NCBI GenBank assembly: GCA_036005065.1
Contig: DASYQW010000130.1
Span: 1 to 47,242, forward strand
Source of the DNA: Candidatus Methylomirabilota bacterium
GTDB taxonomy: Bacteria; Methylomirabilota; Methylomirabilia; Rokubacteriales; DASRDR01
Reading direction: 5' to 3'
DNA: 47,242 bases
Below, in pieces: positions 1-47,242 of this stretch (positions are counted from its first letter, which is position 1; every line of letters begins with the position of its first letter). A model generated the notes under the pieces. That model had not been told where the DNA came from and did not search any database. It saw only the letters and a list, made by a program, of their open reading frames with translations. The position numbers and the translations under genes were made by a program.

Positions 1-729
1 GGCGTTGGCCTCCGGCACGTACACCGCGTCCCCCGCCTCCACCACCACGTTCTGCCGCGGGTCTCCCGTCCGCATCAGCGTGTCCAGGTCCACCGCCACC
101 GGCTGCGGCTCCCCCGCCCGCGGCCGGGCCCGCACCACGTACGCCACCCGGTCCGCGTTCTCCCGAACGCCCTTGGCCTCCGACAGGGCCCCCAGCAGCG
201 TCGTGTAGTTCGTCTTCAGCGCGAAGGATCCCGGTTGCTGCACCGCCCCCATCACCGCGAACTGCCGGCCCCGGTATTCTGTCACCGCCACGTTCACCTT
301 GGGCTGCAGCAGGTATCCCCCCCGCAGCCCGGTCTCCAGCGCCTGCTCCACCTCCTTCACCGACCGCCCCCCGACCGCCACCTCTCCCAGGAAGGGAAAG
401 GTGATCGTCCCCCCCTCGCTCACCCGCAGCGTGCGCGTCAGGTCCTCCTGGGCGTGCACCTGAATCGTGATCTGGTCGCCGGGTGCCAGCTTGTAGTCGT
501 CGGCCGCTTCCGCCGCTGGCGCGGAGAGCGAGACCGCCGGCGGCGCCGGCGCGCCGGGGCCCCGGCCAGATCCCGCCCGCGACGGGCCCGGGCCCGGCCC
601 GGGACTCCCCGCCGCCGGTGTCGCCGGCCCCGCGGGGCTCACGGCCGGGCTCGGCGTCGTGGCGCAGGCGACCGCCGCCATCAGCAGGCCGAGGAGCAGG
701 ACGGGACGCGTCCATCGGATGGATCGCAT
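1..729 (-). CDS. Polysaccharide export (Wza-type) lipoprotein, 3' end cut off by window
   Basis: The frame is open from an ATG at 729 to the window edge (243 codons). The N-terminus is a short basic stretch, a hydrophobic segment and a VAC lipobox-like site at about residues 20-22, so an outer-membrane lipoprotein is likely. A Pro/Ala/Gly-rich linker of about 40 residues follows. Next comes a polysaccharide-export domain starting near YKLAPGDQITIQV and containing FPFLGEVAVGG, then an SLBB-like segment (RQFAVMGAVQQPGSFAL) and a VVVEAGDAVYVPEA motif. Proteins of this family (Wza/GumB type) form the outer-membrane channel for capsule or exopolysaccharide. AAGGGGG lies 7 bases before the ATG. The gene sits directly behind a sigma-54 promoter at 753-768. 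Recognition is by sequence pattern; the sugar exported cannot be told. Confidence 0.88.
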   Translation of the reverse strand, partial: MRSIRWTRPVLLLGLLMAAVACATTPSPAVSPAGPATPAAGSPGPGPGPSRAGSGRGPGAPAPPAVSLSAPAAEAADDYKLAPGDQITIQVHAQEDLTRTLRVSEGGTITFPFLGEVAVGGRSVKEVEQALETGLRGGYLLQPKVNVAVTEYRGRQFAVMGAVQQPGSFALKTNYTTLLGALSEAKGVRENADRVAYVVRARPRAGEPQPVAVDLDTLMRTGDPRQNVVVEAGDAVYVPEANA

Positions 730-752
730 GGGACACCCCCTTGCCTGGGTCG

Positions 753-768
753 AGCAAGACGGGTGCCA
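753..768 (-). promoter_or_regulatory. Sigma-54 (-24/-12) promoter of the polysaccharide-export gene
   Basis: Read on the minus strand the site is TGGCAC, five bases (CCGTC), then TTGCT, a full match to the RpoN consensus TGGCAC-N5-TTGCW. GG and GC are separated by the required 10 bases. The predicted start near 742 gives a leader of about 13 bases that begins with the AAGGGGG ribosome-binding site of the gene starting at 729. rpoN itself is in this window at 12571-14013. An enhancer-binding protein would be needed; none is encoded here and I could not identify its binding site. Confidence 0.82.
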
Positions 769-913
769 TGCCAGGACGCCGGTGACGCCGCTCCCACCGG
801 GCGGCCGCCCCGACGGAATGCACATTTTGCCGCTCGGAGCGCAGAAGGCGGCGGGCCGGCGATGCGGGCGGGTGGACCCGAGCCGCGAGCCGAGCAGCCC
901 TAGGCCGGGATTA

Positions 914-935
914 TTCGCGAGGCATGCCTCTCGAA
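914..935. terminator. 22-bp dyad after the UPF0182 gene, terminator-like
   Basis: GAGGCATGCCTC (919-930) is a perfect palindrome, extended on both sides by TTCG/CGAA with one mismatched pair. It begins 30 bases beyond the stop of the UPF0182 gene on the minus strand. There is no T-run, only GAATAATCC, so it may be a weak terminator or a protein-binding dyad. The rest of 730-964 holds the sigma-54 promoter, a GC-rich stretch and a partial copy (829-841, GCCGCTCGGAGCG) of the repeat described at 45111; I see no gene there. Confidence 0.4.
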
Positions 936-964
936 GCGGCGCGGGTGACGACGGGCTGCGGCGG

Positions 965-3706
965 TCATCGGCCCGGCTGGCCCGGCTGGCTCCGGTCGCG
1001 CAGCGTCCGGAGTGCCTCTTCGAGCCGCTTCTGGGCCTCCCCATAGGCGGTCCAGTCGCCGCGCCGGAGCGACTCCTGGGCGCGCGTCCACGCCTCCCAG
1101 GCCCGCCCGACGACGGCGTCGAGCCCGGCGGCGCCGGGCGGTGTCGGCGGCGCGTCGGGGGCTCGCGCGATCACCGCCGCGGGCCGGCGCCCGAAGATCG
1201 CCTGGAGCGAGGCGTCCAGCGAGTCCTCCATGGCGATCTGGTTCCCGTAGGCGACGAACACCCGCTTGAGCTCGGGGATGGAGCCTTTCTCGGCCCCCAG
1301 GTACATGGGCTCGACGTAGATGAGCGACTCCTCGATGGGAATGGCCAGGAGACTGCCGCGGATCACGGCCGAGCCCCGCTGGTTCCACAACGTGAGCTGC
1401 TGCGAGATCACGGGGTCCTGGTCGATCCGGGCGGCGATCTGCCGCGGCCCGTAGACGAGCCGCTGCTTGGGAAAGAGGAAGGCCGTCAGGCGCCCGTAGT
1501 GCTCGCCGTCCGCCCGCGCGCCCAGCCAGGCGATCATGTTGTCCCGGCGGAGCGGGGTGAAGAGCGTCAGGAGGACGAACTCCTCGCGGGCCTCGCCCGG
1601 CAGCCGCATGATCGTGTAGTAGGGCTCCATGTCGCGCTCGCGCCCGCTCTCCTGGCGGCGCGGGATCGACCACAGGTCTTCCTTGTTGTAAAAGACCCGC
1701 GGGTCCTGCATGTGGTAGGTCGCGTACATGCGGGCCTGAATGGTGAACAGGCCGGCCGGGTAGCGGACGTGGGCGCGGAGGTCGGCCGGCATCTCGCCGA
1801 GCGGTCGGAACAGACCGGGAAACGCCCGGGCATAGGCGCGGACCAGCGGGTCGCGCTCGTCCGCGAGGTAGAAGGTCACCGTTCCGTGGTAGGCGTCCAC
1901 CACGGCCTTCACCGAGTTCCGCACGTAGTTGCCGAAGCCGGTCACCCGCTCCGAATAGGGGAAGCGGTCGGTGGCCGTGTAGGCGTCGACGATCCAGACG
2001 AGGGTCCCGTCGTCACGGATCACCAGGTAGGGGTCGGCGTCGAAGCGCAGGAACGGCGCGATGCGCCGGACGCGCTCGCCGACCTGCCGGTAGTACATCG
2101 CCCGGCTCTCGGGGGTGATCTCGTCGCTCAGCAGGATCCGGTACGACGCGAACCGCAGCGACAGCAGGAGCCGCCGCCAGAAGCTTCCCACCGGCACGCC
2201 CCCCCGGCCCTGGTAGGTGGTGTACACGTTCTCGTCGCCCGCCGGGTAGTCGATCTCCTGCGACCGCGTGCGCACGAAGACGTAGTCGTTGGCGATCTCG
2301 CCGTAATAGATCTCCGGGCGGGTGACGCGCAGCGAGACGGAGGACGCGGGCGGGATGTCCCGGATGAACAGCTCGGGGAGTCCTTCCGAAGTCACGCGGT
2401 TGACCGGCCCCACCACGGCCCCGTAGCCGTGCGTGTACTGGAGGTGCTCGTTGATCCACTGGCGATCCGTGTCGCGCCCCTGGGGGTCCCGGGGCAGGTT
2501 CTGGTAGGAGAGCTCCCGCGCGGAGAGCATGACTTGCCGGTACTCGCGGTCGATCAGGTAGCGGTCGTTGTCCACGTCGACGAAGCGGTAGTAGGTCCGG
2601 ATCTCCTGGAGCTGGGCGAAGGTCGCCAGGGCCGGCCCGTGGTCCCACAGGCGGATGTTCCGCAAGGTCGGCGCGTTCCGGGCCAGGTCGGCCGGCTCGA
2701 GCGATTCCCGGACCGGGAACTCGCGCTCCTCGATCCGGTCCAGCCCGAAGGCCTGTCGGGTGAGCCGGATGTGGTGGGCGATGAACGGGCTCTCGGCCAC
2801 CAGCGCGTTCGGCGCGACCCGCAGGCGCTGCACCAGCGCCGGATAGGCCCAGACCCCGACCAGCCAGCCGAGCGCCAGCACCACCAGCCCCGCGAATACG
2901 GGACGCGCCCCTCGGCGCAGGATCTGGACCAGCGCCGCGATCCCGCACAGCGCGGCCAGCGCCGCCAGGACCGACAGCGCGGGCAGGGTCGCGTGGACGT
3001 CGGTGTACGTCGCTCCGAAGACCGCCCCGCGGTGGGAATAGAGGAGCTCGAACCGGTCGAGGTAGAAGTCGACGGCCTTGGCGAAGAGCAGGAGCGCGGC
3101 CAGCGCCAGGAGGTGCACGCGCGCGCGAGCCGTGATCACCGGGCCGCGGGCGGTCAGAACGAGGACGCGGCCCAGGAAGTAGAGCAATGCGGTGGTCAAG
3201 AGCGTGACGCCGCCGAGCAGGAACACCCAGTCGAGCCCGTAGCGCCACAGAGGCAGGCGAAAGACGTAAAAGCCGATGTCCCGGTTGAAGATGGGGTCCG
3301 CGATGCCGAAGGGCTGGGCGTTGCGGAAGGCCAGGAGCGTCTGCCACTCGCTGCTCGCCGACAGGCCGAAGATCACGGCGAGCGCGACGGTGACGGGCAC
3401 CAGCGCTCGCCGGAGCAGCGGCTCCAGGATGACGCGGCTCGGCAGCCCGAGCGGCTCCTCGAGCTCCCAGAAGACGTCGGGGGGACGCGCGTAGGCGGCC
3501 GCGCGCAGATTCGCTCCCAGGAAGGCGAAGCTCACGAGGCCCACCACCAGGAAGAGCGCCCCCCGGAGGCCCACCACCCCGAGGAACACGCCCTCGTAGC
3601 CCACCTCCTGGAACCAGAGCCAGTCCGTGTAGAACGGTACGGCCTCGAGGAGCAGGAAGAGGGCGACCAGCGCGATCACGAGGAGCGTGCCGCGCGAGGT
3701 CCTCAC
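965..3706 (-). CDS. UPF0182 family integral membrane protein
   Basis: 913 residues from a GTG at 3706. The GTG overlaps the TGA of the upstream glycosyltransferase gene (GTGA) and is preceded by CCTGGAGAG. About seven hydrophobic segments occupy roughly the first 300 residues, for example VIALVALFLLLEAVPF and LFLVVGLVSFAFL. A large soluble domain follows with family signatures such as RYYRQVGERVRRIAPFL-like and NMIAWLGAR segments. The tail is rich in Ala, Arg and Pro. Length and layout match UPF0182 (PF03699), a conserved family without an established function, common in actinobacteria, cyanobacteria and deep-branching diderms. The reading frame can be extended upstream to 4132, but that part only overlaps the glycosyltransferase gene. 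Its position at the end of the metK-ahcY-glycosyltransferase run suggests an envelope role; this is inference. Confidence 0.87.
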   Translation of the reverse strand: MRTSRGTLLVIALVALFLLLEAVPFYTDWLWFQEVGYEGVFLGVVGLRGALFLVVGLVSFAFLGANLRAAAYARPPDVFWELEEPLGLPSRVILEPLLRRALVPVTVALAVIFGLSASSEWQTLLAFRNAQPFGIADPIFNRDIGFYVFRLPLWRYGLDWVFLLGGVTLLTTALLYFLGRVLVLTARGPVITARARVHLLALAALLLFAKAVDFYLDRFELLYSHRGAVFGATYTDVHATLPALSVLAALAALCGIAALVQILRRGARPVFAGLVVLALGWLVGVWAYPALVQRLRVAPNALVAESPFIAHHIRLTRQAFGLDRIEEREFPVRESLEPADLARNAPTLRNIRLWDHGPALATFAQLQEIRTYYRFVDVDNDRYLIDREYRQVMLSARELSYQNLPRDPQGRDTDRQWINEHLQYTHGYGAVVGPVNRVTSEGLPELFIRDIPPASSVSLRVTRPEIYYGEIANDYVFVRTRSQEIDYPAGDENVYTTYQGRGGVPVGSFWRRLLLSLRFASYRILLSDEITPESRAMYYRQVGERVRRIAPFLRFDADPYLVIRDDGTLVWIVDAYTATDRFPYSERVTGFGNYVRNSVKAVVDAYHGTVTFYLADERDPLVRAYARAFPGLFRPLGEMPADLRAHVRYPAGLFTIQARMYATYHMQDPRVFYNKEDLWSIPRRQESGRERDMEPYYTIMRLPGEAREEFVLLTLFTPLRRDNMIAWLGARADGEHYGRLTAFLFPKQRLVYGPRQIAARIDQDPVISQQLTLWNQRGSAVIRGSLLAIPIEESLIYVEPMYLGAEKGSIPELKRVFVAYGNQIAMEDSLDASLQAIFGRRPAAVIARAPDAPPTPPGAAGLDAVVGRAWEAWTRAQESLRRGDWTAYGEAQKRLEEALRTLRDRSQPGQPGR

Positions 3707-4596
3707 GGTCGCTCTCCAGGCGCCGGGATCGCTCGAGCCCGGGACGCGAGCGGGACCTCGGCGCCGGCCGGACGGCTCCCCGGCCCGGCTGGTGATCCCC
3801 CCCGCTCCTCGGCGATCTCGTAGGAGAGGCGCCGCCGCACCATCCACCGCACGGCCCACAGGTCGGCGAGCCCGGCCCACAGACGGGTCCAGTTCCCGTA
3901 CTTGGACCGGCCGGCGCGCCGCGGCCGGTGGCGCACCGGTACCTCGGCCACCCGGAACCCCTCCGCCTGGAGAAGTGCCGGCAGGAAACGATGCATGCCG
4001 CGGTAGAGCGGAAGCCGGGTGACCGCCGTCCGTCGGAAGACCTTCAGCATGCAGCCGGTATCGTGGATGCCGTCGTGGGTCACGCGTCGGCGCACGGCGT
4101 TCGCCACCCGGGATGCCAGGCGCTTCGTCCACGGGTCTCGCCGCTCCACGCGCCAGCCACAGACGGCGTCGTACGGACCCAGGGCGGCCAGGAGTGTCGG
4201 GATGTCGCGGGGGTCGTTCTGGAGGTCGGCGTCCAGGGTCGCCACGAGGTCGCCGCGCGCCGCCCGGAAGCCGGCGGCGAGCGCAGCCGTCTGGCCCGCG
4301 TTTCGGCGGAAGCGGAGGACCCGCACCCGGGGATCGGCCGTGGCCAGGGCGGCCAGGGCCGCGAAGGTCCCGTCGGTGGAGCCGTCGTCGACGAAGATGA
4401 TCTCGAAGGACCGGCCCAACGGCTCCAGGACCTCCACGACCTCGCGGTAGCAGGCCTCGACGTTCGGCTCCTCGTCGTACGCCGGGATGATCACCGACAG
4501 CCCGGGCTCGCCCTCGGCCGCACGCGCCGGCAGTCGCCCGACCGCCCCGGGGGCGAGAGGTGCCGGCCGCGCGCGTCCGTCAGGTGGCTCGCCCAC
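3703..4596 (-). CDS. Family 2 glycosyltransferase (DPM1/ArnC-like)
   Basis: 297 residues. The GT-A fold is clear: LSVIIPAYDEEPNVEACY at about 33-50, EIIFVDDGSTDGT (nucleotide binding) at about 64-76, and the metal-binding DxD in TLDADLQNDP at about 120-129. The motifs resemble polyprenyl-phosphate mannosyl/glucosyl transferases. There are no obvious C-terminal membrane helices, so the protein is probably peripheral. The start is a GTG at 4596 whose G is shared with the TAG stop of the gene before it; no good Shine-Dalgarno is visible, so translation is probably coupled. The upstream neighbour is a GT39-like membrane transferase that would use a lipid-linked sugar. A GT2 making polyprenyl-phosphate sugar next to it is the classic ArnC/ArnT arrangement, but the sugar is unknown. 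Confidence 0.88.
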   Translation of the reverse strand: MGEPPDGRARPAPLAPGAVGRLPARAAEGEPGLSVIIPAYDEEPNVEACYREVVEVLEPLGRSFEIIFVDDGSTDGTFAALAALATADPRVRVLRFRRNAGQTAALAAGFRAARGDLVATLDADLQNDPRDIPTLLAALGPYDAVCGWRVERRDPWTKRLASRVANAVRRRVTHDGIHDTGCMLKVFRRTAVTRLPLYRGMHRFLPALLQAEGFRVAEVPVRHRPRRAGRSKYGNWTRLWAGLADLWAVRWMVRRRLSYEIAEERGGSPAGPGSRPAGAEVPLASRARAIPAPGERP

Positions 4597-6143
4597 TAAT
4601 AGGAGAGGGCGCCGGGCGGCGGAGCCAGGCCACGGAACCCGTAGCCCCGGTAGATGGCCACGGTGCGGACCAGGAGACCCCGCCGGCGCACGTCCACCCT
4701 GAACGGGCCCTCGATCCGGTCGAACGCACCGACGATACGCGTGTCGAGGCTACCCACATTCTCCTGCACGTAGATCGCGTCCCATTGCCGATGCCGCTCG
4801 GGCCCCTCCCAGAAGTCGTACTGGTTCAGCCGCCGGCCCAGGTTCACATTATACGCGGGCGGATGCCCCTCCACGTAGAACGCGAGTTCGCTGGTGACCT
4901 GATAGCGCTCGGCCAGGAGGAACGTCCGCTCGGGAGCCGGCATCGCGCGACGGTGGGCCCCGACGAGGGCGCCCAGCTCACGCCAGCCCCGGAGCCGCAG
5001 CGTCGGATCCAGACGCCCTGGCACGCCCAGGAGCTCGGTGACGTGTCCGAGCGCGCTCACCCCGAGGGCGAGCCCGGCCGCGGCCAGGAGGAACGCGGTC
5101 TGAGCGCGGCGTCCCGCCGGCCCGAGCCGCCGCCGGCGCTCGAGCAGCGCCCCGGCCGCCACCAGGGCGAGCGACGGGTAAGCCGGCGCCGGCCAGTTGG
5201 CCTGGATCTTCCCCTGGAGCGAGAGCAGGAGGTAGAAGGCGATGACGGGGACGCCGAAGGCGGTGAGGAAACGGTAGGGCTCGCGCCGCCGGACCAGGCC
5301 CTCCCGGATTCCGTACCAGGCCGCCCAGGCGAGGAGGCCGGCGATCAGCGGCGTCAGGATCCCGAGCTGGACCCCCACGAACTCGACCAGCTCCACCACG
5401 GTCAAGCCGGCGCCCCGGCCCTGACTCGCCACGTGGCGCGCGGAGACCCAGCCATGCTGCGCGTTCCACACCACGGGGGGCAGGCTGAGGACGAGCGCGA
5501 CAGCGGCCCCGAGATAGGGCCCGGGCCGGCCCAGCCAGGCCCGCGCCTCGGGAGCCCGCCAGAGGTAGAGGACGAGCCCGGGCAGGATGAAGAGCATCGA
5601 GTACTTGGCGAGGATGCCCAGGCCCACCGCGGCCCCGGCCAGGATCCAGTCGGCGCCGCCTCGGGCCAGTGCCCGGTAGAGGAAGAGGAGGGCCAGCGTC
5701 CAGCAGACGAGGAACGGCGGGTCGATGGTCATCAGCAGGCTGCCCGCCCAGAACAGGGGCGTGAGCTGGAGGCCCACGACCGCCAGCAGGCCGGCTCGCG
5801 GGTCCGGGAACGTCTCTCGGCCGAGACGGTAGACCACCAGGCCGCCGGCGACGCTCAGCAGGACGGCTCCCAGCCGGATGCTCAGCTCGGAGGTGCCGAA
5901 GGTCGCCGTGAGCGCGTAGATCACGTAGGCGACCAGCGGTCCCTTCGAGTAGTAGGACAGGTCAGGCCGGCGCGACCACTCCCAGTAGTGCGCCTCGTCG
6001 GGCGAGAGATCCAGCCCGGCCACCACCAGGTAAATGACTCGCAGCGCGGTGAGCAGCGCCAGGACGACCAGGAGCCAGCGCGCCACGGTCCGGTCGTCCG
6101 GCACGATGCTCGCCGGCGGGCCGGCGGGCGCGCCTCCCGTCAC
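4596..6143 (-). CDS. GT39/ArnT-like membrane glycosyltransferase
   Basis: About 515 residues with 10-12 hydrophobic segments. The first periplasmic loop carries SPDEAHYWEWSRRPDLSYYS, the conserved acidic motif of the PMT/ArnT (GT39/GT83) superfamily, followed by KGPLVAYVIY. The frame is LVVLALLTALRVIYLVV, then that motif, then an alternating membrane part and a smaller C-terminal domain of about 150 residues. Members transfer a sugar from polyprenyl phosphate to a lipid or protein at the outer face of the inner membrane. I chose the GTG at 6143 because it overlaps the TGA of the PHP gene as GTGA; the GTG at 6176 is an alternative adding 11 residues. The GT2 gene immediately downstream probably makes the donor. 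Acceptor unknown. Confidence 0.85.
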   Translation of the reverse strand: MTGGAPAGPPASIVPDDRTVARWLLVVLALLTALRVIYLVVAGLDLSPDEAHYWEWSRRPDLSYYSKGPLVAYVIYALTATFGTSELSIRLGAVLLSVAGGLVVYRLGRETFPDPRAGLLAVVGLQLTPLFWAGSLLMTIDPPFLVCWTLALLFLYRALARGGADWILAGAAVGLGILAKYSMLFILPGLVLYLWRAPEARAWLGRPGPYLGAAVALVLSLPPVVWNAQHGWVSARHVASQGRGAGLTVVELVEFVGVQLGILTPLIAGLLAWAAWYGIREGLVRRREPYRFLTAFGVPVIAFYLLLSLQGKIQANWPAPAYPSLALVAAGALLERRRRLGPAGRRAQTAFLLAAAGLALGVSALGHVTELLGVPGRLDPTLRLRGWRELGALVGAHRRAMPAPERTFLLAERYQVTSELAFYVEGHPPAYNVNLGRRLNQYDFWEGPERHRQWDAIYVQENVGSLDTRIVGAFDRIEGPFRVDVRRRGLLVRTVAIYRGYGFRGLAPPPGALSY

Positions 6144-7372
6144 TGGCGAACGGAGATCGCGTTGGAGAAGATCCACGGCATCCGCCGGGCCATCCCGATC
6201 GGGAACAGGTTCACGTGGAGATCGACCTCCACGCGATAGACGCCCGGGCCCGTCACGGGGATCCGGACCGACGCCCCGCCGGGGCCCTCGTGAGTCACCT
6301 CGCCGTCCCGCACGAGCCGCACCACGCTCTCGCCGACGGGCGGCACCCGGACCTCGAAGACCAGACCCTCCGCGAAGCGCATGGTCTCGCCCATGAGGGC
6401 CACCCCGCCGGAATGGCGCGCCACGAACCGGAATCCCTCGGCCGGGGCGAAGCCGTCGAACGCGTTGTAGAAGTGACCCGCCCGCATGGCACGGTACACC
6501 CGCAAGCGATCCGCCTCATCTCGCTCGAGCGGGTCCCGGGTGACGAAGTGGAGCCGGCCGAGCCGGAAAGCCGTCTCGTGCGACGGGAAGCGGACCCCCG
6601 TCTCCTCGGTCAGCGCGATTCCGCCGTGGGCGTCGAGCCCGAGGACGCCGATCGTCGGGCGCTCGCGCGCCATGCGGTCCCACAGCCCGATCCCCGGCCG
6701 AGGCCAGTGGATCACGGATAGCGTCGCCATGACCGGGTTGGCCGGATACGCCAGGAGTCCCACGGCCTGTCGGTAAAGGGGCGCGGCCACGACCTGGTCG
6801 AAGACGTCCATCACCTCGATCCCGTCCACCGACGGGATCGCATCCCGCCATCCGAGCCGGGGATGATCGGGGTGCGCCAGGAGGACGATCGCCTCGACGC
6901 TCCGGTAGTGCGCGAGGAGGGCGTTGACGGACACCTCCCGGGCCTTGACCGCCAGGTCGGCGGGTGGATCGAGGACCAACAGATACCCCGAGCCCGTCGT
7001 GACCTCGGCCCCGACCAGAACCAGCGTCGGCCCGTACCAGCGCTCCTTGCCCTCGGCGAGCGGCGCCAGCGTGTTGTGGTCGGTGAGGAGCACGACCCGC
7101 ACACCCACCCGCGCCGCCGCCGCCGCGATCTCCTCGACGCTGCCCTGCCCATCGTGGGAATACGCCGAGTGAACGTGCAGCACGGCGGAGTATTCGGCCA
7201 GGTCCGACGGGGGAGGCCACCCGGGCGGGCTCGGCAGCGGCCCGAGCCGGGCCGCGCCCGCGTACCCGGCCAGGAGCAGCCCGACCAGGACCCCGCCGAT
7301 GAGGAGCCGGCGGCGCCCCCGCCCCGCTTTCCCAGGCGCATCAGGGCGGGACGCCTGAGGGACGCGGCTCAG
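6140..7372 (-). CDS. Membrane-anchored PHP-domain phosphoesterase-like protein
   Basis: 410 residues if translation begins at CTG 7372. A basic N-terminus and a single hydrophobic helix ([16 protein letters not shown]) are followed by a PHP domain. Metal-binding motifs are [27 protein letters not shown] and LGLDAHGG. The C-terminal 100 residues look like a beta-sandwich ([24 protein letters not shown]). PHP domains bind up to three metals and hydrolyse phosphoesters; the substrate here is unknown. No ATG, GTG or TTG occurs in frame between the ahcY stop and the catalytic core except a GTG inside the first metal motif region. The CTG at 7372 overlaps the ahcY TGA as CTGA, the same arrangement as kdsD in this window. 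No clear Shine-Dalgarno is seen, so the exact start is uncertain. Confidence 0.8.
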
Positions 7373-8634
7373 GTCCCGTGCGTCCAGGACGACAGATACG
7401 ACTGTTGCGCCGCGGTCAGCCGGTCGATCTCGACGCCCATTGACGCGAGCTTCAGGCGGGCGATGGCACGATCGATGTCCTGCGGCACGCGGTAGACCCG
7501 GCGTTCCAGGCGCCCCCGCTCGCGCACCAGGTGCTCGACCGACAGGGCCTGGTTCGCGAAGGACATGTCCATGACGGCCGCGGGGTGCCCTTCGGCGGCG
7601 GCCAGGTTGATGAGCCGGCCCTCGGCGAGCACGTACAGCCGGCGGCCGTCCTTCTGCGTGAACTCCTCGACGAGCGGGCGCACGGTCCGGCGCGACTGGC
7701 TGTGCTGCTCCAGCGCCTCCAGGTCGATCTCCACGTTGAAGTGCCCGGAGTTCGCCAGGATCGCCCCGTCCTTCATCCGCTCGAAGTGCTCGGCGCGGAT
7801 GACGCCGGTGTTCCCGCTCACGGTGACGAAGACGTCGGCCTGGGCAGCCGCCTCCGTCATCGGCAGGACCTCGAACCCTTCCATGACGGCTTCGAGCGCC
7901 CGCAGCGGATCGACCTCGGTGACGAGGACTCGCGCCCCCATGCCGTGGGCGCGCGCGGCCAGCCCGCGGCCGCACATCCCGTACCCCGCCACCGCCACCA
8001 CCCGACCGGCCAGCAGGATGTTGGTCGCCCGCAGGATGCCGTCCAGCGTCGACTGCCCCGTCCCGTAGCGGTTGTCGAAGAGGTGCTTGGTGTCGGCGTC
8101 GTTCACCGCGATGATGGGGAAGGCCAGCACGCCTTCGCGCTCCATGGCCCGCAGTCGGATGACGCCGGTGGTCGTCTCCTCGGTGCCGCCCACGATTTCG
8201 GCGATCAGATCCTTGCGATCCCCGTGGAGCGTGGAGATGAGGTCGGCGCCGTCGTCCATGGTCACCTGCGGTCGGGTGGCCAGCACCGCCTGGATGTGGC
8301 GGTAGTACCGCTCGCTGTCCTCCCCCTTCTGGGCGAAGACCGGTACCCCGTGCTCCTTCACCAGGGCGGCCGCCACGTCATCCTGGGTCGACAGGGGGTT
8401 GGACGCGCACAGGGCCACCGAGGCCCCACCCGCCTCGAGCGTCAGGGCCAGGACCGCCGTCTCCGTCGTCACGTGGAGGCAGGCACCGATCCGGATGCCC
8501 CGGAGGGGCTGCTCGCGCCCGAACCGCTCCCGGACCTGGCGGAGCACGGGCATCGCCATCTCGGCCCACTCGATCCGATGCTGGCCGGCCGCGGCCAGGC
8601 CCAGGTCCTTCGCGTCATGCTGGGTCGTCGTCAC
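7369..8634 (-). CDS. ahcY: Adenosylhomocysteinase
   Basis: 421 residues from a GTG at 8634, 8 bases after AAGGGA. The enzyme hydrolyses S-adenosylhomocysteine to adenosine and homocysteine in the cytoplasm, using bound NAD. Substrate-domain motifs are [19 protein letters not shown] and [18 protein letters not shown]. The Rossmann glycine motif is [12 protein letters not shown]. The C-terminus ends YLSSWTHGT instead of the KPDHYRY tail of the longer enzyme, and the roughly 40-residue insert is absent, so this is the short archaeal/Thermotoga-like type. It lies 64 bases downstream of metK, so synthesis of SAM and removal of its by-product are probably co-expressed. Confidence 0.96.
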
Positions 8635-8698
8635 GGTCTTGTCCCTTCTCGGTACGGGCTACGCGTGGTGGACGGGGAAGGACGGATGCCGACCCGTG

Positions 8699-9850
8699 CT
8701 AGAGCCCGGCATCCTCGCGCAGGTCTTTGACGCGGTCCGTCCGCTCCCAGGTGAACTCGGGCTCGCTCCGGCCGAAGTGTCCGAAGGCCGCGGTCTGGCG
8801 GAAGATCGGGCGGCGCAGATCCAGGTACTTGATGATGCCGGCCGGCGTGAAGTCGAAGTGACGGCGGATCATCTGCTCGAGCTTGGTGGTCGGGACCTTC
8901 CCGGTGCCGAAGGTGTCGACCATGATCGACACCGGGTCGGCGACGCCGATGGCGTAGGCCACCTGCACCATGCAGCGCTCGGCCAGCCCCGCGGCCACGA
9001 TGTTCTTCGCGACGTGGCGGGCCATGTAGGACGCCGACCGGTCCACCTTGGTCGGATCCTTCCCCGAGAAGGCGCCGCCGCCATGCGGGCACGACCCGCC
9101 GTAGGTGTCCACGATGATCTTGCGTCCGGTGAGACCGGTGTCACCCTGGGGACCGCCGACGACGAACCGACCGGTCGGGTTGATGTGGTAGGTGATCCGC
9201 TTCTCGTCGAACATCGCGGGGGGGAGGGCGGGCTTGACCACGTGCTCGACGACGTCGGCCCGCAGCTGCTCCAGGGTCACCTCCGGGCTGTGCTGGGCGG
9301 AGATGACGACGGTCTCGACCCGGAGGGGCTTGCCGTCGACGTACCGGACGCTGACCTGCGACTTGCCGTCCGGCCGGAGGTACGGGAGCACCCCCTCGCG
9401 GCGGACCTGGGACAGCCGCCGGACGAGGGCGTGGGCGAGGGAGATCGGGGCCGGCATCAGCTCGGGCGTCTCCGTGCAGGCGTACCCGAACATGAGGCCC
9501 TGGTCTCCCGCGCCGAGCCGGTCCACGCCCAGGGCGATGTCGGGGGATTGCTCGTCGATGGACACGATGACCCCGCAGGTCTCGTAGTCGAATCCGAACT
9601 TGGCCCGGGTATACCCGACGCCCTTGATCGTCTCCCGCGCGATGCGGGCGATGTCCACGTAGCACGAGGTGGTGATCTCGCCCGCGACGACGACGAAGCC
9701 GGTGGTCAGGAGACACTCGCAGGCCACCCGTCCGGTCGGGTCCTGCTCCATGATCGCGTCCAGGACGGCGTCCGAGATCTGATCCGCGATCTTGTCGGGG
9801 TGTCCCTCGGTCACCGACTCCGAGGTGAACAGGTACTCGTCGTGCGCCAT
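8699..9850 (-). CDS. metK: S-adenosylmethionine synthetase
   Basis: 383 residues, the usual length. It makes SAM from methionine and ATP. Visible motifs are [25 protein letters not shown] at the N-terminus (bound ATP/methionine site), [12 protein letters not shown] in the middle and the glycine-rich [18 protein letters not shown] loop near residue 255. The ATG at 9850 has AGGAGG six bases upstream. It is the first gene of the minus-strand run metK-ahcY-PHP-GT39-GT2-UPF0182, with a sigma-70 type promoter at 9906-9935 and a leader of about 50 bases. I looked for a SAM or SAH riboswitch in that leader and found none. Confidence 0.97.
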
Positions 9851-9905
9851 GGGGAGCCTCCTCGCTCACCTGATTCCCGGGCCCGCGCGCCGGAACAACC
9901 CGCGT

Positions 9906-9935
9906 AGTGTAGCACGAGCGGACGCGGACGCTCAA
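9906..9935 (-). promoter_or_regulatory. Sigma-70 promoter for metK operon
   Basis: On the minus strand: TTGAGC (9935-9930), 18-base spacer, TACACT (9911-9906). It lies in the gap between the phosphosugar isomerase stop and the metK start and gives a leader of about 50 bases carrying AGGAGG. Confidence 0.65.
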
Positions 9936-10017
9936 GAGAAGCGGGCGAGGCTGCCGAGGCAACCGCCGACGCGGAGCCACGGCCGCCGGCGCTACATCAC
10001 TGGTTCAGGCCGCGCGT

Positions 10018-11073
10018 TCAGACGGCGGGCTCGGCCATCCGGCGCTTGAAGGTCTCGATCGCCTCCATCGCCCACGGGTCCACGCCCCGCAGGACGGCGA
10101 GGTAGTAGCTCACCCAGTCGCCCCACAGCACGAGCGAGAGCAAGCGCGCGAGCGGCCCTTCGCCCCGCGCCCAGACCTCGTGGGTCGGCGCCCGGGATTC
10201 GAGCAGCGCCCGGGTCAGCGCGGCGCGGCGCGCGACTCGTGGATGCTCCGCGCGGTCGCGCAGGAACACGACGGCCCACTCGCCCCCTGTCCCCCCGGCC
10301 CAGGCCTCGATCGCATTGTGGTTCATCTCCGGCAGCACCCCGGACCCGGCGAGCACCTTGGCATTCTCCTCGAGCTGCGTCCGCCACCGGTAGGCCACGG
10401 CTCCCGCCGGATCGGCGCCGTAGATCACGGGGATCCGCCCGGCCAGGCTGGCGGCCAGCGCCTTGGCGGGGTTCTCCGCGGCGGGCACCTCGGGCGCCAG
10501 CTCCCCTCCGAGGGCCTTCAGGACACGGATCGCCTCCTCGCGCTCGCCCTCGCCCCCGAGCGAGGCCCCGAGCGTCTCGAGCAGCGCCAGGACCGGCATC
10601 AGGAGATAGGCGAGCGCCGCCCGCGGGGGAAAGCCCTCGGGAAGCCGCACCCAGGGGAGCTGCTCCCGCCGGGCCCGCTCGCCCAGCTCGCCGCCGGAGC
10701 TCACCACGAGTGCCCGCGCGCCCCGCTGTCGGGCCGCGTCGAACGCGGCGAGCGTCTCCTCGGTCTGGCCGGAATAGCTCGACGCCACCGCGAGCGTGTC
10801 GGACCCGACCCATGCGGGAACGCCGTATCCCCGCACCACCTGCACGGGGAACGGCGCCCGCTCGTGGCAGAGGCCCTGGAGGAAATCCCCGGCCACCGCC
10901 GAGCCCCCCATGCCGAGCATGAGGACGGCCCGCGGCCGGCCGCCGTCGAGGCGGATCCCGTCGGCCAGCCGGATCGCCTCGGCGACCTGGCCCGGGAAGC
11001 CGCGCAGCAGCTCGCGGAAGCCGCGGCCATCGACGGCGGCGTGCCGCTCCGGGTCGTCCAGCCGCGCCTTCAC
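10018..11073 (-). CDS. Bifunctional phosphoglucose/phosphomannose isomerase (SIS domains)
   Basis: 351 residues from a GTG at 11073, 6 bases after GGGGAG. Two SIS domains: the first has LMLGMGGSAVAGD (about 50-62) and the phosphate-binding SSYSGQTEET. FPPRAALAYLLMPVL and EMNHNAIEAWAG carry the residues typical of the archaeal/bacterial PGI/PMI family, which interconverts fructose-6-P with glucose-6-P and mannose-6-P. Length is normal. It starts 9 bases after the rapZ stop and is the last gene of the long dtd-to-isomerase run. Mannose-6-P from this enzyme could feed surface polysaccharides, but that is inference. Confidence 0.9.
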   Translation of the reverse strand: MKARLDDPERHAAVDGRGFRELLRGFPGQVAEAIRLADGIRLDGGRPRAVLMLGMGGSAVAGDFLQGLCHERAPFPVQVVRGYGVPAWVGSDTLAVASSYSGQTEETLAAFDAARQRGARALVVSSGGELGERARREQLPWVRLPEGFPPRAALAYLLMPVLALLETLGASLGGEGEREEAIRVLKALGGELAPEVPAAENPAKALAASLAGRIPVIYGADPAGAVAYRWRTQLEENAKVLAGSGVLPEMNHNAIEAWAGGTGGEWAVVFLRDRAEHPRVARRAALTRALLESRAPTHEVWARGEGPLARLLSLVLWGDWVSYYLAVLRGVDPWAMEAIETFKRRMAEPAV

Positions 11074-11082
11074 CGCGCTCCC

Positions 11083-11985
11083 CTACGCGTCGCGGTCCAC
11101 ATCGCGATGGGTCACCGTGAGCGGCAGCCCCTGGGCCTCGACGAATTCCCGCAGCTCTTCGATTAGCGCGACCGAGCGGTGGCGGCCTCCGGTACAGCCC
11201 ACGGCGACGGTCAGGTGCGCCTTGCCCTCGCGCTGGTAGCGCGGCAGCAGATAGGCGAGGAGGTCGCGCACGCGCCCGACGAACTCGCGACCTTCGGGGT
11301 GATCGAAGATGAATCTCCGGACCTCGGGGGACCGGCCGTCCTGAGCCTTGAGCCCCTCGACGAAGAAGGGGTTCGGGAGGAAGCGGCAGTCGAAGACGAG
11401 GTCGGCGTCGTAGGGAATGCCGAACTTGTAGCCGAAGGAGACCAGGTTGACGTTGAGGCCGGTCCGGGGCGTCTGCTCGCCGTACAGCTCGACGAGCATC
11501 TGCTTGAGCTGGTGGACGGTGATGTGCGAGCTGTCGATCACGCGGTCGGCCAGCTCTCGGAGCTCGGCCAGGAGCTGGCGCTCGGCTCGGATTCCCTCGA
11601 GGAGGGTGCTCCCGAGCGGGTGCCGCCGCCGCGTCTCGTGGTAGCGCCGTACCAGGGTCTCCTCGGAGGCCTCGAGAAAGACGATCTCGGTCGCGTAGCC
11701 GCGGGCCCGGAGCTCGGCCAGGACCTCGGGGATCGGCGTGAGATACTCTCCCGCGCGCACGTCGACGCCGAGCGCGATGCGCCGGATGCGCCGGGTCGAA
11801 TGGGCGCACAGCTCGGCGAAGGTGGGGATGAGCGTCGCCGGGAGGTTGTCGACGCAGTAGTACCCCATGTCCTCGAAGCAGCGGATGGCGTAGCTCTTCC
11901 CCGCTCCCGACAGGCCGGTGATGATGATGAACCGGAGCTGTTCGGCGTCCTCCCCCGGCGGCTGGCGGCCGTCGTGTACGGTCAC
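11083..11985 (-). CDS. rapZ: RapZ family nucleotide-binding protein
   Basis: 300 residues from a GTG at 11985, 13 bases after the hpf stop; no strong Shine-Dalgarno. Walker A is GLSGAGKS at residues 24-31, followed by CFEDMGYYCVDNLPATL. The middle has LNVNLVSFGYKFG and the C-terminal domain has VAVGCTGGRHRSVALIEEL, the conserved RNA- and metabolite-binding part. In E. coli RapZ delivers the small RNA GlmZ to RNase E and senses glucosamine-6-P. In bacteria without those RNAs its role is unclear. The usual ptsN and npr neighbours are missing between hpf and rapZ; instead a sugar-phosphate isomerase follows directly. Confidence 0.94.
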   Translation of the reverse strand: MTVHDGRQPPGEDAEQLRFIIITGLSGAGKSYAIRCFEDMGYYCVDNLPATLIPTFAELCAHSTRRIRRIALGVDVRAGEYLTPIPEVLAELRARGYATEIVFLEASEETLVRRYHETRRRHPLGSTLLEGIRAERQLLAELRELADRVIDSSHITVHQLKQMLVELYGEQTPRTGLNVNLVSFGYKFGIPYDADLVFDCRFLPNPFFVEGLKAQDGRSPEVRRFIFDHPEGREFVGRVRDLLAYLLPRYQREGKAHLTVAVGCTGGRHRSVALIEELREFVEAQGLPLTVTHRDVDRDA

Positions 11986-11998
11986 TGCCGCCCGGGGC

Positions 11999-12556
11999 TC
12001 ACGCGCCGGTGGGTTGGACGAGCTCCAGCTGTCCATCCGACCGCCGGTGCAGCACGTTGACGACACGGCTCCGCGCGTTCAGGAACACGAGCAGGCCGTC
12101 GCGCCGGAGGCGCATCTGCTCGATGGCCTCGTCCACGGACATCGGCTTGGCGTCGAGTCGCCGAATCACGACCTCGGCGTCTCCGGTCGCGTCGCCCGAG
12201 GCCGGCGGGGGCTCGGCGGCCAGCTCGCCGGCCACGCCGGCGGCCGGCGGCCGGCGCGAGAGACGCGGCTTGCGCGCCCGGATGCGATCCTTGCGCCGCC
12301 GCACCTGCTGGGCCAGGTTGTCCACGGCCAGGTCCAGCGCCGCCTGAAAGTCGCCCGCCGACCCCTCCGCGTGCAGGGTCGCCCCCTTGGTCTGCAGCGT
12401 CACCTCGGCCAGGTGCCGATAGCGCTCGAGCCCGAGCACCACCCGCGCCTCGGTGATCTTCGGGAGCAGGCGATCCATCTTGGCGACCTTCAGCTCGACG
12501 CGGCGCCGGAGCGGGGCACCGACGCCGACACCACGGCCGCTGATGTGGATCTTCAT
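11999..12556 (-). CDS. hpf: Ribosome hibernation promoting factor, long form
   Basis: 185 residues. The N-terminal S30AE domain covers about 1-100 (MKIHISGRGVGV start, basic helix RRRKDRIRARKP). After a Pro/Ala linker the C-terminal dimerisation domain covers about 128-183 (VVIRRLDAKPMSVDEAIEQM, LVFLNARSRVVNVLHRR). The long form drives 100S ribosome dimers in stationary phase. It starts 15 bases after the rpoN stop. hpf beside rpoN and lptB is a conserved neighbourhood in proteobacteria and relatives. Confidence 0.94.
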   Translation of the reverse strand: MKIHISGRGVGVGAPLRRRVELKVAKMDRLLPKITEARVVLGLERYRHLAEVTLQTKGATLHAEGSAGDFQAALDLAVDNLAQQVRRRKDRIRARKPRLSRRPPAAGVAGELAAEPPPASGDATGDAEVVIRRLDAKPMSVDEAIEQMRLRRDGLLVFLNARSRVVNVLHRRSDGQLELVQPTGA

Positions 12557-12570
12557 GCCCGGAGCCCCGG

Positions 12571-14013
12571 TCAGGCCCGTTTGCGGGTCGCGAGTCGGCG
12601 CTGGTGGGACGGAAGGATCCCGAGCTCTTCCCGGTACTTGGCGACGGTACGCCGGGCGATCGAGAGCCCGCTCTGCTTGAGGGCGCGGGTGATCTCCTGG
12701 TCCGACAGCGGCTTCTGGGCGTTTTCCTGGGCGACCAGGTCCCGGATCATCTTCTTCACGCTGATCGAGGAGACCATGTCGCCCCGGCCGGTCGCGATGC
12801 CGCTGTGGAAGAAGAACTTGAGCTCGAAGAGTCCTTGAGGAGTCTGGACGTACTTGTTGGTGGTGACCCGGCTGACGGTCGACTCGTGCATGCCGATGTC
12901 CTCGGCCACGTCGCGCAGGGACAGCGGCCGCAGCACCGGCAGGCCGTGGGCCAGGAACTCCTTCTGGAACTTGACGATCGACTCGGTCACCCGGTAGAGG
13001 GTCCGCTGCCGCTGGTGCACGCTCTTGATCAGCCAGATCGCCGAGCGGAGACGATCCTCGACGTAGCGCCGCGCCTCGTCTCCCTGTCCCCGGCCCAGCA
13101 TGCTCCGGTAGTAGGGATTGATGCGGAGGCGCGGGATGCCGTCGTCGTTCAGGACGATGGCGTAGCCGTCCTCGGTCTTGTGGACGTGGACGTCCGGCAC
13201 CACGTACCGGGTGTCAGCCGGCGCGAAGCGCCGCCCGGGCTTGGGCTCGAGGCCGGCGATCTCCTCGACGGCCTCCTGGACTCGATCCGGGTCCCGCCGG
13301 AGCGCCCGCGCGATCTCGGCGTACTTGCACCGCTGGAAGGCCTCGAAGTGCTCTTCCAGGATCTCGATGGCGAGCGGATCCGGCTCGGCCTGCTGGCGCA
13401 GCTGGATCAAGAGACACTCGCGGAGGTCGCGGGCGGCCACCCCGGGGGGGTCGAAGCTCTGGACCAGGATGAGGGCCTTCTCGAAGACGGCCCCCGGCAG
13501 GCTCGTCTTCTCGGCCATCTCCTCGAGTGTCGCCCGCAGGTAGCCGTCCTCGTCGAGGTTCCCGATGATCTCCTCGGCAGCCGCCTGCACGTCCAGCTCG
13601 ACCACCGACAGCCGGAGCTGCTCGTAGAGGTGATCCGCCAGGGACGTGGTCGTCCCGACGAAATTCTCGAACCGGGTCTCTTCGTGCTGCTCTTGCTGGA
13701 CGAGGCTTCGCTCGTCCGGCGGACCGAACATGATCTCCGTGAGGTCGAAGGGCAGGTCCGGCGCCTCGGCGGCCTCGGTGACCGCGGGAGCGTCGGGCGG
13801 GGTCGCCTCGGCCGCCGGGCCCTCGGCCGGCGGCTCGGGCGGCGGCGCCTCCTCCGGTGACTCCTCGAGCATGGGATTCTCCGTCAGCTCTTTCTGGAGC
13901 AGCTCCTGGAGCTCCAGGGTCGAGAGCTGGAGGAGCTGAATGGCCTGCTGGAGCATCGGCGTCATGACGAGCCGCTGGGTCTGACGAAGCGTGAGACGAG
14001 CTTCCATCGCCAC
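12571..14013 (-). CDS. rpoN: RNA polymerase sigma-54 factor
   Basis: 480 residues. Region I is the Gln/Leu-rich N-terminus (LRQTQRLVMTPMLQQAIQLL) that contacts enhancer-binding proteins. An acidic, Pro/Glu-rich region II of about 60 residues follows, then the core-binding domain (FDPPGVAARDLRECL). The DNA-binding part has the helix-turn-helix (LRDVAEDIGMHESTVSR) and the RpoN box ARRTVAKYRE near residue 457. The GTG at 14013 has AGGAG at 8 bases; the in-frame ATG at 14007 is the alternative. A matching -24/-12 promoter is present at 753-768, so the factor has a likely target close by. Confidence 0.97.
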   Translation of the reverse strand: MAMEARLTLRQTQRLVMTPMLQQAIQLLQLSTLELQELLQKELTENPMLEESPEEAPPPEPPAEGPAAEATPPDAPAVTEAAEAPDLPFDLTEIMFGPPDERSLVQQEQHEETRFENFVGTTTSLADHLYEQLRLSVVELDVQAAAEEIIGNLDEDGYLRATLEEMAEKTSLPGAVFEKALILVQSFDPPGVAARDLRECLLIQLRQQAEPDPLAIEILEEHFEAFQRCKYAEIARALRRDPDRVQEAVEEIAGLEPKPGRRFAPADTRYVVPDVHVHKTEDGYAIVLNDDGIPRLRINPYYRSMLGRGQGDEARRYVEDRLRSAIWLIKSVHQRQRTLYRVTESIVKFQKEFLAHGLPVLRPLSLRDVAEDIGMHESTVSRVTTNKYVQTPQGLFELKFFFHSGIATGRGDMVSSISVKKMIRDLVAQENAQKPLSDQEITRALKQSGLSIARRTVAKYREELGILPSHQRRLATRKRA

Positions 14014-14058
14014 GGTTGCTTCTCCTACCAGGACCCCGCGGGGCCCAACGGGCGCCGG

Positions 14059-14784
14059 TCAGAGTGAAAACTTCTCACCCAGGTAGATCTCGCGCGCGCG
14101 CTCGTTGGTCGCGAGCTCCTTCGACGTTCCCGACACCAGGATCTGTCCGTCGTAGAGGATGTACGACCGGTCGGTGATCTCCAGCGTCTCCCGGACGTTG
14201 TGGTCCGTCATCAGCACCCCGATGCCCTTCTGCTTGAGCCGAGACACGATGTCCTGAATGTCCGCGATGGCGATCGGGTCGATGCCCGTGAACGGTTCGT
14301 CGAGCAGGAGGTAACTCGGCGAGCTGATCAGCGCCCGGGTGATCTCCAGCCGCCGGCGCTCGCCGCCCGACAGGGTGTAGGCGCGCTGCTTGGCCAGTGT
14401 TTCCAGGCCCAGCTCCCGCAGGAGGGCCAACAGCCGCTCCTCGCGCTCGCGCGGCGTCAGGTCGAGCGTCTCCAGGATCGCCAAGAGGTTCTCCTCGACC
14501 GTCAGCTTCCGAAATACCGACGCCTCCTGCGGCAGGTAGCCGATCCCCCGCCGGGCTCGGCGGTACATCGGAAGATCGGTGATGTCCGTCCCATCGAGCA
14601 CGATCCGGCCCTTGTCCGGCGGCAGAATCCCCACCACCATGTAGAAGGTGGTCGTCTTCCCCGCGCCGTTCGGACCGAGCAGGCCGACGACCTCGCCCCG
14701 GTTGATCACCAGGCTCACGTTGTCGACGACCTTCCGCTCCCAAAAGCTCTTCTGCAGCCCCCGCGCCTGAAGCCCCATTCCCAC
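14059..14784 (-). CDS. lptB: LPS export ABC transporter ATP-binding protein
   Basis: 241 residues. Walker A is GPNGAGKTT at about 37-45, the signature is [17 protein letters not shown] at about 135-151, Walker B is [12 protein letters not shown] and the H-loop is MTDHNV. With LptFG it powers extraction of LPS from the inner membrane. GTG 14784 directly follows the lptA TAG; an in-frame ATG at 14778 preceded by GGTGGGA is the alternative. It sits between lptA and rpoN, the classic lptB-rpoN linkage. lptF and lptG are not in this window. Confidence 0.96.
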
Positions 14785-15450
14785 CTATCCGCACGACGCG
14801 GTCCGCTTCTCCTCCTTCTTGGCCGTCGGCTTCGCCGCGTCCGGCCGGCCCTCCTCCCGCTTCGGGTAGAAGACCGACTTGACGCGCTCGCGGGAACCGC
14901 CCTTCACCGTGCTGCGGTCCTCGGCGAGCAGGATCTCGATTTCCTCGCCGGTCACCACGTTCTCGTCCTGCCACACCTTGGCGTCTCCGAGGAGCAGGAG
15001 TCGCTGCTCGTCGTCGTAGTATTCGGCCCGCCGGGCCGTCCCGGTCCGGCAATCCTCGGTGACGATCTTCACGTTTCCGGTCGAGATGATGCGCAGCACG
15101 CGCTCGCCCTTGTCGTCGAGATAGACTTCCATGCGGTCGGCCGTCTGGACCGAGTTGTCCTGCTTGGCCACCACGTTGCCCGTGAAGATCACCAGCCCGT
15201 CCTTCCGGGACGCCTCCATCCGATCGGCGTCGATGACGATCGGAGCGGTCGAGCGCTGCCCCGGCTTCCGTTCGGCCGCCTTCGCCCGTTCTTCCGGCTT
15301 GGCCTTCTCCTCCGGCTTGGTCGCCGGGGCCTTCGGCGTCGTCGCCCCCGGCCTGGGAGCCGGCGCCCGGGGCTGGGCGCCCGCCGGCTCCGAGCCGGCC
15401 AGGCAGAGGATCGCCGCGACCGCCGCCAGCAGGAGCCTGGTTGGGCTCAT
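14785..15450 (-). CDS. lptA: LPS transport periplasmic protein LptA
   Basis: 221 residues. A signal peptide covers about 1-25 (LLLAAVAAILCLAGSEPAGA). A Pro/Lys-rich linker leads to the OstA/LptA beta-jellyroll (PIVIDADRMEASRKDGLVIF, FTGNVVAKQDNSVQTADRM, GDAKVWQDENVVTGEEI). The tail is Lys/Arg/Glu-rich, longer than in E. coli. LptA forms the periplasmic bridge carrying LPS from LptC to the outer membrane. Its ATG overlaps the lptC TGA (ATGA), so translation is probably coupled. Confidence 0.93.
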   Translation of the reverse strand: MSPTRLLLAAVAAILCLAGSEPAGAQPRAPAPRPGATTPKAPATKPEEKAKPEERAKAAERKPGQRSTAPIVIDADRMEASRKDGLVIFTGNVVAKQDNSVQTADRMEVYLDDKGERVLRIISTGNVKIVTEDCRTGTARRAEYYDDEQRLLLLGDAKVWQDENVVTGEEIEILLAEDRSTVKGGSRERVKSVFYPKREEGRPDAAKPTAKKEEKRTASCG

Positions 15451-16031
15451 AGACCGCTCCTTGGAAACAGGGCGAGGTTCGCATTGGCGCGGTTCTGGAT
15501 CACGACGCGGACGTTCTTCTCGAGCACGGCTTCTTGCTCCCGCATCCGGAGGTCGAGCCCGCGGCCCGTGATGGTGGTCCCGGCCCGCTTGATCTCCACC
15601 GCCTCATCCGTATAGAGGTGCCGCTCGTCGTTCCGCCAGGAGATCCCCTGGGTCGTCATCCGCAGCCCGTCGTTGGACGCCACCACCACGTTCCCCGACA
15701 GCGACACGTCCCGCTTGGCGTTGTCGAGGACCCCTTCGTCGGCCGTCAGCGTCCACTCCCCGTCCTTGGAGAAGAGCCGCACCACCACCTTGTGCATCAC
15801 GGTCCGCTGGTCCTTGTCGAACACCTCGGCGCGGTCGGCGTCGAGGGTGAAGCGCAGATTCCCTTCGAGAGTTTCGTTGACGTGCACTTCCTGGATGCGA
15901 TAGTCCGCCTGCTGCGCGGGTGGCGCGGGGGCCGGCGCGCGGCGGGCGCGGGCCTTCCACGCGACCATTCCCCCCAGCCCGGCCAGGAGGGCCACGAAGC
16001 ACACGAGGAAGACGGTCGAGAGTCGCCGCAT
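15447..16031 (-). CDS. lptC: LPS export system protein LptC
   Basis: 194 residues: one N-terminal membrane anchor (VFLVCFVALLAGLGGMVAW, about 7-25), a Pro/Ala linker, then the LptC beta-jellyroll (VNETLEGNLRFTLDADRAEV, LDNAKRDVSLSGNVVV, YTDEAVEIKRAGTTITG). LptC joins the LptBFG extractor to LptA. The ATG is at 16031. It is separated from kdsC by 85 bases that contain a hairpin and a possible -10 box, the only sizeable break in the run. Confidence 0.92.
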   Translation of the reverse strand: MRRLSTVFLVCFVALLAGLGGMVAWKARARRAPAPAPPAQQADYRIQEVHVNETLEGNLRFTLDADRAEVFDKDQRTVMHKVVVRLFSKDGEWTLTADEGVLDNAKRDVSLSGNVVVASNDGLRMTTQGISWRNDERHLYTDEAVEIKRAGTTITGRGLDLRMREQEAVLEKNVRVVIQNRANANLALFPRSGL

Positions 16032-16074
16032 GAGTGCCGATGAGACCCGTAACTACCGGGCCTGATTCGACCCT

Positions 16075-16116
16075 AGCATAAACCGTGCCTGGTGTAAACG
16101 GGCGCCGGCGGGCGCC
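16075..16116 (-). terminator. Hairpin and possible -10 box between kdsC and lptC
   Basis: GGCGCC-GGCG-GGCGCC (16101-16116) forms a 6-bp GC stem followed on the minus strand by CGTTT, directly after the kdsC stop. Further on, TATGCT (16080-16075) could be a -10 box for lptC, but no -35 is found at 16-18 bases. It may give partial attenuation rather than a full stop. Confidence 0.35.
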
Positions 16117-16644
16117 TCACGACGCCCACATGCCGCGGGCCCGGAGCAATGACTCCAGGACCTCCCGGACGGCACCGCGGCCCCCGCCGGCCCGGCTCAC
16201 CCAGTCGGCGACGCGGCGAACGTCCGCCACCGCGTCGGCCGGCGCCAGGGCGAGCCCCGCGCGGCGCAGGAGGGGAAGATCGGCGAGGTCGTCGCCCATG
16301 CACGCGACCTCGGCGTCCGTGCAGCCGTGGCGGCGTCGGACTCCCTCGTAGACGGCGAGCTTGTCGCCCACGCCCTGGTGGACCTCGCGGATCCCGAGCT
16401 CGGCGCAGCGCCGCGCGACCGCCTCGGAGTTTCGGGAGGAGATGACGGCAACCGGGAACTCGGCGGCCGCCGCCCGGGCGAGGGCGAGCCCGTCGTGCAC
16501 GTCGAAGGATTTCCACTCGGCCCCGTCCGGGCCGTAGTAGACGCGCCCGTCGGTCAGGACGCCGTCCACGTCCAGGATCAGAAGCCGAATCCGTCGGAGC
16601 CGGGCCCGCGGCGGTGGCGCGCCCGGGCGCCGGGCGGGCGCCAT
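16117..16644 (-). CDS. kdsC: 3-deoxy-D-manno-octulosonate 8-phosphate phosphatase
   Basis: 175 residues, HAD family without a cap (C0), normal length. The nucleophile motif is LLILDVDGVLTDGRVYY with Asp25 and Asp27. VAVISSRNSEAV is motif II, and GVGDKLAVYEGV with CMGDDLADLPLL supply motifs III and IV. It hydrolyses Kdo-8-P to Kdo, the third step after kdsD and kdsA. The ATG at 16644 shares its A with the kdsD TGA (TGATG), so the two genes are coupled. Confidence 0.95.
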   Translation of the reverse strand: MAPARRPGAPPPRARLRRIRLLILDVDGVLTDGRVYYGPDGAEWKSFDVHDGLALARAAAAEFPVAVISSRNSEAVARRCAELGIREVHQGVGDKLAVYEGVRRRHGCTDAEVACMGDDLADLPLLRRAGLALAPADAVADVRRVADWVSRAGGGRGAVREVLESLLRARGMWAS

Positions 16645-17612
16645 CACGCGATGCTGGCGCGGAGCAGGTCGTGCAGGTGGAGGATGCCGTCGGGCCGTCC
16701 CGCGTCGTCCACGACGAGAAGCTGGGTGATGGCATGGCGCTCCATGAGCGCGAGCGCCGCTGCCGCCAGCTCGGTCCGTCCCACCGTCTTCGGCGCGCGC
16801 GTCATGAGCCCGGCCGCCCGCCCCGGCAGGGCTCCCGCCTCGCGCTGGACCGCGCGCCGCAGGTCGCCGTCGGTGATGATCCCGACCAGGACGCCCTCGC
16901 CGTCCACGACGGCCGTGCAGCCGAACCGCCCGGCGGTCATCTCGCCGACGACCTCGGCCAGCGAGGCGTCCGTCCGCACTCGCGGCACCGCCGCCCCGCG
17001 GTGCATCAGCTCCTCGACGCGGACGAGCCGACGGCCCAGCGCGCCCCCCGGATGGAGCCGCGCGAAGTCCTCCGGGCGGACATCGCGCACCGTGAGGAGC
17101 GCCACCGCCAGGGCGTCGCCGAGGGCGAGGGCCGCCGTCGTCGACGCCGTGGGCGTGAGATTCAGCGGGCAGGCCTCCTCGCGCACCGAGACGTCCAGGA
17201 CGACGTCGCCGTGCTGCGCCAGTCGCGAGCGGGGGCTCCCGGTCAGGACCACCAGCGGGACCCCCAGGCGCTTGATCGATGGCAGCAGCGCCACCAGCTC
17301 GTCGGTCTCGCCGCTGTTGGAGAGGGCGACGACCACGTCCCCTCGCACCAGCATCCCCAGATCCCCGTGAACCGCCTCGACGGGGTGGAGGAAGAGCGCC
17401 GGGGTCCCGGTCGCCGCCAGCGTCGCGGCCAGCTTCTTCGCCACGAGGCCGGACTTCCCGATCCCGGTCACCACGACCCGGCCCCGACAGGCCTGCAGGA
17501 GCTCGACGGCACGGCCGAATCGCTCGTCCAGACGCTCGGCCAGCGCCCGCACGGCGTCCGCCTCGATCTCCAGGACCCGGCGCCCAGCCTTCAGGATGTC
17601 GTCGGGGGTCAG
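16644..17612 (-). CDS. kdsD: D-arabinose 5-phosphate isomerase, CTG start
   Basis: 322 residues if started at CTG 17612. SIS domain at about 30-185 (RVVVTGIGKSGLVAKKLAATL, FLHPVEAVHGDLGML, ALSNSGETDEL, TASTTAALALGDALAVAL), then two CBS domains (about 200-322). It converts ribulose-5-P to arabinose-5-P for Kdo synthesis. There is no ATG, GTG or TTG in frame upstream of the family-conserved N-terminus; the first GTG lies about 19 codons in, inside the conserved first helix. CTG 17612 overlaps the kdsA TGA as CTGA and has GGGAGG 7 bases upstream. The resulting N-terminus, LTPDDILKAGRRVLEIEA, lines up with the usual family start. Confidence 0.93.
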   Translation of the reverse strand: MTPDDILKAGRRVLEIEADAVRALAERLDERFGRAVELLQACRGRVVVTGIGKSGLVAKKLAATLAATGTPALFLHPVEAVHGDLGMLVRGDVVVALSNSGETDELVALLPSIKRLGVPLVVLTGSPRSRLAQHGDVVLDVSVREEACPLNLTPTASTTAALALGDALAVALLTVRDVRPEDFARLHPGGALGRRLVRVEELMHRGAAVPRVRTDASLAEVVGEMTAGRFGCTAVVDGEGVLVGIITDGDLRRAVQREAGALPGRAAGLMTRAPKTVGRTELAAAALALMERHAITQLLVVDDAGRPDGILHLHDLLRASIA

Positions 17613-18469
17613 GGCCGGACCTCCCGCGCGCCCGACGCCGCCAGGACGCTGGTGATCGCCCGGACGTCCTCGAGGAGCCCGGGGAGCCAGTCGAGCGGCA
17701 ACATCGTCGGCCCGTCCGACGGGGCCCGGTCCGGCTCTTCGTGGACCTCCATGAAGAGGGCATCCACGCCGAAGGCGACCGCCGCCCGGGCGAGCCCCGC
17801 CACGTACCGGCGCTCGCCGCCCGAGCGGGAGCCCTCGCCCCCGGGAAGCTGAACCGAGTGCGTCGCGTCGAAGATCACCGGGACGCCGAGCTCCCGCATG
17901 ATGGCCAGGCTGCGGAAGTCCACCACCAGGTTGTTGTAACCGAAGGTCACGCCGCGCTCGGTCAGGGTCACCCCATGCGCGCCGGCCGTCTGGAGCTTCT
18001 CCACCACGTTCCGCATGTCCCACGGGGCCATGAACTGCCCCTTCTTCACGTTCACGGGCCGGCCGCTCCGGCCGCAGGCCACGAGGAGATCCGTCTGGCG
18101 GCAGAGGAACGCGGGGACCTGGAGGCAGTCGAGAACCTCGGCGGCCGGCGAGACCTCGCTCGGGAGGTGGACGTCGGAGAGGACGGGACACCCGAAGCGC
18201 TCCCGCACCCGCCCGAGGATCCGCAAGCCTTCCACCAGGCCGGGCCCGCGGTAGGAGCGGAGCGAGGACCGGTTGGCCTTGTCGTACGACGACTTGTAGA
18301 CGAACGGAACCTTGGCCTCGCGCGTGAGCCCGCAGAGCGCCTCGGCCATCCGGAGGGCGTGAGCCTCGTCCTCGATCGCGCAGGGGCCGGCGATCAGCGC
18401 CAGCGGGGCGCCCCCGCCGATCCGGACCGGCCCGATGTGGACTGCCGGGGGTCGATGCTCGGGGCCCAC
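17609..18469 (-). CDS. kdsA: 3-deoxy-8-phosphooctulonate synthase, metal-dependent type
   Basis: 286 residues from a GTG at 18469, two bases after the pyrG TAG. It condenses PEP and arabinose-5-P into Kdo-8-P. Motifs: LALIAGPCAIEDE at about 23-35, VYKSSYDKANRSS, PVLSDVHLPSEV, NVKKGQFMAPWDM, VIFDATHSVQLPGG and DALFMEVHEEPDRAPSDGP. Cys30 in AGPCAIE marks the metal-dependent class, as in Aquifex, rather than the Asn-containing E. coli class. kdsA-kdsD-kdsC run together, so Kdo synthesis is nearly complete here; kdsB is not in the window. Confidence 0.96.
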   Translation of the reverse strand: MGPEHRPPAVHIGPVRIGGGAPLALIAGPCAIEDEAHALRMAEALCGLTREAKVPFVYKSSYDKANRSSLRSYRGPGLVEGLRILGRVRERFGCPVLSDVHLPSEVSPAAEVLDCLQVPAFLCRQTDLLVACGRSGRPVNVKKGQFMAPWDMRNVVEKLQTAGAHGVTLTERGVTFGYNNLVVDFRSLAIMRELGVPVIFDATHSVQLPGGEGSRSGGERRYVAGLARAAVAFGVDALFMEVHEEPDRAPSDGPTMLPLDWLPGLLEDVRAITSVLAASGAREVRP

Positions 18470-18471
18470 GC

Positions 18472-21803
<3,332 letters not shown>

Positions 21804-21879
21804 GGCGCTCAGTTCAGCACCCCGCTGCGTCCCGTCGTCCCCACGCGGCCACCTCCCGCAGCGATTCCGCCACGGGATC

Positions 21880-22761
21880 TCACTCCGCGCGCGGGTGGAA
21901 GCGGCGGTACATCTGGCGCACCGCGTCCGTGGGCAGATGGGTGTAGATCTCGGTCGTCCCGATGTCGGCGTGGCCGAGCAGCGCCTGCACCGACCGGAGG
22001 TCGGCGCCGCCCAGGAGCAGATGGCTCGCGAAGGAGTGCCGCAGCGCATGGGGGAACGCCTGCGGCAGCCCGACCCGGCTGGCGTGGCGCCGCACGATGA
22101 CCCACAGCCCCTGGCGCGAGAGCGGGCGCCCCCGGTGGTTCAGGAAGAGCGCGCCCGGGTTCCCCCCGCGGACGAGACGGGGCCGCCCGCGCTCGAGGTA
22201 GCCCTGAATGGCCCGGCGGGCCGCGCCCCCCACCGGCACGAGCCGCTGGCGGGATCCCTTCCCGTGGCAGACCACGAACTGCCCGTGGAGGTCGAGGTCG
22301 CTCGGCTTCAGGCCGACGACCTCGGAGGCCCGCAGCCCGCAGCCGTAGAGCAGCTCGAGGAGGGCTCGATCGCGCAGTCCCGCGGGAGTCTCGTCCCCGG
22401 CCGCCTCGACGAGCACTCGGGCGTCGTCCCGCGAGAGCGCGCGCGGGAGCCGCCGTGGAGGCCGCGGAGCCTCGAGGAGCCCCGCCGGATCCTCGGCGAT
22501 GTGTCCCGCCACGCGGGCGAAGCGGTAGAAACCGCGGATCGCCGCCACCTGGCGGGCGACGCTCCGCGGACCGAGTCCGGCGGCGTGAAGGGCGCCGAGA
22601 TGGGCTTCGACGTCGGCGGAACGGGCGGTCTGGAGGGAGCGGCGGCGAGAGGCGAGGAAGGCGGCGAGCCGGCGCAGGTCTCGCCGGTACGCGCTCACGG
22701 TGAGGGGCGACGCCCCCTCCTCCACGCGGAGGCCTTGGAGGTACTCGTCCACCAGGTCCAT
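21880..22761 (-). CDS. Tyrosine site-specific recombinase, XerC/XerD type
   Basis: 293 residues, the normal Xer length, starting at ATG 22761, 4 bases after the dtd stop. The N-terminal SAM-like domain (DLVDEYLQGLRVEEGASPLT) is followed by the catalytic domain: Arg in LLYGCGLRASEVVGL, Lys in HGKGSRQRLVP, HALRHSFASHLL, LLGHADIGTTEIYTHL with the nucleophilic Tyr. No integrase-type insertion and no phage genes nearby, so chromosome dimer resolution is likely. XerC and XerD cannot be told apart here. The 76-base gap to the CCA gene shows nothing notable. Confidence 0.93.
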   Translation of the reverse strand: MDLVDEYLQGLRVEEGASPLTVSAYRRDLRRLAAFLASRRRSLQTARSADVEAHLGALHAAGLGPRSVARQVAAIRGFYRFARVAGHIAEDPAGLLEAPRPPRRLPRALSRDDARVLVEAAGDETPAGLRDRALLELLYGCGLRASEVVGLKPSDLDLHGQFVVCHGKGSRQRLVPVGGAARRAIQGYLERGRPRLVRGGNPGALFLNHRGRPLSRQGLWVIVRRHASRVGLPQAFPHALRHSFASHLLLGGADLRSVQALLGHADIGTTEIYTHLPTDAVRQMYRRFHPRAE

Positions 22762-22765
22762 CCAG

Positions 22766-23215
22766 TCATGCCCGCTCGCGAGAGTCCAGCAGGATGCTGA
22801 CCGGGCCGGCGTTGGCGAGACGGACGAGCATGCGCGCGCCGAACCGGCCCTCCACGACCGGCACGCCGCCGGCCCGCACCCGCTCCGCGACGTCGCGCAC
22901 GAGCGGCGCCGCCAGGTCGGGAGGCGCCGCACCCAGAAAGTCGGGCCGCCGCCCTCGCCGCGTATCGGCGAGCAGGGTGAACTCGGAGACCAGCAGACAG
23001 GCGCCGCCGCTCGTCAGGAGCGAGTCGCCCATTTTGCCCCGGCCGTCGTCGAAGATACGCAGGTGGAGAATCTTGTCGGCGAGGTACCGGCTGTCCTGGG
23101 GACCGTCTCCGGCCGCGACCCCCAGCAGGGTGACCAGGCCCCGGTCGATTCTGCCGATCACCTGATCATCGGCCTCGACCGAGGCTTCGATCACGCGCTG
23201 GAGCAGGGCCCGCAT
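22766..23215 (-). CDS. dtd: D-aminoacyl-tRNA deacylase
   Basis: 149 residues. It removes D-amino acids mischarged on tRNA. Motifs: MRALLQRVIEASVEADDQVIG, VTLLGVAAGDGPQDSRYLADK, LLVSEFTLLADTRRGRRPDF and LANAGPVSILLD (usual family text SQFTL and DGPVT, so two positions differ). ATG 23215 follows TAAGG at 6-7 bases. The gene begins the long run that ends at the phosphosugar isomerase and has its own promoter at 23233-23262, inside the end of murJ. Confidence 0.94.
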   Translation of the reverse strand: MRALLQRVIEASVEADDQVIGRIDRGLVTLLGVAAGDGPQDSRYLADKILHLRIFDDGRGKMGDSLLTSGGACLLVSEFTLLADTRRGRRPDFLGAAPPDLAAPLVRDVAERVRAGGVPVVEGRFGARMLVRLANAGPVSILLDSRERA

Positions 23216-23232
23216 TCGTTGCCTTACGGCGC

Positions 23233-23262
23233 AGTATAGCAATCGCCCCGCACTCAAGGCAA
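23233..23262 (-). promoter_or_regulatory. Sigma-70 promoter for dtd and downstream run
   Basis: On the minus strand TTGCCT (23262-23257), 18-base spacer, TATACT (23238-23233). The -10 matches consensus at 5 of 6. The predicted start near 23226 leaves a leader of about 11 bases with the TAAGG ribosome-binding site. The -35 overlaps the last codons of murJ. Confidence 0.6.
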
Positions 23263-24876
23263 GCGACTCCTCCCCAGGCGCCGCGCCACTGCGCGCCGGG
23301 CGAAATCCACCTCCTCCGAGCCGAGGCCGACGTGGGCGGCGCCGTAGACCACGATGCCCCCGGCGATCATGCCGGCCAGCCATACCGCCTCCTGGACCCG
23401 GTTCGGCGGCGGAGGCCAGACCGCCGACGCCAGCACCAGGGCCGAGGCCAGCGCGCCCGACGCCGCGGCGATCCGCAGCCAGCCCGCGCGGGCTCCCGGA
23501 ACCGGCCCGGCGCCGAGGCGCCGGCGCAAGAGCCAGGCCAGGGCCAGCGCGTTGGCCATCGCCGAGCAGGAGGTGGCCAGGGCCAGGCCGCCGTGGCGCA
23601 GCGGGAACGCGAGCCCGATGGCCAGGAGGCTGTTCATCACCATGGCCCCGATGGCGACCTTGACCGGCGTCCGCGTGTCGCCGAGGGCGTAGAAGGCCTG
23701 GGCGCCGATCTTGGCGCTGGCGAAGCCGACGAGGCCCACGGTGTAGAAGCCGAGCGCCCAGGCGGTCCCCGCCGTTTCCTCGGGGCCGAAGTAGCCGCGC
23801 TGGTAGAGGACCCGCACCAGCGGCACCCGGAGGACGAACAGCCCGACGGCGGCCGGCAGCGTGATGAACGCCGCCAGGCGCAAGGCAAACGACAGCGTGC
23901 TCCGCAGCGCCTCCCGATTCCCGGTGGCGGCTTGCTCCGACAGGGTGGGCAGCACGGCCGTGGCGATGGCGATCCCGAAGACCCCCAGCGGAAACTCGAC
24001 GAGGCGGTCGGCGTAGTAGAGATACGAGACGCTCCCGCCGACCAGGAACGAGGCGATGATCGTATCGACCAGGATGTTGAGCTGGGACGCCGACTGCCCC
24101 ACCGCGACCGGCGCCATCAGCCGCACGATCCGGGCGACGGCGGGGTGGCGGACGTCCGCGGTCGGCGTCACCAGGAGTCCGCGCCGCGCGAGGGCCGGGA
24201 GCTGGATGAGGAGCTGCCCGGCGCCGCCCACCAGCACCCCGATGGCCAGCCCGAACACGGGCTCCCGGAGGTGGGGCGCCACGCCGAACACGGCGCCGAT
24301 GATCGAGAGGTTCAGCATGACCGGCGCCAGGGCGGGCAGCAGGAAGTGCCGGTGAACCTGGAGCATGCCCATGGCCAGGGCGCCGAGGCCCACGAAGAAG
24401 AGATACGGGAACATGACGCGCGTGAGCCGCACGGTGAGCGCTCCCACCGCCGGGTCGGCGAAGAACCCCGGGGCCATGACCCGGACGAGGAGCGGGGCCC
24501 CGAGCACGCCCAGCAGGGTGAGCGTGGCCAGCACGACCACCATGCCCCCGGCGACCGCGCGATACATCCGCTCGAGCTCGCCGCGGGGCCGCGTCGTCAG
24601 GTACTCCGTGAAGACCGGGATGAACGCGGAGGACAGGGCCCCCTCGCCCACGAGCCGCCGGAGGAGGTTCGGGAGCCGGAAGGCCACGAAGAAGGCGTCG
24701 GTGGCCGGGCCGGCGCCGAAGGCCTGGGCGACGACCAGGTCGCGCAGGAAGCCGAGCACCCGGCTCACCAGCGTCGCGCCGCCGACCACGGCGGCCGCGC
24801 GGACGACTCCGCGCTCCGCCCCTCGCTGCCCGTCGGCGGGAATCGCCTCGGTCAGGCCGTCCTCGTGCCTTGACAT
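23254..24876 (-). CDS. murJ: Lipid II flippase MurJ
   Basis: 540 residues, about 14 hydrophobic segments, MOP superfamily (MVF). Typical motifs: TLVSRVLGFLRDLVVAQAFG, ATDAFFVAFRLPNLLRRLVGEGALSSAFIPVF split over helices 1-2, YYADRLVEFPLGVFGIAIAT and VRVLYQRGYFGPEET. It moves lipid II across the inner membrane for peptidoglycan synthesis. ATG 24876 lacks a clear Shine-Dalgarno. The start codon is overlapped by the -35 box of the divergent rpsT promoter. The murJ-rpsT-holA-lptE-leuS cluster is a conserved neighbourhood. Confidence 0.95.
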   Translation of the reverse strand: MSRHEDGLTEAIPADGQRGAERGVVRAAAVVGGATLVSRVLGFLRDLVVAQAFGAGPATDAFFVAFRLPNLLRRLVGEGALSSAFIPVFTEYLTTRPRGELERMYRAVAGGMVVVLATLTLLGVLGAPLLVRVMAPGFFADPAVGALTVRLTRVMFPYLFFVGLGALAMGMLQVHRHFLLPALAPVMLNLSIIGAVFGVAPHLREPVFGLAIGVLVGGAGQLLIQLPALARRGLLVTPTADVRHPAVARIVRLMAPVAVGQSASQLNILVDTIIASFLVGGSVSYLYYADRLVEFPLGVFGIAIATAVLPTLSEQAATGNREALRSTLSFALRLAAFITLPAAVGLFVLRVPLVRVLYQRGYFGPEETAGTAWALGFYTVGLVGFASAKIGAQAFYALGDTRTPVKVAIGAMVMNSLLAIGLAFPLRHGGLALATSCSAMANALALAWLLRRRLGAGPVPGARAGWLRIAAASGALASALVLASAVWPPPPNRVQEAVWLAGMIAGGIVVYGAAHVGLGSEEVDFARRAVARRLGRSRLP

Positions 24877-24898
24877 GCGCGGCGCGGCCCTGTACAGT
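24870..24898 (+). promoter_or_regulatory. Strong sigma-70 promoter for rpsT
   Basis: TTGACA (24870-24875, perfect), 17-base spacer, TACAGT (24893-24898). Predicted start near 24905. The -35 hexamer lies over the ATG of murJ on the other strand. Confidence 0.85.
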
Positions 24899-24907
24899 CC
24901 GAATTCG

Positions 24908-24926
24908 CGTGACGTCCAGCGTCACG
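24908..24926 (+). promoter_or_regulatory. Stem-loop in rpsT leader
   Basis: CGTGACG-TCCAG-CGTCACG, a perfect 7-bp stem with a 5-base loop, starting about 3 bases after the predicted transcript start and ending 4 bases before the GAGGTGAGG ribosome-binding region. S20 represses its own translation in E. coli, so a leader structure could serve that purpose; it could also protect the 5' end. Confidence 0.5.
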
Positions 24927-24939
24927 ACGAGGTGAGGCG

Positions 24940-25209
24940 ATGGCCAATACCCGATCAGCCGAGAAGCGCATGCGACAGGGCGAGAAGCGGCGCGTTCGCA
25001 ACGCCGCGGTCCGCTCCGGCGTGCGCAGCGCCGTCAAGAGCGTCCGCACCTCGCTGGCCGGCGCCTCCGTCGACGAGGCCCGGGCCGGCCTCGCCCGGAC
25101 GATCCGGCTCCTCGACAAGGCGGTGACGAAAGGCATCCTCCACCCGAACGCGGCCGCCCGCAAGAAGTCGCGCCTCGCCCGCCAGCTGAACGCGCTCGCC
25201 GGCCGCTGA
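24940..25209 (+). CDS. rpsT: 30S ribosomal protein bS20
   Basis: 89 residues, very basic and helical, normal length. Starts MANTRSAEKRMRQGEKRR, with the conserved KGILHPNAAARKKSRLARQ near the end. S20 binds 16S rRNA helices early in 30S assembly. ATG 24940 follows GAGGTGAGG. It is one of only two convincing plus-strand genes in the window and is convergent with holA. Confidence 0.97.
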   Translation: MANTRSAEKRMRQGEKRRVRNAAVRSGVRSAVKSVRTSLAGASVDEARAGLARTIRLLDKAVTKGILHPNAAARKKSRLARQLNALAGR

Positions 25210-25216
25210 CGCGCCG

Positions 25217-25244
25217 GGCCGATCCTCGTCGTCCCGGGTCGGCC
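25217..25244. terminator. Hairpin between convergent rpsT and holA
   Basis: GGCCGA-T-CC ... GG-G-TCGGCC pairs as a 9-bp stem (one G.T) with a 10-base loop, 8 bases after the rpsT stop. No T-run follows; its place between two convergent genes supports a bidirectional terminator. Confidence 0.45.
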
Positions 25245-25260
25245 TCGGCGCCAGGCCGTC

Positions 25261-26280
25261 TCACGCGGCGAGGTCGGCCACCAAGGTCGTCAGCAGCGCC
25301 CGCGCCTCCCCCCCGCCCGACTTGAGCCGCCGCTCGGCGTCGAAGCAACGCTCCACCGCCCCCACCAGCACGTCGCCGCGGACGCCGGCCGCCCGCGCCA
25401 TGAGCCGCTCCACCGCCCACTCGGGCCGGCGCCGCGGCAGGAGACGCGCGACCTGGCGGGCATCTTTCCGTTCGGCGAGCCCGGCTTTCACGCGCCAGAG
25501 GTCGCGCACGTAGCCGACGATCTGCCCGAGGAGCGCCGTGGGCTCCTCGCCCGCCAGGAGAAGCTGGTCCAGGACCCGCAGCGCAGCCGCGCGCTCGCCC
25601 CCCTCGAGCGCCTGGGTCAGCTCCCAGTACTGCCGCACGCGGCTCTCGCCGGCCAGCGCCCGCACGACCTCCTCCGTCACTCGGGCGTCCCGCCCCGTGA
25701 AGACCGCGGCCTTCTCGATCTCCCCGGCGAGCCGGCTCAGGTCCTCGCCCACCAGGGCGATGAGCGCCTCGCCCGCCGGCGGCGTGAGCTCGAGCCCGGC
25801 GGCCCGCGCCCGCTCGCGGAGCCAGCCGACGACCGCCCGCCCGGCCGGCGGGCGGACCTCGATCTGCTCGCTCTCGGGAAGGAGCCGCAGGACGGGACTC
25901 CGGCGGTCGACACCGGGAGCCAGGCACGCGACCGCCGTACCCTCGGTCGGCCAGCCGCCCGCGGCGGCCCGCGCCCCGCCGATCGCCACCCGCAGCCGCT
26001 CGACGGCCTTGGCCCCGAGATCGGCGAGCCCGCGGATCAGGACGAGCCGGCGCGCGCCGAACAGCGGCAGGGCCAGCCCCGCCGCGACGACGGCATCCGG
26101 CGTGGCCGTGTCGGCGTAGAGGACCTCGCGGTTCCAGGAGGCGGAGGCGGGATCGGTCAGCACGGCCGCCGCCAGGCGGTCCACGATCTCGTCGATCAGG
26201 AGCGGCTCGGGCCCGTGGAGGAGCAGGAGGCGGGGGATCCGGCCGGCGGCGAGGTCGCGGAGGAGGGGGCCCGCCTCCAG
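25261..26280 (-). CDS. holA: DNA polymerase III delta subunit, CTG start
   Basis: 339 residues if started at CTG 26280, the normal length (E. coli about 343). The delta subunit opens the sliding clamp within the clamp loader. The N-terminal fold begins LLLLHGPEPLLIDEIVDRL, then PLFGARRLVLIRGL; the middle has ALIALVGEDLSRLAGEIEKA and the C-terminal collar has LLLAGEEPTALLGQIVGYVRDL. The first GTG (26184) would delete the HGPEPLLIDE part that every delta subunit has. Upstream the frame contains no ATG, GTG or TTG back to a stop. The CTG has GAAGGG 7 bases before it and lies one base after the lptE TAA. Confidence 0.92.
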   Translation of the reverse strand: MEAGPLLRDLAAGRIPRLLLLHGPEPLLIDEIVDRLAAAVLTDPASASWNREVLYADTATPDAVVAAGLALPLFGARRLVLIRGLADLGAKAVERLRVAIGGARAAAGGWPTEGTAVACLAPGVDRRSPVLRLLPESEQIEVRPPAGRAVVGWLRERARAAGLELTPPAGEALIALVGEDLSRLAGEIEKAAVFTGRDARVTEEVVRALAGESRVRQYWELTQALEGGERAAALRVLDQLLLAGEEPTALLGQIVGYVRDLWRVKAGLAERKDARQVARLLPRRRPEWAVERLMARAAGVRGDVLVGAVERCFDAERRLKSGGGEARALLTTLVADLAA

Positions 26281-26281
26281 C

Positions 26282-26808
26282 TTAAAACCCTTCGAAGGCC
26301 AGGCTCACGATGGCCCGCGACACGTCGACCGCCGCGCGCTTGACGGCATCCTGCTCCCGCACGAGGTTCACGGTGACCTGGCCCGAGACCGGAAAGTCCG
26401 CGCGCTCCTCGATCCGGTCCTGCCTCCAGATCACCTCGTTCTTCTGGCGGTCGCGGAGAGTCAGGGCGAGCGCGATCTGCAGCCGGTACCGGGTCACGTT
26501 GGCCGAGCTGTCGAAGGAGAGCGAGGTGAGCGAATACCCGATGATGCTCCCCTCCAGCACCGCGTCGGCACTCGCCGCGTTGGCGGCGATCTTGAGCCGG
26601 CCGGCGGTCACCACCGCCTGGGTGAGGGCCTGAGTGATGAAGTCCTCGATGCCCGGCTCCCGCGTCTTGTTCTCCAGGACCGGGATGTGCACCGTCTGGA
26701 TGCTGGAGGGCAGGTTGCCGCCCGAGCGGAGCGAGTACCCGCACCCCCCGGCCCCGAGCAGGGCCAGCACGACGGCGACCGCGCCCGAGAGCCGGCAGGC
26801 GCGACGCA

Positions 26809-26809
<1 letters not shown>
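26282..26809 (-). CDS. lptE: LPS-assembly lipoprotein LptE
   Basis: 175 residues. Signal peptide with lipobox GAGGC near residue 23, then CGYSLRSGGNLPSSIQTVHIP, the conserved LptE start. ENKTREPGIEDFITQALTQA and IEERADFPVSGQVTVNLVRE match the family. LptE is the outer-membrane lipoprotein that plugs LptD during LPS insertion. ATG 26809 shares its A with the leuS TGA. The order leuS-lptE-holA is the conserved one. lptD is not in the window. Confidence 0.92.
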
Positions 26810-29307
<2,498 letters not shown>

Positions 29308-29344
29308 GACTTCGCCTCGCCTCCTCCGTCGGGATTACCGACGA

Positions 29345-29373
29345 TTTTTAGCAGAGATCGGCCGCGAACGCAA
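29345..29373 (-). promoter_or_regulatory. Promoter for leuS-lptE-holA, with dyad at start site
   Basis: On the minus strand TTGCGT (29373-29368), 17-base spacer, TAAAAA (29350-29345). A perfect dyad CGTCGG-GATTA-CCGACG occupies 29327-29343, across the predicted start site near 29338, so it could be an operator; the leader is too short for a T-box. Confidence 0.55.
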
Positions 29374-29414
29374 GGTTGGCGACGGGAAAAGTCGGCTGCG
29401 GGAATGTCGTCCAC

Positions 29415-29503
29415 GCGCTCCGGGCGGGAGCGCTCCGAGCGGGCTTCGCCCCCGCCACGTCCGGGAGGGGAGGATCGGGAGGGGGGCGAAGCCCCCCCTC
29501 CGA
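29415..29503 (-). repeat. Paired-hairpin element, copy A
   Basis: On the minus strand, just after the stop of the secreted-protein gene: hairpin 1 at 29503-29475 (TCGGAGGGGGGGC, loop, GCCCCCCTCCCGA), a CTCCCC-containing spacer, then hairpin 2 at 29456-29431 (GGCGGGGGC-GAA-GCCCGC followed by TCGGAGCG). Layout and the closing CGCTCGGAGCG agree with copies B and C near the other end of the window. Hairpin 1 probably ends transcription of the gene that stops at 29508. Confidence 0.7.
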
Positions 29504-29507
29504 GGAT

Positions 29508-29966
29508 CTACAACCGCTGGATGGCGAGGATGTAGTGAGCAGTCGGTAAGACCGGGGCGCCCGTCCTCGTCGAGACCGTGCACTGGTGGAGGTGACTCGG
29601 CGTCGACGCCCCCGGCGCCACATCACAGCTCCCGCCGGCCGGGGCCACGCAGCTCGAGAAGATGGTCCCGTCGACCCCGATCATCCGGAGGTTGAGCCGC
29701 TGACCGGTCAGGTTGCTGAGGATCCGGCACCGATACGGCACCGGCGCCGGTGCCGCCGCTGCCAGCCACTCGTAGACGTCAATCTCCATGGCCGTCGCCT
29801 GGTTCCGCGGGCTGGCATGCACGATGATCATCCCGCCCGGGGCCAACGCCTCCGATCCCGTCAGCCGCTTGAACTGCCCCGCCCGGCTGTCGCCGACCAG
29901 CCCCAGCCCGGCGGTCAGGGCCACCAACGCGACAAGCGCGCCCAGCATCACACTGCGTCGGCTCAT
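29508..29966 (-). CDS. Secreted hypothetical protein with four cysteines
   Basis: 152 residues from ATG 29966, with GGGAGG 5 bases upstream. A signal peptide is plain: basic MSRR, hydrophobic MLGALVALVALTAGLGLV, cleavage after DSRA near residue 29. The mature part of about 120 residues has APGGMIIVHASPRNQATAM, a Pro/Ala turn and four Cys (in YRCRIL, FSSCVA, GSCDV, HQCTV) that could form two disulfides in the periplasm. I recognise no family. It stands alone between uvrC and leuS, ends in a strong hairpin pair (copy A) and has no clear promoter in the 100 bases before it. Confidence 0.75.
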   Translation of the reverse strand: MSRRSVMLGALVALVALTAGLGLVGDSRAGQFKRLTGSEALAPGGMIIVHASPRNQATAMEIDVYEWLAAAAPAPVPYRCRILSNLTGQRLNLRMIGVDGTIFSSCVAPAGGSCDVAPGASTPSHLHQCTVSTRTGAPVLPTAHYILAIQRL

Positions 29967-30068
29967 CTCGGCCTCCCTGGTTCGAGACCTCCCGACCGGC
30001 TGTCGACCACTTCGGACCCTCCCGCCCTCCTTTCGGGGCCGTACCCGACCTCGCCCGGGGCCTGGGTA

Positions 30069-32000
30069 CTATGCCGGCGCCGCGCTGTCAAGGCCTTTCG
30101 CGGGATCTTCCGCCGGAGGCCGCGAACCCATCGGCGTCGACGCCGGTTCCGGGCCGACCGGCGCCTCCTCGACCTGGACGGGCGTGGTCGCGAGCTTCGG
30201 GTGGAAGAACTCGTGGATGCGCTGGGCGAGCTTCGGCGTGACCTTCGGGACCGAGGCGAGCTCGGCGACGGAGGCCTCCCGCACCTTCCGGGCCGAGCCG
30301 AGGTGGCGGAGCAGGTTCGTGCGGAGCGTCGGGCCCACGCCGGGGATCTGGTCGAGGACGGACGTGAGCGTCCGCTTCTGACGGAGCTTCTGGTGATAGG
30401 TGATCGCGAAGCGGTGCGCCTCGTCCCGGACCTTCTGCAGGGTGTGGAGCGCCGGGGAGGCCGGATCCAGGACGAGGGGGTGGAGGCTCTCGGGATGGTA
30501 GACCTCCTCCTCGCGCTTGGCCAGCGCCACCAGCGGCAGGAAGTCCAGACCGAGCTCCTCCAGGACCCGGATGCCCACGTTGAGCTGGCCACGCCCCCCG
30601 TCCAGCAGGACGAGGTCCGGCAGCACGGTGGTCTCCTCCAGCGCCCGAGCGTACCGGCGGCGAAGGACCTCGGCCATCATCGCGTAGTCGTCGGCGCCGG
30701 GGACCGTCTTGATCCGAAAGCGCTTGTAGTCGTCCTTCTTCATGGCGCCGGCTTCCCATACGACCATCGACCCCACCGCCTCGGTGCCCTGGATGTTCGA
30801 GATGTCGAACCCCTCGATCCGGTGGGGCAGGCCCGGCAGGCTCAGGGCGCGCTGCAGATCCTCCATCACGACCTGCCGGCGGCTGTCGCGCGAGAGGAGA
30901 TGGGTCTGGAGGGCAAGCGCCGCGTTCTCCTCGGCCATCGCCACCAGTTCGCGCTTCCGCCCCCGCTGCGGCACCAGGAGCTCCACCCGACCACCCCGGC
31001 GCTGCGTGAGCCACGCCTCGACCAGCTCCGCCTCCGGAACCGCGGTCGAGAGCAGGAGCTCGCGCGGCGGGGCCACGTTCTTCGCGTAGAACTGCCGCAC
31101 GAAGGCCGACAGCACCTCGCCGTCGTCCGCCCCCAGCAGACGGTCGAAGAAGAAGGACTCCCGCCCCAGCAGGCGGCCCTTCCGGATGAAGAAGACCTGG
31201 ACACACGCCTCCGAGCCCTGGCGGGCCAGGCCCAGGAGGTCCTGATCCTCCTGCTCCGTGGAGATGATCTTCTGCGACTCTCGCACCTTGTGCAGGGCCT
31301 GGATCTGATCCCGCAGGATGGCCGCCCGCTCGTACTTCTCCTCGGCGGCGGCCGCCTCCATCTCACGCGTGAGCCGGAGCGCCAGGTCGTCCTCGCGCCC
31401 TTCCAGGAAGGCCTGCACGTCCTCGACGGTGCGGGTATAGCCGTCCCGGGTCTCCCACCCGGTGCAGGGCGCGTTGCAGCGGTGGATGTAGTACTGGAGG
31501 CACGGCCGCTCGGCCGTCCCGTCGATCTTGATCGAGCACGTGCGCAGCGGAAAGAGCTGGCGCACCAGCCGCAGCGTCTCGCGGAGCGCCGTGGCCGGGT
31601 AGAACGGGCCGTAATAGGTGGCCCCGTCCTTGGCGATGCGCCGGGCCACCATGAGGCGCGGGAAGTCCTCGCTGCTCGTCAGCTTGAGGAACGGGTAGTG
31701 CTTGTCGTCCCGGAGGATGATGTTGTACCGGGGCCGGTGCCGCTTGACCAGGTTCGACTCGAGGATGAGCGCCTCGAGCTCGTTGGCCGTGACGATGTAC
31801 TCGAGGTCGGCGATCTGCTCGACGAGGGCGTCGGTCTTGGCGTCCCGGGTCCGGGAGGCCTGGAAGTACGAGCGCACCCGCGCCCGCAAGGACGCGGCCT
31901 TCCCGATGTAGACCACCTGGGCCTTGCCATCCTTGTAGAGGTAGACCCCCGGCCGGTCGGGCAGGCGCTCGAGCTTCTCGTCGAGGTGTTCGGGGAGCAC
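30069..32000 (-). CDS. uvrC: Excinuclease ABC subunit C
   Basis: 643 residues. GIY-YIG nuclease domain at about 12-95 (RPGVYLYKDGKAQVVYIGKA), UVR motif near 205-240 (EEKYERAAILRDQIQAL), RNase-H-like C-terminal nuclease (HRIEGFDISNIQGTEAVGSM, DLVLLDGGRGQLNVG) and two helix-hairpin-helix repeats (IPGVGPTLRTNLLRHLG, VPKVTPKLAQRIHEFF). It cuts both sides of a DNA lesion after UvrB loading. Start is GTG 32000; there is no Shine-Dalgarno, but TAGAAT lies at 32011-32006, placing the transcript start at or next to the start codon. It is 75 bases downstream of uvrB. Confidence 0.95.
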   Translation of the reverse strand: MLPEHLDEKLERLPDRPGVYLYKDGKAQVVYIGKAASLRARVRSYFQASRTRDAKTDALVEQIADLEYIVTANELEALILESNLVKRHRPRYNIILRDDKHYPFLKLTSSEDFPRLMVARRIAKDGATYYGPFYPATALRETLRLVRQLFPLRTCSIKIDGTAERPCLQYYIHRCNAPCTGWETRDGYTRTVEDVQAFLEGREDDLALRLTREMEAAAAEEKYERAAILRDQIQALHKVRESQKIISTEQEDQDLLGLARQGSEACVQVFFIRKGRLLGRESFFFDRLLGADDGEVLSAFVRQFYAKNVAPPRELLLSTAVPEAELVEAWLTQRRGGRVELLVPQRGRKRELVAMAEENAALALQTHLLSRDSRRQVVMEDLQRALSLPGLPHRIEGFDISNIQGTEAVGSMVVWEAGAMKKDDYKRFRIKTVPGADDYAMMAEVLRRRYARALEETTVLPDLVLLDGGRGQLNVGIRVLEELGLDFLPLVALAKREEEVYHPESLHPLVLDPASPALHTLQKVRDEAHRFAITYHQKLRQKRTLTSVLDQIPGVGPTLRTNLLRHLGSARKVREASVAELASVPKVTPKLAQRIHEFFHPKLATTPVQVEEAPVGPEPASTPMGSRPPAEDPAKGLDSAAPA

Positions 32001-32005
32001 AGGGT

Positions 32006-32011
32006 ATTCTA
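32006..32011 (-). promoter_or_regulatory. Possible -10 box giving a leaderless uvrC mRNA
   Basis: TAGAAT on the minus strand, 5 bases before GTG 32000; 5 of 6 match to TATAAT. No convincing -35 is visible. If used, transcription starts at the GTG itself. Confidence 0.35.
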
Positions 32012-32075
32012 GACTCGGCCGCGGGCCAGCGCGAGGCGGGAGTCGATCAGGGCTGTGCCGCTCGAGGCTTACGGC

Positions 32076-34070
<1,995 letters not shown>

Positions 34071-34103
34071 GCGGGCCCTACCGCGGAGGCTCGGGTGCCC
34101 GGC

Positions 34104-34646
34104 TCAGACGCCGGACGGGATGACGGCCGGGACGGCCGTCAGGTACTTCCGCCAGGCGTCGAAGAACAGCGACGCGTGGGGGTGCCGCAGGAGGTGAATC
34201 GAGAACAGGAACTGAGGGTGCGTCGGCTGATGCACGAGCGACATCCCCGCCTCGCCGAGCGTCCGGTTGCCCTTGTGGAGGTTGCAGCGCAGGCAGGCCG
34301 CTACCACGTTGGTCCAGGTCGTCTCCCCGCCCTTCGAGCGCGGGGTGACGTGGTCGACGGTCAATCGATCCCCCCGCCGCCCGCAGTACTGGCACATGTA
34401 GTGATCGCGCCGCAGGATGTTCTTCTTGTTGAAGGCGACCCGCTCCACGAAGGGCTTCCGGATGTAGATGACCAGGCGGATGACCGACGGGAGCGGGAAG
34501 GCCCGGGACGGTGAACGCACGACCCGGGGAGAAGGCTCGACGGTTTCGGCCTTGCCAGCGAGAAGGAGGGTGATCGCCCGGCGGGCATTCGTGAAGTGGA
34601 GGGGCTCGAAGCTACCATTGAGCACCAGTACGGCAACCTCGTCCAT
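34104..34646 (-). CDS. HNH endonuclease family protein
   Basis: 180 residues. Starts DEVAVLVLNGSFEPLHFTNARRAITLLLAGKAE, the usual opening of a widespread stand-alone HNH family. The nuclease fold is CQYCGRRGDRLTVDHVTPRS ... CLRCNLHKGN: two CxxC zinc pairs around the catalytic His in VDHV. The role is unknown; members often lie near housekeeping genes and are not clear restriction enzymes. ATG 34646 is chosen because it lies 4 bases after the predicted start of a near-consensus promoter; the upstream ATG at 34661 falls inside the -10 box. GGAG lies just before the start, so the mRNA is almost leaderless. It precedes uvrB by 33 bases. Confidence 0.85.
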   Translation of the reverse strand: MDEVAVLVLNGSFEPLHFTNARRAITLLLAGKAETVEPSPRVVRSPSRAFPLPSVIRLVIYIRKPFVERVAFNKKNILRRDHYMCQYCGRRGDRLTVDHVTPRSKGGETTWTNVVAACLRCNLHKGNRTLGEAGMSLVHQPTHPQFLFSIHLLRHPHASLFFDAWRKYLTAVPAVIPSGV

Positions 34647-34656
34647 ACGGCTCCAA

Positions 34657-34685
34657 ATCATACGAAACGGCCCGCGGAGTGTCAA
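34657..34685 (-). promoter_or_regulatory. Near-consensus sigma-70 promoter for HNH gene and uvrB
   Basis: On the minus strand TTGACA (34685-34680, perfect), 17-base spacer, TATGAT (34662-34657, 5 of 6). Predicted start near 34650, about 4 bases before the HNH ATG. The remaining gap up to 34802 shows nothing else. Confidence 0.85.
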
Positions 34686-34802
34686 CTCTCGGACAGGCCC
34701 CAGGAGCGGCGAACGCGAGCCTGGACACGCGCGAGCCCGAGTCAGGAAGCGAGGAAATTCGTGCCGGTCGGCGTGCCGGCGCGCCGCAGGCGACGAAAAA
34801 CG

Positions 34803-35237
34803 TCACGGGCCCCTCCGCTCCACCTCGCCGCGCACGGCGTCCACGACGAGCCAGTCACCCGGGCGGATCCGGCCGAAGGCGCCGGCATCGAGCGTGACCA
34901 TGGGGATCGTCCGCCCGTAGAGCGCCTCCCCCACCAGCGGGCCCACCGCCAGGACCGGCTCCACCGAGCGGCTGACGATCGCGGCCGGCGCCTGATGCGT
35001 CCGGATCAGCTCGAGCAGGATGTTCGAGGTCGTGCAGGAGCCGCGCCCCTGGGGAAACACGAGGACACGGCCCTCGAGCCGCTCACCGTGGAGGGGGTGG
35101 CGCGGATTCACGACGCGACCCGTCGCCGGGTCCACGTCGCCCCAGAACGAGAGCGGCTCGGCCGAGACCAGCGCCAGGCCCTCACCGCGCCCCGCGATGA
35201 TCGGCTGCGCGGCCAGCCGCTCGCTCAGCGCTCCCAC
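34803..35237 (-). CDS. Aconitase X swivel (small) subunit
   Basis: 144 residues, DUF126/aconitase-X swivelling domain. Motifs: LSFWGDVDPATGRVVNPRHP, then EGRVLVFPQGRGSCTTSNI around the conserved GRGS turn that meets the active site, and VGPLVGEALYGRTIPMV. It pairs with the large subunit encoded immediately upstream; the genes overlap by 13 bases. Characterised aconitase-X enzymes dehydrate cis-3-hydroxy-L-proline (bacteria) or mevalonate-5-phosphate (archaea). Proline dehydrogenase in the same cluster favours the hydroxyproline reaction. Start GTG 35237 with AGGAGG 4 bases before it; a CTG at 35228 overlapping the large-subunit TGA is a less likely alternative. Confidence 0.88.
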   Translation of the reverse strand: MGALSERLAAQPIIAGRGEGLALVSAEPLSFWGDVDPATGRVVNPRHPLHGERLEGRVLVFPQGRGSCTTSNILLELIRTHQAPAAIVSRSVEPVLAVGPLVGEALYGRTIPMVTLDAGAFGRIRPGDWLVVDAVRGEVERRGP

Positions 35238-36490
35238 AGGGCCTCCTCGGCCTCGAGGGCCCCGTCGCCGAGCGCATACATCACGCAGTCCTCCAGCGAG
35301 GCGACCGTCGCCTCCAGCCCGCTGGCCAGCGCGTAGTGGGCCTGCTTCGCCGAGTTGGTCAGCATGTGGGTGAAGCCCCAGCCGTCGATGCGCGTCGTCA
35401 TCGCGCAGGTGTCGGTGAGGAGCCGGACGCCCGCCGACTCCAGCGCGGCCAGGCGGCCCGACTCACCCAGGTGATGGGCGACGGCCCGGCTGGTCGACAC
35501 CCAGAACTCGAGGCCCGAGCGGACGCGGCGCCCGGCCACGCGCTCCGCCACCTCGACCGCCTCGGCCAGCGAGAGGTGCGGGCAGCCGAGCTTCACGAAG
35601 TCCACGCCGTCGACGGGCGCCGGCGACAGTCGCGCGCGCGCGGCCCGGAGGTCGGCCCGCGTGACGACCAGGGTCTCCTCGGGCGCCCGCCCCTGGAACG
35701 CCGCCTCGCGGGTGGGGGCTTCCGGCGTGACGCCGACCACGTGGGCGAGGGCGAGCGCGCCCGAGCTCGCGCCCGCCGCGCAGAAGGCCTTGAGGTCGGT
35801 GGCGCGCACGCTCGGCGGCACGCCGTCGAGGACCGGGATGCGGTCACCGGTGAGCGCGCCGATGTGGTAGCCGAGAATCGGATACAGGCTCGGGTGGGCC
35901 CGCAGCGTCTCGGGAAGCTGGCGGAGATCCACCAGCACCTGGCCGCGGCGCGGCGCGTCCAGGTGGAGGCCGAAGGCGGGCGCCCGGCCGCTGATGGCGC
36001 AGGCCACGTCGAGGAAATCGGCGTAGCGGTTCGTGCGGGCCCCGATCACGGTGTTGACGTAAGCGACCGCGTTCGACTCGCCCCAGGCCACTTGCTGGCC
36101 GAAGCGCGGGACGAGGCCCTGCTCGTAGGGGGCGCAGGTCCACGTCGGCAAGCAGCCCAGGCCCTGGTAGGCGGCCTCGAGCCGGCGGCTCTTCTCGGCC
36201 CAGTCCGGCGGCACGCGAAAGGCCTCCCAGCGCCGGATGTCGCGGGCGGTCACGTTCAGCGTCGTCGGCACGCGCACCCGCGCGCCCAGCGCCGCGAAGC
36301 GCTCGGCAAACTCGAGCCCGGCATCGTTCGTGTAGAGGCAGGCGTCGATGTGGGCCTGGGTGATCGGCAGCAGGCGCTCGGCGCCGAACAGCTCGCCCAT
36401 CCGCACCACCAGCCCGAGCGCGAGCCGCGTGGCCTCCCCGCCCCGTCCGTCGAGCCAGGCCTGCTCTTCTCGCGTCAGCTCCACGCTCAC
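35225..36490 (-). CDS. Aconitase X catalytic (large) subunit
   Basis: 421 residues, DUF521/aconitase-X family. Three cysteines expected to hold the iron-sulfur cluster are Cys119 (PTWTCAPYEQG), Cys303 (VKLGCPHLSL) and Cys362 (LLTDTCAMTTRI). WGESNAVAYVNTVIGARTNR and WVSTSRAVAHHLGESGRL also match the family. In bacteria the best-known activity is cis-3-hydroxy-L-proline dehydratase, giving delta-1-pyrroline-2-carboxylate. The gene starts at GTG 36490, 7 bases after the proline dehydrogenase stop, and overlaps the small-subunit gene, so the three genes form one operon. The exact substrate is inferred from context. Confidence 0.9.
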   Translation of the reverse strand: MSVELTREEQAWLDGRGGEATRLALGLVVRMGELFGAERLLPITQAHIDACLYTNDAGLEFAERFAALGARVRVPTTLNVTARDIRRWEAFRVPPDWAEKSRRLEAAYQGLGCLPTWTCAPYEQGLVPRFGQQVAWGESNAVAYVNTVIGARTNRYADFLDVACAISGRAPAFGLHLDAPRRGQVLVDLRQLPETLRAHPSLYPILGYHIGALTGDRIPVLDGVPPSVRATDLKAFCAAGASSGALALAHVVGVTPEAPTREAAFQGRAPEETLVVTRADLRAARARLSPAPVDGVDFVKLGCPHLSLAEAVEVAERVAGRRVRSGLEFWVSTSRAVAHHLGESGRLAALESAGVRLLTDTCAMTTRIDGWGFTHMLTNSAKQAHYALASGLEATVASLEDCVMYALGDGALEAEEALWER

Positions 36491-36497
36491 TCCCGGA

Positions 36498-37424
36498 TCA
36501 GCTCCGCACCAGGTTCTTCAGCAGGAAGCCGAGGTTCGCCGGCCGCTCGGCCAGGCGGCGGACGAAGTAGCCGTACCAGTCCTCGCCGAACGGCACCAGG
36601 ACGCGCAGCCGGGCCCCGGCCGCCGTGATCGTCGCGTGCAGGTCCGGTCGGATGCCGTAGAGCATCTGGAATTCGAAGCGGTCGAGCCCGACCCTCAGAT
36701 CCCGCGCCTTGTCGAGGAGCACGCGAATGAGCCGCTCGTCGTGGGTCGCGAAGCCCGGGTAGACCCGCGCACGCTGAGCATCCGGGGAGAGGAGGAGCCC
36801 GGCCAGCCGCGCGTAGTTCCGGTCGACGTCGGGCTTCCGGGGAAAGGCGAGATTCGGCGGCTCGCGGTACGCGCCCTTACACAGCCGGACCACCAGCGGG
36901 TTCGGCCCCGGGATCAGCGCCTTGAGGTCGGCCTCGGTCCGGTAGAGGTAGGCCTGGACCACGCATGCCACGTTGGCCCAGCGGGCGCGCAGGATCCGGT
37001 ACATGGCGAGCGTGCGGTCGGTGTACGCGCTGCCCTCCATGTCGAGCCAGACGCGGGTCGGGCCGGCCCGCTCGAGCACGCGTTCCGCGTTCTCGCGGGC
37101 GACCTCCTGGCCGAGGTCGAGCCCGAGGTGGGTGAGCTTCAGCGACGGCGTCGTGCGGAGCCCGCGGCGGTGAATCTCCTCGAGCAGAAAGCCATAGGTG
37201 TCGGCCGCCTCGCGCGCGGCCTTGGGAGTGGTGACGTTCTCGCCGAGGTAGGTGACCGCCGAGTGGAAGCCGGCGGCGTCGAGCCGGGCCAGGACCGCGA
37301 GGGCATCCTCAGGCCGCTCCCCTGCCACGAAGCGCCGCACCAGCCGCTTGGAGACCGGGAGTCGGTCCATCGCGCGGCCGATGGCAGGCTGCGTCGAGAG
37401 CTGGAGGAGCAGGCTTCGGAGCAC
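36498..37424 (-). CDS. Proline dehydrogenase (monofunctional)
   Basis: 308 residues, FAD-dependent TIM barrel of the short PutA-like ProDH family. Motifs: LGENVTTPKAAREAADTYG, SLKLTHLGLDLG, RVWLDMEGSAYTDRTL, LVVRLCKGAYREPPN, PGFATHDERLI, EFQMLYGIRPDL and the C-terminal RLAERPANLGFLLKNL. It oxidises proline to pyrroline-5-carboxylate and passes electrons to quinone at the membrane. GTG 37424 has GGGGA at 8 bases and gives the usual N-terminus; upstream GTGs are possible. The P5C dehydrogenase needed next is not in the window. First gene of the cluster, behind the promoter at 37469-37497. Confidence 0.94.
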   Translation of the reverse strand: MLRSLLLQLSTQPAIGRAMDRLPVSKRLVRRFVAGERPEDALAVLARLDAAGFHSAVTYLGENVTTPKAAREAADTYGFLLEEIHRRGLRTTPSLKLTHLGLDLGQEVARENAERVLERAGPTRVWLDMEGSAYTDRTLAMYRILRARWANVACVVQAYLYRTEADLKALIPGPNPLVVRLCKGAYREPPNLAFPRKPDVDRNYARLAGLLLSPDAQRARVYPGFATHDERLIRVLLDKARDLRVGLDRFEFQMLYGIRPDLHATITAAGARLRVLVPFGEDWYGYFVRRLAERPANLGFLLKNLVRS

Positions 37425-37468
37425 GCGTGTTCCCCGGGGGCGTGTCACGACACCCCGGGCTCGCCGCC

Positions 37469-37497
37469 AGTCTAGCAAGCGGCCTCGGCCCCCGCAA
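37469..37497 (-). promoter_or_regulatory. Promoter for proline dehydrogenase/aconitase-X operon
   Basis: On the minus strand TTGCGG (37497-37492), 17-base spacer, TAGACT (37474-37469). The predicted leader of about 38 bases contains a short inverted repeat GTGTC-AC-GACAC (37442-37453) that might bind a regulator. Confidence 0.5.
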
Positions 37498-37530
37498 CGT
37501 CGCTCACCCGAGCCGGAGGATCGTCACGCC

Positions 37531-37552
37531 GAACGGCGCGGCTCGGCCGTTC
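37531..37552 (-). terminator. Hairpin after small basic gene
   Basis: GAACGGC ... GCCGTTC, a 7-bp stem with an 8-base loop, 20 bases beyond the stop of the 52-residue gene on the minus strand. No T-run. Confidence 0.4.
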
Positions 37553-37571
37553 AAAGGCGGGATGGAGCGAG

Positions 37572-37730
37572 CTAGCCCTTCCTCGCTCGCGGCCGCTTCT
37601 TGCTCACGCGGCCCTTCTTGGACGGGCCCCGGCGCAGGCGGGCCACGTCCCTCGTGAGCTGGTCGAGGAATCGCTCCAGCTTGGCGAGCTGGGTGAGAAT
37701 CCGGCTCCCGTTTTGGCGTCGTCCAGTCAT
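37572..37730 (-). CDS. Small basic protein, 52 residues
   Basis: An ATG at 37730 opens 52 codons ending in TAG. The protein begins MTGRRQNGSRILTQL, has an amphipathic helix (AKLERFLDQLTRDVARLRRG) and a Lys/Arg tail (KKGRVSKKRPRARKG). Such a composition suggests nucleic-acid or ribosome contact, but I do not recognise a family. AGGG lies 4 bases before the ATG. It stands alone between the coiled-coil gene and proline dehydrogenase and is followed by a hairpin. The low-complexity basic tail and the good start region make it more likely real than chance, but support is modest. Confidence 0.55.
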   Translation of the reverse strand: MTGRRQNGSRILTQLAKLERFLDQLTRDVARLRRGPSKKGRVSKKRPRARKG

Positions 37731-37890
37731 ATGCCCTGACCGATTGCAACGAGGCTGCCGATGTCCGCGGGAGGCAGGAGTGGTGTCTCCCCGACGTCAG
37801 AACTCCGCGAGCCGTCGGCGGCGAGCACAGGGACCCCCGCGGATGCCCTTACGGGCGACGCCTGACGTCCGGGCGCGCTACGGGTCAGGA

Positions 37891-37951
37891 CCCGATCATG
37901 TCGGATCGGGCGTCGGCGGATGAGACACGTGACAGGCGCGGTAAGACCGCG
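37891..37951 (-). terminator. Two hairpins between the two small genes
   Basis: Directly after the coiled-coil gene: CGCGGT-AAG-ACCGCG (37937-37951) and, further on, CCCGATC-ATGTCG-GATCGGG (37891-37910). Both have perfect stems. They probably end transcription from the GppA/coiled-coil side. The rest of 37731-37958 shows no gene. Confidence 0.5.
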
Positions 37952-37958
37952 ATACGGG

Positions 37959-38252
37959 TCAGCGGCCGCGGCGGCGGGGCCGGCGGAGAGGGGCGAGCCC
38001 GGGCCCGGTCAGCACCTGGCGGGAGGCCGCCTGTTGCTGCCGGAGCTCCTGGCGGAGCTTCTGGAGGACCCGGCGGGTCTCCGTGATCACCGCCTCCGCG
38101 CGCTGCAGCACTTCCTGGAGGGGAACCGGAAGCGGCTCCCGCGCCTCACGAGCCAGCTCCTCGAGTCGGGCCAGGCGGGCGCGGAGGGTCCGGCCGCCGC
38201 GCAGCTTCCGTCGCGTCGATCGCTGGGGCGACTCCTGATGCGCCTTTGCCAT
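37959..38252 (-). CDS. Small coiled-coil basic protein
   Basis: 97 residues from ATG 38252 (GTG 38294 would add 14). Very rich in Arg, Gln, Leu and Glu. A basic start (STRRKLRGGRTLRARLARLE) is followed by two predicted helices with heptad character (LPVPLQEVLQRAEAVITET and RRVLQKLRQELRQQQAAS) and an Arg-rich end. I do not recognise a family; it resembles small DNA- or phasin-like helical proteins only in composition. GGAGGG lies 12 bases before the ATG. A sigma-54-like box occurs at 38297-38312. It lies 73 bases after the GppA gene. Confidence 0.6.
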   Translation of the reverse strand: MAKAHQESPQRSTRRKLRGGRTLRARLARLEELAREAREPLPVPLQEVLQRAEAVITETRRVLQKLRQELRQQQAASRQVLTGPGLAPLRRPRRRGR

Positions 38253-38296
38253 GGGCGGCTTGTGCCCTCCGCTCCTGGACAAGACTGATGCCACGG

Positions 38297-38312
38297 AGCA
38301 ATCCCCGTACCG
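38297..38312 (-). promoter_or_regulatory. Sigma-54-like box before the coiled-coil gene
   Basis: On the minus strand CGGTAC, five bases (GGGGA), TTGCT: the GG and GC dinucleotides have the correct 10-base separation, but two -24 positions differ from TGGCAC. The start would be near 38286, which would make ATG 38252 the start codon. A still weaker match (CGGCAG-N5-TTGCA, 37760-37745) precedes the 52-residue gene. Confidence 0.3.
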
Positions 38313-38325
38313 GGCGTGCTCCGCG

Positions 38326-39276
38326 TCAGCGCGGCCCCCGGTCGACTTCGGGCGAGAGCCCCCCCGCGCCCACGAGGATGCCTTCGCGAAGCCCGGCGTC
38401 GGAGACGATCAGCTCGGCCAGCCCGAGACCTTCGAGCACCCCGAGGACGACGGCGATTCCGGGGATGATGAGGTCCGCGCGGCCGGGCTCGAGACACGGC
38501 AGGCGCGCGCGCTCGGCGACGTGGAGGGCGCCGAGGCGCTCCCGGAGCGCCCGGACGGCGGTGACGGTCAGGCGGTGGCCCTGGACGCGGGCCGGATCGT
38601 ACGCTGCCAGCCCCAGGTCGAGCGCCGCGAGCGTGGTGATCGTTCCCGCCGTCCCGACGAGCGCGCGCGGTCCCAGCGGGCGGATCTCGGGCCAGGCCGC
38701 AGCAGCCAGGCACGCCTCGACGTGCGCCACGCAGGCCGAGTACTCGGCCCAGTCGACCGGGTCGGCATGGAGGAAGCGCTCCACCAGCGGCACGACACCG
38801 AGCCGCAGGCTGACGGCGCTGACGTACCGGGTCCCGCTGGCCACGATGAGCTCGGTGCTCCCGCCGCCGATGTCGAGAACACAGTAGGATCCCGCTGCCG
38901 GCGCGACCCCCGAGGCCACGCCGAGCAGCGTGAGCCGCGCTTCCTCGTCCCCACTCACGACCCGCACCTCGAGGCCGGGCACGCCGGCCAGCCGCCCGAC
39001 GAACTCGTCGCGGTTGTCGGCCTCACGAACCGCCGCCGTCGCGACGGCCAGCACGCGCCGGGCGCCCAGCGCCCGGGCGCGCGTCGCGTACTCCCGGACC
39101 GCGGCGAGCGCCCGCTCCATGGCCGCCGGGGCCAGGACGCCGTGCTGCGCGAGCCCCTCGCCGAGTCGGACCACGACCTGCTCCCCGTGTACGGGCCGGA
39201 GCCCTCCTTCCGAATCGACATCGGCGACCAGAAGCCGGACGGTGTTGCTCCCGAGGTCGATGGCCGCCAGCCGCAC
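38326..39276 (-). CDS. Exopolyphosphatase / pppGpp phosphohydrolase family
   Basis: 316 residues, the short Ppx/GppA form (about 300, without the C-terminal HD domain). ASKHA motifs: LAAIDLGSNTVRLLVADV at the N-terminus, VLAVATAAVREADNRDEF, VVSGDEEARLTLLGV, CVLDIGGGSTELIVASG and LVGTAGTITTLAAL. It hydrolyses polyphosphate ends or pppGpp; which cannot be decided from sequence. GTG 39276 directly follows the TGA of the hybrid sensor gene (TGAGTG), so it is the third gene of the thrC-sensor-ppx unit and may tie that sensor to phosphate or stringent signalling. Confidence 0.93.
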   Translation of the reverse strand: MRLAAIDLGSNTVRLLVADVDSEGGLRPVHGEQVVVRLGEGLAQHGVLAPAAMERALAAVREYATRARALGARRVLAVATAAVREADNRDEFVGRLAGVPGLEVRVVSGDEEARLTLLGVASGVAPAAGSYCVLDIGGGSTELIVASGTRYVSAVSLRLGVVPLVERFLHADPVDWAEYSACVAHVEACLAAAAWPEIRPLGPRALVGTAGTITTLAALDLGLAAYDPARVQGHRLTVTAVRALRERLGALHVAERARLPCLEPGRADLIIPGIAVVLGVLEGLGLAELIVSDAGLREGILVGAGGLSPEVDRGPR

Positions 39277-41427
39277 TCAGGATCCACGGGCCCGGCGCTG
39301 GGTCAGGGCGGCATCGAGCGCCCCCAGGACCTCGGCTTCGCCGGCGGGCTTCTCGATGATGCGGTCGATCCCGCTCGCCTGGACCACCGCCGGATCGAGC
39401 CGTCCCGGCCATCCGGTGATGAGGATCACCGGCGTGCCCGGACGGATCCGCTTCACCGTGCGCGCGACCTCGAAGCCGGACACCGGCGCTACCGTCAAGT
39501 CCGTGAGGACCGCATCGACCCGCTGCCGCTGGACGATCCCGAGCGCTTCCCGACCGTCGGCCGCCGGCAGCGGCATGTACCCGTGGCGCTCCAGTAACGC
39601 GACGAGAGCCGCGCGGACCGACGCCTCGTCCTCCACGACGAGCACACGGGCCACATCGGGCGCCGCCCCGGCCGGGAGCGAGTGAGCCGTGGGGAGACCC
39701 AGCCGCACCGTCGTCCCGTGCCCCGGCACGCTGCCGAGCTCGAGCGCGCCGTGATGCCGCGCCACGATGGCCTGGGTCAGCGACAACCCGAGCCCCAGAC
39801 GCCCCGGCCCCTTGGTCGTGAAGAAGGGCTCGAGCGCGCGCGCCCGTACCTCATCATCCATCCCCGCGCCCGCATCCTCGACGACCACCGCCACGCGCCC
39901 GCCACCGTCCCAGCGGGCCCGGACCGTGACGGCGCCGCCGGCCGGCTGCGCCTCGGCCGCGTTCTCGAGCAGGTGCTCGAGGGCCTCGCGGAGGTCGTCG
40001 GCGTCGCCGCGCACCGGCGGCAGGGGCTCGAGCTCCAGCGTGACGGTCGGCCGGGGCGCCCCGCGGGCTGCCCATCGGCGCCCGGCAGTGTCGATCGCCG
40101 CGCGGAGGACCCCCGCGAGATCGAGCGGGGCGAGGGGGCGGTCCCGGCGGCCCGGCGCAAACCCGAGGAGGCCGCGGACAGCCTCGGCGGCGCGCCAGGC
40201 GACCTCTTCCGCGACCGCGAGGTCGCCCTCGACGGCGGCGTCACGGACCCGCTCCCGAATCAGGGTGAGCCGCGCCAGCAGGATCGCCAGGAGGCTCGCG
40301 AAGTCCCGCACGGGCGGCAGAGGGGCCGCCGCGGGCCGGCGCTCCTGCGCACGCAGCTCGCTGAGCGCCGCCAGGGTCTCGGCATGAAGGCGTGCGTTCC
40401 GGAGCGCGGCGGACGCGGGCGCGCGGAGATCCGCGAGGGCCTGCAGGCTGACCGCCCCCGACCCGCCGGCGACCAGCACGGCTACCATCCGGTCGCCGGC
40501 GACGAGCGGCACCACGACCCGCGGCGGGGCGCCGAGGAACGCGGCGAGCGCCGCATCGCCGCCGGCCGGCGAGGCGAGCCAGGGCTCTCCGGTCTGGACC
40601 GCCACGGCCACGCCGCCCGCGCTCGGATCGGGAGGAACGGCACCCTCCGGGAGGCCGACGCCGGCGGCGAGGGTCAGCCCTCCCTCGTCGGGAAGCAACA
40701 CCGCCACGCGCGCCGCACCGAGCCGGACCGCCGCCTCCTGGGCCACGGCGGCCGCTACCCGCCCGAGGTCGAGATCCTGGCCGAGCAGCGTCGTCGCCCA
40801 CCCGGAAGCCGCCGCGCCGGGGGCGCCGACGCCGAGCACGAGCGCCGCGCGATCGGCGACGAGCACCAGCGTCTCGAGCGCCTGGCCGGCGAACGCCGCC
40901 GGGCGCCGCCGTCCGGCCAGCAGCACGCCGAGCACCCCGCCGTCGGCGGCGCGCACCGGCAGCGCCAGCGCGCTGCCGAGGCCGTGCTCCCGCAGTAGCC
41001 GGTCGCTCGCGTGGTGCGCGAGCCCACCCTGGATCGCATCGCGCTCGACGAACGCGCGGCCGACGATGCCCTCGTCGAGACGCACGCGCAGCTCCCCGGC
41101 CGCGAACCCACGTCGCGCCACGGCCTCGAGGCCGTCACCGCGTCCCGGCGTGAAGAGCGCGGCGCAGTCGGCGCCGGCTTCGTGGATCACCCGGTCCAGG
41201 GCCAGGAACAATGCCTCGGCGCGTCCGAGCGAAGGCTGGACCGCGAGGAGGCTCTTGATCCGGCCGAGCGTCCGGCGCTCGCTCTCGCCCAGAGGCTCGC
41301 CGGCCCCCGAGGCCGGCGCCGGCGCGGGCTGGAGCCGCGCGACCGACGCCGCGAGCTCGTCCAGCCGTCGCGTGATGTGAACGAGGGCGTCGCGGAGGTC
41401 ACCGAGCGAGGCCTCCCCGGAGCTCAT
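39277..41427 (-). CDS. Hybrid sensor: two GAF domains, kinase ATPase core, receiver; His replaced by Arg
   Basis: 716 residues from ATG 41427 (ATGA overlap with the thrC-like gene). Order: coiled start (1-45), GAF-like at about 60-200 and 215-350, dimerisation helix, HATPase at about 450-590, receiver at about 600-716. ATPase boxes are intact: N box LLENAAEAQPAG, G1 VEDAGAGMDDE, F FFTTKGPG, G2 GLGLSLTQAI. The receiver has the acidic pair VVEDE, Asp643 (VLTDLTVAP), Thr in ILITGW and Lys in IIEKPAG. In the dimerisation helix the usual HDFNNLL-type phosphoacceptor box reads RDFASLL, with Arg374 at the His position. There are no membrane segments, so it senses a cytoplasmic signal. Confidence 0.88.
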   Translation of the reverse strand: MSSGEASLGDLRDALVHITRRLDELAASVARLQPAPAPASGAGEPLGESERRTLGRIKSLLAVQPSLGRAEALFLALDRVIHEAGADCAALFTPGRGDGLEAVARRGFAAGELRVRLDEGIVGRAFVERDAIQGGLAHHASDRLLREHGLGSALALPVRAADGGVLGVLLAGRRRPAAFAGQALETLVLVADRAALVLGVGAPGAAASGWATTLLGQDLDLGRVAAAVAQEAAVRLGAARVAVLLPDEGGLTLAAGVGLPEGAVPPDPSAGGVAVAVQTGEPWLASPAGGDAALAAFLGAPPRVVVPLVAGDRMVAVLVAGGSGAVSLQALADLRAPASAALRNARLHAETLAALSELRAQERRPAAAPLPPVRDFASLLAILLARLTLIRERVRDAAVEGDLAVAEEVAWRAAEAVRGLLGFAPGRRDRPLAPLDLAGVLRAAIDTAGRRWAARGAPRPTVTLELEPLPPVRGDADDLREALEHLLENAAEAQPAGGAVTVRARWDGGGRVAVVVEDAGAGMDDEVRARALEPFFTTKGPGRLGLGLSLTQAIVARHHGALELGSVPGHGTTVRLGLPTAHSLPAGAAPDVARVLVVEDEASVRAALVALLERHGYMPLPAADGREALGIVQRQRVDAVLTDLTVAPVSGFEVARTVKRIRPGTPVILITGWPGRLDPAVVQASGIDRIIEKPAGEAEVLGALDAALTQRRARGS

Positions 41428-42506
41428 GGTCCGGAGGGCGCCTTGAGGCCGTGGCCGGTCAGCGGCACCACGATGACCGGCGCGGCGCCGAGCTCCCCGC
41501 GCGCGAGCATCCGCCACGCCGCCGCCGGGGCCACCGCGGCGGTCGGCTCGACGAAGAGTCCCTCCGCCCCGAGCCGCGCTCGGGCCGCCCGGACCTCGGC
41601 GTCGTCGACGATCGCCCAGCCGCCTCCCGACTCGAGGACGGCGGCCTCGATCTCGGCCGCCCGGACCGGCGTCCGGATGCGAATCCCCTCGGCCACGGTG
41701 TCACCGCTCCCGACCGACCGGCCCAGGGGCGGCCCCGCCAGCGGCGCGCACCCCGCGCTCTGAACGCCGAGCAGGCGCGGCAGCCGCGGGATCGCGCGCG
41801 CGCCGAGGAGCTCCCGGAACCCGAGGGCCAGACCGAGCAAGAGCGTGCCGTGGCCGACCGGCGAGACGACCCAGTCGGGCACCGTTCCGTCGAGCTGCTC
41901 CCACAGCTCGAAGGCGACGGTCTTGGTGCCGTGAAAGAAGGTCGGGCTCCAGCAGTGGCTCGCGTAGACGCCCGGTGCCTCCTGGGCCGCGCGGGCGACC
42001 TCCTCCCGGGTCCCGGGCACGCGGACCACACGGGCGCCATAGGCCTCGATCTGGGCGAGCTTGCCTGGCCCGGTGGCCTGTGGCACGTAGATGGTCGCGC
42101 GGATTCCCGCCCGCGCGCTGTAGGCGGCGATGGCAGCGCCCGCGTTCCCGGACGAGTCCTCGACGATCTGATCGGCGCCGGCCGCGCGCAGCTCCGTCAG
42201 CAGGACGGCCGCGCCGCGGTCCTTGAACGAGCCGGTAGGGTTCGCGGTCTCCACCTTGAAGAGGAGGCGACCGTCGCGCGAGGGGACGAGCGGTGTCATC
42301 CCTTCCCCGAGCGTCACCGCCGCCGCGGCCACCGGGAGGGCCTCGTGGTACCGCCAGAGGGATCGGGGCCGCGCGGGAAGCTTCTCCCGCGGCAGGACGG
42401 CGTGGACGGGCTGGAGCGCCCATGGCGCCCCGCACCGGCATCGCCAGTCCACCGGGGCGCCCGATCCGGCCTGGCCACAGGCGGCGCATCGGATCGGGCC
42501 GGTCAT
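41424..42506 (-). CDS. Threonine synthase-like PLP enzyme
   Basis: 360 residues, fold-type II PLP enzyme. PLP lysine is Lys95 in PTGSFKDRGAAVLL; VEDSSGNAGAAIAAYSARAG and a glycine-rich phosphate loop (VVSPVGHGTLLLGLALG) follow. The N-terminus has Cys7, Cys10, Cys23 and Cys25, a likely rubredoxin-type zinc site seen in one branch of threonine synthases. It probably forms threonine from O-phosphohomoserine; other family members are cysteate synthase or diaminopropionate lyases, so the symbol is left out. Start ATG 42506 is weakly supported by ribosome-binding sequence. First gene of the unit with the sensor and Ppx/GppA, behind a 12-bp hairpin. Confidence 0.87.
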   Translation of the reverse strand: MTGPIRCAACGQAGSGAPVDWRCRCGAPWALQPVHAVLPREKLPARPRSLWRYHEALPVAAAAVTLGEGMTPLVPSRDGRLLFKVETANPTGSFKDRGAAVLLTELRAAGADQIVEDSSGNAGAAIAAYSARAGIRATIYVPQATGPGKLAQIEAYGARVVRVPGTREEVARAAQEAPGVYASHCWSPTFFHGTKTVAFELWEQLDGTVPDWVVSPVGHGTLLLGLALGFRELLGARAIPRLPRLLGVQSAGCAPLAGPPLGRSVGSGDTVAEGIRIRTPVRAAEIEAAVLESGGGWAIVDDAEVRAARARLGAEGLFVEPTAAVAPAAAWRMLARGELGAAPVIVVPLTGHGLKAPSGP

Positions 42507-42521
42507 GGCCGCGGAAAGACG

Positions 42522-42550
42522 CGCCCCTCCCGGAGGGGCCGGGAGGGGCG
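42522..42550 (-). terminator. 12-bp perfect hairpin after cytochrome c gene
   Basis: CGCCCCTCCCGG-AGGGG-CCGGGAGGGGCG, a perfect 12-bp stem beginning 23 bases after the cytochrome c stop on the minus strand, followed by GTCTTTCC. Very likely a terminator; it is 16 bases before the thrC-like ATG, so it may also limit read-through into that gene. Confidence 0.75.
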
Positions 42551-42573
42551 GGGCACGGCGAGGGTCGGGACGG

Positions 42574-43005
42574 TTACTTCTTGCCGAGCGTCTTGATGTA
42601 GTTGACGAGATCCCAGCGGTCCTTCTCGGGAAGGCTCGCCCAGGGCGGCATCGGCGGATTGCCGTCCGTGATCCGCACGAAGAGCGCGCCCTCCGGCTCC
42701 GCCTGCACGGCCTTGGAGGTCCAGTCTGCGGGCTTCGTCGGGAGCGCGGCCGCGGCCGGGCCGTCCCCCTTGCCCAACGGGCCGTGACACGGCGCACAGT
42801 TCTGCTCGGCGAGCTTCTTGCCGTTGGCGGCCGATTCCGCCCGCTTGTTGGCCGGCACCGGATTCTTGGCCTTGGCCGCCCGATCCTTTTGCTCCTTCGT
42901 CAGCTCCCACTTCTTGGCCTGGGCCCAGACCGAGTCGCCCGCCGTCGTGGCCAGCGTGAGCGTGACCGCCACGGCGAGGGCGACCAGGGTGGCGAATCGG
43001 ATCAT
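42574..43005 (-). CDS. Periplasmic c-type cytochrome, monoheme
   Basis: 143 residues from ATG 43005, with AAGGAGG 5 bases upstream. Signal peptide at about 1-28 (FATLVALAVAVTLTLATTAG). A Lys/Ala-rich linker is followed by the haem site CAPCHG in GKKLAEQNCAPCHGPLGKG, and a probable axial Met in NPPMPPWASLPEKDR. The C-terminal helix is WDLVNYIKTLGKK. Cytochrome c class I, electron carrier in the periplasm; the partner is unknown. It has its own promoter and ends in a strong hairpin, so it is probably monocistronic. Confidence 0.93.
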   Translation of the reverse strand: MIRFATLVALAVAVTLTLATTAGDSVWAQAKKWELTKEQKDRAAKAKNPVPANKRAESAANGKKLAEQNCAPCHGPLGKGDGPAAAALPTKPADWTSKAVQAEPEGALFVRITDGNPPMPPWASLPEKDRWDLVNYIKTLGKK

Positions 43006-43077
43006 CGGGACCTCCTTCTGCGTGTCGGCGCGCGGGTCGCTCGGGGTCGTGAGCGAATTCACAAGGTCCTGGGTCTC

Positions 43078-43107
43078 TATGTATCATCGAACCCGGCGAG
43101 CGGTCAA
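43078..43107 (-). promoter_or_regulatory. Promoter for cytochrome c gene
   Basis: On the minus strand TTGACC (43107-43102, 5 of 6), 18-base spacer, TACATA (43083-43078). Predicted leader about 65 bases. The -10 is weak. Confidence 0.5.
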
Positions 43108-43128
43108 GCGCACGAACCGCGCGCGCGC

Positions 43129-44682
43129 TCACCGCACGGCTCCACGCTCGTCCGACGCCGCTCGCACCGCCTGCGGCGCGAGCGCCACCAGGAGACCGGC
43201 CAGGAGCCCATACCCGCCGGCCAGGAGTCCCGGCCAGGGCGACGCGATGCTTCCCGGCCAGAAGACGCCGCCCGACTCGAGCGGTGAATGGATGACCCCG
43301 GCGAGACTCGCCACGCTCGCCACCGCGAAGACCGCCGCCGCCGCCGTGAGCCGGCGGTCCACGATGAGGGCGCCGCCCCAGCCCCAGAGCAGCGCCGACA
43401 GGATGAAGCCGTTCCCGAGCACCCGGATCGTCTCGAACGCGTGCGCCGCGTCGCCTCGCAGATCCTGGGGTCCGCGCCCGAGCTGGGTCAGGAGGCCGCC
43501 CATCTGGATGAGGAGCAATGCCGCGACCACCGGCACGAACGCGAGAGCCACCGCGGGAGCGTGGCGCGACGGCGTCGCCAGGAAGGCCTGCGCGGTGATC
43601 TCGAGCCCGATGAAGATCAGGATCGGGGCCACCGCCGCCTCCGGGATGATCCCGACCAGGAGCGAGATCACGCCCGCCATCGCTCCCAGCCCGATCACGA
43701 GCCCGGTGGCGAGGGTGTAGCCCGCCCGCGCCCCCATCGCCTTGTACGCCGGATGCCCGATGTAAGGCGTGTTCTGCACGACGCCGCCGCAGACCCCGGC
43801 CACGATCGTGGCGATCGCTTCGGTGAGCAGAATGTCCCGCGTCCGGTAGTGGTCGCCGGCCGCGATGGCGCTCTCGGTGTTGTCGATGCCTCCGATGATC
43901 GTCGCCAGCGCGAAGGGCAGCGCCACCGGCAACGCCGACCACGTCTCCGCGGAGGCATCCAGCCACGCGAGGGTCGGCCAGGGCACCGCCAGCCGCCAGT
44001 CGGCTGGGAGGGCCACGGCCGGCGGCACGCCCCCCACCCCGAGCCCGCGCTCGGCAGCGTAGACGACGCAGCCGACGACCACGGCCGCCAGCGCGCCGGG
44101 AATCCGCCCGGGCAGGCCGACCCGCCCGATCAGCGTCACGAGGATCAGCCCCAGGGCCGCGAGCCCCACCAGCGGGTCGGCGAAGACTTTCAGGGTCGGC
44201 AGGAAGGCGATGAGCAGGATGGCCACTCCCGCGATCGAGCCGAGCAACGCGGCCCGCGGGACGGTGCGCCGCACCCACTCGCCGGCGAAGGCGAGGGCCA
44301 GCTTGATGAATCCCATGGCGACCGTCGTCCCCATCCCGACCTTCCACGCGAGGACGGGGTCCTTCGTGAGCAGCATCGCGGGTCCGATGACCCCGAAGGT
44401 GATCCCGAACAGTGACGGGGTATCGATCCCGAACGGCATCGCGGTGACGTCGGCCCGCCCCGTCTCGCTGGCCAGGCGGGCGGCGAGCCACGTGTAGACG
44501 AGATCGCCCACGAGGACGCCGATGGCCGTGCCCGGCACCATGCGATAGAGGACCAGGTCGGGCGGAAATCCGAAGACGCCGACGAGAAGTCCCGTCAGGA
44601 CCACGAGCTGGGTCATGTTGTCGATGACGAGGCCGAAGAAGGCGTTCACATCGCCCGGCGCGTACCACTGGTACCGCTTCAC
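43129..44682 (-). CDS. NCS2 (xanthine/uracil permease)-type transporter
   Basis: 517 residues with about 13-14 hydrophobic segments. Motifs of the nucleobase-cation symporter-2 family include PFGIDTPSLFGITFGVIGPA, the conserved ATIIGGIDNTESAIAAGD and VQNTPYIGHPAYKAMGARAG (compare the AzgA/NCS2 substrate loop). It probably takes up a purine or pyrimidine base or a related compound with protons. The acidic/Asn motif differs from typical UraA, and substrate cannot be assigned. GTG 44682 follows GGGAGG by 9 bases. It is divergent from the plus-strand DRR gene; a small inverted repeat (GGCGA ... TCGCC, about 44705-44720) lies in its leader. Confidence 0.87.
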   Translation of the reverse strand: MKRYQWYAPGDVNAFFGLVIDNMTQLVVLTGLLVGVFGFPPDLVLYRMVPGTAIGVLVGDLVYTWLAARLASETGRADVTAMPFGIDTPSLFGITFGVIGPAMLLTKDPVLAWKVGMGTTVAMGFIKLALAFAGEWVRRTVPRAALLGSIAGVAILLIAFLPTLKVFADPLVGLAALGLILVTLIGRVGLPGRIPGALAAVVVGCVVYAAERGLGVGGVPPAVALPADWRLAVPWPTLAWLDASAETWSALPVALPFALATIIGGIDNTESAIAAGDHYRTRDILLTEAIATIVAGVCGGVVQNTPYIGHPAYKAMGARAGYTLATGLVIGLGAMAGVISLLVGIIPEAAVAPILIFIGLEITAQAFLATPSRHAPAVALAFVPVVAALLLIQMGGLLTQLGRGPQDLRGDAAHAFETIRVLGNGFILSALLWGWGGALIVDRRLTAAAAVFAVASVASLAGVIHSPLESGGVFWPGSIASPWPGLLAGGYGLLAGLLVALAPQAVRAASDERGAVR

Positions 44683-44792
44683 CCTCGGCGGCCTCCCGGG
44701 CTAAGGCGAAGAACTCGCCCTCTCGGATTGTCTTCAGGCAGAGAGAGTTACGGCCAGAAGCCTCCAACGAAGCTTGAACTCGAACGGAAAAT

Positions 44793-44822
44793 TTGGTCGG
44801 CGGGTGCCCCGCCGCATACAAT
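44793..44822 (+). promoter_or_regulatory. Promoter with perfect dyad filling the spacer
   Basis: TTGGTC (44793-44798), 18-base spacer, TACAAT (44817-44822, 5 of 6). The spacer is nearly filled by CGGCGGG-TGC-CCCGCCG (44798-44814), a perfect 7-bp inverted repeat: an operator candidate of the kind bound by dimeric regulators. Predicted start at about 44829-44830, the A of an ATG, so the message would be leaderless. Confidence 0.6.
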
Positions 44823-44829
44823 GGATTCG

Positions 44830-45105
44830 ATGGACCGCACGACCGAGGGGGCATCCACCTTGATCATCCTCGCCCGCGATCAGGCCACCTTCTACGAATT
44901 CCTCAAGGCGCGTCAAGAAGGCAAGGGACCCACGGTGGTGATCCTGGACCGCCGGACCGGGGAGCGGCGCGTCGACGGCCAACCTCCGGACGACGACCGC
45001 CGGCAGTCGAACCGCCGCGCCCCCACCCCCGAAGCGGCCCTCGCACTGATGTCGGTCCTGGGCTTCATGATCCTGCACCGCGAAGGCGACCAGTGGGTCC
45101 CATGA
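44830..45105 (+). CDS. Small hypothetical protein with DRR/ERR-rich centre
   Basis: 91 residues from ATG 44830 (ATG 44821 would add 3, but overlaps the -10 box). N-terminus TLIILARDQATFYEFLKARQ, a short beta strand VVILDRRTGERRVDG, then DDDRRQSNRRAPTPEAALALMSVLGFMILHRE. The repeated DRR/ERR/NRR pattern recurs in small proteins that I associate with several soil-bacterial lineages; no function is established. There is no Shine-Dalgarno; leaderless start is predicted from the promoter position. It is followed within 5 bases by repeat copy B, whose first hairpin can terminate it. Confidence 0.75.
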   Translation: MDRTTEGASTLIILARDQATFYEFLKARQEGKGPTVVILDRRTGERRVDGQPPDDDRRQSNRRAPTPEAALALMSVLGFMILHREGDQWVP

Positions 45106-45110
45106 CTTCA

Positions 45111-45184
45111 TCGGAGGGGGCCTCTACGGCCCCCTCCGAGACCTCCCCATGAGGGTCGCGGCGGCAAAGCCGCCGCTCGGAGCG
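45111..45184 (+). repeat. Paired-hairpin element, copy B
   Basis: Hairpin 1 at 45111-45139: TCGGAGGGGGCC-TCTAC-GGCCCCCTCCGA, a perfect 12-bp stem. A spacer with ACCTCCCC follows, then hairpin 2 at 45158-45176: GCGGCGGC-AAA-GCCGCCGC, followed by TCGGAGCG. It begins 5 bases after the stop of the DRR gene. Hairpin 2 and its flank are nearly identical to copy C 555 bases away. The rest of 45185-45261 shows no gene. Confidence 0.8.
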
Positions 45185-45261
45185 GACCACCACTACACGG
45201 CAATCGTGCATCGCGCCGCGTGTGGTCACTCCCTCAGGCCCGTGGAGCCCGGCGCCAGCCC

Positions 45262-45582
45262 TCAGGCCGGCCGGCTCGCTCGCTCCTCCGCCATCAGGCG
45301 CCGCGTCTCGGCTCGAAGGCGCTCGGCGAGCGCCTCGCACCAGGCAAATCGCGTCCGGCCCTCGGCCACCTCGGCATAGCCGAACTCGAGGGGCGGCGCG
45401 CCGGCCGGCGGGTACGTGACCTCGCCGAGGATGAGCCGCAGTCCGTACGAGCGGCCTTGCCGCGCCTCGTCCATCTCCACCGCCGCCTCGAGCCCTGCAT
45501 GCTCGCGCTTCCCGTGGGAGATGGCGAAGTTCCTCAGCCAGCGCCCGGCCTCGTCGTAGTCCGCCGGAATCCGCGGGTTCAT
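45262..45582 (-). CDS. Hypothetical protein, 106 residues
   Basis: ATG 45582 to TGA 45262. It begins NPRIPADYDEAGRWLRNFA, contains GLRLILGEVTYPPAG and a helical, Arg/Glu-rich C-terminus (WCEALAERLRAETRRLMAEE). No signal peptide or membrane segment. I do not recognise a family. TAGAAT at 45604-45599 may be a -10 box placing the transcript start about 10 bases before the ATG; no Shine-Dalgarno is visible. It sits between repeat copies B and C, apart from any operon. Confidence 0.65.
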   Translation of the reverse strand: MNPRIPADYDEAGRWLRNFAISHGKREHAGLEAAVEMDEARQGRSYGLRLILGEVTYPPAGAPPLEFGYAEVAEGRTRFAWCEALAERLRAETRRLMAEERASRPA

Positions 45583-45670
45583 GGGACGACCCGGGCGGAT
45601 TCTACCCGACCCGTCATCCCGACGCTACCCGGTCGCGGCGGGCCCAGAACCGAGCAGCCCCAGGTCATTT

Positions 45671-45740
45671 CGGGGGGGTCTCGGAAGACCCCCCCGATGC
45701 CCCCCCTCGATTGCGGCGGCACAGCCGCCGCTCGGAGCGC
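45671..45740 (+). repeat. Paired-hairpin element, copy C
   Basis: Hairpin 1 at 45671-45696: CGGGGGGGTCT-CGGA-AGACCCCCCCG, 11-bp perfect stem. A spacer with CCCCCCCTCGA follows, then hairpin 2 at 45713-45731: GCGGCGGC-ACA-GCCGCCGC, then TCGGAGCG. It lies beyond the nrdJ stop on the minus strand and upstream of the 106-residue gene. The remaining gap (45583-45670, 45741-45859) shows no other gene. Confidence 0.8.
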
Positions 45741-45859
45741 TGCTCGACGCATCGCCCGCTCGGGGCGAGCTGCCTGGGTACTCCGATATACCCCTAGGAC
45801 GCAATAGGAGGCGCGCCGACGATCGAGGATGGCGGGATGCGACGGTTATCGGCCCGCCG

Positions 45860-47242
45860 TCAGCACTCGTTGAAGCCGCAGCCGTAGCACTTCTTGCAGC
45901 CCTCCTCGTAGACGAACGTCGCCTGGCCGCACTCGGGGCACATATCCCCGGCCGTCAGCTTGGCGGCCGGCCCGGCGGCCGCCGGGGCCTCCTCGACCTT
46001 CGCCTGGCCCCCGTGCTCGGCCAGGACACGGGCGATGCCGTCCGGCAGGGACAGCACGCGCCCGGGACCGAAGCCGAGCGGCCGGCCACCGCCGATGCCC
46101 GAGAGCTGCCCGATGACCTCCTCGAGACGCCGCTTCGGCGACAGGGGCGAGGGCATGCGGAGCGTCAGCGAGATGAGCCGCCCCATCGCCTCCGCCACGG
46201 CCATCGTGTCGGACCCGGCCTTCCCCACCGACACGAAGACCTCGAAGGGCTCGCCGTCGCCGTTCTCGTTCACGACGACGAACGCGGTCCCCAGCGGCGT
46301 CTCCACCCGGTAGGTGCGCCCCTGGAGGCTTCGGGGCCGCGGCTTCACCGCCGCCGGCGGCGCCGGCGCCACGGCGGCGGCCGGCCCGGCCTCGCGCTTC
46401 TCCGCCATCTTCGTCCCGAGGTGGAGGACCCCCTCCTTGCAGCCGTCTCGGAACACGGTGATGCCGAGACACCCGAGCTGCCAGGCCAGCAGGTAGGCTC
46501 GGGCGACGTCGTCGATGGTCGCCGAGTTCGGAAGGTTGATCGTCTTCGACACCCCGTTGTCGGTGTAGTGCTGGAACGCGGCCTGATGCCGGACGTGCCA
46601 CTCGAAGGGCACTTCGTGGGCGGTGACGAAGACCCGCTGGACGTCTTCCGGCACGGCCGCCAGGTCGTGGACGACGCCCCGCCGCGCGATCTCCTCCATC
46701 AGCGCCTCCGAGTGGAAGCCGCGCTCGCGGGTCACCTGCTCGAAGACGTGATTGATGAAGGGCAGGACCCGGTCGCCCACCTTGTGGGTGAAGGCGATGG
46801 CGAAAGCCGGCTCGACACCGGACGAGCAGCCGGCGATCATCGAGATCGTGCCGGTCGGCGCGATCGTCGTGACGGTCGAGTTGCGGAGCGCTCGCTGGCT
46901 CTGGTAGATCGACCGTGACCAGTTGGGGAACGGCCCGCGCTCCTCGGCGAGCTTGGCCGACTGGTCGTGGGCTTTCTCCTCGATGAACGCCATCAGGCGC
47001 CCGCCCAGGTCGAGGGCGGCCTGGCTGTCGTACGGGACCCCCATCCGGAACAGGAGGTCCGCCCAGCCCATGACGCCGAGGCCGATCCGCCGGTTGGCCT
47101 TGACCGTCTCGTCGATCTCGGGGAGTGGGTACGGGTTCACCTCGATCACGTCGTCGAGGAAGCGGACCGACAGGCGCACGACGCGCTCGAGCTCCGGCCA
47201 GTCCACCGCCCATTCGCCGTCCGGCTGGCGCGCGGCGAACTT
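45860..47242 (-). CDS. nrdJ: Adenosylcobalamin-dependent ribonucleotide reductase, C-terminal part
   Basis: 460 codons, open to the window edge, so the N-terminal part is missing. The barrel is recognisable by IGLGVMGWADLLFRMGVPYD and NSTVTTIAPTGTISMIAGCS, whose PTGTIS loop binds the substrate phosphate; HKVGDRVLPFINHVFEQ and INLPNSATIDDV follow. After the catalytic domain come a Pro/Ala linker, a TSCPD-type domain (RTYRVETPLGTAFVVVNE, KAGSDTMAVAEAMGRL) and a C-terminal zinc-ribbon or redox region with CPECG ... CKKCYGCGFNEC. The class II enzyme makes dNTPs without oxygen dependence and needs vitamin B12. Stop TGA at 45860. Confidence 0.94.
   Translation of the reverse strand, partial: KFAARQPDGEWAVDWPELERVVRLSVRFLDDVIEVNPYPLPEIDETVKANRRIGLGVMGWADLLFRMGVPYDSQAALDLGGRLMAFIEEKAHDQSAKLAEERGPFPNWSRSIYQSQRALRNSTVTTIAPTGTISMIAGCSSGVEPAFAIAFTHKVGDRVLPFINHVFEQVTRERGFHSEALMEEIARRGVVHDLAAVPEDVQRVFVTAHEVPFEWHVRHQAAFQHYTDNGVSKTINLPNSATIDDVARAYLLAWQLGCLGITVFRDGCKEGVLHLGTKMAEKREAGPAAAVAPAPPAAVKPRPRSLQGRTYRVETPLGTAFVVVNENGDGEPFEVFVSVGKAGSDTMAVAEAMGRLISLTLRMPSPLSPKRRLEEVIGQLSGIGGGRPLGFGPGRVLSLPDGIARVLAEHGGQAKVEEAPAAAGPAAKLTAGDMCPECGQATFVYEEGCKKCYGCGFNEC

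Follow-up and report, generated by a model that had tools for sequence, protein, structure and literature searches.

That sigma-54 controls genes for exopolysaccharide and other parts of the cell exterior is an established theme (Francke et al. 2011, PMC3162934). The Myxococcus xanthus eps locus encodes an NtrC-like regulator of its own with a receiver-AAA+-HTH architecture, EpsI/Nla24 (PMC4877007), and in PEP-CTERM systems PrsK/PrsR occur together with a sigma-54 cis-element (PMC1569441, PMC9850573), pepA being RpoN-dependent (PMC9850573). A literature search on sigma-54 in Rokubacteria gave no paper. Here we describe a -24/-12 promoter element in front of a polysaccharide-export gene in the window, that is, the whole 47,242-nt contig C130 of a Rokubacteriales genome (G000). 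The locus resembles the theme reviewed in PMC3162934 in having such a promoter on a polysaccharide-export gene and an NtrC/AtoC-type activator beside exopolysaccharide (EPS) genes, but differs from it in that the promoter sits on what appears to be a solitary, duplicated wza. In our view the promoter is most likely real and of an ordinary kind, and belongs to a solitary duplicate of wza instead of an operon head. Such control of the cell exterior by sigma-54 is not new in general; the locus contributes a concrete set of predicted sigma-54 targets in an uncultured order of bacteria and an exopolysaccharide operon with a putative link to its own NtrC-type regulator, and it is an example of a gene, probably solitary, that looked like an operon head because of a contig edge.

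Table 1. Features in and around the promoter region of the window (positions on contig C130)
Feature	Position	Strand	Basis or remark
5' 243 codons of wza-type outer-membrane polysaccharide export gene (Poly_export + SLBB)	1..729	-	family search
Intergenic region upstream of wza, expected place of action of an enhancer-binding protein	730..964	-	no sigma-70-like promoter found
Shine-Dalgarno-like AAGGGGG	736..742	-	read directly
Predicted transcription start (+1), A742	742..742	-	inferred from spacing, 12 nt past C of -12 GC
-24/-12 sigma-54 promoter element TGGCACCCGTCTTGCT	753..768	-	read directly; 15/16 identical to C74 paralogue site
Weak candidate activator site CTGC-N10-GCAA	827..844	.	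not significant by itself
UPF0182 membrane protein gene, upstream neighbour of wza	965..4132	-	family search
rpoN, sigma-54 with AID, core-binding and DNA-binding domains, RpoN box ARRTVAKYRE	12571..14013	-	sole rpoN found in genome

The sequence-only reading had reported TGGCAC-N5-TTGCT with exact spacing before the export gene, and we confirm it on the minus strand (768-753): TGGCACCCGTCTTGCT matches TGGCAC-N5-TTGCW exactly, with GG at -24 and GC at -12, and lies 24 nt upstream of the wza ATG. It had also been called a full consensus, which holds for this pattern but not for the extended sigma-54 consensus, TGGCACG-N4-TTGCW, as the first base of the spacer is C instead of G. With the C of the -12 GC at 754, transcription is predicted to begin at A742, at the claimed distance of 13 bases from the ATG at 729, and the leader between them would be AAGGGGGTGTCCC. 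The start had been placed just before the ribosome-binding site; the Shine-Dalgarno-like sequence begins at the predicted +1 itself, so the leader is very short, and we count this tight arrangement against a sigma-54 reading of the window gene. The gene product has a Poly_export domain (PF02563, 6.7e-22, 77.9 bits with a cut-off of 28) and an SLBB_2 domain (36 bits with a cut-off of 27), as in Wza/OPX proteins, and the exact motif together with these domains supports the assignment of a sigma-54 promoter to a polysaccharide-export gene. The 3' end of this gene most likely lies on contig C406, which would give a protein of 350 aa altogether. As for the sigma factor, no other rpoN was found in the genome, so that the window's rpoN would serve this promoter by elimination, as had been proposed.

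The same genome contains a wza paralogue, on contig C74, which is 85% identical to the window gene. The promoters of the two share 15 of 16 bases while the leaders up to the ATG have diverged and cannot be aligned by eye, and this suggests that the promoter has been under selection; alternatively, the likeness may stem from an independent origin or from a breakpoint just upstream. When the joined genes are compared, fourfold sites differ at 17/41 positions in codons 1-75, at 11/80 in codons 76-210, at 0/22 in codons 211-243 and at 6/57 beyond. Among 60 genomes of the order, orthologues of the window wza were found in this genome and in one distant relative, G012 (contig C95, QHSP01000042.1, a Candidatus Rokuibacteriota MAG), the sole further source, with about 50% identity. 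Upstream of the G012 gene, GGGCATCCCCCTTGCA has the GG and the GC correctly spaced and mismatches the hexamers at two other positions, and the gene heads a wza-wzc-GT2-nucleotidyltransferase cluster syntenic with contig C382. The upstream regions of C74 and G012, not that of the window, have in common CCGGCAACTTTG within a TTGC-N9/10-GCAA palindrome, which as a candidate activator site is only suggestive because the comparison is so small. The window copy is without this conserved element and has just a weak half-site, at 827-844, of which AGCGGCAAAA recurs in reverse orientation in the palindrome upstream of the G012 orthologue. The gap between UPF0182 and wza also contains an imperfect palindrome at 916-933, CGCGAGGCATGCCTCTCG (core GAGGCATGCCTC), some 150 bp upstream of the -24 element; it might serve as an activator site or belong to a terminator of UPF0182. 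A further, distant wza homologue with 36% identity is present at C12:13069-13638 of the same genome.

Could the -24/-12 match be a product of chance or a vestige, with wza being read through from UPF0182 or depending on a different sigma factor? UPF0182 has the same orientation and ends only 235 bp away, and no activator site clearly common to the upstream regions of the window gene and its C74 paralogue was found. However, the exact motif is expected 0.01 times per dinucleotide-shuffled window and occurs 21 times in the whole genome as against once for the reversed pattern, which served as a control; here it stands ahead of a start codon and is nearly identical in the paralogue, and no sigma-70-like promoter was found at 730-964, so that we consider chance or another route of transcription unlikely. 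A different question is whether wza opens a sigma-54-dependent EPS operon that runs off the left edge, as the sequence-only reading had supposed. The last 96 bp of contigs C382 and C406 are the same as the first 96 bp of C130 and C74 (4/4 pairings); this overlap is a repeat inside the two wza paralogues, where the assembly broke. An operon at this place would take the joins C130-C382 and C74-C406, and the C130-C382 overlap is as good as the other pairings, its joined frame stays open and wzc follows directly. We read the UPF0182 neighbourhood at 18 LptF loci of order relatives, with wza detection at E 1e-15. In 10/18 loci (L094, L095, L098, L100-L103, L107, L110, L111) MetK, in most cases with AhcY next, is followed by UPF0182 and then by convergent LptF and ValS, and no wza match at E 1e-15 was found between UPF0182 and LptF in these ten relatives, the 0.8-4.5 kb between the two genes in L094, L110 and L111 being covered by the wza search alone. 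In L097, LptF adjoins a cut-off UPF0182, in L099, L104, L105 and L106 the stretch read shows no UPF0182 next to LptF, and in L096, L108 and L109 the stretch ends too near LptF to show its neighbour. As C130 has the MetK-AhcY-UPF0182 side and C406 the wza 3' end followed by LptF and ValS, C130-C406 is the parsimonious join, and from synteny and parsimony we infer C130-C406 and C74-C382 as the most likely pairs. The opposite pairing would part UPF0182 from LptF-ValS, neighbours in the ten relatives, and would put C74, with its wza and divergent wzy-wzx, beside lptF; moreover, the element shared with the G012 cluster is upstream of the C74 wza, not of the window gene. The supposed operon is thus disfavoured, and we regard it as quite improbable. 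With the C130-C406 join, wza would be a single inserted gene of 350 codons between UPF0182 and lptF: on C406 its end is followed by a perfect hairpin (12 pairs, GC-rich, -28.5 kcal/mol) that lacks a T run, and the next gene is the convergent lptF, not a co-directional EPS gene. The synteny in ten relatives and the contig overlaps therefore make the window wza most likely a solitary inserted duplicate. We are fairly confident that the sigma-54 promoter drives this lone OPX gene, which would have been copied together with its -24/-12 element; the grounds that are read directly from sequence are the promoter match, its enrichment, its conservation in the paralogue, the single rpoN and the GAFTGA loop of the regulator described below.

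The real Wzx/Wzy-type exopolysaccharide operon is most likely C74+C382, headed by the wza paralogue. The EPS gene names used here are family-level assignments. The operon comprises wza, wzc with a tyrosine autokinase domain, GT2, a WecG/TagA-type transferase, STAS proteins and a nucleotidyltransferase that also has a sugar-transferase-like domain, as well as a GAF histidine kinase and, on C382 like the kinase, an NtrC-family response regulator with a receiver, a sigma-54 interaction domain, a Fis-type HTH and a GAFTGA loop. An enhancer-binding response regulator near EPS genes, which the sequence-only reading had anticipated, is thus present together with a kinase, in what is most likely the paralogous operon. 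Opposite the C74 wza, a divergent operon encodes a Wzy_C protein, a receiver protein and a Wzx-type flippase. Between the two (L062 769-971, on C74), exact sigma-54 sites point away from each other at a distance of 187 bp, one before wza and one before the wzy-like gene, with the TTGC-N9-GCAA palindrome between them. This locus resembles the eps locus of M. xanthus in that it encodes an NtrC-type regulator, and proteins of C382 match the models for EpsU and EpsA; it differs in that these matches are under the NCBIfam cut-offs and that the regulator forms a pair with the GAF histidine kinase beside it. Is it then part of a PEP-CTERM/exosortase (XrtA, PrsK/PrsR) system, in which a sigma-54 cis-element is likewise known (PMC1569441)? 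The architecture is partly the same, with a sigma-54 promoter, an upstream candidate activator site and a histidine kinase and NtrC-type regulator among EPS genes. However, no exosortase match was obtained with TIGR02602 or PF09721 in the genome, which is 97.9% complete, and the PrsR model gave nothing above its cut-off genome-wide, the C382 regulator reaching 434 bits with a cut-off of 502.6; the C382 kinase, the one protein on which the PrsK model was run, scored 84.5 with a cut-off of 300. We have rejected the PEP-CTERM reading, which appears highly improbable.

For the solitary wza and the C74+C382 operon we propose the following scheme. The GAF kinase of C382 would phosphorylate the NtrC-type regulator, which would then bind the upstream palindromic sites and remodel the RpoN-RNA polymerase, so that both EPS operons, wza and the divergent wzy-wzx, would be opened. 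Possibly the solitary wza would be opened too, providing an extra export channel while that polysaccharide is made. However, since the upstream element of C74 and G012 is missing at the window copy, its activator may be another of the approximately 20 candidate enhancer-binding proteins of the genome. Perhaps, and we offer this tentatively, the lone wza kept its sigma-54 promoter after moving from the EPS operon and became an independently tuned extra channel, either coupled to the kinase-regulator pair of the operon or rewired to another activator.

A genome-wide search for TGGCAC-N5-TTGCW had been suggested, and its 21 sites include those before the wza paralogue and the wzy-like gene on C74. 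In 59 genomes of the order Rokubacteriales there were 630 exact matches and 139 for the reversed pattern. The sites on C134 and C413 are identical in sequence and lie at contig ends, which leaves 20 distinct sites in the genome, and at least 14 of these have an SD-preceded start codon 17-85 nt downstream; in the seven sites read in relatives, an ATG follows 9-43 nt downstream of each. One of the genome sites precedes a gene (MKKIEAIIKPFKLDEV...) which we take to be PII-like from its sequence, without a family search, PII-type genes being classical sigma-54 targets. The C134 and C413 copies (L012, L021) share their flanks as well as the site, and are probably another assembly break or contig overlap. 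An exact site on C84 (L008, 14491-14506, minus strand) lies 27 nt ahead of the ATG of a presumably Ku-like gene, recognised by eye from its sequence (MAAVRKGIITFGLVSIPV...); we considered Ku as a conserved sigma-54 target and discarded it, as neither of two sites from relatives, picked for the likeness of their spacers, lies before Ku. In two other genomes of the order (L143 in G055 and L144 in G020), related sites stand before a similar gene for a glycine-rich protein (MKSVAGIF...), which suggests that sigma-54 control of this gene is conserved within the order.
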